50,158 nt of DNA from Rhodoferax sp. (GTDB taxonomy: Bacteria > Pseudomonadota > Gammaproteobacteria > Burkholderiales > Burkholderiaceae_C), in the NCBI GenBank assembly GCA_016790475.1, contig JAEUOX010000280.1, forward strand, positions 1 through 50,158, in the 5' to 3' direction. The translations under genes and the position numbers were made by a program. The number at the start of each line of letters is the position of its first letter. Within the stretch, counting starts at the first letter, position 1. This document shows, piece after piece, positions 1 through 50,158 of the stretch. Under the pieces are notes generated by a model. The model was not told the DNA's origin, did no database searches, and saw only the letters and a program-made list of their open reading frames with translations.

Positions 1-424
1 GTCGTGCGCTGAACGCGCCGACAACCTGCGGTGCTCGCGGCCGGGGCGCATCGCCAAACTCGCTGCGCGCCCTGCGGGCGCTCCGCTCAGACAGTGGCGA
101 TGAGAATGTTGACGAAGTGCGCTGCGCGCACCGCCCCGGCCACTGCGCTCCTCGGCGCGCCGCCAAATCGCCCCCACCGGGCTGCGCCTGCCGCGACGCT
201 CTGGAGTAGCGATAGAGAGTTCTGACCTTCGGCACGCAAGACGATCAGCGTCGGCAAGGCAGGCGGGCGTCGACTGCTGTCGCTCTTCGCGACCGCATTG
301 GCGCACCGCGCTCACCCCTCCGCGCACCGGGCCCCCACACGCCTTGGGCGACGCAACAGCTACAAAACGCGCAAGAGGGCGAAGCACCAGCAGACAAAGC
401 AAGCAGGTGCGACGCAATGACGCC
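1..424. other. Unassigned window end without a supported gene
   Basis: No convincing coding region is visible here. A 64-codon open frame at 31-225 is rich in Arg, Ala and Pro, has no ribosome binding site and resembles nothing I recognise, so I do not call it. The stretch lies downstream of the minus-strand Bug receptor gene that ends at 425. I see no clear stem-loop with a T tract. Its composition (many GCGC, CTGCGC and CGCTC words) looks like degenerate intergenic DNA or the edge of an older element. Confidence 0.4.
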
Positions 425-1417
425 CTACTGCGCCTGGAATCCGCTCGCCTTGATGAGCCGGGTCCAGACCTGCGTGTAGGCCTGCTCGCGCGAAGTGAGT
501 TGCTGCGGCGTCATGTAGCCCACCGTCAGGCCCATCGCCGTCAGGCGGTCGCGGACGTCGGGCATCGCCAGCACCTTGGACATTGCGTCGGCGAACTTGT
601 CGATGAAGGCCTTCGGCGTGCCGGCCGGGGCGTAGATGCCGTAGTAGGGCATGTCCTCGAAGCCGCTGAGGCCCAGTTCGGCGAAGGTGGGAACGTCCGG
701 CAGCGTGGCCTGGCGGGCGCCGCCGAGCACGCCGACGACGCGGATCTTGCCGGCCTTGTGCATCTCGATGAAGTCGGGCACCGATCCGATGCCGGCGGCG
801 ATCTGGTTGCCCAGCATGTCGGCCATCATCGGGGCGCTGCCGCGGTAGGGCGCGGCCTGCAGGTCCAGCCCGTACTTCTGGCCGACCACCTTGACCAGGA
901 ACTCCGGCGTCGAGGCCGGCGCCGGGATGCCGACCGTGCCCTTGCCCGCACCGCTGCCCTTGACCCAGGCCACATACTCGTTGACGCTCTTCGCCGGCGT
1001 GCCGCCGGATACGGCCAGTGCGTTCACGAAGGTCGCGAACCCGGCCACCGCGACGAAATCGCGGGTCGGCTCGAAGCCCGGGTTCTTGACGACCTGGGGC
1101 AGGATCGAGATCGCGTGGTCGTGCGTCAGGAACAGCGTCATGCCGTCCGGCGCGGCGGCCTTCAGCGCCTGCGCGGCGAGCTGCCCGCCGGCGCCGGCCT
1201 TGTTCTCCACGACCACCGGCATGCCGAGCTGGTCCTTCAGCTTGTCGGCGAGCGTGCGGGCGATCGCATCGGTGCCGCCACCGGGCGGAAAGCCGACCAG
1301 CAGCTTGATCGGGCCGCTCTGGGCCTGCGCGCCGAGGCCGGAGGCGGCGAGCAGGGCGCCCAGCAGCCATTGGCGGCGGGTGGCGGAGCGAAACGGGGAT
1401 GTCAGCGTGCTCATCAT
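425..1417 (-). CDS. Bug/TctC family tripartite tricarboxylate transporter substrate-binding protein
   Basis: This 330-residue protein is a periplasmic solute receptor of the Bug family, the extracytoplasmic partner of TctAB-type carriers and a family greatly expanded in Burkholderiales. The N-terminus has a basic region with RRQWLLGALLAASG, a signal peptide with twin-arginine character ending near AQA (about residue 32). The mature chain opens with IKLLVGFPPGGGTD, the ligand-loop signature of the family, followed by VVENKAGAGG at about residues 70-80. Length is normal. No tctA or tctB gene lies beside it, which is common for orphan Bug genes. The ligand cannot be read from sequence; carboxylates and aromatic acids are typical of the family. 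Confidence 0.9.
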   Translation of the reverse strand: MMSTLTSPFRSATRRQWLLGALLAASGLGAQAQSGPIKLLVGFPPGGGTDAIARTLADKLKDQLGMPVVVENKAGAGGQLAAQALKAAAPDGMTLFLTHDHAISILPQVVKNPGFEPTRDFVAVAGFATFVNALAVSGGTPAKSVNEYVAWVKGSGAGKGTVGIPAPASTPEFLVKVVGQKYGLDLQAAPYRGSAPMMADMLGNQIAAGIGSVPDFIEMHKAGKIRVVGVLGGARQATLPDVPTFAELGLSGFEDMPYYGIYAPAGTPKAFIDKFADAMSKVLAMPDVRDRLTAMGLTVGYMTPQQLTSREQAYTQVWTRLIKASGFQAQ

Positions 1418-1509
1418 GGGGGGCTACTCCTTCGAAAAGATCGGGGTGGATCGAATGCGCAACACCGCATTCTCGGCCGCTTCAAGCAGGTTTCGCACCG
1501 CGCCTGGAT

Positions 1510-3639
1510 TCAGCGCGCGGCCGCCGCGGCCGCGGACGCCTGGGCCTTCTTCGCAAACTCCGCCCGCAGCGCCTTGAGCTTCTCGCGCGGGTCTTCCTTG
1601 ACCGTCTTCGCGTCCAGCGCCATCTCGGCGATGAAGCGGCTGGGCTGGCTGGCCACCAGTTCGCGGCCCTTCTTGCGCTTGCGTGTCCAGCTCACGGCCA
1701 GGCTGCGCTGCGCGCGGGTGATGCCGACATACATCAGGCGGCGCTCCTCCTGCAGCCGGTCGGTGATGCTCTCATCCTGCGGGCCGTCGGCGCGGCCGCC
1801 CGGGGGCGCCTCGTCGGACAGCTTGAAGGGCAGCAGGCCCTCGTTCACGCCCACCAGCAGCACATGCGGCCATTCCAGCCCCTTGGCGGCATGCAGCGTG
1901 GACAGTGTCACGACATTCTGGTCGGTCTCGCGCTCGCTGATCGTGGACAGCAGCGAGATCGTCTGCGCCACCTCCAGCAGGTGCTTGATCTCGCTCTGGG
2001 TGGTGACGCCGGCCGCATCGTCGATCTGCCCGCCGCAGCGCGCGGCCATCCAGTCGCAGAACTCCAGCACATTCGTCCAGCGGGCGGCGGCCAGCTTCTC
2101 GCTGTCCTCGTTGTCGTAGAGGTGCTTCTCGTAGCCGATCTCCTTCAGCCACTCAGCCAGGAAGCTGCGGGCCGCCTCTGCGCCCAGCGTCTGCCGGGCC
2201 CGGAACTCCAGGTCGTTCACATAGCGCCCGAACTCATGCAGGCTGCCCACGGCACGTGCTGCCAGCACGCTGCCCAGACTGGCGCTGAACAGCGACTCGA
2301 ACAGGCTGCATTTGTACTTGCCGGCGAACACGCCGAGCTGCTGCAGCGTCTGGTGCCCGATGCCCCGTTTGGGCGTCGTGATGGCCCGCAGGAAGGCCGG
2401 GTCGTCGTTGTTGTTGACCCACAGCCGGAACCAGGCGCACAGGTCGCGGATCTCGGCGCGATCGAAGAAGCTCTGCCCGCCCGACACCTTGTACGGTATC
2501 TGCGCCTTGCGCAGCGCCTGCTCGAACACCCGGGCCTGGTGGTTGGCCCGGTACAGCACCGCGAAGTCACGGAACTCCCGGCTGTGCGGCTGCGCGCTGC
2601 CGCTCTCGGCGGTACCGGCCCGCAGGCTCTGGATGCGCGCCACCGCGCGCTCGGCCTCGTGCTCCTCATGGTCGGCGTCCACGACGCGCACCGGCTCGCC
2701 TTCGCCCAGATCGCTCCACAGGCTCTTCGGGAACAGCTTCGGGTTCGGCCCGATGACATTGTTGGCCGCACGCAGGATCGCGCTGGTGGAGCGGTAGTTC
2801 TGCTCCAGCTTGATGACCTTGAGCGTCGGAAAATCGACCGGCAGCTGGCGCAGGTTGTCCAGCGTGGCGCCCCGCCAGCCGTAGATCGACTGGTCGTCGT
2901 CGCCGACCGCCGTGAAACGGGCATCGGCACGGTCCGCACCGCCCACCAGATGCTTCAGCAGCGCGTACTGGGTGGCATTGGTGTCCTGGTATTCGTCCAC
3001 CAGCACATGGCCCAGTGCGGCCTGCCAGCGCTGGCGCACGTCCGGGTGCTCCGTCATCAGCTTCAGCGGCAGGCCCAGCAGGTCGTCGAAGTCCACGCTC
3101 TGGTAGGCCGTCAGGCGTTCCTCGTAGCGCGCCATGATGCGCGCCGTCAGCCGCTCCCGGTCGTCCTGGGCCTGGGCCTCGGCCTGCGCGGCGTTCAGGC
3201 CCATGTTCTTCCAGCGGCTGATGTCCCACTGCCACTGGCGCGCGGTGGCCGCGTCGGTGGTGCCGCCGCAGTCCTTCAGGATGCTGGTGATGTCGTCGGT
3301 GTCCAGGATCGAGAACTGTGCCTTCAGGCCGAGCGCCGCACCATCCTGGCGCAGCATGCGCACGCCCAGCGCGTGGAAGGTGCAGATCAGCACCTCCTTG
3401 GCCGGCGCGCCGACCAGGCCGCGGGCCCGCTCGCGCATCTCGGCGGCGGCCTTGTTCGTGAAGGTGATGGCCGCAATGCGGCGGGCCGGCACGCCGGTCT
3501 GGATCAGCCGCGCGATCTTGTGCGTGATCACGCGTGTCTTGCCCGAGCCGGCGCCGGCCAGCACCAGGCAGGGGCCGTGCAGGTGGTTGACGGCCTCCTG
3601 CTGGGCGAGATTCAGACCGGTGGGAGCGGGAGCGGACAT
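1510..3639 (-). CDS. rep: ATP-dependent DNA helicase Rep (UvrD/SF1A family)
   Basis: This 709-residue superfamily 1A helicase unwinds DNA 3' to 5' and in well-studied relatives helps the replication fork pass protein roadblocks. The N-terminus (LNLAQQEAVNHLHGPCLVLAGAGSGKTRVITHKIARLI) follows the Rep pattern rather than UvrD. Visible motifs in order are Walker A GAGSGKT, Walker B VDEYQDTN, motif III GDDDQSIYGWRGA, motif IV QNYRST, TLHAAKGLEW and the final MYVGITRAQ. The C-terminal tail is Ala-rich and charged. The length is slightly above that of E. coli Rep. It is transcribed away from the AEC permease gene, with about 105 bases between the two starts. PcrA/UvrD is the alternative name, but the N-terminal match favours Rep. 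Confidence 0.9.
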   Translation of the reverse strand: MSAPAPTGLNLAQQEAVNHLHGPCLVLAGAGSGKTRVITHKIARLIQTGVPARRIAAITFTNKAAAEMRERARGLVGAPAKEVLICTFHALGVRMLRQDGAALGLKAQFSILDTDDITSILKDCGGTTDAATARQWQWDISRWKNMGLNAAQAEAQAQDDRERLTARIMARYEERLTAYQSVDFDDLLGLPLKLMTEHPDVRQRWQAALGHVLVDEYQDTNATQYALLKHLVGGADRADARFTAVGDDDQSIYGWRGATLDNLRQLPVDFPTLKVIKLEQNYRSTSAILRAANNVIGPNPKLFPKSLWSDLGEGEPVRVVDADHEEHEAERAVARIQSLRAGTAESGSAQPHSREFRDFAVLYRANHQARVFEQALRKAQIPYKVSGGQSFFDRAEIRDLCAWFRLWVNNNDDPAFLRAITTPKRGIGHQTLQQLGVFAGKYKCSLFESLFSASLGSVLAARAVGSLHEFGRYVNDLEFRARQTLGAEAARSFLAEWLKEIGYEKHLYDNEDSEKLAAARWTNVLEFCDWMAARCGGQIDDAAGVTTQSEIKHLLEVAQTISLLSTISERETDQNVVTLSTLHAAKGLEWPHVLLVGVNEGLLPFKLSDEAPPGGRADGPQDESITDRLQEERRLMYVGITRAQRSLAVSWTRKRKKGRELVASQPSRFIAEMALDAKTVKEDPREKLKALRAEFAKKAQASAAAAAAR

Positions 3640-3744
3640 GCGGTACGGGTCGAGGGGAGCGGCGAATCATACAGACGCGGCCGTCCGTGACGATGTTTTG
3701 CAGTGGGCAGCATGGTGCGGCGTGCTGCTCGGCGAAAATGCCGT

Positions 3745-4719
3745 GTGCTCCACGTTCTGCTCGTTACCTTCCCCTTCTTCGCATTGGTCCTGGCCGGGTA
3801 CCTGGCTGCGCGCCGGCGCATGCTCCCGCTGGAGGCCATCCCGGGCATGAACACCTTCGTGCTGTTCTTCGCGCTGCCCTGCATGCTGTTCCGCTTCGGT
3901 GCCAGCACGCCACTGGCGCAGCTGCTGGACGGCACGCTGTTCTTCACCTACCTGTTCTGCGCGCTGGTCATGGTCGGTTTCGTCGTGGCGGTCAGCATGA
4001 ACCGCCGCATCCGGTGGAACGACGCGGCCTTCGGTGCGCTGGTGGCGGCGTTTCCGAACACCGGTTTCATGGGCGTGCCGTTGCTGGTGGCCCTGCTTGG
4101 AGCCGCGGCGGCCGGCCCGGCGATCGTGACCATCGTCATCGACATGGTGATCACCACCTCGCTGTGTGTCGCGCTCTCGCGGCTCGACGGGGCGGACAAG
4201 CATGGCGTTGCCCATGCCGCGGGCAATGCCCTGCGCGGCATGCTGGGCAATCCGATGCCCTGGGCCATCCTGCTGGGTGCGCTGGCCTCGGCGGTGCAGC
4301 TGGAGCTTCCTGCGCCGGTGGCGCAGACGGTGCGGCTGCTGGCCGACGCCGCCTCGCCGGTGGCGCTGTTCACGATCGGTGCGGTGCTGGCGCGCTCGCA
4401 GATGCTGGTGCTGGCCGCGGGTGCGCGGCCGATCCCGCTGCGCGACTATGTCCCGGTGGCGGTGATCAAGCTGCTGGTGCACCCGCTGCTGGTGCTGCTG
4501 GTGGGGACGGCCGTGATCCAGGCCGGCCTGCCGCTGGACCGCTTCGCGCTGATCGTGATCGTGCTGGTCGCCGCGCTGCCGAGCGCCAGCAACGTGGCCA
4601 TGCTGGCCGAGAAGTTCGGCGCCGACAACGGCCGCATCGCGCGCATCATCCTGGTGTCCACCGCGGCCGCGTTCCTGACCTTCTCGGCCGCCGTCTCGCT
4701 GCTGGTGCAAAGGGGCTGA
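3745..4719 (+). CDS. AEC family permease (auxin efflux carrier-like)
   Basis: This is an integral inner-membrane protein of the AEC/BART family, whose bacterial members carry malate, malonate or other small organic acids. I place the start at the GTG at 3745, giving 324 residues that begin VLHVLLVTFPFFALVLAGYLA, because the in-frame ATG at 3703 adds a basic stretch (MGSMVRRAARRKCR) unlike the family. About ten hydrophobic segments can be seen, including a broken helix pair around PNTGFMG (a conserved family motif). The gene ends four bases before the GTG of the GGDEF-EAL gene, so the two are probably co-transcribed. The substrate is not evident. Confidence 0.85.
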   Translation: MLHVLLVTFPFFALVLAGYLAARRRMLPLEAIPGMNTFVLFFALPCMLFRFGASTPLAQLLDGTLFFTYLFCALVMVGFVVAVSMNRRIRWNDAAFGALVAAFPNTGFMGVPLLVALLGAAAAGPAIVTIVIDMVITTSLCVALSRLDGADKHGVAHAAGNALRGMLGNPMPWAILLGALASAVQLELPAPVAQTVRLLADAASPVALFTIGAVLARSQMLVLAAGARPIPLRDYVPVAVIKLLVHPLLVLLVGTAVIQAGLPLDRFALIVIVLVAALPSASNVAMLAEKFGADNGRIARIILVSTAAAFLTFSAAVSLLVQRG

Positions 4720-4723
4720 GCCG

Positions 4724-7345
4724 GTGGACGCCACATTCCATTCCTCGCCGGTGCCTCGCTGGTCCTGGGCCGTCGCCTGGCTTGTGGGCCTGTTTGCGCT
4801 GGCCGCAGGCAGTGCCTGGGTCTGGAGCAATGAGCAGGGCCGTCAGGCCCTGGCGCGCGAGCAGGCGCTGCACCTCGCCCAGAGCCATGCCCAGGTGCTG
4901 CATCGCAATGTCGAACGGGTACTGTCTGCCAACCATGCGCTGGCGGCGCTGGTCTGGCAGTCCGGGGGGCGGCTGGAGAATTTCGAGCAGGCGGCCAGCC
5001 GGCTGCTGGTGGTCGACCCCCGGTTTCTGGCGCTGTCCGTCTCGCCCGGCGGCGTGGTCCGCCATGTGGTGCCACTGGCCGGCAACGAGCGGCTGGTCGG
5101 CTTTGACGTGCTGAACGACCCGGGCCAGGGCAAGGACGCGCAGTTTGCGCGCGACACCGGCCGGCTGACGGTGGCCGGGCCGCATCCGCTGCAGCAGGGG
5201 GGGTTCGGTGTCGTCAGCCGCCTGCCGGTGTTCCTGCCCGGGGGGCTCCATGGCGAGCCGGTGTTCTGGGGCTTCACGAATGTGGCGGTACGTCTGCCGG
5301 ACCTGATGCACGGCGTGGCGCTGGGGGATCTGGAGCGCCAGGGCTACCACTACGAGCTCTGGCGCCTGGAGGCCGACACCGGCCGCCGGATCACGATCGC
5401 CAGTTCGTCGATGGGTGCGATGCTGGACGTCCCGGTGCGCCAGAGCCTGGAGGTCGCCTCCAGCGCCTGGAACCTCGACGTCGCGCCGGCGCAGGGCTGG
5501 CTGCAGCGCGACATGATGCTGTGGCGGCTCGCGCTGGTGACGGCGGTGGCCGTGCTGCTGGGCTACCTGGCCCGGCTGCTGCTGGTCGAGCGCGCCTACA
5601 AGCACGGGCTGGAGGTGCAGGTGGCCGAGCGCACGGCGGAGATCCTGGCGACGCAGAACCAGCTCAAGTCCACGCTGGACGCGATCCGGGATCCGATGTT
5701 CGAGGCCGACCTGGACGGGCTGGTGCATGCCTACAGCGCGCCCGGCGGCAACCTGCTGCCCGAACTGACGGAAAGCCCGGTCGGCAAGACCCTGCAGCAG
5801 GTGCTGCCGGCGCAGGCGGCCCGTGTCGTCATGGAGGCCCTGCAGAAGGCCCACCAGCAGGGGCACGCGCAGGGCGACCAGATCTACCTGCCGATCGGTG
5901 CCGACGGGCGCTGGTTCGAGCTGTCGGTCGCCCGCAAGGAGGTCGCCCCGGGCGCCGCACCGCGGTTCGTGTCGGTCGTGCGTGACATCACCGGCCACAA
6001 GCAGGCCAAGAGCGACGTGCGCCGCCTGGCGTTCTACGACCCGTTGACCGAACTGCCCAACCGCCGGCTGCTGCAGGACCGGCTGGAGCATGCCCTGACC
6101 TCCGCGGCGCGCAGCCAGCACCAGGGCGCCCTGCTGCTGATCGACCTGGACAACTTCAAGGCGCTCAACGACACGCTCGGCCACGACAAGGGGGATCTGC
6201 TGCTGCAGCAGGTGGCCCAGCGGCTGCGCAACTCGGTGCGCGACTGCGACACCGTGGCCCGGCTGGGCGGCGACGAGTTCGTCGTGCTCGTGGACGACCT
6301 CGGGCCGAGCCAGCAGGACGCGGTGACCAACGCGACCGCCGTCGCGCAGAAGATCGTCACGCTGCTGAGCCAGCCCTATGACATCGCCGGGCGCGAGCAC
6401 CGCAGCAGCACCAGCGTGGGCGTCTCGCTGTTCGGCGCGCATACCGGCACGCTGGAGGAAACCCTCAAGCGCTCCGATGTGGCGCTCTACCAGGCCAAGG
6501 CGGCCGGACGCAACACGCTGCGCTTCTTCGATCCGGCGATGCAGGCCGAGGTGGAGGCCCGTGCGGCGCTGGAGGTCGACTTGCGCCAGGCGCTGGCGCA
6601 GGACGCGCTGGAGCTGCACTACCAGCCGCAGGTCGGCCCTTCCGACGATGTCGTGGGAGCCGAGGCCCTGCTGCGCTGGACCCATCCGGAGCGCGGCGCG
6701 GTGTCGCCCGCCGAGTTCATTGCCGTGGCCGAGCAGTCCGGGCTGATCCTGGACCTGGGCCAGTGGGTTCTGCGCACGGCGTGCGCGCAGCTGCGCCGCT
6801 GGGCCGACGACCCGCGCACCAGCGGCCTGACGCTGGCGGTCAACGTCAGCGTGCACCAGTTCCGCCAGGCCGACTTTGTCGCCCGGGTGCTGGGTGCGCT
6901 GGACGCCGCCGGCGCGGATGCGCACCGGCTCAAGCTGGAGATCACCGAGAGCATGCTGGCGCAGGATCTGGAGGACATCATCGGCAAGATGGTCGCGCTC
7001 AAGGCGCGCGGCGTGGGCTTCTCGCTCGACGACTTCGGCACCGGCTATTCCTCGCTGAGCTACCTGAAGCGGCTGCCGCTGGACCAGCTCAAGATCGACC
7101 AGACCTTCGTGCGCGACGTGCTGACCGATCCGAACGACGCCGCCATCGCCCGCACCATCGTCGCGCTGGGACAGAGCCTGGGCCTGTCGGTCATCGCCGA
7201 AGGCGTGGAAACCTGGGGGCAACGGGCCTTCCTGGCCTCGCACGGCTGCACGCACTGCCAGGGCTACCTGATCAGCCGCCCGCTGCCCGCCGCGCGCTTC
7301 GAGGACTACCTGCGGAACGACCCGCAGCAGCGGCTGCAGGCCTGA
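4724..7345 (+). CDS. CHASE-PAS-GGDEF-EAL cyclic-di-GMP turnover protein
   Basis: This 873-residue membrane sensor probably makes and/or degrades cyclic di-GMP. The order is TM helix (about 13-33), periplasmic CHASE-like sensor (about 50-235), second TM helix (about 265-290), short coiled coil (VAERTAEILATQNQLKS), PAS domain (about 315-425), GGDEF domain with intact GGDEF at 515-519 and an RxxD inhibitory site (RDCD) five residues before it, then an EAL domain with EALLRW starting at 647, DDFGTGYSSL and the late EGVET motif. Both catalytic signatures look intact, so bifunctionality is possible. The start is a GTG at 4724, four bases after the permease stop. The external signal may relate to the permease substrate (inference). 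Confidence 0.93.
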   Translation: MDATFHSSPVPRWSWAVAWLVGLFALAAGSAWVWSNEQGRQALAREQALHLAQSHAQVLHRNVERVLSANHALAALVWQSGGRLENFEQAASRLLVVDPRFLALSVSPGGVVRHVVPLAGNERLVGFDVLNDPGQGKDAQFARDTGRLTVAGPHPLQQGGFGVVSRLPVFLPGGLHGEPVFWGFTNVAVRLPDLMHGVALGDLERQGYHYELWRLEADTGRRITIASSSMGAMLDVPVRQSLEVASSAWNLDVAPAQGWLQRDMMLWRLALVTAVAVLLGYLARLLLVERAYKHGLEVQVAERTAEILATQNQLKSTLDAIRDPMFEADLDGLVHAYSAPGGNLLPELTESPVGKTLQQVLPAQAARVVMEALQKAHQQGHAQGDQIYLPIGADGRWFELSVARKEVAPGAAPRFVSVVRDITGHKQAKSDVRRLAFYDPLTELPNRRLLQDRLEHALTSAARSQHQGALLLIDLDNFKALNDTLGHDKGDLLLQQVAQRLRNSVRDCDTVARLGGDEFVVLVDDLGPSQQDAVTNATAVAQKIVTLLSQPYDIAGREHRSSTSVGVSLFGAHTGTLEETLKRSDVALYQAKAAGRNTLRFFDPAMQAEVEARAALEVDLRQALAQDALELHYQPQVGPSDDVVGAEALLRWTHPERGAVSPAEFIAVAEQSGLILDLGQWVLRTACAQLRRWADDPRTSGLTLAVNVSVHQFRQADFVARVLGALDAAGADAHRLKLEITESMLAQDLEDIIGKMVALKARGVGFSLDDFGTGYSSLSYLKRLPLDQLKIDQTFVRDVLTDPNDAAIARTIVALGQSLGLSVIAEGVETWGQRAFLASHGCTHCQGYLISRPLPAARFEDYLRNDPQQRLQA

Positions 7346-7433
7346 AACGGTTCGCCGTACGGCACAAGCCGGTCCCCGCGGGCCGGGGGCTGCGCCCCAT
7401 AATGCCAGCCACCTGCCGCCCTCCGGAGTCCGC

Positions 7434-8261
7434 ATGAACGACGCGCTGAACGCCCCCCCGCCCGGGCCTGCTGCCCGCAACCTGCCGCCCTGGCTGTCGC
7501 TGGACGGGGCGGTGGCCGTTGTCACCGGTGGTGGCACGCACCTGGGCCTGGCCATGGCCACGGCACTGGCCGAGCTCGGGGCCAGCGTCTACCTGCTGGG
7601 CCGCCGCGCCGAGGTCGTGCAGGCCAGTGCCCAGGCGCTGCAGGCGCGCGGGCTGCAGGCCCATGCGGTCGGCGGCGACGCGGCCGACGAGGCCGCGATG
7701 GAGCAGATCGTGCAGGACATCCAGCGCCGCCATGGCCGGCTGGACGTGATGGTCTGCAATGCCGGCGGCGCCTTCGGCACGCAGATGGCGCCGAACATTT
7801 CGGTGGCCGACCTGGAGGCCACGCTGCGCCTGAACGTGACGACGACGCTGGTCAGCGCGCAGACGGCCGCCCGGGCCATGATGGCGCGCCGGCAGGGTGC
7901 GATCATCACGATCGGATCGTTGCATGCGACGCTGGGCAGCGACCCGCGGCTGTACGCGCCCGGGTTCAAGCGCTCGACGCAGTCCTACCACGCGTCCAAG
8001 GGCGCCATCCTGAACCTGACGCGCGCGCTGGCCTGCGAGCTGGCGCAGTACAACATCACGGTCAACTGCATCAGCCCGGGCCAGATTCCCAAGCCCAGCC
8101 TGGACGACTTCACGCGCGAGAACTTCCGCAACAACGTGCCGCTCGGCCGCCTGGGCGTGCCGTCCGACCTGGCCGGCGCGGTGGCGCTGTTTGCCACCGC
8201 GTCCGGGCGCTGGATCACCGGGCAGAACCTGACGGTCGACGGCGGCTGGTCGGCCTGGTGA
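7434..8261 (+). CDS. SDR family NAD(P)-dependent oxidoreductase
   Basis: A 275-residue classical short-chain dehydrogenase/reductase. The cofactor loop is TGGGTHLG (about residues 29-36), followed by NAGG, the catalytic Ser in IGSLH, and the YHASK catalytic pair. The C-terminus GRWITGQNLTVDGGW is typical of FabG-like SDRs. An Arg pair after the second strand (LLGRRAE) suggests NADP preference. The insertion DPRLYAPGFKRSTQSYHASK between Ser and Tyr is longer than usual. It stands alone, between the GGDEF-EAL gene and convergent priA. A CATAAT box at 7398-7403 could be its minus 10 element. The substrate is unknown. Confidence 0.88.
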   Translation: MNDALNAPPPGPAARNLPPWLSLDGAVAVVTGGGTHLGLAMATALAELGASVYLLGRRAEVVQASAQALQARGLQAHAVGGDAADEAAMEQIVQDIQRRHGRLDVMVCNAGGAFGTQMAPNISVADLEATLRLNVTTTLVSAQTAARAMMARRQGAIITIGSLHATLGSDPRLYAPGFKRSTQSYHASKGAILNLTRALACELAQYNITVNCISPGQIPKPSLDDFTRENFRNNVPLGRLGVPSDLAGAVALFATASGRWITGQNLTVDGGWSAW

Positions 8262-8278
8262 GGCCGGGGCCGCCGGCC
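8262..8278. terminator. Short GC-rich hairpin between convergent SDR gene and priA
   Basis: A GGCCGG / CCGGCC stem of six pairs with a five-base loop starts at the base after the SDR stop and ends two bases before the priA stop. There is no T tract, so intrinsic termination is uncertain, but the position between two converging genes fits a shared termination hairpin. Confidence 0.3.
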
Positions 8279-8279
8279 G

Positions 8280-10409
8280 TCAGATTGCCAGCGGGTCGAC
8301 GTCCAGCGCCCAGCGCAGCAGCCCCCGGCCGGCCGGCGTCTGCCGCGTCGCATGCAGCACCGCATGCCAGTGCGCCAGGAAGGTCTGCAGCGCCGGCCGG
8401 GACGGGCTCTCGAGCAGCATCTGCGCCCGCTCGACATTCGCGACCCGCTGCATGCCCATCGGCACCGCCGGGTAGACCGTCACCAGCGCGAAGCCGGGCA
8501 GGTCGGCCAGCGCGTCCGTGGCGGCGGCGGCCGCCGCCGTCAGGAAGGCCTGCGCGACTTCCTGCGTGCGGGCCTCCGCCCGCAGCAGGGCCTGGAAGCT
8601 GAACGGCGGCAGCCCGGCGGCCCGCCGTTCGGCCAGCTGCTGCGCCGCGAAGGCCGGGTAGTCGTGGCGCTTGAGCGCCTCGAACAGCGGGTGTGCCGGA
8701 TGGAAGGTCTGCACCCACATCTCGCTGCGCGTGCGGATGCCGGCATCGCGTCCGGCGCGCCCGGCGGCCTGCATCAGCAGGCTGAACAGCCGCTCCGGGG
8801 CGCGGAAGTCGCTGGAATACAAGGCCCCGTCTGGATTGACCGCCGCGACCAGCGTGATGCGCCGGAAATCATGGCCCTTGGCCACCATCTGTGTGCCCAC
8901 CAGCACGTCGACCTCGCCTGCATGCACCTGGGCCAGCTGGGTCTGCAGGCTGCCCTGCTGGCGCGTGCTGTCGGCGTCGATGCGCCCGACCCGCACCGGC
9001 GTGCCGTCCGGCCGCTGCAGGTTGCCCAGCAGGCCCGCCAGCTGCTCCTGCAGCTGCTCCGTGCCGCGGCCGACCGGCAGGATGTCCAGGTTGCCGCATT
9101 CCGGGCAGGCGCGCGGCACCGGCTCGGTGTAGCCGCAGTGGTGGCAGCGCAGGCTGCGGTCGATCTTGTGGAACACCCGGTAGGCGCTGCAATGCGGGCA
9201 GTCGCTCTTCCAGTCGCAGGCGGTGCACTGCAGCACCGGTGCATACCCCCGCCGGTTCAGGAACACCAGGCTCTGCTCGCCACGCGCCACGCGTTCCCGG
9301 ATCGCCTCCAGCAGCGGCGGCGCAAAGACCGCGCGGCGCGGCTGGTGGTTCATGTCGACGCGCCGCACCAGCGGCAGCTGCGCCTGCTCGCCGATCCGGC
9401 TGGGCATGTGCAGCCGCTGGTAGCGTCCGCCTTCCGCGGCCGGCCGGCTGTGGTGCCAGGTCTCCAGCGAGGGCGTGGCACTGCCGAGGATCACCCGCAC
9501 GCCTTCCTGCTGCCCGCGGTAGACCGCCAGATCCCGCGCGGAGTAGCGGGCGCCCTCCTGCTGCTTGTAGCTGGGGTCGTGCTCCTCGTCGACGACGATC
9601 AGGCGCAGCTGCGGCACCGAGGCGAACACCGCCATGCGGGTGCCCAGCACGACGCGGGCCTGCCCGCTGTGGGCCGCCAGCCAGCTGCGCAGGCGCTGCG
9701 GCGGCGTCATGCCGCTGTGCATGGCGACGACCGATGCCGGTCCATGCACCGGCGCGAAGCGCGCCTCGAAGCGGGACTGCAGCTGCGGCGTCAGGTTGAT
9801 CTCGGGCACCATCACGATGACCTGGGCCTGCGGGTCCTGCTGCAGCAGGGTCTGCACGCATTGCAGGTAGACCTCGGTCTTGCCGCTGCCGGTGCTGCCG
9901 TACAACACGAAGGTGCCGCTGCCCGCGTGCAGCTGTGCCAGCACCGCCTGCTGCTCCGCGCTCAGTGCCAGCGGGGGCTCGGCGGGTGGCAAGGGCCCGT
10001 CAGGTGCGACGGCTTTGCGGCGCAGCCGGCGCTGCATCTGGCCGTCGCTGAGCTCGCGCAGCTGCGGCGGCAGCGCCGCCAGCGCGACCTCACCCAGCGA
10101 ACGCTGGTAGTAGCCGGCCGCGAAGGCCACCAGCCGGCGCCAATGCGCCGACAGCGGTGCCACCCCGCCCAGCACCGCGGCCACGTCGCGCAGCTTGTCC
10201 GGGTCGTGCGCGGGTGGGTGCTCCGGTGTCGGGGCATCCCAGACGACCCCCAGCAGTTCGCGGCTTCCCAGCGGCACGCGCACCAGGCTGCCGGGGGGCA
10301 GTTCCTGCGCGCTGCGGTAGCTCAGCGGACCGCTCAAAAGGCTGTGTGCCGGGGTCTGGACAGCGACCGAAACCTGGTGCATCGGGGCAACGCCGATTTG
10401 GCCCTGCAT
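8280..10409 (-). CDS. priA: Primosomal protein N' (replication restart helicase PriA)
   Basis: A 709-residue superfamily 2 DNA helicase that recognises stalled or repaired forks and loads the replicative helicase. Visible parts are an N-terminal fork-binding region, Walker A GSTGSGKTEVYL, the DEEHDPSYKQQEG helicase motif, and a zinc-binding insertion with eight Cys as four CxxC pairs (CTAC, CPHC, CHHC, CPEC). The later motif VGTQMVAKGHDF and the AAGRAGR motif are complete. Length and domain order are normal. It is downstream of hemE on the same strand, but separated by a 324-base AT-rich spacer, so it probably has its own promoter. Confidence 0.96.
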   Translation of the reverse strand: MQGQIGVAPMHQVSVAVQTPAHSLLSGPLSYRSAQELPPGSLVRVPLGSRELLGVVWDAPTPEHPPAHDPDKLRDVAAVLGGVAPLSAHWRRLVAFAAGYYQRSLGEVALAALPPQLRELSDGQMQRRLRRKAVAPDGPLPPAEPPLALSAEQQAVLAQLHAGSGTFVLYGSTGSGKTEVYLQCVQTLLQQDPQAQVIVMVPEINLTPQLQSRFEARFAPVHGPASVVAMHSGMTPPQRLRSWLAAHSGQARVVLGTRMAVFASVPQLRLIVVDEEHDPSYKQQEGARYSARDLAVYRGQQEGVRVILGSATPSLETWHHSRPAAEGGRYQRLHMPSRIGEQAQLPLVRRVDMNHQPRRAVFAPPLLEAIRERVARGEQSLVFLNRRGYAPVLQCTACDWKSDCPHCSAYRVFHKIDRSLRCHHCGYTEPVPRACPECGNLDILPVGRGTEQLQEQLAGLLGNLQRPDGTPVRVGRIDADSTRQQGSLQTQLAQVHAGEVDVLVGTQMVAKGHDFRRITLVAAVNPDGALYSSDFRAPERLFSLLMQAAGRAGRDAGIRTRSEMWVQTFHPAHPLFEALKRHDYPAFAAQQLAERRAAGLPPFSFQALLRAEARTQEVAQAFLTAAAAAATDALADLPGFALVTVYPAVPMGMQRVANVERAQMLLESPSRPALQTFLAHWHAVLHATRQTPAGRGLLRWALDVDPLAI

Positions 10410-10480
10410 GTTGATGTGAACTTGTGAAATGGGCCTTAAGTGCTTGATCCGTAAGTACTTTGAGGATCATCCAAGGATTC

Positions 10481-10489
10481 TGTGGATAA
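10481..10489 (-). promoter_or_regulatory. DnaA box (TTATCCACA on the minus strand)
   Basis: The plus strand reads TGTGGATAA, the exact complement of the high-affinity DnaA box TTATCCACA. It is followed by the AT-rich run CTTTGTTGATATTTG. It lies about 70 bases upstream of the priA start. Confidence 0.5.
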
Positions 10490-10643
10490 CTTTGTTGATA
10501 TTTGCCTGCCACCCTCGCCAAACCCTTGCAAATCAAGGGTTTTGCTGGAATGCCCGCCAAAGCGGCAAAGCAGTGAATTCCATAGAAATCAAGTACTTAG
10601 CGCCGCTCCTCCTTTTGTAGCAAACCGGGCTGCAGGAGTGTCG

Positions 10644-10655
10644 GTGGCGCGCCAC
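10644..10655. repeat. Perfect 12-base palindrome GTGGCGCGCCAC, with a diverged second copy at about 10713-10726
   Basis: GTGGCGCGCCAC is a perfect palindrome. About 70 bases further the sequence GTGGTAGGCGCGCCACG repeats the core and right arm, with a small change in the left arm. Both lie in the priA-hemE spacer, between the hemE stop and the AT-rich part. A protein-binding dyad or the basal stem of a hemE transcript-end structure are possible; no T tract follows. Confidence 0.45.
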
Positions 10656-10668
10656 GCCCCTTAATTTT

Positions 10669-10677
10669 TGTGCATAA
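10669..10677 (-). promoter_or_regulatory. DnaA box (TTATGCACA on the minus strand)
   Basis: The plus strand reads TGTGCATAA, complementary to TTATGCACA, a perfect match to the consensus TTATNCACA. It is preceded by the run TTAATTTT and lies in the same orientation as the box at 10481, 188 bases apart. Confidence 0.45.
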
Positions 10678-10733
10678 GTCAGGGTTCACCAACCAGAAAC
10701 AGCGCAAAAAAGTGGTAGGCGCGCCACGTCGAA

Positions 10734-11879
10734 TCAGTGCTGGCGCATCCGCCGGGAGCCCGCATGGACCGCCTCCACCAGCGCCGCGACATGGTCCGGC
10801 GGCGTGTGCTGGCTGATGCCATGCCCGAGGTTGAAGATGTGGGTCGGACCGACCTGGTCCGGGTCCCCGGCCGGGGCCTGGTGCGGCGCTCCGAAACTGG
10901 CCAGCGTGCGCTCGACTTCGGCTGCGATCTGGCGGGGGTCGGCAAACAGCACGTTCGGGTCGATGTTGCCCTGCAGCGCCTTGCCCGGCCCGCCGGCCTG
11001 CCCGCCGACCGCGGCGCGGGCCCGGCCGAGGTTCACCGTCCAGTCCAGGCCGAGCACCTCGCAGTCGAGCCGGCCCATGTCGTCCAGCCACAGGCCACCC
11101 CCCTTCGTGAACACGATGCGCGGAATGCGCGCGCCGGCGTGTTCGCGCCGGAGTTGCGCCAGCACCCGGGCGGTATAGGCCAGGCTGAAGGTCTGGAAGT
11201 TGCCGTCGGCCAGCACGCCGCCCCAGCTGTCAAACACCATTACCGCCTGCGCGCCGGCCTCGATCTGGGCGTTCAGGTAGGCGGCCACGGCATCCGCGTT
11301 GATGGCCAGGATGCGGTGCATCAGGTCCGGGCGGGCGTACATCAGCGTCTTGACGTGGCGGTAGTCGTCCGAGCCGGCGCCCTCGACCATGTAGCAGGCC
11401 AGCGTCCACGGGCTGCCGGAGAAGCCGATCAGCGGCACGCGGCCGTTCAGCGCGCGCCGGATCGATGTGACGGCATCAAACACGTAGCGCAGCTTGTCCA
11501 TGTCCGGCACGGCCAGCGCCGCCACGGCGGTCTCGTCGCGCACCGACTTCGCAAACTTCGGGCCCTCGCCCAGCGCGAAGCTCAGGCCCAGGCCCATCGC
11601 GTCGGGCACGGTCAGGATGTCGCTGAACAGGATCGCCGCATCCAGCGGATAGCGGTCCAGCGGCTGCAGCGTGACCTCGGTGGCGTAGTCGGTATTGGTC
11701 GCCAGACCCATGAAGCTCCCCGCCTTGGCGCGGGTGTCCCGGTATTCCGGCAGGTAGCGGCCGGCCTGGCGCATCAGCCAGACGGGCGTGTGGTCGGTGG
11801 CCTGGCGCAGGCAGGCGCGCAGGAAGCTGTCGCTCTGCAGCGGCGCGAAGGCGCCCGTCGAAGGGGAGGAAGCGGTCAT
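10734..11879 (-). CDS. hemE: Uroporphyrinogen decarboxylase
   Basis: This 381-residue cytosolic enzyme converts uroporphyrinogen III to coproporphyrinogen III in haem biosynthesis by four decarboxylations. Diagnostic segments are [16 protein letters not shown] (active-site Arg), [14 protein letters not shown] (catalytic Asp), [19 protein letters not shown] and the late [18 protein letters not shown]. The length is a little above the usual 350-365 because of an N-terminal Ser/Thr-rich extension and an insertion near residue 300. It lies downstream of a small hypothetical gene and upstream of priA on the same strand. Confidence 0.97.
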
Positions 11880-11901
11880 CCGGCTATTGTGGCACCAGCC
11901 A

Positions 11902-11917
11902 CGGGGGCCGGCCCCCG
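11902..11917. repeat. 16-base perfect GC palindrome before hemE
   Basis: CGGGGGCCGGCCCCCG is self-complementary over 16 bases and sits between the stop of the small gene (11935) and the hemE start (11879), about 25 bases upstream of the hemE ATG. It could be a termination or attenuation hairpin (six-pair stem with a CCGG loop) or a protein site. No T tract follows it in either direction. Confidence 0.35.
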
Positions 11918-11934
11918 GTGCGCCGCCAGGGCGC

Positions 11935-12150
11935 TCAGACCACGCTCAGCGGCGCGGGCTGGGAGGCGGCAAATAGCGCGGCGTGCTCGCTGCACTGGCC
12001 GTCCACCGATTCCGGCCACCAGCCCGACGGATGCTCGCCGTCCTCGTCGGGGCGGGTCGGGGCGAAGTCGGAGTGCGGCGCCTCGGCGGGCTGCGGATCC
12101 CCGGCGCTGGACTGTGGCTCGCCGGCCGGAGGGTTGGATGAATGGTTCAC
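11935..12150 (-). CDS. Small hypothetical acidic protein
   Basis: I do not recognise this 71-residue product. The start is a GTG at 12150 with an AGGGAG ribosome binding site eight bases upstream; an ATG two bases before it is out of frame and runs straight into TGA. The chain is rich in Pro, Ser, Ala and acidic residues ([21 protein letters not shown]) with a WWPES centre and one Cys, and lacks any membrane segment or signal peptide, so it looks disordered. A reasonable promoter lies upstream at 12196-12224. It precedes hemE on the same strand. Whether it is translated is not certain. Confidence 0.5.
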
Positions 12151-12195
12151 ATGCGGCTCCCTGAAGCTGCACCGCCGGTGCAGGCATGGGCTGGC

Positions 12196-12224
12196 ACTAT
12201 AGCCGGCTTCGGCGCGGATGAACA
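12196..12224 (-). promoter_or_regulatory. Candidate sigma-70 promoter for the small gene and possibly hemE
   Basis: On the minus strand TGTTCA (12224-12219) and TATAGT (12201-12196) are separated by exactly 17 bases. The minus 10 element matches the consensus at five of six positions, the minus 35 weakly. The predicted start site is about 40 bases before the GTG at 12150, and the leader holds a short GCACC-GCC-GGTGC hairpin at 12169-12181. Confidence 0.4.
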
Positions 12225-12238
12225 GGCGTCCGAACGGC

Positions 12239-14371
12239 CTACAGCCGCGCGAGCGCGGCACGCACATCCTGCACGCTGAGCAGCTCGGACAGAACCACCG
12301 GCGGCTGGCCGGCCCGGTAGAACACGTACACCGGCACGCCATTGCGGCCCAGCCGGGCCAGGGCCTCGGTGATGGCCGGGTCGCGGCGCGTCCAGTCCGC
12401 CCGCAGCAGCGTGACCTTGCGCTGCGCCAGCTCCGCCAGCAGGCCGGTGTCGCCCAGCGTGGTCTTCTTGTTGACCTGGCAGGTCACACACCAGGCGGCG
12501 GTGAAATCGACGAACACCGTCTGGCCGCTGGCGGTGAGCTGCTCGACGCGGCCCGGCTGCCAGGCCTCCCAGCCAGCCGCCAGGCGCTCGGCCGGCGCGC
12601 TGTCGGGGCGCACCACCAGGGGCGCCAGGCTCCAGGCCAGCGCCGCAAAGGCCAGCCCGGCCAGGCCGATGCCGACAGCACGGGTGCGACCGGCGAGCTG
12701 GAAGGTCCAGACCAGCAGCGCCAGCGCGACCAGCAGCGCCAGCAGCGCACCGGCGCCATTGATGCCGCTCTGCTGGCCCAGCACCCAGACCAGCCAGACC
12801 ACGGTGGCGAACATCGGGAAGGCCAGGAAGCGCCGCAGCGTCTCCATCCAGCGCCCCGGCCGCGGCAGTGCGCGCGCGAACCCCGGCACCAGACTGGCAA
12901 GAAGATAGGGCAGGGCCAGGCCCAGGCCCAGCACCGCGAAGATGGCCAGCGCCTCGCCGGCCGGCAGCGTCGCGGCCAGGCCGAGGGAGGCGCCCATGAA
13001 CGGTGCGGTGCAGGGCGACGCCACCGCGACCGCCAGCACGCCGGTCAGGAAGGCGTCGGCCACCGGCTGGCGTGCCTGCCAGGCCGCGATCGAGGACGGC
13101 AGCACCTGGCGGAACTCGAACAGGCCGGCCAGGTTCAGGCCGATCAAGGTGAACAGGCCGGCCAGCAGGGCCACGACGGCCGGATCCTGCAGCTGGAAAC
13201 CCCAGCCCAGGCGCTCCCCGGCGCTGCGCAGCGCCAGCATCACCGCACCGAGCGCGACAAAGCTCAGCACCACGCCGGCGGTGTAGGCCAGGCCGCTGGC
13301 GCGGGCGGCGCGCCGGTCGCCGCCGTGCTGCGCGAAGCCCAGCACCTTGATCGCCAGCACCGGGAACACGCAGGGCATCAGGTTCAGGATCAGCCCGCCG
13401 AGCAGCGCCCCGGCCAGCGCCGCCCACAACCCGAGGGACGGGCCTGCCGGCATCGTCACCGGCGGCGGGAGCGGCAACTGGCCAGCCGGCGCCGGTGCCA
13501 TCGTGGGCCAGGTGCCCTGCACCGGGAGCTCCGCCCGATGCCCCTGGCCGTTGAAGGCCAGCACGACCGGCATCATCGCCGGCGCATTGCTGCGCTGGGC
13601 GGACAGCGGGATGCTGGCCGTCCAGACCGGGCCCTCCCAGGCCTGCTCCCAGCGGGCGGCGTTGTCGATGACTTCCGGTGACTCCGGCAGGAACTCCAGC
13701 GTCTTGCCCTGCAGCGCGGCCGGCAGGTTGTCGAGCCGCAGCGCGATCGCGCGCGGGCCGACCGTCAGCCGGTTGCCGGGCGAGGCCGGCAGCGCGCGCG
13801 GCTGCGCCTGCAGCGCCGCGTCGAAGGCCGCACCGTGCGCCGCGAGCGAACTGCGCACCGGGATGCGCAGCGTGAACCCGCCGTCCTGCGGGATGCACTC
13901 CTGCTTGCAGACCAGCCAGGACGCGCGCAGCCGCACCTCCAGGTCCCCCGCGAGCGGGCCGGGCTGGAAGGACGGGTCGATCGTCAGCGGCACCGGTAGC
14001 AGCACCGTGCCCTCGTAGCCGTAATTGGCCAGCGTGCCGATCGGAATCTTGCGCGGCAGCGGCCAGGCGATGTCGCCGGCCGTCACGCCGGCGGGCAGCG
14101 TCCACTGCAGCACGGTGGCCAGGCCGGAATCGCCCGGATTCTTCCAGTAGGTATGCCACTCCGGCTTGTGCGTGATCTGCAGCCCGACCCAGACCGGCTT
14201 GCCCGGCTGGGCGCCGTCCGGCGCATGGGCCAGCAATTCGGCGCGGACCTGTTCGGTCGTGACCACGGCGCCGGTCCCCTGGGCCAGGGCGGCGGCCGCC
14301 GGCCACAGCACGGCAAGCAGCGCCAGCAGGCCCGCGACCAGGCGGCAGTAAGTGACGGCAATACGGGTCAT
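12239..14371 (-). CDS. ScsB/DsbD-type thiol:disulfide interchange protein
   Basis: This 710-residue membrane protein passes electrons from cytoplasmic thioredoxin to periplasmic substrates. I chose the ATG at 14371 because a clear signal peptide follows (LVAGLLALLAVLWPAAAALAQG). The N-terminal periplasmic part has HKPEWHTYWKNPGDSG and KQECIPQDGG, typical of ScsB-like rather than classical DsbD alpha domains. Then come eight or so TM helices with the two transport Cys in CVFPVLAIK and ASPCTAPFMG. The C-terminal thioredoxin-fold domain has VDFTAAWCVTCQVNKK with the CVTC redox pair. It overlaps no neighbour, though the DUF167 gene lies just upstream on the same strand. Classical DsbD is the other possible name. 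Confidence 0.9.
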   Translation of the reverse strand: MTRIAVTYCRLVAGLLALLAVLWPAAAALAQGTGAVVTTEQVRAELLAHAPDGAQPGKPVWVGLQITHKPEWHTYWKNPGDSGLATVLQWTLPAGVTAGDIAWPLPRKIPIGTLANYGYEGTVLLPVPLTIDPSFQPGPLAGDLEVRLRASWLVCKQECIPQDGGFTLRIPVRSSLAAHGAAFDAALQAQPRALPASPGNRLTVGPRAIALRLDNLPAALQGKTLEFLPESPEVIDNAARWEQAWEGPVWTASIPLSAQRSNAPAMMPVVLAFNGQGHRAELPVQGTWPTMAPAPAGQLPLPPPVTMPAGPSLGLWAALAGALLGGLILNLMPCVFPVLAIKVLGFAQHGGDRRAARASGLAYTAGVVLSFVALGAVMLALRSAGERLGWGFQLQDPAVVALLAGLFTLIGLNLAGLFEFRQVLPSSIAAWQARQPVADAFLTGVLAVAVASPCTAPFMGASLGLAATLPAGEALAIFAVLGLGLALPYLLASLVPGFARALPRPGRWMETLRRFLAFPMFATVVWLVWVLGQQSGINGAGALLALLVALALLVWTFQLAGRTRAVGIGLAGLAFAALAWSLAPLVVRPDSAPAERLAAGWEAWQPGRVEQLTASGQTVFVDFTAAWCVTCQVNKKTTLGDTGLLAELAQRKVTLLRADWTRRDPAITEALARLGRNGVPVYVFYRAGQPPVVLSELLSVQDVRAALARL

Positions 14372-14397
14372 CACGCAGTGGGAGGGCGTCGGGCCGC

Positions 14398-14715
14398 TCA
14401 AAGTTCCTCGGCGCTCCGGAACACCGCCGGCAGGCGGGTCGGCTGGTGGATGCGCAACTGCTTGTGGACCTGCTCCTGCCCGAAGACCACCTCGATGCGG
14501 TGGACCGGCACACCGAACAGCGGCGCCAGGAAACGCAGCATGTGGTCGGTCGCCCGGCCACCGACCGGCGCGGCGGTGACGCTGACCCGCAGTTGCGTGC
14601 CATGCGGCTTGCCGATCGCGTCGCGCGGGCTGCCCGGCTTGCCGAGGATGTTGACGATCAGCGTGTCGCCCTCCCAGGCATAGAAGCTCTCGCCGGTGCG
14701 GTTGCGCGGGCGCAT
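14398..14715 (-). CDS. DUF167 family protein (YggU-like)
   Basis: A 105-residue protein of the YggU/DUF167 family, whose biochemical role is unknown. The family core is visible as LIVNILGKPGSPRDAIG and VSVTAAPVGGRATDHMLRFLAPLFGV, followed by IEVVFGQEQVHKQLRI. The C-terminus extends about 20 residues beyond the usual end. It lies between the alanyl-tRNA editing gene (18 bases upstream) and the DsbD-like gene (26 bases downstream), all on the minus strand, so these three may form one transcript. Confidence 0.85.
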   Translation of the reverse strand: MRPRNRTGESFYAWEGDTLIVNILGKPGSPRDAIGKPHGTQLRVSVTAAPVGGRATDHMLRFLAPLFGVPVHRIEVVFGQEQVHKQLRIHQPTRLPAVFRSAEEL

Positions 14716-14733
14716 TGCCGGGGTGCTCCGGGC

Positions 14734-15489
14734 TCAGTCGGCGAATCCGAGCACGACCCGCCGGGTGCTGGCGCTCTTCTTCTCGATGCGCGTGACCACC
14801 ACCGCTCCGATCTCGGCGGTGTTGGCCACATGCGTGCCGCCGCAGGGTTGCAGGTCGATCACCTGCGCGTCGCCGATGCGGATCGTGCGCACACTGCCGC
14901 TGCCGCGCGGGGGCTGCACGCTCATGCTGCGGACCAGCGCCGGGTTGGCGTCCAGCTCGGCATCGGTGACCGCGCCGACCGTCAGCGGATGCGCCTCGGC
15001 CACCAGCCGGGCGATGCCGGCCGTCAGGGCCTCGCGGTCCAGCGGGTCGGTCATGTGGAAATCCAGCCGCGCGTACTCGGGCGTGATCGAGCAGCCGTTG
15101 ACCAGCTGCGGCACCAGATGGCACAGCAGGTGGGTCGTGGAGTGCAGGCGCATCAGCCGGTGGCGCCGCGCCCAGTCGAGCCGGGCCCGTACCCGGTCGC
15201 CCGGCTGCAGCCCGGTCAGGTCCACCGGCTGCGCCGGGTCGGGCAGATGGCAGATGTCGGCCGTGAAGCGGCCCTCGGCATCCTTGCCCTTGCGGGTATC
15301 GATGATCGGCAGCACCTGCCCGGCCAGCGCGCCCTGCAGCACCTGCAGCACGCCGCTGTCGCCGGCCTGGCCGCCACCCAGCGGGTAGAACACCGTGCGG
15401 TCCAGCACGATGCCCCGCGGGCCGACGGACTGCACCGTGGCCTCGCACTCGCGCAGCGTGGCATCGCTCCGAAACAGGTCCAGCGTCAT
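14734..15489 (-). CDS. Alanyl-tRNA editing protein (AlaX type)
   Basis: A 251-residue free-standing editing protein related to the C-terminal editing domain of alanyl-tRNA synthetase; such proteins hydrolyse Ser- or Gly-tRNA(Ala). The zinc site is intact, with HSTTHLL (HxxxH) near residue 120 and CGGTHV near residue 215. The N-terminal beta-barrel region has VLDRTVFYPLGGGQAGDSG, the conserved GGGQ segment. I choose the ATG at 15489, since the frame upstream runs through the divergent radical SAM gene. The two genes start only 18 bases apart, with AT-rich CAATAATA between them. Confidence 0.92.
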   Translation of the reverse strand: MTLDLFRSDATLRECEATVQSVGPRGIVLDRTVFYPLGGGQAGDSGVLQVLQGALAGQVLPIIDTRKGKDAEGRFTADICHLPDPAQPVDLTGLQPGDRVRARLDWARRHRLMRLHSTTHLLCHLVPQLVNGCSITPEYARLDFHMTDPLDREALTAGIARLVAEAHPLTVGAVTDAELDANPALVRSMSVQPPRGSGSVRTIRIGDAQVIDLQPCGGTHVANTAEIGAVVVTRIEKKSASTRRVVLGFAD

Positions 15490-15507
15490 GCGTCCAATAA
15501 TACCGGC

Positions 15508-17145
15508 ATGCCTGTTTCCCCGGCTGTGCCGCCGCGCATCATCCTCAGCACGCTGAATGCCCGCTATGCCCATGCGTCGCTCGGGCTGCGCTACCTGCTG
15601 GCGAACATGGGGGCGCTGCGCGCACAGACCGCGCTGCGCGAATTCACGATCGCCCGCACACCGGAGGCGGTGGCCGGCGCGCTGCTGGACCTGTTCGGGC
15701 CGGAGCAGCCCGGCCAGGTGCAGGTGCTCGGCCTGGGTGTGTATATCTGGAACGTGCGCCAGACGGAGCGGCTGCTGCAGGCCCTGCGCGCGGCCCGGCC
15801 GGCGCTGAAGATCGTGCTCGGCGGGCCAGAGGTGAGCCACGAACTGGCGTCCCAGCCGCTGGTGGCGCTGGCCGACCATGTGATCACCGGCTGGGGCGAC
15901 GTCAGCTTCGCGCGCCTGTGCCTGGCGCTGCTGCACGGTCCCCGGCCGCTGCAGAAGGTGGTCGCCGGCGAGCAGCCGCCGCTGGACAGGCTGGCGCTGC
16001 CTTATGACGAATACACCGAGGAGGATCTGGCCCACCGCGTCGTGTATGTCGAGGCCTCGCGTGGCTGCCCGTTCCGCTGCGCGTTCTGCCTCAGCGCGCT
16101 GGACCGCACCGCCTGGGCCTTCGATCTGCCGCGTTTCCTGGCGGCGCTGGAGCGGCTGTACCGGCGCGGCGCGCGGCGCTTCAAGTTCGTCGACCGCACC
16201 TTCAATCTGAAGGTGGATGCCGCGGCGCAGATCCTGCAGTTCTTCCTGGACCGGCTGGCGGCGGACGGCGCCGGGCTGTTCGTGCACTTCGAGCTCATCC
16301 CCGACCACCTTCCGGCGCGCCTGCGGGAGCTGGTGGCGCGGTTTCCGGCCGGCGTGCTGCAGTTCGAGGTCGGCGTGCAGACCTTCGATCCGCAGGTGCA
16401 GGCCCGCATCCAGCGCACGCAGGACGATGCCCGCACCGAGGCGAACCTGCGCTGGCTGGTGCAGCATTCGCGGGCCCATGTGCATGCCGACCTGATCTTC
16501 GGGCTGCCAGGCGAGACGCTGGCCGGCTTCGCCCGGGGTTTCGACCGCCTGCTGGCGCTCGGTCCCCAGGAGATCCAGCTCGGCGTGCTGAAGCGCCTGC
16601 GCGGCACGCCGCTGGCGGCCAGCGCGGCGGAACAGGGGCTGGTCTTCGATGGCGAGCCGCCCTATACGGTGCTTTCGACGCCGGACGTGTCGGCCGGGGA
16701 ACTGTGCGAATTCCAGCGGCTGGCCCGCTACTGGGACCTGATCGCGAACTCCGGCCGCTTCACGCGGACGCTGGCGCTGGTGCTGGCGGGGACGGGCAGC
16801 GGGCCGTCCGCCTTCGCCGCCTTCCGGGCGCTGTCCGCCTGGCTCTGGGAGCGCACCGGCACGACCCAGGGCCTCAGCCCGGAACAGCTGGTCGACCTGC
16901 TGGCCGGCTACCTGGGCGGGCAGCCGGGTGCGGACCCGGCGACGGTCGAGCGCGCCCTGCTGGAGGACTACCTGGCCAGCGGTGCGCGGGCCCGCCCGCA
17001 GCGGCTGCGCGCAAGGATGCCGCGCGGTGCGACCCCGGTGCGACACGGGCCGCAGGCCGTGCCGGCGCGTCAGCAGCAGCATCTGGCGGGCGCGCCAAGT
17101 GTTGTTTCGGGGTTGAATTTCGCTGCTGAGTTACCATCTGGATGA
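15508..17145 (+). CDS. B12-binding domain radical SAM protein (DUF4080 type)
   Basis: A 545-residue protein with an N-terminal cobalamin-binding Rossmann domain (about 1-140, starting with IILSTLNARYAHASLGLRYLLANMG) and a radical SAM domain. The SAM-cluster motif is RGCPFRCAFC (CxxxCxxC) near residue 190. FKFVDRTFNLK and ELIPDHLP follow the pattern of the DUF4080 group; the last 100 residues are helical, with a low-complexity Arg-rich tail. The substrate is unknown. The start ATG at 15508 lies in the 18-base divergent gap from the AlaX gene, so leader space is very short. The C-terminal 50 residues look unlike the family and might be read-through past a lost stop. Confidence 0.88.
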   Translation: MPVSPAVPPRIILSTLNARYAHASLGLRYLLANMGALRAQTALREFTIARTPEAVAGALLDLFGPEQPGQVQVLGLGVYIWNVRQTERLLQALRAARPALKIVLGGPEVSHELASQPLVALADHVITGWGDVSFARLCLALLHGPRPLQKVVAGEQPPLDRLALPYDEYTEEDLAHRVVYVEASRGCPFRCAFCLSALDRTAWAFDLPRFLAALERLYRRGARRFKFVDRTFNLKVDAAAQILQFFLDRLAADGAGLFVHFELIPDHLPARLRELVARFPAGVLQFEVGVQTFDPQVQARIQRTQDDARTEANLRWLVQHSRAHVHADLIFGLPGETLAGFARGFDRLLALGPQEIQLGVLKRLRGTPLAASAAEQGLVFDGEPPYTVLSTPDVSAGELCEFQRLARYWDLIANSGRFTRTLALVLAGTGSGPSAFAAFRALSAWLWERTGTTQGLSPEQLVDLLAGYLGGQPGADPATVERALLEDYLASGARARPQRLRARMPRGATPVRHGPQAVPARQQQHLAGAPSVVSGLNFAAELPSG

Positions 17146-17218
17146 ACCAAATCCCCTGCTTGCCCTCTGACTGAACGCATGAAACACCTGTTTTCACACT
17201 ATTCCAGGAGGTCGATCG

Positions 17219-17458
17219 ATGGCCAAAGCTGAGGCAAAAACCGCGGTCATGGCCGACGGCCTGCGTTACAAATCCAAGGCATCGGGCTCGCCGTTTGCCG
17301 CGGCGGCGTCCTTTGGTGGCGCCACGATGTCCTGTTTCATGTGCGGCAAGCACCGGCCGCGTTCGCTGATGGGCACCCGCAAGGTGGCCGGCAAGTCCCA
17401 GACGGTCTGCGCGCCCTCCTGCAAGGAACTTGACCAGACGCTCGCCGCACGCGGCTGA
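17219..17458 (+). CDS. Small Cys-rich hypothetical protein (possible zinc ribbon)
   Basis: This 79-residue product has an excellent ribosome binding site (AGGAGG, eight bases before the ATG), so translation is likely. The first 35 residues are basic and Ala-rich. The second half has two Cys pairs, SCFMCGKHRPRS and TVCAPSCKEL, that could bind one zinc ion. A preceding spacer of about 70 bases is AT-richer than average and may hold its promoter. I do not recognise the family; proteins of this kind are often annotated hypothetical in Burkholderiales. Confidence 0.7.
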   Translation: MAKAEAKTAVMADGLRYKSKASGSPFAAAASFGGATMSCFMCGKHRPRSLMGTRKVAGKSQTVCAPSCKELDQTLAARG

Positions 17459-17477
17459 CCGGCAGGCGCCACCGGCG

Positions 17478-18212
17478 TCAGAAGTCGACGGAGAGCCGCG
17501 CGGACAGCATGTGTCCGCGCCGGCCGTAGATCTTCCCCTCCAGATAGGAGAACTGGTAGTTCCAGTTCCCGGAGCCGCCCAGGCTCCCTTGCACCACCGG
17601 CCCCAGCCGCTGTGAGCGGCTACCGGACGGCGCCCAGTGGTCCCATTCGCCCAGTTCCCCGAAACCGCGCAATCCGAACTGGAATTCCGGGCGCCAGCGG
17701 TAGACCGCCTGCCACTGGTACTTGAACTGGGTCGGCCGGGCCTTGGCCAGCCCCCAGGGCCGCTCGAACAGCAGGTTCGCGTTCAGGCGCCAGCGCCCCC
17801 ACTCGGTCTGCATCGCGGGCCCGAACTCCAGCGCATGGCCGCCGCCATCGTTGTAGTGCAGCAGCAGCGTGTGCAGCGCGACATCCACATCGAACTGCCC
17901 CTGGGTCAGCAGGAAGTCGTTCTGCCATTGCAGGCTGCTCCAGTGCGTGGCCTGGCTGGCGGAGCCGATGTAGCTGGCCAGCACCTCGGTGAACCAGCGC
18001 TTGTGGAGGCCGTAACCCACGCCGATCTCCGGCCAGACGACGGTCGAGCCGCCGTGCAGCCGCACCGTCCAGTAGCGCATGTCGACGCGCGCCACCGCAT
18101 CCGCCTCGTACACCGGCACCACGTAGTAACCGGGATCGGCCTGGGCCCCGGCCATGGCCACCAGCAGCCCGGCACAGAGGGCCTGCAGCGGGTGGCGGTA
18201 CGGCGTGGCCAT
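17478..18212 (-). CDS. Predicted outer-membrane beta-barrel protein
   Basis: A 244-residue exported protein with a signal peptide (LQALCAGLLVAMAGAQA, cleaved near residue 26). The rest consists of alternating hydrophobic and polar strands rich in Tyr, Trp and Gly, such as YWTVRLHGGSTVVWPEIGVGYGL and WNYQFSYLEGKIYGRRG, ending in LSARLSVDF with a terminal Phe, the usual BAM signal. Ten or so strands fit. It starts nine bases after the stop of the HD-domain gene and is probably in the same transcript. Function unknown. Confidence 0.75.
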   Translation of the reverse strand: MATPYRHPLQALCAGLLVAMAGAQADPGYYVVPVYEADAVARVDMRYWTVRLHGGSTVVWPEIGVGYGLHKRWFTEVLASYIGSASQATHWSSLQWQNDFLLTQGQFDVDVALHTLLLHYNDGGGHALEFGPAMQTEWGRWRLNANLLFERPWGLAKARPTQFKYQWQAVYRWRPEFQFGLRGFGELGEWDHWAPSGSRSQRLGPVVQGSLGGSGNWNYQFSYLEGKIYGRRGHMLSARLSVDF

Positions 18213-18221
18213 GGCGGGGTC

Positions 18222-18854
18222 TCAGGGCGTGGGTGCGGACTTCCAGTGCTGCACCGCGCGCTCCAGATTCGTCCGGGCCTGCGCCTCGCGGGCGGCATGG
18301 AACAGCTCAGTGTGGTAGATCCGCGGGCGGTCCAGGAACTGCTGCAGGATGCGCCAGCGGCGCTGCCGGAAGGCGTCCTCCGGTACGTCGGCGAATTCGG
18401 TGCGGATCTGCGCCTCGTAGCGCGCAAAGACCGCCGGAGGCGCGCCCAGGATCGCCAGGTCGACATCCAGCAGGATCTCCTGGTCGCCGGTCCGGGGCGG
18501 CACATCGTGGCAGGTGGCCATGACCAGCGCATGCACCCGTTGCGCCACCTCCGGGGCGGCGCCCGCCTGCAGCAGGCTGGCCTGCGCCCAGTCCGCGCTG
18601 CGCGCCTCGTTGCCCGGCACGCCGATGTCGTAGATCGCATCATGGAACCACAGCGCCAGAGCGATCTCGCCCGGGTGCTGCGCCAGCGGCTGCAAGGTGT
18701 CGAAATGGCGCAGGCAGGCATCCAGATGTTCGGTGGCGTGGTAGTGCCGGTGCGGCTCGGCATAGCGGGCGCGCAGGGCCTCCAGCAGGCCGTCCGGCGG
18801 TGTCAGGCCCAGCGTCTGCCAGGAGGTGGTCCAGCGGTGGGCGGGGGTCTGCAT
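18222..18854 (-). CDS. HD-superfamily predicted metal-dependent phosphohydrolase
   Basis: A 210-residue protein of the COG4339 type, sometimes annotated misleadingly as a receptor-like subunit. The metal site is visible: HYHATEHLDACL (about residue 37), ALWFHDAIYD (the HD pair near 70) and MATCHD (about 112), with a later DVDLAILG supplying the final Asp. The chosen start at 18854 gives MQTPAHRWTTSWQTLGL. It lies between an SDR gene upstream (59 bases) and the outer-membrane barrel downstream (9 bases), all on the minus strand. The substrate is not known. Confidence 0.85.
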   Translation of the reverse strand: MQTPAHRWTTSWQTLGLTPPDGLLEALRARYAEPHRHYHATEHLDACLRHFDTLQPLAQHPGEIALALWFHDAIYDIGVPGNEARSADWAQASLLQAGAAPEVAQRVHALVMATCHDVPPRTGDQEILLDVDLAILGAPPAVFARYEAQIRTEFADVPEDAFRQRRWRILQQFLDRPRIYHTELFHAAREAQARTNLERAVQHWKSAPTP

Positions 18855-18913
18855 GGCGGCATGGTAGCGCCGCGGCGCCCGGCGCGCCATGGGCCGGTGC
18901 GATGGGGTGCGCG

Positions 18914-19768
18914 TCAGGCCGTCCAGGCCTCGCTGAGCTCCCACAGCCGCAGCGCCTGCCGACTGTCCTGCCCCAGTGCGCTGGGCGCGCGGACGCGGCA
19001 CTTGTCGTAATACAGGCCGGTCTCGCCGGCACAGGCCGGGTCGGTCGCGCAGTACAGCGTGGTGCGGGCACCCTCCTCGGTGGAGATCATCCGCAGCTTG
19101 ATCAGGCTGCGCAGCGGCCACGGCACCGAGCGCCAGACGTCGGACGCGACGACACCCGGGTGCAGCGCGTAGGTGTGCACGCCGCTGCCGGCCAGCCGCC
19201 GCCCCAGCGCGGCGCTGAACCACACGTTGGCCAGCTTGGATACCGCGTACTCCTGGATGCCGGTGCGCGTGCGCGTCGGGCGCCGCAGCGCCTCCCAGTC
19301 GACATGATCGGTGCGGGTATGGGCCCGGCTGGCGACCGTGACAATGCGTGCCGGTGCCGAACTGCGCAGCCGCTCCAGCAGCAGTTGCGTCAGCAGGAAG
19401 TGGCCCATGTGGTTGACGCCGAAGGCCAGCTCGAAGCCGGAGGCAGTGAAGCCGCGGCTGCCGGCCAGCCCGGCGTTGTTCACCAGCAGGTGCAGTGGCA
19501 GCCCGCGCCCCAGGAAATCCGCCGCGCACTGCCGCACCGACGCGAAGTCCGCCAGGTCCAGCGTCAGCGCCTCCACCCTGGGATTGCCGGTGGCGGCGCG
19601 CAGCGCGTCTGCGGTCGCCCGGGCCCGCTCCGGGCTGCGGCAGGCCACGAAGACCTGCATCTGCTGGCGTGCCAGCTCACGGGCGGTGACCAGGCCGATG
19701 CCGGTGTTGGCGCCGGTGACCAGCGCGACGCGCGGTTCGACGGCCGAAGCGGGGGGGGTGAGTGTCAT
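18914..19768 (-). CDS. SDR family oxidoreductase (retinol dehydrogenase/WWOX-like)
   Basis: A 284-residue short-chain dehydrogenase. The cofactor loop TGANTGIG lies at about residues 18-25, followed by ACRSPERA (NADP-type basic residues), LDLADFASV, NNAGLAG, the catalytic Ser in TVASRAH and the YAVSK catalytic pair. The arrangement FGVNHMGHFLLTQLLLERL resembles the retinol dehydrogenase/WWOX group. The start at 19768 leaves about 208 bases to the divergent formate dehydrogenase operon. The substrate is unknown; no link to formate metabolism is evident. Confidence 0.88.
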   Translation of the reverse strand: MTLTPPASAVEPRVALVTGANTGIGLVTARELARQQMQVFVACRSPERARATADALRAATGNPRVEALTLDLADFASVRQCAADFLGRGLPLHLLVNNAGLAGSRGFTASGFELAFGVNHMGHFLLTQLLLERLRSSAPARIVTVASRAHTRTDHVDWEALRRPTRTRTGIQEYAVSKLANVWFSAALGRRLAGSGVHTYALHPGVVASDVWRSVPWPLRSLIKLRMISTEEGARTTLYCATDPACAGETGLYYDKCRVRAPSALGQDSRQALRLWELSEAWTA

Positions 19769-19889
19769 GGCGATGGACGGAAAAGCGGGTTGGCGGAGGC
19801 GCGGGTGTGCAGCGTCGACTGTAGCGGCGCCGGTACCCGACTGCAGCCGGCTCATTCGCGCTTTGTATGGCCGCATGTCCGAAATCAAT

Positions 19890-19919
19890 TTGACCTGCCG
19901 GCCCGGCTGCTCCGACACT
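19890..19919 (+). promoter_or_regulatory. Candidate promoter of the fds formate dehydrogenase operon
   Basis: TTGACC (19890-19895) and GACACT (19914-19919) are separated by 18 bases and lie about 60 bases upstream of the fdsG ATG. The minus 35 box matches the consensus at five of six positions. A GGGAGA ribosome binding site precedes fdsG. No LysR-type T-N11-A site is obvious at a glance. Confidence 0.45.
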
Positions 19920-19976
19920 AGCCTGCCGCCCGGGGCGCATCCCCTGGCACGACACCAGCCAACCACGGGAGACAGC

Positions 19977-20477
19977 ATGGCACCGGCACCCGACAGCGCC
20001 GCACCCGCCGCCACGGACCAGACCGTGGCCGAGATCATCCGCAGCCGCCAGCACCTGCCCGGCGCGCTGCTGCCGATCCTGCACGGCATCCAGGACGCGC
20101 TGGGCCATGTGCCACCCGAGGTGGTGCCCGACATCGCGCAGGCGCTGAACCTTTCGCGTGCCGAGGTGCATGGCGTCGTCAGCTACTACCACCATTTCCG
20201 CAGTGCCCCGGCCGGTGCCCAGGTGCTGCAGGTCTGCCGCGCGGAGGCCTGCCAGGCCATGGGCGCGCAGGCGCTCTGGCAGCATGCCTGCACGCGGCTG
20301 GGCCTGCAGGCGGCTGGCACCACGGCCGACGGCGCCGTCACGCTGGAGCCGGTCTACTGCCTGGGCCTGTGTGCCTCGTCGCCGGCGGTCGCGCTGGATG
20401 GCCAGGTGCAGGGCCGCGTCGGCCCGGCCCGGCTGGACGCGCTGCTGAACCGTCCGCGGGAGGCCGCATGCCCGTGA
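19977..20477 (+). CDS. fdsG: NAD-dependent formate dehydrogenase gamma subunit
   Basis: A 166-residue thioredoxin-like [2Fe-2S] subunit, homologous to NuoE, of the soluble cytosolic formate dehydrogenase that oxidises formate to CO2 with NAD. The four cluster Cys appear as VCRAEAC and VYCLGLC. The conserved N-terminal helix region LPILHGIQDALGHVP and GVVSYYHHFR are typical. The ribosome binding site is GGGAGA. Its stop overlaps the start of fdsB by ten bases, so the two are translationally coupled. Confidence 0.95.
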   Translation: MAPAPDSAAPAATDQTVAEIIRSRQHLPGALLPILHGIQDALGHVPPEVVPDIAQALNLSRAEVHGVVSYYHHFRSAPAGAQVLQVCRAEACQAMGAQALWQHACTRLGLQAAGTTADGAVTLEPVYCLGLCASSPAVALDGQVQGRVGPARLDALLNRPREAACP

Positions 20478-22027
20478 CCGTCTATGTCCCCCGGGATTCC
20501 GCCGCGCTCGCGGTGGGTGCCGACGCGGTGGCCGCGGCCATAGCGGCTGGCGCGCAGGCGGCCGGTGTCGACCTGCAGCTGGTGCGCAACGGTTCGCGCG
20601 GCCTGTTCTGGCTCGAGCCGCTGGTCGAGGTGGCCACCGAGACCGGCCGCGTGGCCTATGGCCCGGTCACGCCCGAGGACGTGCCGGCGCTGTTCGCGGC
20701 CGGTTTCCTGCAGGGCGGCGCGCACCCGCTGTGCCAGGGCCCGACCGACGCGATCCCGTTCCTGCAGCGGCAGGAGCGCCTGACCTTCGCCCGCATGGGT
20801 CTGACCGACCCGCTGTCGCTGGCCGACTACCAGGCCCATGCCGGCTTCGACGGCCTGCGCCGGGCCTTGCAGCTGGCGCCGGCCGAGGTCGTGCAGCAGG
20901 TGCTGGACTCCGGCCTGCGCGGGCGCGGCGGCGCCGCTTTCCCGGCCGGCATCAAGTGGAAGACGGTCGCCGGCCTGCAGGCCGCGCAGAAGTACATCGT
21001 CTGCAATGCCGACGAGGGCGACTCCGGCACCTATTCCGACCGGATGACGATGGAGGGCGACCCGTACATGCTGATCGAGGGCATGGCGATCGCCGGCATC
21101 GCGACCGGTGCCACCGAGGGCTATGTCTACATCCGCTCCGAGTACCCGCATGCCGTGGCGACGATGACCGAGGCCATCGCCCGCGCGACGGCGGGGGGCT
21201 TCCTCGGCGACAGCGTGCTGGGCAGCGGCCGGCGCTTCGTGTTGCATGTGCGCAAGGCGGCCGGCTCCTACGTGTGCGGCGAGGAGACCGCGATGCTCGA
21301 GAGCCTGGAGGGCAAGCGCGGCATCGTGCGGGCCAAGCCGCCGATCCCGGCGGTCAGCGGCCTGTTCGGGAAGCCCAGCGTCATCAACAACGTGATCACC
21401 TTCGCCAGCGTGCCGCTGATCCTGGCGCGCGGCGCGGACTTCTACCGCGACTTCGGCATGGGCCGCTCGCGCGGCACGCTGCCGATCCAGCTGGCCGGCA
21501 ACGTGCGCTTCGGGGGCCTGGTCGAGAAGGCCTTCGGCGTCACCCTGCGCGAGCTGGTGTTCGGTTATGGCGGCGGCACCGCATCCGGGCGGCCGGTCAA
21601 GGCGGTGCAGGTGGGCGGCCCGCTGGGCGCCTACGTGCCCGAGTCGCAGTGGGACGTGCCGCTCGACTACGAGGCCTATGCCGCGATCGGTGCGGTCGTC
21701 GGCCATGGCGGCATCGTCGTGCACGACGACACCGTCGACATGGCGCAGATGGCGCGCTACGCGATGGAGTTCTGCGCGATCGAGTCCTGCGGCAAGTGCA
21801 CGCCCTGCCGCATCGGCTCGACGCGCGGTGTCGAGGTGATCGACCGCATCCGCGAAGGCGGCGCGCGGCACGCGCAGCAGGTGCATCTGCTGCGCGACCT
21901 GTGCGACACCATGGTGCACGGCTCGCTGTGCGCGATGGGCGGCATGACGCCCTACCCGGTGCTGTCCGCGCTGGACCACTACCCGCAGGATTTCGGTCTG
22001 GCCGTTGCCGACCGCCAGGCGGCCTGA
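20468..22027 (+). CDS. fdsB: NAD-dependent formate dehydrogenase beta subunit (NuoF-like)
   Basis: A 519-residue flavoprotein that passes electrons from the iron-sulfur chain to NAD through FMN. The N-terminal 120 residues form a NuoE-like or thioredoxin-like domain; the NuoF part has GLRGRGGAAFPAGIKW (NADH/FMN glycine-rich loop), NADEGDSGTYSDR, GSYVCGEETAMLESLEGKRG and the [4Fe-4S] signature ESCGKCTPCRIGS. Length agrees with FdsB of other betaproteobacteria. It starts within the end of fdsG and stops 23 bases before fdsA. Confidence 0.95.
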   Translation: MPVTVYVPRDSAALAVGADAVAAAIAAGAQAAGVDLQLVRNGSRGLFWLEPLVEVATETGRVAYGPVTPEDVPALFAAGFLQGGAHPLCQGPTDAIPFLQRQERLTFARMGLTDPLSLADYQAHAGFDGLRRALQLAPAEVVQQVLDSGLRGRGGAAFPAGIKWKTVAGLQAAQKYIVCNADEGDSGTYSDRMTMEGDPYMLIEGMAIAGIATGATEGYVYIRSEYPHAVATMTEAIARATAGGFLGDSVLGSGRRFVLHVRKAAGSYVCGEETAMLESLEGKRGIVRAKPPIPAVSGLFGKPSVINNVITFASVPLILARGADFYRDFGMGRSRGTLPIQLAGNVRFGGLVEKAFGVTLRELVFGYGGGTASGRPVKAVQVGGPLGAYVPESQWDVPLDYEAYAAIGAVVGHGGIVVHDDTVDMAQMARYAMEFCAIESCGKCTPCRIGSTRGVEVIDRIREGGARHAQQVHLLRDLCDTMVHGSLCAMGGMTPYPVLSALDHYPQDFGLAVADRQAA

Positions 22028-22050
22028 CCGCCTGCCCTCAGGAGACCCGC

Positions 22051-24942
22051 ATGCTTGACCATCTCTCCACCCCGGACCACGGCACGCCGCGACGCGAATC
22101 CGCGCAGCAGGTGACCCTCGAAATCGACGGCGAGCGCGTCACCGTTCCGGCCGGCACCTCGCTGATGCGCGCGGCCATGGACGCCGGCGTGCGCGTGCCC
22201 AAGCTGTGCGCCACCGACAGCCTGGAGCCCTTCGGCTCCTGCCGGCTGTGCCTGGTCGAGATCGAGGGCCGCAAGGGCTTTCCGTCCTCCTGCACGACGC
22301 CGGCCGAGGCCGGCATGAAGGTGCGCACCCAGACGCCGCGCCTGCAGCAGCTGCGCAAGGGCGTCATGGAGCTCTACATCTCCGACCATCCGCTGGACTG
22401 CCTGACCTGTTCGGCCAACGGCAACTGCGAGCTGCAGGACATGGCCGGCGTGACCGGCCTGCGCGAGGTGCGCTATGGCCAGGCCGGCGCCAACCATTTC
22501 AGTGGCGACAGCAAGCCGGCCGTCGACGATTCCAACCCCTACTTCAGCTACGACGCCTCCAAGTGCATCGTCTGCAGCCGCTGCGTGCGCGCGTGCGAGG
22601 AGACGCAAGGCACCTTCGCGCTGACGATCAGCGGGCGCGGCTTCGAGTCGCGGGTGTCGCCCGGGCAGAACCAGCCCTTCATGGAATCCGAATGCGTCAG
22701 CTGCGGCGCCTGCGTCGAGGCCTGCCCGACGGCCACGCTGCAGGAGAAGACCGTGATCATGCTGGGCCAGCCGGAGCACAGCACCATCACCACCTGCGCC
22801 TACTGCGGCGTGGGCTGCGCGTTCAAGGCCGAGATGAAGGGCAACGAGGTCGTGCGCATGGTCCCCTGGAAGGACGGCAAGGCCAACGAGGGCCACTCCT
22901 GCGTCAAGGGCCGCTTCGCCTGGGGCTACGCGACGCACAAGGACCGCATCACGAAGCCGATGATCCGAAAGTCGATCCAGGACCCATGGCGCGAGGTCAG
23001 CTGGGACGAGGCCATCGCCTACGCCGCCGGTGAGTTCCGGCGCATCCAGGCCCAGCATGGCCGCGACGCGATCGGCGGCATCACCTCCTCGCGCTGCACC
23101 AACGAGGAAACCTACCTGGTGCAGAAGCTGGTGCGGGCCGCGTTCGGCAACAACAATGTCGACACCTGCGCGCGGGTCTGCCACTCGCCCACCGGCTACG
23201 GCCTGGGCCAGACCTACGGGACCTCGGCCGGTACGCAGACCTTCAAGTCGGTCGAAAAGGCCGACGTGATCATGGTGATCGGCGCCAACCCGACCGACGG
23301 CCACCCGGTGTTCGCGTCGCGCATGAAGAAGCGCCTGCGCGAGGGCGCCAAGCTGATCGTCGTCGACCCGCGGCGCATCGACATCGTGCGTTCGCCGCAT
23401 GTGCAGGCCACGCACCATCTGCAGCTCAAGCCCGGCACCAATGTCGCGGTGATCTCCGCGATGGCGCATGTGGTGGTGACCGAAGGCCTGCTGGCGCAGG
23501 ACTACATCGACCAGCGCTGCGACGAGAAATCCTTCCGCGAATGGCGTGATTTCGTCGCCCGCCCGGAGAACTCGCCCGAGGCGCTGCAGGCCGAGACCGG
23601 CGTGCCGGCGGCCGAGCTGCGGGCCGCGGCGCGGCTGTACGCGACCGCCGGCAATGCCGCGATCTACTACGGCCTGGGCGTCACCGAGCATGCGCAGGGC
23701 TCCACGATGGTGATGGGCATTGCCAACCTGGCGATGGCCACCGGCAATGTCGGCCGCGAGGGCGTGGGCGTGAACCCGCTGCGCGGCCAGAACAATGTGC
23801 AGGGGGCCTGCGACATGGGCTCCTTCCCGCACGAGCTGCCCGGCTACCGGCACATCTCCGACAGCACCACGCGCGGTGCCTTCGAGGAAGCCTGGGGCGT
23901 CACGCTGAACCCGGAGCCGGGGCTGCGCATCCCCAACATGTTCGATGCCGCGCAGGCTGGCAGCTTCAAGGGCCTGTACTGCCAGGGCGAGGACATCGTG
24001 CAGTCCGACCCGAACACGCAGCATGTGGCCGACGCGCTGATGGCGATGGAATGCATCGTCGTGCAGGACATCTTCCTGAACGAGACGGCCAAGTACGCGC
24101 ATGTGTTCCTGCCGGGCTCGTCCTTCCTGGAGAAGGACGGCACCTTCACGAACGCCGAGCGCCGGATCTCCCGCGTGCGCCGGGTCATGCCGCCGAAGGC
24201 CGGGCTCGCCGACTGGGAGGTCACGGTGCGCCTGTCCAACGCGCTGGGCTACCCGATGCACTACAGCCACCCGCGCGAGATCATGGACGAGATCGCCGCG
24301 CTGACGCCCTCGTTCCGCGGCGTCAGCTTCGCGAAGATCGAGCAGCATGGCAGCGTGCAGTGGCCCTGCAACGAAGACACCGAGGAGCTCGGCACCGCGA
24401 TCATGCATGTGGACGGCTTCGTGCGCGGCAAGGGCCGCTTCATCATCACGCAGTACGTCGCCACCGACGAGAAGGTCACGCGCCGCTTCCCGCTGCTGCT
24501 GACGACCGGGCGCATCCTGTCGCAGTACAACGTCGGCGCGCAGACCCGCCGTACACCCAACAACCAGTGGCACAGCGAGGACCGGCTGGAGATTCACCCG
24601 CATGACGCCGAGGAGCGCGGCATCCGCCAGGGCGACTGGGTCGGCATCGAGAGCCGGGCCGGTACCACGGTGCTGCGGGCCGACGTTACCGAGCGCATGC
24701 AGCCCGGCGTGGTCTACACCACCTTCCATTTCCCGGAGTCGGGCGCCAACGTGATCACCACCGACAGCTCCGACTGGGCCACGAACTGCCCGGAGTACAA
24801 GGTCACCGCGGTGCAGGTGATGCCGGTGGCGCAGCCCTCCGACTGGCAGAAGTCCTACGCGCGCTTCAATGCGAGCCAGCTCCAGCTGCTGCGTGCGGCC
24901 AGTGCACCGGCGCAGGCCGACGCGCCGCTGGTGGCCAAGTAG
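22051..24942 (+). CDS. fdsA: NAD-dependent formate dehydrogenase catalytic alpha subunit (Mo-bis-MGD)
   Basis: A 963-residue molybdenum enzyme subunit. Cofactor sites in order: N-terminal [2Fe-2S] (CATDSLEPFGSCRLC), a His/Cys cluster (HPLDCLTCSANGNC), two [4Fe-4S] ferredoxin motifs (CIVCSRCVRAC, CVSCGACVEAC), then the catalytic-domain cluster CAYCGVGC. The Mo ligand is Cys377 in ARVCHSP, where E. coli FdhF has selenocysteine, followed by the conserved His378. TGRILSQYNVG and the C-terminal molydopterin-binding domain complete it. The ribosome binding site is CAGGAGA before the ATG at 22051. Relatives can also reduce CO2 to formate. Confidence 0.97.
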   Translation: MLDHLSTPDHGTPRRESAQQVTLEIDGERVTVPAGTSLMRAAMDAGVRVPKLCATDSLEPFGSCRLCLVEIEGRKGFPSSCTTPAEAGMKVRTQTPRLQQLRKGVMELYISDHPLDCLTCSANGNCELQDMAGVTGLREVRYGQAGANHFSGDSKPAVDDSNPYFSYDASKCIVCSRCVRACEETQGTFALTISGRGFESRVSPGQNQPFMESECVSCGACVEACPTATLQEKTVIMLGQPEHSTITTCAYCGVGCAFKAEMKGNEVVRMVPWKDGKANEGHSCVKGRFAWGYATHKDRITKPMIRKSIQDPWREVSWDEAIAYAAGEFRRIQAQHGRDAIGGITSSRCTNEETYLVQKLVRAAFGNNNVDTCARVCHSPTGYGLGQTYGTSAGTQTFKSVEKADVIMVIGANPTDGHPVFASRMKKRLREGAKLIVVDPRRIDIVRSPHVQATHHLQLKPGTNVAVISAMAHVVVTEGLLAQDYIDQRCDEKSFREWRDFVARPENSPEALQAETGVPAAELRAAARLYATAGNAAIYYGLGVTEHAQGSTMVMGIANLAMATGNVGREGVGVNPLRGQNNVQGACDMGSFPHELPGYRHISDSTTRGAFEEAWGVTLNPEPGLRIPNMFDAAQAGSFKGLYCQGEDIVQSDPNTQHVADALMAMECIVVQDIFLNETAKYAHVFLPGSSFLEKDGTFTNAERRISRVRRVMPPKAGLADWEVTVRLSNALGYPMHYSHPREIMDEIAALTPSFRGVSFAKIEQHGSVQWPCNEDTEELGTAIMHVDGFVRGKGRFIITQYVATDEKVTRRFPLLLTTGRILSQYNVGAQTRRTPNNQWHSEDRLEIHPHDAEERGIRQGDWVGIESRAGTTVLRADVTERMQPGVVYTTFHFPESGANVITTDSSDWATNCPEYKVTAVQVMPVAQPSDWQKSYARFNASQLQLLRAASAPAQADAPLVAK

Positions 24943-24961
24943 GCGCTTGGGCTGCGGCACC

Positions 24962-25798
24962 ATGCAGATGGTCGATTTCCCCGCGCCCCCGCTGCCCGGC
25001 TGCCGCGCGGCGCCGGTGCGCGGCGTGCGGGCCGGCCAGGCCTTCGAAGGTACGGACTGGGTGGCCGAGGAGGTCCCGGTGGCCTTCGAGTACAACGGCG
25101 TCTCGCATGCGGTGATGCTGGCCAGCCCGTCCGACCTGGAGGACTTCGCCTGCGGCTTCTCGCTGACCGAGGGCATCGTGGACCGTCTGGCGCAGATCCG
25201 CGACATCGAAGTGCTGCCGGGCGCACAGGGCTGGACGCTGCGGATCCGCGTGGCCGAAGCCTGCTTCGCGCGCCTGAAGGATCGCCGGCGCAGCCTGGCC
25301 GGGCGCACCGGCTGCGGCCTGTGCGGTGCCGACAGCCTGGAGCAGGCCATCCGCCCGCTGCCGGTCGTGCAGCCGCCCGCGGCCTTTGCGGCACCGGCGG
25401 TGGCCCGCGCACTCGCCGGGCTGCGCGACAAGCAGCACCTGCGCGACGCGACCGGTGCCACGCATGCGGCCGCCTGGTGCAACCCGCAGGGCGACATCCT
25501 GCTGCTGCGCGAGGACCTGGGACGCCACAACGCGCTGGACAAGCTGATCGGCGCGCTGCAGCGCGGCGGCGTCGATGCCGCCAGCGGCTTTGTCGTCGTG
25601 ACCAGCCGCGCCAGCTACGAGATGGTCCACAAGACCGCGGTGGCCGGCGTGGCGCTGCTGGCGGCCGTCTCCGGCGTGACCAGCCTCGCGGTCGACGCCG
25701 CCGAAACAGCCGGCCTGGGCCTGCTGGGCTTTGCGCGCGGCCAGGACCTCACGATCTACAGCCATCCCGAACGCATCGCACTGCCCCCGACCGCATGA
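24962..25798 (+). CDS. fdhD: Formate dehydrogenase accessory sulfurtransferase FdhD (FdsC)
   Basis: This 278-residue chaperone transfers sulfur to the molybdenum cofactor and so makes formate dehydrogenase active; it is called FdsC in fds operons. The essential loop is TGCGLCG with Cys118 and Cys121. Other family segments are EDFACGFSLTEGI, REDLGRHNALDKLIG (nucleotide/cofactor region) and SRASYEMVHKTAVAGV. I start it at the ATG at 24962, 19 bases after fdsA; the second ATG two codons later is also possible. Its stop overlaps the fdsD ATG in ATGA. Confidence 0.95.
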   Translation: MQMVDFPAPPLPGCRAAPVRGVRAGQAFEGTDWVAEEVPVAFEYNGVSHAVMLASPSDLEDFACGFSLTEGIVDRLAQIRDIEVLPGAQGWTLRIRVAEACFARLKDRRRSLAGRTGCGLCGADSLEQAIRPLPVVQPPAAFAAPAVARALAGLRDKQHLRDATGATHAAAWCNPQGDILLLREDLGRHNALDKLIGALQRGGVDAASGFVVVTSRASYEMVHKTAVAGVALLAAVSGVTSLAVDAAETAGLGLLGFARGQDLTIYSHPERIALPPTA

Positions 25799-26040
25799 AT
25801 TCCGAGCATCTGATCCGCATGGCCAACCAGATTGGCATCTTCTTCGAGTCCCTCCCCGATCGGGCCGAGGGCCTGGAGGGCATCGCGACGCACATCCGCA
25901 AGTTCTGGGATCCGCGCATGCGCCAGGCGCTGCTGGCGGCGATCGATGGCGGGCATGCGGAGGGCCTGCGGCCGATCGTGGCGGATGCGGTGCAGGCGCA
26001 CCGGCCGCAGATCCAGCCGCAGCCGGCCGATCAGGCGTAG
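25795..26040 (+). CDS. fdsD: Formate dehydrogenase delta subunit
   Basis: An 81-residue small subunit of the fds complex. The family signature is visible in HLIRMANQIGIFFESLPDRAEGLEGIATHIRKFWDPRMRQALL. It has no cofactor motif; in Rhodobacter and Cupriavidus systems the delta subunit is part of or needed for the active complex. It overlaps fdhD by four bases and its 3' end overlaps the convergent phosphatase gene by ten bases, so this is the end of the operon. Confidence 0.94.
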   Translation: MNSEHLIRMANQIGIFFESLPDRAEGLEGIATHIRKFWDPRMRQALLAAIDGGHAEGLRPIVADAVQAHRPQIQPQPADQA

Positions 26041-26702
26041 GTGATCCAGTCCTGGTACTCGGCCGCATCCAGATGCGGCAGCGTGTTCCAGGTCAGCAGC
26101 ATGTGCCGCTTCGGCGTGAACGCGAACTCGCTGACCGCGCTGTTGCGGATCCGCATGTTGAGCTCGATCGTGGTTTCGGGGCTCGTGCCCAGCACCTGGC
26201 CGGCCGCGGTCGAGATCGGGCCGCCGCTGGAGACCAGCAGCACCCGGGCGCCATGGTGGTTGCGCCGGACATGGTCCAGCGCGCTGGTGACGCCCTGCAC
26301 GAAGCTGTCGTAGTCCGGCATGCCCTGCGGCGTGACGACGCCGTTCATCCACTGCGTGAGGCCGTCGCGCAGCAGCCGGAAATGGTGGCGGTAGGCCTCC
26401 GGCGAGTCGGGCTTGGGCAGCGGCGCCGGGTGCACCGTGCGGATCACGGCCAGGCTGTCGTATTCGTTCAGCCCGGGCCAGGCCAAGGCCTCCTGCGTGA
26501 CGCCGGAGCCCTCGCAGATGCCCTCGTACGTCTGCAGGTGCCGCCGCAGCGTGCCGGTGATCACCGCATCGAAGCGCAGGCCCCTCTGCGCGAAGTATTG
26601 CCCCAGCCGCACACTCTGCTGCCGGCCCAGCGGGCTGAGCTGGTCGTAGTCGTCCGCGCCAAACGAGGCCTGGCCATGGCGCACAAGGTAAAGCGTTCCC
26701 AT
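26031..26702 (-). CDS. Histidine phosphatase superfamily protein with an altered second motif
   Basis: A 223-residue protein of the phosphoglycerate mutase-like branch. The first motif LVRHGQ (His9) is intact, and the fold is followed through SPLGRQQSVRLGQYF, SLLRR-like TGTLRRHLQT and the acid region LNEYDSL. The second catalytic His, normally in (V)SHGG, is replaced by Ser159 in LLVSSGGP. The enzyme may therefore be weak or act differently. The start at 26702 gives MGTLYLVRHG; an ATG at 26711 would add three residues. It converges on fdsD with a ten-base overlap. Confidence 0.85.
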   Translation of the reverse strand: MGTLYLVRHGQASFGADDYDQLSPLGRQQSVRLGQYFAQRGLRFDAVITGTLRRHLQTYEGICEGSGVTQEALAWPGLNEYDSLAVIRTVHPAPLPKPDSPEAYRHHFRLLRDGLTQWMNGVVTPQGMPDYDSFVQGVTSALDHVRRNHHGARVLLVSSGGPISTAAGQVLGTSPETTIELNMRIRNSAVSEFAFTPKRHMLLTWNTLPHLDAAEYQDWITYA

Positions 26703-26758
26703 GGCGGGCATTCTGGTGGGCGCAGCGGGGCGAGGCAGTCGCCCGCGCGACGACGGGC

Positions 26759-27928
26759 CTAGAAATCCACCAGGCTCAGCCCGACGCTGAGCACGGTGCG
26801 GCGCCGGTTGTAGTCCAGCAGCGAGTCGCCGTAGCCGCTGAACAGCTGCGTGTGGATGCGCAGGCCGCTGGCCACGCCGTTCGCGGTGGCTTCCAGCGGC
26901 CGGTACAGCCACTCCAGCCGCACCGAGCCGCGTCCCGCATTGCGCAGCGAATGGCGCACCGTCATGCCCAGCGTGTGGTTGTCGTTCACATGCCACTGAC
27001 CGCTGAACTCGGCCCGGCCGATCAGGTCGCTGATGTCGGGGTTGTCGTCGTCGCCCTGGCGCTCCGGCAGGCGGGCCCATACCCGTGCCTGCAGCGTGTA
27101 ACGGCTGTCCTTCTCCAGGCCGGTCATCAGCACGACCCGGTTCCAGCTGCGCGACAGCGGCAGGCTCTGCCCGTTGGACTGGTGCACCGCGCTGATGCCG
27201 CTGTAGCGCAGCCGCCAGCCGCCCGGCAGCGGGGCGTCGGTCGGATAGATGTAGGTCAGCTCCGGCTCATGGTCGGTGCTTCGGAACGGCCGCGACAGGT
27301 CCCGGTTGAACAGCTGCCAGTAAGACTGCTGCGTGTAGCCGAACCACAGGCTGTCCAGGCCGGACGAGCGCCCGTCGGTCAGCAGGCCCTGGGCGATCTT
27401 CGTGCGCACCGACAGCTGGATGCGCATCTCGCTGTTCTCGTACGCGCGGTAGGCTGCGGTATGCCCGGCGGTCGGTGAGCTGGGCGCGGTGTTGACGCTG
27501 TCCGAACCGATCCAGGACAGGCTGATCGGCCGGTAGCCGCGGATGCCGAAGGTGCCGCAGTCGCTGGCGGACTCCAGCTCCCAGTAGCGCGACAGCTCCG
27601 AGGTGGCGCTGTTGCGGCAGGTCGTGGGGGTGGTGGCCGCAGGCCCGGCGGCAGCCAGCGTCGGAGCTGCCGGCGGTGCGGCGGTGGCGGGCGCAACCGT
27701 GGCAGCCGCCGTCAAGGCGGTGCCCGTCTCCTGCCCGCGGGCCCAGGCGTCGAAGCAGGCCAGGCGGGCCGCCGCGTCGTCGGTCATCGCGCGGCACTGC
27801 TGCCATGGGGCGGCGGCGGACGCTGGCTGCGCCTGTGCCACCAGAGGCAGGGGGCCGGCCAGTGCGGCGAGCAGCAGGAGGGGGGTGGAATGCAGCGGGC
27901 GTGAAGGCAGCGGGGGCAGGGCGGGCAT
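26759..27928 (-). CDS. pldA: Outer-membrane phospholipase A1
   Basis: A 389-residue outer-membrane phospholipase A that hydrolyses phospholipids that reach the outer leaflet. A signal peptide (LLLLAALAGPLPLVAQAQ) is followed by a linker rich in Ala, Pro and Thr with a Cys pair region (to about residue 105), then the barrel. The catalytic triad is visible as His249, Ser251 (in AVHQSNGQS) and Asn263 (RSWNRV), in the spacing of E. coli PldA His142, Ser144 and Asn156. The C-terminus LSVGLSLVDF ends in Phe. The N-terminal linker is longer than in enterobacteria. Confidence 0.92.
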   Translation of the reverse strand: MPALPPLPSRPLHSTPLLLLAALAGPLPLVAQAQPASAAAPWQQCRAMTDDAAARLACFDAWARGQETGTALTAAATVAPATAAPPAAPTLAAAGPAATTPTTCRNSATSELSRYWELESASDCGTFGIRGYRPISLSWIGSDSVNTAPSSPTAGHTAAYRAYENSEMRIQLSVRTKIAQGLLTDGRSSGLDSLWFGYTQQSYWQLFNRDLSRPFRSTDHEPELTYIYPTDAPLPGGWRLRYSGISAVHQSNGQSLPLSRSWNRVVLMTGLEKDSRYTLQARVWARLPERQGDDDNPDISDLIGRAEFSGQWHVNDNHTLGMTVRHSLRNAGRGSVRLEWLYRPLEATANGVASGLRIHTQLFSGYGDSLLDYNRRRTVLSVGLSLVDF

Positions 27929-28010
27929 GGCGCGGCGAAGCGTGGGAAAGCCCTGGAGTCTAGGGGCTGGCCGACCCCGGACCTGTCAGCAGATGTTGCT
28001 GCTGCCTGCG

Positions 28011-28655
28011 TCAGTGCGCGGCGCCGGAGGGCGCGGGCGCCTGCATCTCCCTGCGCGCCTGACGCAGCACGAGCCAGCCGCCCTGCAGCGCCAGACCGGC
28101 CATGATCGCCGCCACCGCCAGATCCGGCCAGGCGCTGCCGGTGCCGAACACACCCAGCGCCGCGGCCAGCACGGCCAGGTTGCCGATCGCGTCATTGCGC
28201 GAGCACAGCCAAACGCTGCGCATGTTGGCGTCGCCCTCGCGAAACGCGTACAGCATCCAGGCGACCGCCAGGTTGGCCGCCAGGGCCAGCAGCGCGACGC
28301 CGCCCATCAGCGGCGCATCCGGCACGCCACCCCGCCACAGGGACCACAGCGCATGCCCCAGCAGGTAGACGCCAAAGCCGATCATGCAGGCGGCCTTGAG
28401 GGCGGCGGCCCGGGCGCGCCAGGCCAGCGCCGCTGCCAGCACCGCCAGCGACACGCCGTAGTTCAGCGCATCGCCGGCGAAGTCGATCGCGTCGGCCAGC
28501 AGCGACAGCGAGCCGGAGGCCAGGCCGGCACCGATCTCGACCAGGAACATCGCTGCGTTCACCAGCAGGGCCGCCCACAGCACCCGGCGGTAGCGGGCCA
28601 TGTCGTGGACCGGAGGGATGGCGGCGTGGTGGTCGTGGTGGCAATGGGCGGACAT
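28011..28655 (-). CDS. Cation diffusion facilitator family metal transporter
   Basis: A 214-residue inner-membrane protein with about six TM helices. The N-terminus is His-rich (MSAHCHHDHHAA). The metal-binding positions appear as ADAIDFAGDALNYG in the second helix and SRNDAIGNLAVL in the fifth. It stops after the last helix, so the usual cytoplasmic C-terminal metal-sensing domain is missing. Divergently placed next to a CadR-like regulator with a MerR-type operator between them, it is probably a heavy-metal exporter; the metal is not established. Confidence 0.87.
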   Translation of the reverse strand: MSAHCHHDHHAAIPPVHDMARYRRVLWAALLVNAAMFLVEIGAGLASGSLSLLADAIDFAGDALNYGVSLAVLAAALAWRARAAALKAACMIGFGVYLLGHALWSLWRGGVPDAPLMGGVALLALAANLAVAWMLYAFREGDANMRSVWLCSRNDAIGNLAVLAAALGVFGTGSAWPDLAVAAIMAGLALQGGWLVLRQARREMQAPAPSGAAH

Positions 28656-28685
28656 GGATCGGGCTCCTTGGTTCAGAATAGGGCG

Positions 28686-28716
28686 ATTGAAAACCCTGGA
28701 GTCGCTCCAGGGTCAA
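28686..28716 (-). promoter_or_regulatory. MerR-family metal promoter with 9-3-9 operator
   Basis: The dyad at 28693-28713 has perfect arms ACCCTGGAG and CTCCAGGGT around TCG. On the minus strand it lies between TTGACC (28716-28711) and TTCAAT (28691-28686), with a 19-base spacer, the over-long spacing that MerR-family activators untwist. This drives the CDF transporter gene. The arrangement closely parallels the known pbrA promoter. The same site can repress or autoregulate the divergent regulator. Confidence 0.85.
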
Positions 28717-28755
28717 GTCCCTTCCGGGAACGTGGCATCTGCCAAGGACACCGCG

Positions 28756-29196
28756 ATGCGCATCAAGGAACTCGCCCGGGCCACCGGCCTGGATGTCGAC
28801 ACCATCCGCTACTACGAGCGCCAGGGCCTGCTGCCGGCGCCGGCCCGCCGCGACAACGGCTACCGGGACTACGCCCCCGCACACCTGGAGCGGCTGGCCT
28901 TCATCCGCCATTGCCGGGCGCTGGAGATGCCGCTGGCCGACATCCGCCGTCTGCTCGGGGCGCTGGATGCGCCGGCGACCGCCGGTCAGGACGTGGATGC
29001 GCTGGTGCAGGCGCAGCTGGACCGTGTCCGCGTCCGCCTGCAGAGCATGCAGGCGCTCGAGCAGCAGTTGCTGCTGCTGCTCAAGCGCTGCAACGGGCAG
29101 CACCCACCCGACGGCGCCTGCGGCATTCTGCAGGAGCTCGTGGCGGCAGCCCACGGGGAGGCCTGCGCCTGCCATGCCGAGGCGCACCCTGCGTAA
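28756..29196 (+). CDS. CadR/PbrR-like MerR-family metal-responsive regulator
   Basis: A 146-residue activator with an N-terminal winged helix (MRIKELARATGLDVDTIRYYERQGLLP), a dimerisation coiled coil and a C-terminal metal loop. Cys112 and Cys122 (RCNGQHPPDGAC) match two ligands of CadR/PbrR. The third, near residue 77-78, is absent: the segment DAPATAGQDVDAL has Gly77 where Cys is expected. Extra Cys137, Cys139 and nearby His residues follow (HGEACACHAEAH). The sensed metal may therefore differ from Cd or Pb. It is divergent from the CDF exporter gene and is followed one base later by a GAF protein gene. Confidence 0.88.
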   Translation: MRIKELARATGLDVDTIRYYERQGLLPAPARRDNGYRDYAPAHLERLAFIRHCRALEMPLADIRRLLGALDAPATAGQDVDALVQAQLDRVRVRLQSMQALEQQLLLLLKRCNGQHPPDGACGILQELVAAAHGEACACHAEAHPA

Positions 29197-29197
29197 C

Positions 29198-31123
29198 ATG
29201 CCGGCCATGCACACGCCCCCTGCACCCGGCCTGTTGTCCGGCGAACACATCGCGCTGATCGCCAAGGGGGTGTCGGCGATCGTGGCCGCCTGCGATGCCG
29301 GCCTGCGCCCCAGCGTGATGCGCGCGGTGGGCAGCACCGTGTCGCCCGATGGCGCCTGCATCACGGTCTACCTGATGCGCCAGCAGTCCGGCCAGCTGCT
29401 GCAGGACATCAGCCGCTCCGGCCGGCTGGCGGTGGTGTTCAGCGAGCCCTCGACACACCGCACGCTGCAGGTCAAGGCCGACAGCGTGCAGGCCCGGCCG
29501 GCGCATGAGTCCGACCTGCCGGTGCTGCGGCGTTACCGGGAATCGATGGAGCGCGAGCTCGGGCTGATCGGCTTTGCGCCGCAGTTCGTCCGCGCGATGC
29601 TGGCGTTCCGGCCGCAGGACCTGGTGGCGCTGAGCTTCGCGCCGCGCGAGGCCTACGACCAGACACCCGGGCCGCGGGCCGGCATGGCGCTGGCCGGGCC
29701 CGCGGGATCACTGCCGGAGGTGGCCGCGGCACCTGCAGCCACCGAACCCTCGGCGCTGGAGGCCGGCACCTGGCCGCGCAGTGGCGTGGTGCTGGGCGCG
29801 ATCCGTCCCTGCCTGGAGGGTGCCATCCCGGCGATGATGGCCACCTGCGCGCGAGACGGCACGCCCAACGTGGCCTACCTGTCGCAGGTCTACCATGTCG
29901 ACGAGCAGCATGTCGCGCTGTCGTTCCAGTTCTTCAACAAGACACGGCAGAACATCCTGGCCCACCCGCTGGCCTGCGTGCTGGTGCTGCATCCGGCCAC
30001 CGCGCAGTTCTACCGGCTGCATCTGCGCTACCTGCGCACCGAGACCACCGGCGCGGCCTTCGAGGCGATGAAGGCCCAGCTGGCCGGCATCGCGTCGCAC
30101 AGCGGCATGGCCGATGTGTTCACGCTGCGCGGCTCGGACATCTATGCCGTGCTGGCGATCGAGTCCATCGATGGCGAACCGCTGCCCGCGCCGCCGGCGC
30201 GCTGCGGCATGCTCGGCGCGGTGCGCTGCTGCAGCGAGCGGCTGGCCCGCGCCGGCACGATGGACGAACTGCTGCAGGCGGTGCTGGCCAGCCTGACCGA
30301 CGGGCTGGACGTGCGCCATGCGATGGTGCTGATGCTCGACGAGGCGGCGCAGCGCCTCTACACCGTGGCGAGCTGCGGCTATGCCACGTCCGGCCTGGGC
30401 TCGGAGATCGCGGTGGGTGACGGCGTGATCGGCGTGGCTGCGCGCGAGCGCACGCCGGTGCGCATCCTGCACATGACGACCGCCTACCTGTACAGCAGCG
30501 CGGTGCGCAGCAGCCTGCGTGCGGACGCGCCGGACCTGGAGCTGGGCACCGACATCCCCTATCCGGGCCTGGCCCTGCCCCACAGCCAGCTGGCGGTGCC
30601 GATCCTGGCGGCCGGTCGGCTGCTGGGCGTGCTGTTCGTCGAGAGCCCGCAGGCCCAGCAGTTCAGTTACGAGGACGAGGACGTCATGGTGGCGATTGCC
30701 GGCCACCTGGGGGCGACGCTGGCGCTGGCGCAGGCGGCCGGCGAGCAGGCGGAGGCCGCGCCGGCCGCCGTCGTCGCAGCCCCGGCCGCACCGAGCGGGG
30801 CAACCCTGGTGGTGCGCCGCTACACCGCCAACGACAGCATCTTCGTCAACGACGCCTACCTGATCAAGGGCGTGGCCGGCGCGATCTTCTGGAAGCTGGT
30901 GCGCGACTACAGCCAGCAGGGGCGCACCGAATTCACGAACCGCGAACTGCGGCTGGACGGCGCGCTGGGCCTGCCCGACATCACCGACAACCTGGAGGCG
31001 CGCCTGCTGCTGCTGCAACGCCGTCTTGCCGAGCAGGCCCGCGGCGTGCACATCGAGAAGACGGGCCGCGGTCGCTTCCGGCTGGTCGTGCAGCGGCCGC
31101 TGGACCTGGTCGAGGTGCCCTGA
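29198..31123 (+). CDS. Tandem PNPOx-like and GAF domain protein with C-terminal winged-helix-like region
   Basis: A 641-residue cytosolic protein. Residues about 10-160 and 190-330 each look like split-barrel pyridoxamine-phosphate-oxidase domains (GACITVYLMRQQSGQLLQDI; DGTPNVAYLSQVYHVDEQHVALSFQFFNKTRQNI). A GAF domain follows (about 345-520, with DGVIGVAARERTPVRI and LAVPILAAGRLLGVLFVES). After an Ala-rich linker, the last 95 residues (YTANDSIFVNDAYLIKGVAGAIFWKLVRDY) resemble a DNA-binding wing or an output module. The ATG is one base after the stop of the regulator gene, suggesting coupling. No enzyme function can be assigned; flavin or haem binding is possible. Confidence 0.75.
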   Translation: MPAMHTPPAPGLLSGEHIALIAKGVSAIVAACDAGLRPSVMRAVGSTVSPDGACITVYLMRQQSGQLLQDISRSGRLAVVFSEPSTHRTLQVKADSVQARPAHESDLPVLRRYRESMERELGLIGFAPQFVRAMLAFRPQDLVALSFAPREAYDQTPGPRAGMALAGPAGSLPEVAAAPAATEPSALEAGTWPRSGVVLGAIRPCLEGAIPAMMATCARDGTPNVAYLSQVYHVDEQHVALSFQFFNKTRQNILAHPLACVLVLHPATAQFYRLHLRYLRTETTGAAFEAMKAQLAGIASHSGMADVFTLRGSDIYAVLAIESIDGEPLPAPPARCGMLGAVRCCSERLARAGTMDELLQAVLASLTDGLDVRHAMVLMLDEAAQRLYTVASCGYATSGLGSEIAVGDGVIGVAARERTPVRILHMTTAYLYSSAVRSSLRADAPDLELGTDIPYPGLALPHSQLAVPILAAGRLLGVLFVESPQAQQFSYEDEDVMVAIAGHLGATLALAQAAGEQAEAAPAAVVAAPAAPSGATLVVRRYTANDSIFVNDAYLIKGVAGAIFWKLVRDYSQQGRTEFTNRELRLDGALGLPDITDNLEARLLLLQRRLAEQARGVHIEKTGRGRFRLVVQRPLDLVEVP

Positions 31124-31136
31124 ACCGGGCGCCGGC

Positions 31137-31877
31137 TCAGGCCGTCACCAGCCCGGCTGCCGGCGGCAGCCCGAGCTCCCGCGCGAGCAGCGTCCAGCCC
31201 GCCCCGTCCAGGTGGGCCTGCGCGATGTCCAGTGTGCCCTGGAAGGCCTCCGGCGGCGCGTTGTCACGCAGGTCGGCCAGCATCGCGCAGCGCTCCTGCG
31301 GGTTCATCGCCGGCAGCATCCAGCGCAGCGTGGTGGCCATCTCGTCCGGCGGGATCGAACCCACCAGGGCCGCATGCAGGGCCAGCAGTTCCGCGTCGCT
31401 GTAGCGGGCCCACAGCAGCGCGTTGTGCGTTGTCTCCTCCGCATGCATGTGCACCAGGTTGTCGGCGATGAACAGCGCCAGCTCCCGGTACAGGCGCGCC
31501 GCGGACACCGCCCGCGGCACGTCGCTGCGGGCCTGGAGCAGCGCCTCCAGCGTCGCGCGCAGCGCGGCGATGTGCTGCTCGTGCTGCCCGTGCTCCTGCG
31601 CGATGCGGGCGCTCGCGCCGGTCGCCCGGGCCTCGATCGCGGTGTGCACCCAGAGGTTCTCGTGCAGGATGTGCGAGCTGCAGAAATCCAGCAGGTTGCG
31701 CACCTGCTCCCCGGTGTGGGCGCAGGCCGCGGCGTCCCGGCCGTCGAGCCGGCCGACGGCGACCAGCGTCTCGGCCATCATCGCGCGCAGGGCCTTGTGG
31801 ATCACGCCGTACAGGTCCACCCGGGCGTCAGCCTGGGCCTGGGCAAGAGCGGCGATTTCGGTGGTGTCGATCTTCAT
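31137..31877 (-). CDS. Hemerythrin-like domain protein
   Basis: A 246-residue all-helical protein with His/Glu segments in a hemerythrin-like order: SSHILHENLWVHTAIEAR, EHGQHEQHIAAL and NLVHMHAEETTHNALLW. A di-iron or similar site is likely, with a role in O2, NO or iron handling (inference). I choose the ATG at 31877, which has an AGGA ribosome binding site; an upstream ATG would add a basic extension without a site. It converges on the GAF gene, 13 bases apart. Function not established. Confidence 0.75.
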   Translation of the reverse strand: MKIDTTEIAALAQAQADARVDLYGVIHKALRAMMAETLVAVGRLDGRDAAACAHTGEQVRNLLDFCSSHILHENLWVHTAIEARATGASARIAQEHGQHEQHIAALRATLEALLQARSDVPRAVSAARLYRELALFIADNLVHMHAEETTHNALLWARYSDAELLALHAALVGSIPPDEMATTLRWMLPAMNPQERCAMLADLRDNAPPEAFQGTLDIAQAHLDGAGWTLLARELGLPPAAGLVTA

Positions 31878-32044
31878 GGTTCTGTCCTTCCTGGATCGGG
31901 CTCGTGGCCCGGTGGGTGGCATGGCCGCCGATGCACCCTGCAGGGCGGTCCATGGGAAGAAGTCTAGGAATCCAGGCCGCAGCCCGAGGCTCAGAATCTC
32001 TTCGCGGATGCCTACGCCAAGCGGAAGAATTTGCTAAGAAATCC
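31878..32044. other. Leader region of the hemerythrin-like gene
   Basis: A 167-base gap upstream of the minus-strand hemerythrin-like gene. An imperfect dyad, AAGAATTTGCT followed by AAGAAATCCTT (32025-32046), overlaps the stop of the peptidase gene; its arms agree as AAG-R-ATTT. This could be a regulator site. I see no strong minus 10/minus 35 pair. Confidence 0.35.
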
Positions 32045-32569
32045 TTATGTGCCGGCTGCGCCGCCGTTGGCGCCCCAGGCGATCGGCCCGACCGCGTCGA
32101 GATGCGTCAGGTACAGCCGCACGTCGAACTCCAGCTGGTGGTAATCCGGCTCCATGTAGGTGCACAGCTGGTAGAAGGCCTTGTCATGCGCGCGCTCCTT
32201 CAGGTGCGCGAGCTCGTGCACGACGATCATGCGCAGGAACTCCGCCGGCGTGTCCTTGAACAGGCTGGCAATCCGGATCTCCCGCTTGGCCTTGAGCCGG
32301 CTGCCCTGCACGCGCGACACCGTGGTGTGCGTGCCCAAGGCCTGCGCCACCAGCTGCAGCTTGTTGTCGAAGGCGACCTTGCTCAGCGGCTCGGCGCCGC
32401 GCAGGTAGCGGTTCTTCAAGGCCTGCACGTAGTCGTAGAGCGCGCGGTCGGTGCGCACCGCATGGCTGCCCTGGTAGCGCGACTGCAGCCGCGGGCCGAG
32501 CTGCCCGCGCGCGAGCAGCGCCGCCACCTCGTCCTGCAGCGCCTGCGGGTAGCCTTGCAGGTAGTTCAC
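32045..32569 (-). CDS. YgjP-type (DUF45/WLM) zinc metallopeptidase-like protein
   Basis: A 174-residue protein of the YgjP/SprT-like group. The zinc motif is complete: HELAHLKERAHDKAF with His118, Glu119, His122 and a further His128. RIASLFKDTPAEFLRMIVVHELAH and the C-terminal FDVRLYLTHL are typical. It is shorter than E. coli YgjP at the front. It lies four bases downstream of the threonine dehydratase-like gene on the same strand and is probably co-transcribed. Substrate unknown. Confidence 0.85.
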   Translation of the reverse strand: MNYLQGYPQALQDEVAALLARGQLGPRLQSRYQGSHAVRTDRALYDYVQALKNRYLRGAEPLSKVAFDNKLQLVAQALGTHTTVSRVQGSRLKAKREIRIASLFKDTPAEFLRMIVVHELAHLKERAHDKAFYQLCTYMEPDYHQLEFDVRLYLTHLDAVGPIAWGANGGAAGT

Positions 32570-32573
32570 CGTC

Positions 32574-33542
32574 TCAGCCGCCCGCCAGCACCCGGGCGAA
32601 CACCGCGCTGTCGACGTTGCCGCCGCACAGCGTGGCGCCGACGGTCAGGCCGCGCAGCGCATCGCGCTCCTGCAAGGCGGCCGCCACCGCGGCGGCGCCC
32701 GCGCCTTCGGCGACGTTGTGGGTGTCCTGGAACAGCGCGCGCATCGCCGCGGCGACCTCGGCGTCGCTGACCTGCACGACATGGTCCAGCTGCGGCGCCA
32801 GCAGCGCCAGCGCGTCTTCCTCGGCGACACGGCAGGCCATGCCGTCCGCCAGCTGCGTGCGGACCGGCGCCGGCACGACCCGGCCGGCGGCCAGCGAATC
32901 GGCATAGGTGGTCGCGTGCGCGCTGACCACGCCGACGATGCGCACCCGGTGCCCCAGTGCCGAGCGCGCCGCGATCGCGGCGCAGGCGCCGGAGCCCAGG
33001 CCGATCGGCACATAGGCCACGTCCAGCGCCGGCACGGCCCGGAAGAACTCCCACCAGTAGGTGGCGACACCGCACACCAGGGCCGGATGGAAGCTGGGCA
33101 CCATGTGCGCGCCGCGCTCCTGCGCCAGGCGCAGTGCGTGCTCGCGGCTGTCCTGGAAGTCCTGCCCGTGCTCGATCAGCTCGGCGCCCAGCGCCCGCAT
33201 CGCGGCGTTCTTCTCGACCGAGTTGCCCTGCGGCACGACGATGGTGCAGGCCACGCCATGCGTGCGCGCCGCCCAGGCGATGCTCTGGCCGTGGTTGCCC
33301 CGCGTCGCGCTGATCACCGACTGCGGCAGGCGACCGGTACGCCGCAGTTCGTCGAAATAGGCCAGGCCGCCGCGGATCTTGAAGGCGCCCACCGGCGTGT
33401 GGTTCTCATGCTTGAGCCAGCAGGTCGTGCCCAGACGCTCGCTGAGCAGGCCCCAGGCGTACTGCGGCGTGGGTTGGAAGCTCTGGTAGACCACCGCGGC
33501 GGCGGCCTCGATCTCGGACAGGGTGGGGAGGGCGGCCGGCAT
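32574..33542 (-). CDS. Threonine/serine dehydratase-like PLP enzyme
   Basis: A 322-residue fold-type II PLP enzyme. The Schiff-base Lys lies in HTPVGAFKIRGGLAYF (about residue 54). SATRGNHGQSIAWAA binds the cofactor ring, and IGLGSGACAAIAA binds the phosphate in place of the usual GGGGL. There is no ACT regulatory domain, so this is the short, catabolic-like type (deamination of Thr or Ser to a 2-oxo acid). Some relatives act as 3-hydroxy-aspartate dehydratase or serine racemase, so the substrate is open. The downstream peptidase gene starts four bases later. Confidence 0.85.
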   Translation of the reverse strand: MPAALPTLSEIEAAAAVVYQSFQPTPQYAWGLLSERLGTTCWLKHENHTPVGAFKIRGGLAYFDELRRTGRLPQSVISATRGNHGQSIAWAARTHGVACTIVVPQGNSVEKNAAMRALGAELIEHGQDFQDSREHALRLAQERGAHMVPSFHPALVCGVATYWWEFFRAVPALDVAYVPIGLGSGACAAIAARSALGHRVRIVGVVSAHATTYADSLAAGRVVPAPVRTQLADGMACRVAEEDALALLAPQLDHVVQVSDAEVAAAMRALFQDTHNVAEGAGAAAVAAALQERDALRGLTVGATLCGGNVDSAVFARVLAGG

Positions 33543-33626
33543 CGGGCAAGTTTAGTGGCTGCGCCCCAGCCGGCCGCAGGGCCGCTGGCAGACAATGCCG
33601 GCTTTGTTTCCCGCCCGCCGCCCGCC

Positions 33627-34202
33627 ATGCCAACCACCATCGATCCGCAACGCCGTGCCCTCCTCCTGTCTGGTGCCAGCCTGGCGGCCGGCAGCCTGCT
33701 GGCGACGGCGCCGCTCCAGGCCGCTGCCGCACAGCGCGCAGACCGCCAGCTCCAGCTTGCATCGCTGGCCGCCGCCGAGCAGGAACTGGCCCGGCTGGTG
33801 GCCACCCGCGAGCGGGTGTCCGGCGAACCCTGGAACTGGGGCCAGACCCTGGTGCACCTGGCGCAGAGCATCGACTATTCGATGACCGGTTACCCGGTGC
33901 CGAACTCCTGGCTGTTCCGGCACACGGTGGGGCCGGCGGCCTTCGCGTTCTTCGGCTGGCGCGGCCGCATGTCCCACGATCTGGATGCGCCGATCCCCGG
34001 CGCCCCGGCCATGGACCCGCAGGTGCCGGTGCCCGAGGCGCTGGACCGCCTGCGCCAGGCCATCGGCCGGTTCCGCGGCTGGAGCGGCCCGCTGCAGCCG
34101 CACTTCGCGTACGGCGCGCTGGACAAGGCGGGGTATGAGCGGGCGCATGCGATGCATCTGGCCAACCATTTTTCGGCGTTTGATGTGGGGCGTGCGGGCT
34201 GA
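33627..34202 (+). CDS. DUF1569 domain protein with twin-arginine-like signal
   Basis: A 191-residue exported protein. The N-terminus RRALLLSGASLAAGSLLATAPLQAAAA has the shape of a Tat signal. The rest fits DUF1569, a DinB-like four-helix fold: WNWGQTLVHLAQSIDYSMTGYP and the final HAMHLANHFSAF bring His residues together as a possible metal site. The gene starts 84 bases from the divergent dehydratase gene. A strong stem-loop follows its stop. The biochemical function is not known. Confidence 0.8.
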   Translation: MPTTIDPQRRALLLSGASLAAGSLLATAPLQAAAAQRADRQLQLASLAAAEQELARLVATRERVSGEPWNWGQTLVHLAQSIDYSMTGYPVPNSWLFRHTVGPAAFAFFGWRGRMSHDLDAPIPGAPAMDPQVPVPEALDRLRQAIGRFRGWSGPLQPHFAYGALDKAGYERAHAMHLANHFSAFDVGRAG

Positions 34203-34229
34203 CGACCGGCCGCTGAATGCGGTAGCGGG

Positions 34230-34258
34230 CCACCGTCAGGCTGCGGGCCTGACGGTGG
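34230..34258. terminator. Strong stem-loop between convergent genes
   Basis: An 11-base perfect stem (CCACCGTCAGG / CCTGACGGTGG) with a 7-base loop lies between the stop of the DUF1569 gene and the stop of the PIN toxin gene, ending one base before the latter. It lacks a T tract but is placed to serve as a shared terminator or transcript end. Confidence 0.55.
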
Positions 34259-34729
34259 TCATCGCGGCACGGATTTCGGTGGTGCCCGTTCCGCCAGGAT
34301 CCACCGGCCCGCCAAAGAGTCCAAGTCAAGAATCGGGCAGCCGGTCGCCTTCTCGAATGGTTCTGCAATCGTAAGCAGATCCCGGTCACCGGAGACCAGT
34401 GCCTGCGCCTGGCCTGCGGCGGCCAGATGCATGAAGGGAACATCGAGCGCGTCCCGACAGGGCGGCACCCGTGGCGGTGGCTGGGGGATGCGTACCGTCT
34501 CCGCATGGGGGAGATAGTCGGCAAGCAATTCCTGCTGCTCCAGCCGGGACAGGCGGAACTTGGGGCAGGCCAATACACGCACCAGTTCCTGTGCCGTGGC
34601 CGTGCTGGCCAGCGGAAGGACCACGCCGCGTTGCCACGCGAGCCGCAGTTGCCCGGCCAGACTACCGCCAAACACCAACGCGGACAAGACGACGTTGGTG
34701 TCGAGAACGACGCGCAAGGGGCCGGTCAT
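34259..34729 (-). CDS. PIN-domain toxin of a putative toxin-antitoxin pair (COG1569 type)
   Basis: A 156-residue predicted Mg-dependent ribonuclease. The four acidic positions are present: Asp in VVLDTNVVLSALVFGG, Glu in TAQELVRVL, Asp in CRDALDVPFMHLA and Asp in SGDRDLL. Its ATG overlaps the antitoxin stop by four bases (ATGA), the usual order of antitoxin first. Related proteins are annotated as the toxin component of PIN type; in vivo activity is not shown by sequence. Confidence 0.9.
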   Translation of the reverse strand: MTGPLRVVLDTNVVLSALVFGGSLAGQLRLAWQRGVVLPLASTATAQELVRVLACPKFRLSRLEQQELLADYLPHAETVRIPQPPPRVPPCRDALDVPFMHLAAAGQAQALVSGDRDLLTIAEPFEKATGCPILDLDSLAGRWILAERAPPKSVPR

Positions 34730-35046
34730 GTCTGGCGTTTTGTCCTTGGGGCAGCCGCCTTCCGGCGCTTCTCAGGTGTCACCGCATACGCCGCAGGTAC
34801 CTCCGAAAGCGTCGCAGACGCGGCCACCGGCGCTCTGGCCCAGTCCACGGCAGCAGCCACGTCGGCATCGGTCAACGCCAATTCGGCCAGTTTGGCGCGT
34901 ACCGCGTCACTGCGCTGGATGCGTACCGGCGTGAGGATGATCTGGCCGGCACGGGCTTCGACGTCGAAGTACTCCGTGGCGCCCACGGCCTGTGTCAGGC
35001 TTTTGGGCAGGGTGAGCTGGTTCTTCGAGGTGATCTTGGCGAGCAT
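34726..35046 (-). CDS. AbrB/MazE-type antitoxin
   Basis: A 106-residue protein with an N-terminal SpoVT-AbrB swapped-hairpin DNA-binding domain (MLAKITSKNQLTLPKSLTQAVGATEYFDVEARAGQIILTPV) and a C-terminal helical region (LAELALTDADVAAAVDWARA) that would wrap the toxin, ending in a basic tail. The start at 35046 follows a promoter with two palindromes. It is translationally coupled with the PIN gene. Confidence 0.88.
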   Translation of the reverse strand: MLAKITSKNQLTLPKSLTQAVGATEYFDVEARAGQIILTPVRIQRSDAVRAKLAELALTDADVAAAVDWARAPVAASATLSEVPAAYAVTPEKRRKAAAPRTKRQT

Positions 35047-35239
35047 GACGTTTTCCGGAATGTAAGGATTCCTTACTTTAGCGACAGATGCAGATGTTGT
35101 CCACGTTCCGCAGCCAAAAGTAAAGCAACGCGCTTGTTGAAGCGGCAGACGGAGGCTGCAGTGCGGCGCTCCCGCGTCGCGATCGGCGTACCAGGCGGAG
35201 CGCGGCAAGTCGTCGATCGCGAAACTCTGGGTTCGAGTT
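35047..35239. other. Spacer between phzF-like gene and antitoxin gene
   Basis: A 193-base gap, AT-rich over the half nearest the antitoxin. Besides the antitoxin promoter, it holds an inverted repeat TCGCGATCG (35177-35185) and CGATCGCGA (35214-35222) with a 28-base loop that could end the five-gene operon upstream. I see no gene in it. Confidence 0.4.
35053..35103 (-). promoter_or_regulatory. Autoregulated promoter of the toxin-antitoxin pair
   Basis: On the minus strand, TGGACA (35103-35098) and TAAAGT (35080-35075) are separated by 17 bases. The perfect 7-1-7 palindrome GTAAGGATTCCTTAC (35062-35076) covers the end of the minus 10 element and the start site. A second palindrome, TTCCGGAA (35053-35060), follows. 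This is the expected place for antitoxin or complex binding. Confidence 0.65.
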
Positions 35240-36088
35240 CTAGAGCCTCACCGTGCCCGCCACGCAGGTCACCGACCGCCCCCCGACCCAGACTTGTCCT
35301 GCGCCGTCGCGCTGCAGTTGCACGCGCCCGGCCCGCTGCAGGCAGTGGCCCTGCGCCGCCACATAGGTTTCCGGAACCAGGCCCTCCGCCATCAGCCACT
35401 GGGCCAGGCTGGCGTTCAGGCTGCCGGTGACCGGGTCCTCGTTGACGCCCAGGTGCGGCGCGAAGCCGCGCACCTCCAGATGCGGCCCGTCCGCCGCCGG
35501 CTGCGGGTAGCGCGCGGCCACGCCGACCTTCTGCCCGGTGGCGGCCAGCGCGGCAAAGTCGGGCTGCAGCGCGAGCACGGTGCGCGGGTCGTCCAGCAGC
35601 AGGCCGAGCCAGGCCGTGCCGTTGTCCAGCATCTGCGCGGTCTGCAACTGGGCCGGCGCGATGCCCAGTGCGGCAGCCACGCGGGCCAGCAGCGTGGTGC
35701 TGGCCGGACTGCGCTGCAGCGGGGGCGCCGCGAAAGCCAGTTGCGCCGCGCCCCGGCGCAGCCGCACCAGGCCTACGCCGCACTGCTGCACCACCTGGCC
35801 CGGCGTGCGCGGCTGACCGCCGGCCTCCAGCCAGGCGTGGCAGCTGCCCAGCGTCGGGTGGCCGGCAAACTGCAGCTCGCCGCCCGGCGTGAAGATGCGC
35901 ACCCGGTAGTCGGCCTGCGGGTCGGTGGGCGGCAGCAGGAAGGTGGTCTCGGACAGGTTGGTCCAGCGTGCGAAGGCCTGCATCTGCGCGTCGCTGAGGC
36001 CGCTGCCGTCCTGCACGACAGCGACCGGGTTGCCGAGGTAGGGCTCGGCGGTGAAGACATCCACCTGGCGGAACGGGCTGTTTTGCAT
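35240..36088 (-). CDS. PhzF family isomerase/epimerase-like protein
   Basis: A 282-residue protein with the two-lobed diaminopimelate-epimerase fold. The catalytic Glu of PhzF is present in WTNLSETTFLLPP, and FTPGGELQFAGHPTLGS and GVNEDPVTGSLNASLAQWL are the two glycine-rich segments of the family. PhzF members catalyse isomerisations without cofactors, and many have unknown substrates. It is the last gene of the MocR-linked operon, two bases after the aminotransferase stop. Length is typical. No other phenazine gene is present, so phenazine synthesis is not indicated. Confidence 0.9.
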   Translation of the reverse strand: MQNSPFRQVDVFTAEPYLGNPVAVVQDGSGLSDAQMQAFARWTNLSETTFLLPPTDPQADYRVRIFTPGGELQFAGHPTLGSCHAWLEAGGQPRTPGQVVQQCGVGLVRLRRGAAQLAFAAPPLQRSPASTTLLARVAAALGIAPAQLQTAQMLDNGTAWLGLLLDDPRTVLALQPDFAALAATGQKVGVAARYPQPAADGPHLEVRGFAPHLGVNEDPVTGSLNASLAQWLMAEGLVPETYVAAQGHCLQRAGRVQLQRDGAGQVWVGGRSVTCVAGTVRL

Positions 36089-36090
36089 GG

Positions 36091-37314
36091 TCAGGCCATC
36101 ACCGGCTGGTTCTCGCGCACCGCATCGGCCAGCGCGGCCACACCGCGCTCGATGTCCGGCACGCTCGGTGTCACGAAGGACAGGCGCAGGCTGCGCGGGT
36201 CCGCCTGGTCGGCGAAGAAGGCGGCGCCGGGCACATAGGCCACGCCCTTGTCGACCGCCTTGGGCAGCAGCTGCACCGCATCCATGCCCTGCGGCAGCCG
36301 GGCCCACAGGAACATGCCGCCGTCGGGCCGGTTCCAGGTGAGGCGGTCGTCTGCGTCGACGCCAGCATTGGCGGGGAACTCGCGCTCCAGCGCATTCAGC
36401 ATCGCGTCGCGCTGCGCCTTGTAGAGCGCGCGGATCGTCGGCACATGGCGGTCCAGGAAGCCGCCCTGCATGACCTCGGCGACGATGCGCTGGTTGAAGC
36501 CGGGGCTGTGCAGGTCGGCGGCCTGCTTGGCCTGCAGCAGCTTCGGGAACACCGCCTTCGGTGCCACCAGGTAGCCCAGTCGCAGGCCGGGTGCCAGCAC
36601 CTTCGAGAACGAACCCAGGTAGAGGCAGCCGTCCGGGTTGCGTGCGCTCAGCGGCGCGGGCGGGGGGGCGTCGAACCACAGGTCGCCGTAGGGGTTGTCC
36701 TCCACCAGCGGCAGGCCCAGCTGCTCGGCGCGGGCGACCAGTGCGGCACGGCGCGCCTCGCTCATCGTGCGGCCGGTCGGGTTCTGGAAGTTCGGCAGCA
36801 CATACAGGAAGCGGGTGCCGGGCCGGTGCTGGCGCTGCAGGTCCTCCAGGTCCACCCCTTCGGCATCGCTGGCCACGCTGACGATCTCCGGCTCCATCGG
36901 TGCGAAGGCCTGCAATGCCCCGAGGTAGGTCGGCGTCTCGACCAGCACGCGGCTGCCGGCATCGGCGAGCACCTTGGCCACCAGGTCCAGGCCCTGCTGC
37001 GAGCCGGTGGTGATCAGGATCTGGGCCGGGTCGACCTTCCAGGGCAGCCGCTCGGCCACCATCTCGACCAGCGGCTTGAAGCCCTCGCTGGCGGCGTACT
37101 GCAATGCGGCCTGGCCGTCGGCCTGCAGCACCTGCTGGCAGGCACGCGCGAACTCGCTCACCGGAAAGGTCTTCGCCGAGGGCAGGCCGCCGCCGAAGCT
37201 GATGATGCCGGGCCGTTCGGTGACCTTCAGGATCTCGCGGATCACCGACGGGTTCATGCGCTCGGCGCGGCGGGCCAGCACCCAGGGGTTGCGGGCGGTG
37301 GGGGTGGATGTCAT
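36091..37314 (-). CDS. PLP-dependent aminotransferase (class I, LysN/2-aminoadipate-like)
   Basis: A 407-residue fold-type I aminotransferase. The Schiff-base Lys is in LGSFSKVLAPGLRLGY, with NFQNPTGRTMS and LVEDNPYGDLWF (Asp for the pyridine ring) before it, and TTGSQQGLDL as the phosphate-binding segment. The sequence resembles multisubstrate 2-aminoadipate/branched-chain-type enzymes. There is no N-terminal helix-turn-helix domain, in contrast to the MocR protein upstream. It overlaps the cupin gene by four bases. The amino donor and acceptor are not evident. Confidence 0.9.
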   Translation of the reverse strand: MTSTPTARNPWVLARRAERMNPSVIREILKVTERPGIISFGGGLPSAKTFPVSEFARACQQVLQADGQAALQYAASEGFKPLVEMVAERLPWKVDPAQILITTGSQQGLDLVAKVLADAGSRVLVETPTYLGALQAFAPMEPEIVSVASDAEGVDLEDLQRQHRPGTRFLYVLPNFQNPTGRTMSEARRAALVARAEQLGLPLVEDNPYGDLWFDAPPPAPLSARNPDGCLYLGSFSKVLAPGLRLGYLVAPKAVFPKLLQAKQAADLHSPGFNQRIVAEVMQGGFLDRHVPTIRALYKAQRDAMLNALEREFPANAGVDADDRLTWNRPDGGMFLWARLPQGMDAVQLLPKAVDKGVAYVPGAAFFADQADPRSLRLSFVTPSVPDIERGVAALADAVRENQPVMA

Positions 37315-37664
37315 GCGGGTTCTCCTCCGGTCGGGCCGTAGAAAACGACCCAGGTTGCGAAATCGGGACTCACGTCGTCAAAGCGGTGGGTGGCGCCGGC
37401 CGCCACGAAGAAGGCGTCCCCGGCGCGGGCCGGCCACTGCTGCGCGCCGATGACCATCGTCGCGCTGCCGGCCTGCACCAGGTAGAGCTCGTCCTGGTCA
37501 TGCGGCACCTGGCGGTCGCGCCCGCCGGTGTTCAGCGCCGGGTTGAACACCTTCAGCTGCATGCTGCCGTGGGCCAGCACGGTGGTCGACGGCGCGCCCT
37601 CCGGGTACTGCGCGGTGGGGCTGGACGGGAGACGGGCCAGCGCGTCGGACAGTGTGACTTTCAT
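37311..37664 (-). CDS. Small cupin domain protein
   Basis: A 117-residue single cupin. The metal-binding part reads VPHDQDELYLVQAGSATMVIG and the second motif DAFFVAAGATHRFDDVS, giving His, Asp/Glu and His ligands. It overlaps both neighbours by four bases. Enzyme or sensor roles are both possible; within the operon it probably acts on, or binds, the same small molecule as the aminotransferase (inference). Confidence 0.85.
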   Translation of the reverse strand: MKVTLSDALARLPSSPTAQYPEGAPSTTVLAHGSMQLKVFNPALNTGGRDRQVPHDQDELYLVQAGSATMVIGAQQWPARAGDAFFVAAGATHRFDDVSPDFATWVVFYGPTGGEPA

Positions 37665-38596
37665 GGGGTTCCTTTCGTGGCAAGCGGTGGCAGGGCGCGG
37701 ATGGCGGGTGCGGCTACCGGCATGCGCTTGCCGATGAACACGGTGGCGATCACCGCCAGACCGAATCCCAGCGTCAGGCCGTCCAGCGTCTCGCCCAGCA
37801 GCGGCACCGAGAACAGCATGCTCAGAAAGGGCTGCACCAGCTGCACCTGGCTCACGCGCACCGTGCCGCCCAGCGCCAGCCCGCGGTACCAGGCGAAGAA
37901 GCCGATCCACATCGAGAACAGAGCGACATAGACAAAGCCGCCCCAGGCGCTGGCCGGCACCGGCTGCGCGGGCCACTGCTGTGCCATCACCGGCAGCGTG
38001 ACCGGCAGGCTGATCACCAGCACCCAGCAGATCACGCGTTCCGCGCCGAGCTGCGCCGTCAGCTGCCCGCCGCTGACATAACCGCAGGCCGCGCTGGCGA
38101 TCGCGATCAGCAGGTAGACATCGGCCCAGCGGGCCGCCGCACTGGCACCACCCGCGCGCAGCAGCACGAATAAGGTCACCAGCGCGGTGCCGGCGACGGC
38201 GCACAGCCAGAACCCGACGCTGGGCCGCTGGCGCAGCCACAGCGAGGCCACGACGGCCGTCACCAGCGGCAGGATGCCGGTCACCACGGCGGCATGGACC
38301 GATTCGACATGGCGCAGGCCCAGCGCCAGGAACAGCGGGAACCCGACGACGACGCAGCAGGCCGTGAAGGCCAGCGCCCGCCATTGCCCGCCGCGCGGCA
38401 GCGGGCTGCGTGTCAGCACCAGATAGACGATCGACAGCAGGCCGGCCACGCCGGCCCGGCCGAAGGTCACGAAGGCCGGCGAGAGCGCCGGCGCCTGTGC
38501 ACTGCCGGTGGCCAGCTTGGTCATCGGCAGCGTCGCGGCGAACAGCACCACGCCCAGCAGGCCGAGCCACAGGCCGCGAACCTCTGCGTGCTTCAT
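37661..38596 (-). CDS. EamA/DMT superfamily transporter
   Basis: A 311-residue inner-membrane protein with about ten TM helices in two EamA repeats (LWLGLLGVVLFAATLPMTKLATG and ISLPVTLPVMAQQW...LGGTVRVSQVQLVQPFLSMLFSVPLLGETLDG). Members export amino acids or metabolites. The start at 38596 overlaps the LysE gene by four bases. Two exporters of different families in one operon is unusual. Confidence 0.88.
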   Translation of the reverse strand: MKHAEVRGLWLGLLGVVLFAATLPMTKLATGSAQAPALSPAFVTFGRAGVAGLLSIVYLVLTRSPLPRGGQWRALAFTACCVVVGFPLFLALGLRHVESVHAAVVTGILPLVTAVVASLWLRQRPSVGFWLCAVAGTALVTLFVLLRAGGASAAARWADVYLLIAIASAACGYVSGGQLTAQLGAERVICWVLVISLPVTLPVMAQQWPAQPVPASAWGGFVYVALFSMWIGFFAWYRGLALGGTVRVSQVQLVQPFLSMLFSVPLLGETLDGLTLGFGLAVIATVFIGKRMPVAAPAIRALPPLATKGTP

Positions 38597-39207
38597 ACCT
38601 TGGCCATCCAGCCCGCCGTCAGCAGCAGCACCAGCGCCAGCACCCGGTTGAACCACAGCAGCCGGCGGCCCTGCGCCAGGAACTGCCGCAGCAGCGAGCC
38701 GACCAGCGCATAGGTGAAGTTGCTGGTGAACGCGAACACCACCATCACGGCGCAGATCAGCGCCAGGCGTTCGCCCGGGTTCGTGGACGGGGCTCCGGCG
38801 GCATTGACGACCCAGCCGGCGGTCAGCGTCAGTGCCAGCATCCAGGCCTTGATGTTCAGGAACTGCATGCCCATGCCGGCCAGGAAGCCGACATCGAGCC
38901 GGCGTGCATCGACCTGGGCCAGCTGTGCGGCGCGGCTGAGCTTCCAGGCCAGCCACACCATGTAGGCGATGCCCAGCAGCTTGACGCCCCAGCGCAGCGC
39001 CGGCACGCCGAGGATCAGCGCGCCCAGACCCAGGCCGCAGCCCAGCATCAGCAGCACCCAGCCGGCAGGCACCGCGGCGCAGAAACGCAGCGCGCGCCGC
39101 AGGCCGTAGTTGGCAGCCAGCGCGGTCGACAGCGTCGTGTTCGGGCCGGGCGAGAAACTCATCGCGGCACAGAACACCAGCAGGGCGGTCCACTCGGCGG
39201 CGCTCAT
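38593..39207 (-). CDS. LysE/RhtB family amino-acid exporter
   Basis: A 204-residue inner-membrane exporter with about six TM segments. The family start is clear: LLVFCAAMSFSPGPNTTLSTALAANYGLRRAL. The central NIKAWMLALTLTAGW and the C-terminal WFNRVLALVLLLTAGWM are typical of RhtB-type proteins. It is the first gene of the five-gene operon. Its start lies 140 bases from the divergent MocR regulator gene, in a region with direct repeats. Confidence 0.9.
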   Translation of the reverse strand: MSAAEWTALLVFCAAMSFSPGPNTTLSTALAANYGLRRALRFCAAVPAGWVLLMLGCGLGLGALILGVPALRWGVKLLGIAYMVWLAWKLSRAAQLAQVDARRLDVGFLAGMGMQFLNIKAWMLALTLTAGWVVNAAGAPSTNPGERLALICAVMVVFAFTSNFTYALVGSLLRQFLAQGRRLLWFNRVLALVLLLTAGWMAKV

Positions 39208-39258
39208 CGGAAGAGGGGGATGCTTGTCATGGTGGGGCGTTCAATGTACCCTCGCCTA

Positions 39259-39277
39259 CCAGTACACGACCAGTACA
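39259..39277. promoter_or_regulatory. Direct repeat, likely MocR operator
   Basis: Two copies of CCAGTACA (39259-39266 and 39270-39277) lie 11 bases apart, one helical turn, in the space between the divergent MocR regulator and the LysE gene. A related CCAATACA occurs at 39317-39324. MocR-type regulators such as GabR and PdxR bind direct repeats. A candidate minus 10, TACATT, for the operon lies at 39248-39243 on the minus strand. Confidence 0.6.
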
Positions 39278-39347
39278 GTTGGGGTGCGCAGTTGCTTTGC
39301 TGTGCTGCCCGATTTGCCAATACACACCGCCCCCCGAGGAACCCGCC

Positions 39348-40766
39348 ATGCTGATGAAAGCCGCCACCCGCTCGCTGACGGAGCAGCTCGCCGGCCTGCT
39401 GGCCGAGCGCATCCGCACCCGGCTGCTGGCGCCGGGCGCGCGGCTCGCGTCGGTGCGGGAGTGCGCGCGCCAGCAGGGCGTGAGCCCATCGACCGTGGTG
39501 GCGGCCTATGACCAGCTGCTGGCGCAGGGCCTGGTCGAGGCCCGGCGCAACCGCGGCTTCTTCGTGCGCGAGCAGGGCGGCCGGCCGGCGGATCTCCCGG
39601 CTGGCGGATCGGCCGCCGCAGCCAGCGCGGAGCCGGTGCCCCGGCCGCCGGTGAATGCGGCGGCGCTGATCCGCGGCATGTTTCACAGCGTCAGTGGCAA
39701 GCCGCAGCCGGGCATGGGCGCCTTTCCGGCGGACTGGCTGGAGAGCAGCTTCATGCCGGCGGCCATCCGCAAGGTGACAGGCACCGCGGCACTGCGGGAT
39801 TTCTCGCTGCAGTACGGCGAGCCGGCGGGGGACCCCGGCCTGCGGCGCGCGCTGTCGCAGAAGCTCGCCGGCGTGCATGTGCCGGCGACGCCGGAGCAGA
39901 TCATCACGACCGTTGGCGCGACGCATGCGCTGGACGTCGTCAGCCGCACGCTGCTGCGCGCCGGGGACCCGGTGATGGTCGAGGAGCCCGGCTGGGCGGT
40001 GGAGTTCGCACGCCTGGAAGCGCTGGGCATGCGTGTGCTGCCGGTACCCCGGACCGCGCACGGGCCGGACCTGGACGTGATGGCCCGCTACTGCGAGGCC
40101 CACGCGCCGCGGCTGTTCGTCAGCGTCAGCGTGCTGCACAACCCGACCGGCCACTGCCTGGCGCCCGGCAGCGCGCACCGGGTGCTGCAGCTCGCGAACA
40201 CGCACCGCTTCCATATCGTCGAGGACGACACCTATAGCCACATCGCGCCGCAGTCCGCGACCCGGCTGTGTGCGCTGGATGGTCTGCAGCGCACGATCTA
40301 TGTGAGCGGCTTCGCGAAGATCCTGGCGCCGAACTGGCGCGTCGGCTACCTGGCCGCGCCGAAGGACCTGGTCGAGCGGCTGCTGGACACCAAGCTGCTG
40401 TCCACACTGACCACGCCCGCGCTGCTGGAGAAGGCATTGGCCTGGTGCATCGACCAGGGCCAGCTGCGCCGCCATGCGGAGCGGATCCGGGCCCGGCTCG
40501 ACCAGGCGCGCGCGCGCAGCGTGAAGCTCGCACTGCAGGCTGGCTGCCGCTTTGCCGCCGAGCCGGCCGGCCTGTTCGGCTGGGTCGACACCGGCGTGGA
40601 CACCGATGCGCTGGCCCAGCGCATGCTCGATCAGGGTTATCTGCTGGCGCCGGGATCGCTGTTCCATGCGCGGCGCGAGCCCAGCACGCTGATGCGCATC
40701 AACTTCGCGACGACGCAGGAGGCGCAGTTCTGGGAGGACTTCCAGCGTGCACGGGAGCTGCCGTGA
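39348..40766 (+). CDS. MocR-type GntR regulator with aminotransferase domain
   Basis: A 472-residue regulator with an N-terminal GntR winged helix (SLTEQLAGLLAERIRTRLLAPGARLASVRECARQQGVSPSTVVAAYDQL) and a C-terminal class I aminotransferase-like domain. The PLP lysine segment is YVSGFAKILAPNWRVGYL, with SVLHNPTGH and IVEDDTYSHI before it. It probably senses PLP or an amino acid through the C-terminal domain. The ribosome binding site is GAGGA before the ATG at 39348 (an ATG two codons later is possible). It is divergent from the LysE-EamA-cupin-aminotransferase-PhzF operon. Confidence 0.92.
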   Translation: MLMKAATRSLTEQLAGLLAERIRTRLLAPGARLASVRECARQQGVSPSTVVAAYDQLLAQGLVEARRNRGFFVREQGGRPADLPAGGSAAAASAEPVPRPPVNAAALIRGMFHSVSGKPQPGMGAFPADWLESSFMPAAIRKVTGTAALRDFSLQYGEPAGDPGLRRALSQKLAGVHVPATPEQIITTVGATHALDVVSRTLLRAGDPVMVEEPGWAVEFARLEALGMRVLPVPRTAHGPDLDVMARYCEAHAPRLFVSVSVLHNPTGHCLAPGSAHRVLQLANTHRFHIVEDDTYSHIAPQSATRLCALDGLQRTIYVSGFAKILAPNWRVGYLAAPKDLVERLLDTKLLSTLTTPALLEKALAWCIDQGQLRRHAERIRARLDQARARSVKLALQAGCRFAAEPAGLFGWVDTGVDTDALAQRMLDQGYLLAPGSLFHARREPSTLMRINFATTQEAQFWEDFQRARELP

Positions 40767-40802
40767 GCGGGCTGGGGCGTTCGAGGACTGGCTGAGCCGA
40801 GT

Positions 40803-41924
40803 TTACAGGCTCGCCTGCGGCGCACGGGACAGCAGCGCCGCCACCATGTCCGATTGCGTGACCATGCCCACCAGCCGGCCCTCCATGTCGGTGACCGGCA
40901 GGTGGTGCAGGCCCAGATCGCTGAAGGAGGCCGCCAGGTCGACCAGTGGCTGGTCCGGGGATGCGGTGCGCACCTGGGTCGTCATGATGTCGGCGACCCG
41001 GCGCGCGTCGGCCATCCGTGGGCGCTGCTGCCAGTCGGGCTTGTGCCGGTCGATGAAGAAGTCCGGCACCGACAGGATGCCGAGCAGCCTGTCCTGGGCG
41101 TCGACGACTGGCAGGCTCTTGATGCGGTGGTGCGCCAGCAGCTGCCAGGCCTCGAAGGGCGGACTGTCGGGCGCGACGACGACCAGGTCCTTCGACATCA
41201 CGTCGGCACAGCGCAACCCGGACCAGTGGCGGCGCTGCGCATGCACCTGCGCGCGGGTGAGCACCTCCTCCAGATCGCCGCGATCGATGTCGAGCAGTTC
41301 GCCGTAGGACGCCAGCGCCGCATCGATGTCCTCACCCAGGATGCCGCCACGCCGGCTCGGGGCCGGGTCGCCGGTGTCATGGAGCGCACGCGTGCGCGGC
41401 GGGTGGTGCGGGTAGGCATGGCCGGACAGCCGATGGAACGCCACCGCCAGGCCGGTGACCAGCAGACTGTTGACCAGCACCGGCGACCAGATGAACTTCC
41501 AGCCCAGCGCATGGACCGCCGGACCGCCCAGCACGGCCGTCAGCGCCATTGCGCCGCCGGGAGGATGCAGGCAGCGCAATGCGAACATCAGCGCCACCGC
41601 CAGCCCGCCCGCGCAGGCCATGGCCCAGCCGCCGTCCCCCAGCCAGTGGTAACAGGCGACGCCGCACAGCGCGGCGACCAGGTTGCCGCCGATCACCGGC
41701 CAGGGCTGCGCCAGCGGGCTGGCCGGCACCGCGAAGGCCAGCAACGCGGAGGCGCCCATCGGAATCAGGAACCAGGGTTGCGTGCTTCCGAGCAGCTGGC
41801 GGCTGATCGCCTCGGTGATCAGCAGGCCCAGCCCGACGCCGAAGGCGCCCAGCAGCAGGTCACGCCGGCCGGCAACCAACGCGCGGACCGGTCGCGCGAC
41901 AGCCTGGGCGGAGTGGCGTAACAT
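40803..41924 (-). CDS. HPP family membrane protein with C-terminal CBS pair
   Basis: A 373-residue protein. The N-terminal half is an HPP-type integral membrane domain of four or five helices, with the LRCLHPPGGAMALTA signature. The C-terminal half holds two CBS domains (VMSKDLVVVAPDSPPFEAWQLLAHHRIKSLPVVD and IMTTQVRTASPDQPLVDLAASFSDLGLHHLPVTD) that may bind adenine nucleotides. HPP proteins have been linked to nitrite transport in plants. I choose the ATG at 41924, 50 bases from the divergent nsrR start; the ATG lies within an NsrR-like dyad. The gene is in an NO-stress setting, so nitrogen-oxide transport is a possible role (inference). Confidence 0.85.
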   Translation of the reverse strand: MLRHSAQAVARPVRALVAGRRDLLLGAFGVGLGLLITEAISRQLLGSTQPWFLIPMGASALLAFAVPASPLAQPWPVIGGNLVAALCGVACYHWLGDGGWAMACAGGLAVALMFALRCLHPPGGAMALTAVLGGPAVHALGWKFIWSPVLVNSLLVTGLAVAFHRLSGHAYPHHPPRTRALHDTGDPAPSRRGGILGEDIDAALASYGELLDIDRGDLEEVLTRAQVHAQRRHWSGLRCADVMSKDLVVVAPDSPPFEAWQLLAHHRIKSLPVVDAQDRLLGILSVPDFFIDRHKPDWQQRPRMADARRVADIMTTQVRTASPDQPLVDLAASFSDLGLHHLPVTDMEGRLVGMVTQSDMVAALLSRAPQASL

Positions 41925-41942
41925 TGCTTCCAAGTATATCTT
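41920..41942. promoter_or_regulatory. Weak NsrR-type dyad between nsrR and the HPP gene
   Basis: The 23 bases fit the 11-1-11 pattern of NsrR sites: left arm AACATTGCTTC, central C, right arm AAGTATATCTT. About 14 of 22 arm positions agree with the consensus AAGATGCATTT and its mirror. It covers the HPP start codon and probably the nsrR promoter, fitting autoregulation. Confidence 0.45.
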
Positions 41943-41974
41943 TAGGAGACCCGGGCGACCGGGAGGAGCCCACG

Positions 41975-42418
41975 ATGCGCCTGACCGCACTCACCGATTA
42001 CGCGATGCGCCTGCTGATGTATGTCGGCCAGCACCCGGACCGGCTCTGCACGATCAGCGAGGTGGCGCAGCGCTACGGCATCTCCGAGGCGCATCTGATG
42101 AAGGTCACGCACCGCCTGGGGCAGGGGGGCTGGATCGAGACGGTGCGCGGCAAGGGCGGCGGCATGCGGCTGGCCAAGCTGCCGCGCGACATCGGCCTGG
42201 GCGAGGTCGCGCGGGACATGGAGTCCGATTTCGCGATTGTCGAGTGCTTCGCGACGAGCGGCAGCTGCGCGCTGGACGGCCAGTGCCGCCTGGCCGGCAT
42301 CTTCGAGGGGGCGCTGGCGGATTTCCACCGCCACCTGGACCGTTACACGCTGCTGGACCTGCTGCCGCAGGCCCGCACGGTGCAGCCGGTCAGTGGGCCA
42401 GTGCGGGCGCGGCACTGA
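41975..42418 (+). CDS. nsrR: Rrf2 family NO-sensing repressor NsrR
   Basis: A 147-residue winged-helix iron-sulfur regulator. The N-terminus MRLTALTDYAMRLLMYVGQH and the recognition helix SEAHLMKVTHRLGQGGWIETVRGKGGG are typical of NsrR. The cluster Cys are Cys91, Cys98 and Cys104 (VECFATSGSCALDGQC). The ribosome binding site is GGGAGGAG. A good NsrR box lies before the neighbouring ytfE gene and a weaker one at its own promoter, which supports the name over IscR or RirA. It converges on ytfE with a 29-base 3' overlap. Confidence 0.88.
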   Translation: MRLTALTDYAMRLLMYVGQHPDRLCTISEVAQRYGISEAHLMKVTHRLGQGGWIETVRGKGGGMRLAKLPRDIGLGEVARDMESDFAIVECFATSGSCALDGQCRLAGIFEGALADFHRHLDRYTLLDLLPQARTVQPVSGPVRARH

Positions 42419-43121
42419 CGCCGCAGCCACAGCCGGTCCCGCAGCCGGAGGCGGGTGCATTCAGCCCGTCGAACAGGATGTTGTTCTCCAGGTGGATGTG
42501 CTGCATCAGGTCCTCGCGCAGCGTGTGCAGGCCGGCCAGCAGCGCGCGCCAGGTGTTGCAGGCGCCGCGCGGCTGCGCCAGGCCGTGGGCCAGCGTCACC
42601 ATGCGGGCCAGCGCCTGGCCGTGGGCGTCGTGCTCGATGCGCATCATGTGCACCGGCGGCAGCCCGACCGGCGGCACGCCGCGCAGCATCATCGGGAACA
42701 GGATCTGCTCCTCCTTGGCCATATGGTCCTGCAGCTCGTCGAGCATCTGGGCGAGGTGATCGGCCAGGCCGTGCGGGCATTCCGGGCGGTCCGCATGGAC
42801 GGTCTCGACACGGCGTGCCAGGCGGACCAGCTCCGGCAGCTGCTGGCGATGGCGCTCGTGGTAGCGGGCGAGGATGTGGTCGATCATTTCCTGCACGGAG
42901 GCCCGGCGCCAGTCCTGCCCCGCGTCGCCGGTGTCGCCGAGCGCATCGAGCTCCGCCGCCAGTGCGGCGCCATCGATGGCCAGCGGCGCCGTGGCGTCGC
43001 GCAGCGTCTTCTTGCCGCCGCAGCAGAAGTCGAGCTGGTGCCGGTGGAACAGCGCCGTGGCGCCCGGAATGCTGCGAGCGAGGTCGCCGAGGGAGCGGTC
43101 CAGAAGCAGGGATTCGGTCAT
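42390..43121 (-). CDS. ytfE: Iron-sulfur cluster repair di-iron protein YtfE/ScdA/DnrN
   Basis: A 243-residue RIC protein that repairs clusters damaged by nitric oxide or oxidants. The N-terminal domain has RSIPGATALFHRHQLDFCCGGKKTLRDA (ScdA-N with the CC pair). The hemerythrin-like domain supplies HILARYHERHRQQLPEL, DHMAKEEQILFPMM, HMMRIEHDAHG and LMQHIHLENNILF as di-iron ligands. The last 15 residues form an unusual Cys-rich tail (GCGTGCGCG). A strong NsrR dyad precedes it at 43157-43179. The 3' end overlaps nsrR. Confidence 0.93.
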   Translation of the reverse strand: MTESLLLDRSLGDLARSIPGATALFHRHQLDFCCGGKKTLRDATAPLAIDGAALAAELDALGDTGDAGQDWRRASVQEMIDHILARYHERHRQQLPELVRLARRVETVHADRPECPHGLADHLAQMLDELQDHMAKEEQILFPMMLRGVPPVGLPPVHMMRIEHDAHGQALARMVTLAHGLAQPRGACNTWRALLAGLHTLREDLMQHIHLENNILFDGLNAPASGCGTGCGCGVSAAPALAH

Positions 43122-43156
43122 GGGGGTCTCCGGTGGATGAAACAGGGGGTGGCTTT

Positions 43157-43179
43157 AAGATTTATATTGAATGTATCTT
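43157..43179 (-). promoter_or_regulatory. NsrR binding site upstream of ytfE
   Basis: A 23-base dyad in the 11-1-11 form, starting AAGAT and ending ATCTT, agrees at about 17 of 22 arm positions with the NsrR consensus (AAGATGCATTT and mirror). It lies about 36 bases upstream of the ytfE ATG, where it would block transcription in the absence of NO. Confidence 0.8.
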
Positions 43180-43207
43180 ATGACCCATCTCCCCGGTTTG
43201 ATCGCGG

Positions 43208-43888
43208 TCAAACCATGGCCGCGCCCTCCAGCACCTTGCCCAGCCGTGCTTCCAGGTCCGCGGTCGTGCGGTCCAGGTGCTCGCGCAACAGCCGGCAGGC
43301 CAGCCGGCTGTCGCGCGCCACCGCGGCCTGCATCAGCTGCTCGTGTTCCCCGGCCACGTCCCGACCGCCGGCGCTGCCGGGCGTGGCCAGCGTCGGGTAC
43401 CGGTAGCGCTGGGTCTCCGCGTACAGCTTGCGCGAGATGTCCAGCAGCCAGTTCGAACTGCAGGAGGCGATCAGCGCGCTGTGGAATTCCTGGTGGCGCT
43501 GCTCCAGCATGTCGCGCCGGTCCTCGCCCTTGCGCGGGCCGCGCCGGGTCTCGCGCTGCAACGCGTGGTGGGCCGCCACAATGGCGCTCTCCCAGGCGTC
43601 GTCCCCATGGCGGATCGCCAGGCGCAGCGCCTCGGTGTCGATCAGCACCCGGGTCTGCATCGCGTCGCGCATCTCGGGTACCGACAGTGGTGCCACGCTG
43701 AAGCCGCACATCGCCACCGACACCACCAGCCGTTCGGACTGCAGGCGGCTCAGTGCCTCCCGCAGCGGCGAGAAGGCCATGCCGTAGCGTTCGCGCAGCG
43801 CGGCCATGCGCAATGGCTCGCCGGGCCGCAGCGAGCCGTCCACGATGTGGCGGCGGATCTCCTGGTAGGCCTTTTCAGCCAGCGTCAT
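43208..43888 (-). CDS. GntR family regulator with FCD domain
   Basis: A 226-residue FadR/VanR-type regulator. The winged helix spans about 1-70 (KAYQEIRRHIVDGSLRPGEPLRMAALRERYGMAFSPLREALSRLQSERLV). The FCD ligand-binding domain follows, with metal-type ligands in RVLIDTEALRLAI (Asp), RHQEFHSALI (His) and GEHEQLMQAA and LREHLDRT (His). Such proteins commonly sense organic acids or aromatic intermediates. It is divergent from the gentisate-dioxygenase-type operon, whose promoter has palindromes, so it probably represses that operon. Confidence 0.9.
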   Translation of the reverse strand: MTLAEKAYQEIRRHIVDGSLRPGEPLRMAALRERYGMAFSPLREALSRLQSERLVVSVAMCGFSVAPLSVPEMRDAMQTRVLIDTEALRLAIRHGDDAWESAIVAAHHALQRETRRGPRKGEDRRDMLEQRHQEFHSALIASCSSNWLLDISRKLYAETQRYRYPTLATPGSAGGRDVAGEHEQLMQAAVARDSRLACRLLREHLDRTTADLEARLGKVLEGAAMV

Positions 43889-43950
43889 GCGGTTTCCTTC
43901 CGGCGGCGTGCGGGCGGTCCGGGCGGCTGTTTCCGCGTCGCCCTGCTTTG

Positions 43951-43990
43951 TAGAAAATGCTTGTAATTTTCGAAAATTCTAGGCTATGCT
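43951..43990 (+). promoter_or_regulatory. Promoter and operator of the dioxygenase/kynureninase operon
   Basis: TTGTAA (43961-43966) and TATGCT (43985-43990) are separated by 18 bases, about 50 bases before the ATG of the bicupin gene. The perfect 14-base palindrome AATTTTCGAAAATT (43965-43978) overlaps the minus 35 box. Outer arms TAGAA (43951-43955) and TTCTA (43977-43981) form a wider dyad. This is the likely operator of the divergent GntR protein. Confidence 0.6.
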
Positions 43991-44040
43991 CCCGGCACCC
44001 GCAATGCACCCGGCCGGGCTGCCCGGCCTGGAGGACCTCC

Positions 44041-45165
44041 ATGACCCGCCACCACGAGAACCATCGCGAAGACGTCATCGGCCGCGCCAATGTCGAGGAC
44101 ACCCCCGAGTTGCTGGCCTACTACGACGAGCTCGACAAGCTGCATGCCGGCGCGCTGTGGACGGTGGCCAACAAGATCGAACCCTGGCAGCCGGTCTCGC
44201 AGTCGGTGCCGGTCGTGTGGCGCTACCAGGATCTGCGGGCGCACGTGCTGCGCTCGGTCGCGCTGGTCACGCCCGAGAAGGCGGGGCGCCGCGTCATCTA
44301 CCTGAACAACCCGGGCCGGCGCGACGTCTCGGCCGCGGTCGGCTGGATCTACGCCGGCCTGCAGGTGATGCACCCGGGCGAGGTGGCCAGCGCGCACCGG
44401 CACTCAGCGTCGGCGATCCGTTTCATCATGGAGGGCGCGGGCGCCTACACCGTGGTCGACGGCCACAAGATGACGCTGGGCGCCAACGACTTCGTGCTGA
44501 CACCCAATGGCACCTGGCATGAGCACGGGGTCTCCGCCGAGGGTAGCACCTGCATCTGGCAGGATGGCCTGGACATCCCCTTTGTCAACGCGATGGAGGC
44601 CAACTTCTACGAGGTCCACCCGGACCTTTCGCAGGCCGTCGCCTATCCGGTCGACGACATGACGAAGACCTGGGGCAACGCCGGGCTCACGCCAAGCGGT
44701 CCGGCCTGGAAGCATGGCTACAGCCCGATGTTCAAGTACGAATGGGTGCCCACCTATGAGGCACTGCAGCGGTATGCCAGCTGCCACGACGGATCCCCCT
44801 TCGACGGTGTGCTGATGGAATACGTCAACCCGGTCACCAACGGCCCGGTGATGCGCACGCTGGGTGCGTCGATGCAGCTGCTGCGTCCGGGGGAGCACAC
44901 GCGCGCGCACCGCCATACCGGCAGCTACCTGTACCACGTGGCCAAGGGCCAGGGCCACTCCGTCATCAACGGCCGGCGCTACGACTGGCGGGAGCGGGAC
45001 ATCTTCTGCGTGCCCAGCTGGGCCTGGCACGAGCATGTGAACGGGTCAGCGTCCGACGACGCCTGCCTGTTCTGCCTGTCCGACCTGCCGGTCATGCGAG
45101 CGATGAGCCTGTACCGGGAACAGGCCTTCGGCGAAGGTGACGGCCACCAACCCGTGACGAACTGA
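44041..45165 (+). CDS. Gentisate/salicylate 1,2-dioxygenase-type bicupin ring-cleavage enzyme
   Basis: A 374-residue bicupin iron dioxygenase. The catalytic cupin has His119 and His121 (ASAHRHSASAIRFIMEG) and His160 (TWHEH) as predicted iron ligands. The second cupin retains HTRAHRHTGSYLYHVAKGQGH. Relatives cleave gentisate, salicylate or substituted salicylates between C1 and C2. The segment QSVPVVWRYQDLRAHVLRS suggests the branch of salicylate-type enzymes. The ribosome binding site is GGAGGA and the first operon promoter lies upstream. In this operon 5-hydroxyanthranilate is a candidate substrate (inference). Confidence 0.88.
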   Translation: MTRHHENHREDVIGRANVEDTPELLAYYDELDKLHAGALWTVANKIEPWQPVSQSVPVVWRYQDLRAHVLRSVALVTPEKAGRRVIYLNNPGRRDVSAAVGWIYAGLQVMHPGEVASAHRHSASAIRFIMEGAGAYTVVDGHKMTLGANDFVLTPNGTWHEHGVSAEGSTCIWQDGLDIPFVNAMEANFYEVHPDLSQAVAYPVDDMTKTWGNAGLTPSGPAWKHGYSPMFKYEWVPTYEALQRYASCHDGSPFDGVLMEYVNPVTNGPVMRTLGASMQLLRPGEHTRAHRHTGSYLYHVAKGQGHSVINGRRYDWRERDIFCVPSWAWHEHVNGSASDDACLFCLSDLPVMRAMSLYREQAFGEGDGHQPVTN

Positions 45166-45175
45166 GGAGCAAGAA

Positions 45176-46102
45176 GTGAAACTGGTGACCTACCGCGCGG
45201 ACATCGAGTCCGCAGCCCGCCTGGGTGTGTTGCAGGACGATCTGGTCGTGGACGTCGTGCGCCTGGCGCAGTCCCAGGGGCAGACCGGCCCGGAGTCGAT
45301 GCTGGCGCTGATCGACCAGGGCGCGGCCGGCCTGGCGGCGATCCGCCGGCAGCTCGCGCAGGCCGCGGGGACGCTCGCCCCCGGTGTCGCAACGTCGGTA
45401 TGCAATGTCACGCTGCTGGCGCCGATCCCGCGGCCGCGCAAGAACATCTTCGGCATCGGCCTGAACTATGTCGAGCACGTGGCCGAAAGCGCGCAGGCGC
45501 TGGACACCGCCAAGGACCTGCCCAAGCAGCCGGTGATCTTCTCGAAGCCGCCGACGACCGTCATCGGCCCGGGTGTTCCGATCGAGCACAACAGCGCGAT
45601 CACGCGCCAGCTCGACTGGGAGGTGGAGCTGGCCGTGATCATCGGCACCACGGCGCGCCGCGTCACGAAGGCGGACGCGCTGCGGCATGTCTTCGGCTAC
45701 TCGGTGATGATCGACGTGTCGGCCCGCGACAACCGGCGCGCCGGGCAGTGGATCTACTCCAAGGGCCAGGACACCTATGCCCCCTTCGGCCCCTGCATCG
45801 TGACGGCCGACGAGGTGACCGACCCGCAGACGCTGGATCTCTGGCTCAGCGTCAACGGTGTCGAGAAGCAGCGCTCCAACACGCGCCACATGCTGTTCAA
45901 GGTGGACCATCTGATCGCCGACATCTCGGCCGGCATCACGCTGGAGCCGGGGGACATCATCGCGACCGGCACGCCGGAGGGCGTGGGCGCGGGGCGCAAC
46001 CCGCAGGAGTGGTTGTGGCCGGGCGATGTGGTCGTGGCCGGCGTCCAGGGCATCGGGACGATCCGCCACGGCGTCGTGAACGCCACGCCGGCGGCGGCAT
46101 GA
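45176..46102 (+). CDS. Fumarylacetoacetate hydrolase family protein (fumarylpyruvate hydrolase-like)
   Basis: A 308-residue FAH-fold hydrolase. The metal ligands are visible as the Glu pair in DWEVELAVIIGTTARRV and Asp in the VMIDVSARDNR region; TGTPEGVGAG is the family end motif. The start is a GTG at 45176 with GAGGAG before it, ten bases after the dioxygenase stop. In gentisate pathways such enzymes split maleyl- or fumarylpyruvate to pyruvate and a C4 acid. No maleylpyruvate isomerase gene follows, so a cis-acting hydrolase or a different substrate is possible. Confidence 0.88.
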   Translation: MKLVTYRADIESAARLGVLQDDLVVDVVRLAQSQGQTGPESMLALIDQGAAGLAAIRRQLAQAAGTLAPGVATSVCNVTLLAPIPRPRKNIFGIGLNYVEHVAESAQALDTAKDLPKQPVIFSKPPTTVIGPGVPIEHNSAITRQLDWEVELAVIIGTTARRVTKADALRHVFGYSVMIDVSARDNRRAGQWIYSKGQDTYAPFGPCIVTADEVTDPQTLDLWLSVNGVEKQRSNTRHMLFKVDHLIADISAGITLEPGDIIATGTPEGVGAGRNPQEWLWPGDVVVAGVQGIGTIRHGVVNATPAAA

Positions 46103-46167
46103 GGCCGGGCGGACTGCGCTCCGCGGCTTTGGCGCACCCACTGAGCGACGCGCTGGCGGGCTGAACC

Positions 46168-46833
46168 ATGCGCTTCGACCTGGACGCGATCGCGCCGGAC
46201 ATCGTCTACAAGCTGCTGGTGGCCACGGTCGTGCCGCGGCCGATCGCCTGGGTCACGACGCAGTCTGCGGCGGGTGTCCTGAATGCAGCGCCCTACAGCT
46301 TCTTCAACGTGATGGGGCCGTCGCCACCGACGCTGGTGCTGGGCCTGATGGCCCATGCGCAAGGCGGCTTCAAGGACACCGCGCGCAATATCGTCGAGAC
46401 CGGTCAGTTCGTCGTCAACCTGGTGCCGGAGGCGCTTGCGCCGGCGATGAATGTGACGGCCGTGGATGCGCCCGGCGGCGTCAACGAGCTCGATCTGGCG
46501 GGGCTGGCGCCGGCGCCCTCGACGCACGTGCGGCCACCGCGCATCGCGGCCAGCCCGGTGTCCTTCGAGTGCGTGAACCATGCCACCGTCGTGACCGGCC
46601 CGCACCAGTCGATCGTCATCGGGCGTATCCTCGCGGTGCATGTGGCCGACGCCCATGTGCAGGACGCCGAGCGCGGCTACATCGACACCCGCAGCCTGGA
46701 TCTGGTGGCCCGCACCGCCGGATCCGGCTACGCGCGCACCCGGGACACCTTCGACCTGGTCCGACCGACCTGGAGCGACTGGCAGAAGCGCCAGTCACCC
46801 ACCGAATCCGTGAAGCAAGGAGACCGACCATGA
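46168..46833 (+). CDS. Flavin reductase family protein
   Basis: A 221-residue split-barrel flavoprotein. The N-terminal RPIAWVTTQSAAGVLNAAPYSFFNVMGPSPPTLVLG and DTARNIVETGQFVVNLV are typical of FMN-binding flavin reductases that serve two-component oxygenases. No oxygenase partner is present within the window, so it could supply reduced flavin to an unlinked hydroxylase or have its own role. A 65-base gap separates it from the FAH gene. It overlaps the TDO gene by four bases (ATGA). Confidence 0.85.
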   Translation: MRFDLDAIAPDIVYKLLVATVVPRPIAWVTTQSAAGVLNAAPYSFFNVMGPSPPTLVLGLMAHAQGGFKDTARNIVETGQFVVNLVPEALAPAMNVTAVDAPGGVNELDLAGLAPAPSTHVRPPRIAASPVSFECVNHATVVTGPHQSIVIGRILAVHVADAHVQDAERGYIDTRSLDLVARTAGSGYARTRDTFDLVRPTWSDWQKRQSPTESVKQGDRP

Positions 46834-47702
46834 GCAGCACCACCGCCGCCGAGCCGCCGCAGGCCACACCGCAGTTCGACTACGTCTACCACCTGCAGCT
46901 CGACCGCCTGCTGACCAGCATGCGGCTGATCACGACGCATCCGGAGGAGCACATCTTCCTGACCACGCACCATGTGCTGGAGCTGTGGTTCAAGCATGTC
47001 ATCTTCGACCTCAAGCGCATCGTGCCGATGCTCGATGGCGACGACCTGGCCCAAGCCAACTGGCTGATGCGCCGCCTGGCCGAGATCCTCAAGCTGGCCG
47101 AGGCCCACTGGACCGTGCTCGAGACGATGACGGCCGCCGACTTCGCCGAGTTCCGCGGCAACCTGACCGGCGCCTCGGGCATGCAGTCGCGGCAGTTCCG
47201 CGAGGTCGAGGTGATGATCGGCCTGGGCCAGACGGCCGGCAAGGAATACCGGGATCGGGTCGAGCACCTGTGGCCCGGCCTGCTGGCCGAGTACCCGCGC
47301 ACGCTGCGCGACGCCTTCTTCGACGCCTTCAAGCGCCGGGGCAAGACGCTGCGCGAGGTCTACCACCGCCGCTGGATTGACAACGACCTGTTCATGCTGG
47401 CCGAGGCGGCCTTCGAGATCGACCGGCGCTTCCAGTCCTGGCGGCACAACCATATCCTGATGGTGCGCCGGCAGATCGGCATCCGGGCCCGGGGGACCGG
47501 CGGCACCTTCTTCCGCGACTACCTGGCCACGACGACCGGCTACTACTTCTTCCCGGAGCTGTTCGAGTTCCGCAACGACCTGACGGAGGCGGCCGGCGGC
47601 GAGGTGCTGCGCGAGGACGACCTGCCCGGCGCACCCGACAACCATGGCGAGGGCGGTGCCACCGATGGCGGTGCGGCACGGTGCCCCTTTGGAGGATTCT
47701 GA
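46830..47702 (+). CDS. kynA: Tryptophan 2,3-dioxygenase family protein (divergent)
   Basis: A 290-residue haem dioxygenase homologue. Residues matching the catalytic site of Xanthomonas TDO are kept: Phe43 and His47 (HIFLTTHHVLELWF), Arg in ASGMQSRQFREVE, the haem-ligand His in WRHNHILMVRR and the GTGGT loop. Other segments differ from canonical KynA (for example YHLQLDRLLTSM and SGMQS for SGFQS), so this is a separate subfamily. It should open the pyrrole ring of tryptophan or a ring-substituted analogue to a formylkynurenine. The coupled flavin reductase and kynureninase genes flank it. Confidence 0.85.
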   Translation: MSSTTAAEPPQATPQFDYVYHLQLDRLLTSMRLITTHPEEHIFLTTHHVLELWFKHVIFDLKRIVPMLDGDDLAQANWLMRRLAEILKLAEAHWTVLETMTAADFAEFRGNLTGASGMQSRQFREVEVMIGLGQTAGKEYRDRVEHLWPGLLAEYPRTLRDAFFDAFKRRGKTLREVYHRRWIDNDLFMLAEAAFEIDRRFQSWRHNHILMVRRQIGIRARGTGGTFFRDYLATTTGYYFFPELFEFRNDLTEAAGGEVLREDDLPGAPDNHGEGGATDGGAARCPFGGF

Positions 47703-47704
47703 AG

Positions 47705-48949
47705 ATGGATCAACGCGAGCTGCTGGCCCGTGCGGCACACCTGGATGCCGGTGACGCCCTGGCCCCGCTGCGGGAGGCTTTCCACATGCCCGAGGGCATG
47801 GTCTACCTGGATGGCAATTCCCTGGGCCTGATGCCCAAGGCCGTGCCGGCCCGGCTGCAGGCGGTCGCCCACCAGGAATGGTCCGAGGGGCTGATCCGCT
47901 CCTGGTCGAACGCCGGCTGGTTCGACCTGCCGATGGCGGTCGGCGACCGGATCGCGCCGGTGATCGGCGCCGGCCCGGGCGAGGTGGCCGTCGGCGACTC
48001 CACGTCGGTGAACCTCTTCAAGTGCCTGGCGGCTGCGCTGCATCTGCGGCCCGGGCGCACGGTCATCCTGGCCGAGGCCAACAACTTCCCGACCGACATC
48101 TACATGGCCCAGGGGCTGGCCGCGCTGGTGCCCGGCGTCCGCATCGAGTTCCTGGAAGAGGGGCAGACGGTGGCGCAGCGCGTGCATGACCAGGTGGCCG
48201 TCGTGCTGCTGAGCCATGTCGACTACCGCACCGCGGTCGTGCGCGACATGGAGCGCATCAATCGCGAGGCCCGTGCCGGCGGTGCGCTGGTACTGTGGGA
48301 TCTGTCCCATACTGCGGGCGCGGTGCATTGCGACCTGCGCGGCAGTGGCAGCGACCTGGCCGTGGGCTGCACCTACAAATACCTCAACGGGGGCCCGGGC
48401 GCGCCGGCCTACTGCTGGATCCGGGCCGAACTGATGGAGCAGGTGCGCCAGCCGCTGGCGGGCTGGATGGGCCATGCGGCGCCGTTCGGTTTCCCGCGCG
48501 ACTATGCGCCGGCGCCCGGTGCGCGACGCATGGTCTGCGGCACACCCCAGGTGCTGAGCCTCAGCGCGCTGGACGAGGCGCTGAAGATCTGGGGCGGGGT
48601 GGACCTGGCGGCGCTGTTCGCGAAGTCCCGCGTGATGACGGATTTCTTCATCGAGGCGGTCGAGGCGCTGTGTGCCGGGCACGGCCTGCAGCTGCGGGTG
48701 CCGCGCGATGCCGCCGCACGCGGCAGCCATGTGTCCTTCGACCTGCCGCAGGGCTTTGAGGTGATGCAGGCGCTGGCCGCGCGCGGCGTCATCGGGGATT
48801 TCCGAGCGCCAGCGACGATGCGCTTCGGCTTTGCGCCGATGTACCTGCGCTTTGCCGACGTGGCGCGCGCCGCGGTGCTGCTGCGCGACATCGTCGACAC
48901 CCGCGAATGGGACCAGCCGCGCTTTCGGGTGCGCGGCAAGGTCACCTGA
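47705..48949 (+). CDS. kynU: Kynureninase
   Basis: A 414-residue PLP hydrolase that splits kynurenine or hydroxykynurenine to an anthranilate and alanine. Family signatures are MVYLDGNSLGLMPKAV, the phosphate-binding VGDSTSVNLFK, ALVLWDLSHTAGAV (Asp for the pyridine nitrogen), the PLP lysine in AVGCTYKYLNGGPGAP and WMGHAAPFGF. Length is normal. The ribosome binding site GGAGG lies inside the end of the TDO gene; the start is three bases after that stop. No kynurenine formamidase (kynB) gene is present in the operon. Confidence 0.95.
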   Translation: MDQRELLARAAHLDAGDALAPLREAFHMPEGMVYLDGNSLGLMPKAVPARLQAVAHQEWSEGLIRSWSNAGWFDLPMAVGDRIAPVIGAGPGEVAVGDSTSVNLFKCLAAALHLRPGRTVILAEANNFPTDIYMAQGLAALVPGVRIEFLEEGQTVAQRVHDQVAVVLLSHVDYRTAVVRDMERINREARAGGALVLWDLSHTAGAVHCDLRGSGSDLAVGCTYKYLNGGPGAPAYCWIRAELMEQVRQPLAGWMGHAAPFGFPRDYAPAPGARRMVCGTPQVLSLSALDEALKIWGGVDLAALFAKSRVMTDFFIEAVEALCAGHGLQLRVPRDAAARGSHVSFDLPQGFEVMQALAARGVIGDFRAPATMRFGFAPMYLRFADVARAAVLLRDIVDTREWDQPRFRVRGKVT

Positions 48950-48956
48950 CGGCGCC

Positions 48957-50158
48957 ATGCAGTCGCGTCCCAACCTTGTCTTTGTCCTCGCGGACGATCT
49001 CGGCTATGCCGATCTGGGCTGCTACGGTGCCCGCGCGTCGGTATCCCCCCATCTCGACCGGCTCGCGGCCGGGGGGATCACCTTCGACTGGGCCTACTCC
49101 AACTCTCCGGTCTGCTCGCCGACGCGCTTTGCGCTGATGAGCGGGCGCTACCAGTACCGGTTGCCGGGGGGCTCGGAGGAGCCGCTGACCTTCGCCCGGA
49201 TGAAGCGTGCGCCCGGCCTGCTGGGCTTTCCGCCGGAGCACCCGAGCCTGCCCTCGCTGCTGCGGGGTGCCGGCTACCGGACGGCGCTGGTCGGCAAATG
49301 GCACCTGGGCACGCCGCCGGAGTTCGATCCGCTGCGCTCCGGCTACGAGGAGCACTTCGGTTGTTATGGCGGTGGCCTGGACTACCACAGCTACCTGACG
49401 ATGGGCGGCGACCGGGACCTGTGGGACAACGGCCAGCCGGCCCCGGGCTCGGGCTACCTGACCGACCGGCTGACCGACCGCGCCGTCGATTTCGTGCAGC
49501 GGTGCGCCCGCAGCGACGAGCCCTTCCTGCTGAGCCTGCACTACACCGCGCCGCACTGGCCCTGGCAGACCCGGGAGGACGAAGCCGAATCGCGGCGCAT
49601 CGGCAGTGCGGTGCAGCATGCCGACGGCGGTTCGGTCGACACCTACCGGCGCATGGTGCTGCAGATGGACGAAGGCATCGGCCGCCTGGTCGACGCAATG
49701 CGTGCCAACGGCCAGCTGGACAACACGCTGATCGTGTTCACCAGCGACAACGGCGGCGAGCGCTTCTCGGACAGCTGGCCGCTGATCGGCGGCAAGATGG
49801 ACCTGACCGAAGGCGGCATCCGGGTGCCCTGCATCGCGCACTGGCCGGCGCGCGTGCCGGCGGGCCGGGTCAGCGCCCAGCTGTCGATGACGATGGACTG
49901 GGTGGCCACGATGCTGGACGCGGCCGGCGTCGCGCCCCACCCGGACTGGCCACTGGACGGCATCTCGCTGCTGCCGATGCTGCAGGATCCCGCGCAGGTC
50001 GTGCCGCGCGAGCTGTTCTGGCGCATGAAGTACCGCGAACAGTGGGCGATGCGCGCCGACCGCTGGAAGTACCTGGTGGTCGACGGCCACGAGTACCTGT
50101 TCGACCTGCACGCCGACCAGCGCGAGCGGGCCAATGTCGCGCGCCGCTACCCGGAGCG
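48957..50158 (+). CDS. Sulfatase (arylsulfatase-like), cut by the window end
   Basis: At least 400 residues of a type I sulfatase; the stop codon is beyond 50158. The metal-binding start NLVFVLADDLGYADLGCYG (Asp13, Asp14) and the activation motif CSPTR at Cys53, which is oxidised to formylglycine, are intact, as are GKWHLG and the late SDNGG. There is no signal peptide at the start, so it is predicted to be cytoplasmic. It begins seven bases after kynU, so it belongs to the same operon. It may remove sulfate from an aryl or indolyl ester before catabolism (inference). Confidence 0.9.
   Translation, partial: MQSRPNLVFVLADDLGYADLGCYGARASVSPHLDRLAAGGITFDWAYSNSPVCSPTRFALMSGRYQYRLPGGSEEPLTFARMKRAPGLLGFPPEHPSLPSLLRGAGYRTALVGKWHLGTPPEFDPLRSGYEEHFGCYGGGLDYHSYLTMGGDRDLWDNGQPAPGSGYLTDRLTDRAVDFVQRCARSDEPFLLSLHYTAPHWPWQTREDEAESRRIGSAVQHADGGSVDTYRRMVLQMDEGIGRLVDAMRANGQLDNTLIVFTSDNGGERFSDSWPLIGGKMDLTEGGIRVPCIAHWPARVPAGRVSAQLSMTMDWVATMLDAAGVAPHPDWPLDGISLLPMLQDPAQVVPRELFWRMKYREQWAMRADRWKYLVVDGHEYLFDLHADQRERANVARRYPE

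Follow-up and report, generated by a model that had tools for sequence, protein, structure and literature searches.

Described routes and the present locus

Work from 1968 (Cain, as cited in the available passages of PMC4539516) reported that anthranilate breakdown passes through 5-hydroxyanthranilate. According to those passages, the 2-aminobenzoyl-CoA pathway of Azoarcus evansii likewise takes anthranilate as its substrate and hydroxylates it at C5, and flavoenzyme-type homologues of this pathway occur in the genomes discussed below; however, its intermediates are CoA-bound and the ring of the free acid is not cleaved directly. The pathway outlined in the accessible part of PMC3812094 has a related maleate isomerase (4fq7) and shares the predicted end via maleamate, maleate and fumarate, but it starts from another upstream substrate, and the amidase candidate here is a nitrilase-superfamily protein. 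Among solved structures, the closest is 3BU7 from Ruegeria (Silicibacter) pomeroyi, named a gentisate 1,2-dioxygenase by its depositors. It shares with the protein studied here the bicupin family, the histidines of both cupin domains, and the metal-binding and main substrate-binding residues, whereas the neighbours of its gene within 10 kb encode an indolepyruvate-type oxidoreductase, a C-N hydrolase and a maleate isomerase-type protein, and not tryptophan 2,3-dioxygenase (TDO) and kynureninase (KynU). A 2018 review, in the portion available, states that no functional gene had yet been revealed for the gentisate pathway of indole and anthranilate degradation (PMC6221969). Our literature search of titles, abstract beginnings and passages returned, among the matches listed, neither a gene for a 5-hydroxyanthranilate ring-cleaving dioxygenase nor an operon of the kind described here.

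We analysed a 50,158-nucleotide stretch of Rhodoferax sp. DNA (contig JAEUOX010000280.1; the window), in which a set of plus-strand genes joins a bicupin to TDO-family and KynU genes. The best reading of this set would lead from 5-hydroxytryptophan, or its sulfate, through 5-hydroxyanthranilate to ring cleavage. We give about even odds to the operon serving to catabolise a 5-hydroxylated tryptophan, for which a sulfate ester may be the precursor.

Six genes form a likely operon beside a GntR/FCD regulator

The genes encode, in order, a bicupin, an FAH-family hydrolase, a flavin reductase-like protein, a TDO relative, a KynU and a sulfatase; domain searches and coordinates bore out all the family-level names given in the initial annotation. 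The same annotation spoke of short gaps or ATGA overlaps. The spacers measure 10, 65, -4, 2 and 7 bases, so the gaps are indeed short, but there is a single ATGA overlap (the -4 spacer) rather than several. Given these short spacers, the genes from bicupin to sulfatase are likely one operon. From 43208 to the contig end, no gene for a formamidase was found, and the set is thus not a complete kynurenine (anthranilate) operon.

A GntR/FCD-family regulator (43208..43888, minus strand; PF00392 and PF07729, both over cut-off) is encoded divergently from the operon, and its relatives also lie divergently beside bicupin genes at L057, L068 and L093 (50.7%, 48.7% and 55.7% identical, respectively). 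Between regulator and bicupin lies a palindrome, ATTTTCGAAAAT (43966..43977, no strand assigned), a candidate operator of the regulator that has a single match in the window and 0 matches in 100 shuffles. Its core, TTTTCGAAAA, recurs in the same intergenic position in L057 and L093 and, over the 115 loci scanned, is also present at two other positions (L057 13631 and L063 4983).

The bicupin belongs to a two-metal-type family related to 3BU7

The bicupin (44041..45165, plus strand; Cupin_2) is a putative ring-cleaving dioxygenase of the two-metal type and a predicted 5-hydroxyanthranilate 1,2-dioxygenase. Its best solved relative is 3BU7 (E 1.2e-164, 60.7% identity), while it falls below the cut-offs of the models for gentisate 1,2-dioxygenase (TIGR02272, 304.2 vs 442.1) and the 5-aminosalicylate 1,2-dioxygenase MabB (NF049978, 285.9 vs 650). 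Among the 22 bicupins compared, the second-cupin metal-site residues His290, His330 and His332 are invariant and His292 is present in 21; this histidine set is not conserved together in four more distant gentisate-dioxygenase-like proteins. Judged by these histidines, the window bicupin is of the 3BU7 two-metal type, and it is a member of a wider two-metal family. Bicupins linked to the divergent TDO described below occupy three separate places in the bicupin tree, for which the tree program gave a long-branch warning.

Asp174 is present in all 22 bicupins; at position 104, 13 of them, including the window protein, have Tyr and 9 have Phe. According to the available text of PMC10306065, these two positions contact the 5-hydroxyl of gentisate. 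The active-site residues therefore match those of gentisate enzymes and appear to suit gentisate as well as 5-hydroxyanthranilate. This bears on the alternative that gentisate is the true bicupin substrate, with prior deamination of the 5-hydroxyanthranilate from KynU, a step proposed for Nocardia opaca; the accessible passages of a review describe that conversion to gentisate (PMC4539516), and the 3BU7 gene, which lies in an R. pomeroyi cluster, was deposited under the gentisate name. On the other hand, we noticed, incidentally, no deaminase recurring in the clusters, in which a C-N hydrolase does recur (15/19 loci), and the separate clade of gentisate-dioxygenase-like proteins (32-39% identical) is also present in five of the eight genomes carrying the divergent TDO. 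We consider a true gentisate substrate rather unlikely. As a 5-hydroxyanthranilate dioxygenase, the bicupin would be a candidate enzyme for the bacterial route via hydroxyanthranilate described in the 1960s, to which the papers searched assign no gene.

The genes around the bicupin extend this picture. The FAH-family hydrolase (45176..46102, plus strand; PF01557, 233.6 bits) is a predicted acylpyruvate hydrolase releasing pyruvate, and an FAH gene lies near the bicupin in 19/19 bicupin loci of the main set; none was seen near the bicupin at two further loci, L096 and L097. A maleate isomerase-type gene, whose product is akin to maleate isomerase 4fq7 (E 5.7e-102), is present in 11 of the 19 loci, and the C-N hydrolase mentioned above is the candidate amidase. 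Both genes are missing from the window operon but are found in the same genome on another contig (C387, locus L089), beside a second, partial bicupin. The 5-hydroxyl-contacting residues, together with these neighbours, fit a cleavage of 5-hydroxyanthranilate to an amide, followed by release of pyruvate and maleamate. Of 17 plasmid records whose bicupin is ≥58% identical, the sample includes 15 (H38 and H39 were left out); four of the 15 (L065, L066, L067 and L070) had no gene table and were read by BLAST only. Segments with <60% query coverage or a stop were excluded from trees and residue counts, and the disrupted Leisingera copy L071 was excluded from the bicupin and FAH trees.

A rare TDO clade with conserved substitutions

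The TDO relative (46830..47702, plus strand) is over the Pfam cut-off, as ordinary TDOs are (PF03301, 151 bits vs a gathering cut-off of 34.9), but scores 147.4 against 390.7 for the tryptophan 2,3-dioxygenase equivalog TIGR03036, and we therefore call it divergent. It is ~28-37% identical to the ordinary TDOs compared and lacks a ~23-residue segment. Aligned to Xanthomonas campestris TDO, its H208, R109, T223 and H47 correspond to H240, R117, T254 and H55, which we take to be the heme-ligand histidine, the substrate-binding Arg and Thr, and the distal His, so that all four are retained. Against this background, Tyr27 is replaced by His in 9/9 members of the clade, position 227 is aromatic in 9/9, and Phe replaces Gly at 228 in 8/9. 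These changes suggest altered specificity, leaving the substrate unnamed; we predict an enzyme opening the ring of a 5-hydroxytryptophan-like substrate. The clade has support of 100/100 in a TDO tree that carried a long-branch warning and, like the residue counts, retained 11 of 17 ordinary TDO loci offered, themselves only some of the ordinary loci. A fold model (mean pLDDT 69, which is weak; TM about 0.58; top matches TDO chains) adds little beyond family membership.

The clade is rarely found. Eight further loci, 58-77% identical, lie in seven Rhodobacteraceae genomes, and apart from the window's own copy none was found in the window's family (299 genomes), class (369) or phylum (398) or in family f213 (397). 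The best match outside the clade among the 298 other family genomes is 34% identical (E 8.7e-26), and a plasmid search returned 116 records, all <60% identical.

The changes at 27, 227 and 228 would also fit a reading in which the divergent TDO and its KynU partner act on a tryptophan or kynurenine with some other 5-substituent (such as a methoxy, halogenated or sulfonated analogue) and still yield a bicupin substrate, and sulfatases recur near these genes. Yet the bicupin retains the 5-hydroxyl contacts, for which a free 5-hydroxyl is the best fit, and we think such an analogue improbable.

KynU and the plain-tryptophan alternative

The operon KynU (47705..48949, plus strand) is over the NCBIfam cut-off, as are ordinary kynurenine-pathway enzymes (TIGR01814, 284.8 vs 246.4), and forms a separate clade with the copies at L048, L049 and L054 (support 90/97). 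It is recognizable as a kynureninase by the PLP lysine K225, present in 16/16 aligned rows, and its W64, G281 and T282 are identical to those of 12 ordinary rows. Kynureninase residues, tried as an indicator of specificity, gave no signal; the kynurenine-type residues are retained. A plasmid search with this KynU returned 172 records, all <60% identical.

These residues are compatible with a different origin of the bicupin substrate, in outline the other option of the initial annotation (tryptophan to anthranilate, with 5-hydroxylation later). In it the divergent TDO and operon KynU are extra plain-tryptophan isozymes; anthranilate is converted to its CoA ester and hydroxylated at C5 by a 2-aminobenzoyl-CoA-type flavoenzyme whose gene lies outside the operon, and a thioesterase then frees the product for the bicupin. 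The window's own genome (89.8% complete) holds no strong KynU match besides the operon gene, so this KynU may also serve plain tryptophan. Further, a homologue of the salicylyl-CoA/2-aminobenzoyl-CoA-type 5-hydroxylase/oxidoreductase (NF006101) is over cut-off in 6/8 genomes with the divergent TDO; of the remaining two, G1790 comes close (1006 of 1078 bits) and G1789 has a partial, contig-edge fragment, although below-cut-off matches are uninformative because 13/14 control genomes give them. At four bicupin loci (L059, L060, L066 and L067) this hydroxylase occurs along with a thioesterase match, and the divergent TDO is absent.

Other observations argue against this alternative. Ordinary TDO+KynU pairs lie elsewhere in 5/7 Rhodobacteraceae genomes with the divergent TDO, which suggests a different substrate for the latter, since a long-diverged second pair would be redundant on plain tryptophan; in G1787 the ordinary pair adjoins CoA-ligase and salicylyl-CoA 5-hydroxylase/oxidoreductase genes. 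For the NF006101 family, moreover, no homologue was found at the eight further divergent TDO loci or in the window operon. We judge the plain-tryptophan alternative unlikely. The presence or absence of the CoA 5-hydroxylase had been considered as a separator of the two main readings and failed as such, being over cut-off in 6/8 genomes. Counting against the 5-hydroxytryptophan route instead, three of the genomes (G1787, G1788 and G1790) have KynU of the ordinary type only, and none was found in G1789.

Flavin reductase-like protein and sulfatase

The flavin reductase-like protein (46168..46833, plus strand; PF01613) matched no NCBIfam family; its nearest solved relatives are 3bpk and the 2-nitrobenzoate nitroreductase 4z85, and it possibly keeps an aminophenol reduced. 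The last gene (48957..50158, plus strand; PF00884, 211.6 bits), truncated by the contig end at 50158, encodes a formylglycine-type sulfatase with the C-x-P-x-R motif (CSPTR at residue 53). Its nearest solved relatives are carrageenan and GalNAc sulfatases, and the recurring sulfatases are not orthologous (window vs others, 25-27%). A Cupriavidus phosphatase-family gene gave one loose-motif match (S-type) and has no BLAST similarity to the sulfatases. On this ground, and because the sample is too small, we abandoned an apparent opposition of hydroxylase and sulfatase among the bicupin clusters.

Gene linkage recurs across lineages

The initial annotation had named conserved synteny as a check. 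Six of the eight further divergent TDO loci have one or more of the set's other genes nearby. The divergent TDO has a linked bicupin at L044, L048 and L055 as well as in the window, and KynU and a sulfatase accompany it in the window, L048, L049 and L054. A close bicupin is present in 7/7 Rhodobacteraceae genomes with the divergent TDO vs 2/61 background genomes (Fisher 3.7e-8, counting genomes as independent and ignoring kinship). The check came out less cleanly elsewhere, as the divergent TDO has no partner gene within the flank examined at L046 and L047, and 14/19 bicupin loci have no TDO nearby. These two loci, and the rare and patchy occurrence of the divergent TDO, absent from 298 other family genomes searched, would accord with a gene order produced by an accident of horizontal transfer, its parts not belonging to one pathway. 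Nevertheless, with linkage repeated in several lineages and the bicupin co-occurrence, the grouping is beyond chance by these counts, and we regard such an accident as extremely improbable. In the actinomycete Embleya (L070), TDO and KynU genes of the ordinary side are linked to the same bicupin module.

A proposed route for 5-hydroxytryptophan

In the 5-hydroxytryptophan route, the sulfatase would uncover the 5-hydroxyl, the divergent TDO would open the indole ring, a formamidase encoded elsewhere would take off the formyl group, and the operon KynU would yield alanine and 5-hydroxyanthranilate. The bicupin would then cut the C1-C2 bond, the amino carbon becoming an amide, and the FAH hydrolase would release pyruvate to leave maleamate. 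Amidase and maleate isomerase, for which the genes on contig C387 are candidates, would convert maleamate to maleate and on to fumarate, so that maleamate, maleate and fumarate are the probable last stages of the lower pathway. What the analysis shows is gene content, family membership and the conservation of linkage and residues; the substrates, the reactions and their order are inferred from these.

The core of this route, from TDO-type ring opening to FAH hydrolysis, was first put forward in the initial annotation; the wider two-metal family, the end of the lower pathway and the recurrence of sulfatases go beyond it. The core gains comparative support from the repeated proximity of TDO and KynU genes to the bicupin module, the separate ordinary pairs, the 5-hydroxyl-contacting residues and the amidase and isomerase neighbours. 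It is weakened by bicupin residues that fit gentisate equally, by the gentisate name of 3BU7 and by the 5-hydroxylase homologue in most of these genomes, which leaves room for the tryptophan alternative. Also against it stand the loci that lack partner genes or FAH, the ordinary-type residues of KynU, the lack of a formamidase gene in the operon, and sulfatases that are not orthologous, the window's own resembling carbohydrate sulfatases. The fuller proposal, a dedicated pathway with neofunctionalised TDO and kynureninase, direct cleavage by a two-metal bicupin and nitrogen held as an amide until maleamate, in which the bicupin family including 3BU7 are 5-hydroxyanthranilate dioxygenases, is one that we advance tentatively, at somewhat below even likelihood. 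If it is true, this family would fill the gene gap in the so-called gentisate branch, the divergent TDO would represent a subfamily of tryptophan dioxygenases whose substrate has changed, and 5-hydroxyindoles in the environment would be broken down through the operon. The bicupin-FAH-amidase-isomerase module offers concrete candidate genes for the gentisate branch of indole and anthranilate breakdown, and the 3BU7 protein, already crystallised, is at hand for the key assay.

At L048 and L054, an alpha/beta-hydrolase gene lies between the divergent TDO and KynU genes.

Operon structure and control region

The initial annotation described six plus-strand genes at 44041–50158, encoding a bicupin, an FAH hydrolase, a flavin reductase-like protein, a divergent relative of tryptophan 2,3-dioxygenase (TDO), a kynureninase (KynU) and a sulfatase; gene calls and family profile searches confirmed all six, with their coordinates and families. 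The operon is real, with intergenic spacers of 10, 65, −4, 2 and 7 bases calculated from the coordinates, and its sulfatase gene is left incomplete by the end of the contig (G000:C257, of which the window is the whole). Among plasmid records, DNA adjacent to the operon is most similar to Comamonas and Ideonella sequences, as would be expected of a Burkholderiales genome. The operon contains no formamidase, C-N hydrolase or isomerase gene. The nearest solved relatives of the flavin reductase-like protein are NTA monooxygenase component B and 2-nitrobenzoate nitroreductase, and one possible role would be to hold an easily oxidised aminophenol in the reduced state.

A GntR/FCD regulator gene is divergent from the bicupin gene, and between the two lies the palindrome ATTTTCGAAAAT, matched once in the window and never in 100 shuffles. 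Its core recurs at the equivalent regulator/bicupin gap in an Aminobacter plasmid (L057) and in G1792 (L093). Further occurrences were found upstream of a different gene in L057 and, away from any such gap, in L063, with a degenerate version in Tistrella (L068).

The TDO belongs to a rarely found clade

The TDO encoded in the window scores over the PF03301 cut-off and far under the TDO equivalog cut-off. Its best non-window matches reached 34% identity in 299 genomes of the family, 35% in 369 of the class and 37% in 398 of the phylum, each set including the window's own genome; in 28 of the 37 loci kept from these searches kynureninase adjoins TDO, as in the ordinary pathway. A scan for exact peptide patterns in genome contigs, a method that distant copies may escape, recovered six loci of the divergent type (58–77%), all in Rhodobacterales or Rhodobacteraceae genera. 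Among 394 genomes assigned to Rhodobacteraceae by inference from SecF identity, two carried it at E 1e-50: the genome of L047, already counted, and G1471, which has two copies. The clade is thus rarely found, totalling eight loci in seven genomes beyond the window.

Phylogenetic analysis placed the nine divergent TDOs in a 100/100 clade, on long branches, relative to eleven ordinary rows. Tyr27 (Xanthomonas numbering) is His in all nine and Tyr in all eleven ordinary rows. After the GTGG motif, window residue 227 is Phe or Tyr (9/9) and residue 228 is Phe in 8/9, against Gly in 11/11 ordinary rows, and a segment of about 23 residues is missing from the divergent proteins. The catalytic residues are retained in the window protein, for which the fold model is weak.

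The operon-type KynU likewise forms a separate clade (90/97), with no change at the three positions compared, which govern specificity in the Pseudomonas and human enzymes. Three of the seven relative genomes encode a KynU 56–66% identical to that of the window (G1471, G1791 and G1792), while G1787, G1788 and G1790 have only KynU of 47–50% identity. A second operon-type KynU gene in G1791 (66%; L110:8625–9866, contig C27) has no TDO or bicupin match in the 19 kb examined. Elsewhere in the genome, an ordinary TDO adjoins KynU in five of the seven (G1471, G1787, G1788, G1790 and G1791); G1792 has an ordinary-type KynU at a contig edge, and neither gene was found in G1789. The G1787 pair neighbours CoA-ligase, acyl-CoA dehydrogenase, enoyl-CoA hydratase, SDR and salicylyl-CoA 5-hydroxylase/oxidoreductase genes, resembling the 2-aminobenzoyl-CoA pathway. 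In the window genome, which is 89.8% complete, C103 encodes an ordinary TDO, and a second strong match to KynU was not found.

Linkage of the divergent TDO to operon partners

Six of the eight loci have at least one operon partner, while L046 and L047 have none in the flanks examined. FAH lies within the flanks of L044, L045, L048 and L055 (4/8), bicupin of L044, L048 and L055 (3/8), KynU and sulfatase each of L048, L049 and L054 (3/8), and flavin reductase of L045 (1/8). In G1471 one copy accompanies KynU and sulfatases, and the other a C-N hydrolase, bicupin, FAH and isomerase. In L048 and L054 an alpha/beta-hydrolase gene separates TDO from KynU; the solved structures that it matches best are esterases, and fly kynurenine formamidase ranks fifth (E 6.7e-15).

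All seven relative genomes encode a bicupin at E ≤ 1e-160, compared with 2 of 61 family genomes at a looser E of 1e-100 (Fisher 3.7e-8, ignoring kinship of genomes). Bicupins linked to the divergent TDO occupy three separate places in the tree: that of the window groups with Aminobacter, those of L044 and L055 pair together, and that of L048 joins R. pomeroyi. In an Embleya (actinomycete) plasmid, TDO and KynU segments lie upstream of the same bicupin module (L070:4274–12869), scoring, as BLAST segments, just below the equivalog cut-offs (366.9 versus 390.7 bits and 243.4 versus 246.4 bits, respectively); this TDO groups among the ordinary rows.

The bicupin module and the predicted pathway

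Across 19 bicupin loci, a set that takes in the window and the disrupted L071 and in which plasmid loci extend 10 kb to either side, nearby genes encoded FAH in 19, C-N hydrolase in 15, an Asp/Glu-racemase-type protein in 11, flavin reductase in 6, both subunits of an indolepyruvate-type oxidoreductase in 5, CoA 5-hydroxylase in 4 and TDO of any type in 5, leaving 14 without TDO. Among five further loci, L093 repeats the window order of regulator, bicupin, FAH and flavin reductase, and no FAH was seen near the bicupin in L096 and L097. The racemase-type protein is kin to the maleate cis-trans isomerase 4fq7 (E 5.7e-102), and the C-N hydrolase is nitrilase-like, scoring under the cut-off. The window genome has a second set, cut by a contig end, of partial bicupin, FAH, C-N hydrolase and isomerase-like genes (L089, G000:C387, 13567–16670). 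On a Leisingera plasmid, a second bicupin-FAH-isomerase copy with piecemeal BLAST matches has an IS21 element downstream (L071:5242–8043).

SDO residues Arg83, Gln108, Arg127, His162 and Asp174 are kept in all 22 aligned bicupins, of which 13 have Tyr at residue 104 and 9 have Phe. Because Asp174 and residue 104, the latter Tyr in most gentisate enzymes, are described as contacting the 5-OH of gentisate (PMC10306065), these residues would favour a 5-OH substrate and are neutral on an amino group at C2. The second-cupin histidines are also kept, unlike in four more distant proteins, and a second metal site is described in the R. pomeroyi structure (PMC10306065, PMC4019311). 5-Nitrosalicylate dioxygenase, a related monocupin, is reported to be inactive on gentisate and 5-hydroxyanthranilate.

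The route proposed in the initial annotation, from 5-hydroxytryptophan by TDO-type opening and KynU to bicupin cleavage of 5-hydroxyanthranilate, is the leading but unproven prediction. Since neither the divergent TDO loci nor the window operon contains a CoA 5-hydroxylase homologue, the 5-OH would most simply be present from the start, in 5-hydroxytryptophan. On chemical grounds, gentisate-style C1–C2 cleavage of 2-amino-5-hydroxybenzoate would leave the amino-bearing carbon as a carboxamide. Pyruvate and maleamate would next be released by an FAH hydrolase of the acylpyruvate type, the C-N hydrolase would yield maleate and ammonia, and maleate isomerase would give fumarate. The bicupin-family neighbour genes match the needs of these last steps. 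Alternatively, anthranilate may be hydroxylated late by an enzyme of the CoA 5-hydroxylase type. A homologue over the cut-off occurs in six of the eight genomes with the divergent TDO, making this a possible route, with which the unchanged KynU specificity positions also agree. The other two genomes have weaker matches, a full-length one in G1790 (1006 of 1078 bits) and a fragment at a contig end in G1789; below-cut-off matches occur in 13 of 14 control genomes as well. 5-Hydroxyanthranilate is described in Nocardia opaca (PMC4539516), and the gentisate-pathway gene in indole breakdown was termed still unrevealed in 2018 (PMC6221969); among the literature matches listed, none reported a gene for 5-hydroxyanthranilate ring cleavage or this operon.

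Alternative upstream gene sets

The upstream part of bicupin clusters varies between CoA 5-hydroxylase with thioesterase, an oxidoreductase set, and divergent TDO with operon-type KynU. A Caballeronia plasmid (L060:3254–15640) joins 2-oxoacid oxidoreductase subunits and a thioesterase to the bicupin module, with similar parts in L061–L064 and a cyclase-family protein in L060, L062 and L064; this set could form a route that starts at isatin and passes via isatinate and anthraniloyl-CoA. In L057, the bicupin, FAH, C-N hydrolase and flavin reductase genes are succeeded (13730–16112) by those for an annotated peptidase M29, which matches nothing in Pfam or NCBIfam, and for an acyl-CoA-dehydrogenase-like flavoprotein; these two may form another feeder route.

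The R. pomeroyi bicupin is 3BU7 (identical over 374 residues), solved as a gentisate 1,2-dioxygenase, and its gene lies in a bicupin cluster on the megaplasmid (L061:9977–11101), together with genes for a C-N hydrolase, an FAH hydrolase, a maleate isomerase-like protein and an indolepyruvate-type oxidoreductase. These neighbours suggest a different native substrate.

Sulfatases and a flanking gene pair

Sulfatases recur in the window, L048, L049 and L054, and R. pomeroyi L061 encodes a relative. The window protein is only 25–27% identical to the others, compared with 57% between L048 and L061 and 63% between L054 and L048. At the level of a guess, the natural form of the substrate may be a sulfate ester. 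In the Pararhodobacter locus, a formylglycine-generating enzyme gene lies directly 3′ of KynU, near two sulfatases (L049:12139–13140). Within the window, an Rrf2-family regulator adjoins a DUF542/hemerythrin (RIC/YtfE-type) protein at 41972–43121, a pair probably concerned with iron-sulfur or nitric oxide repair.
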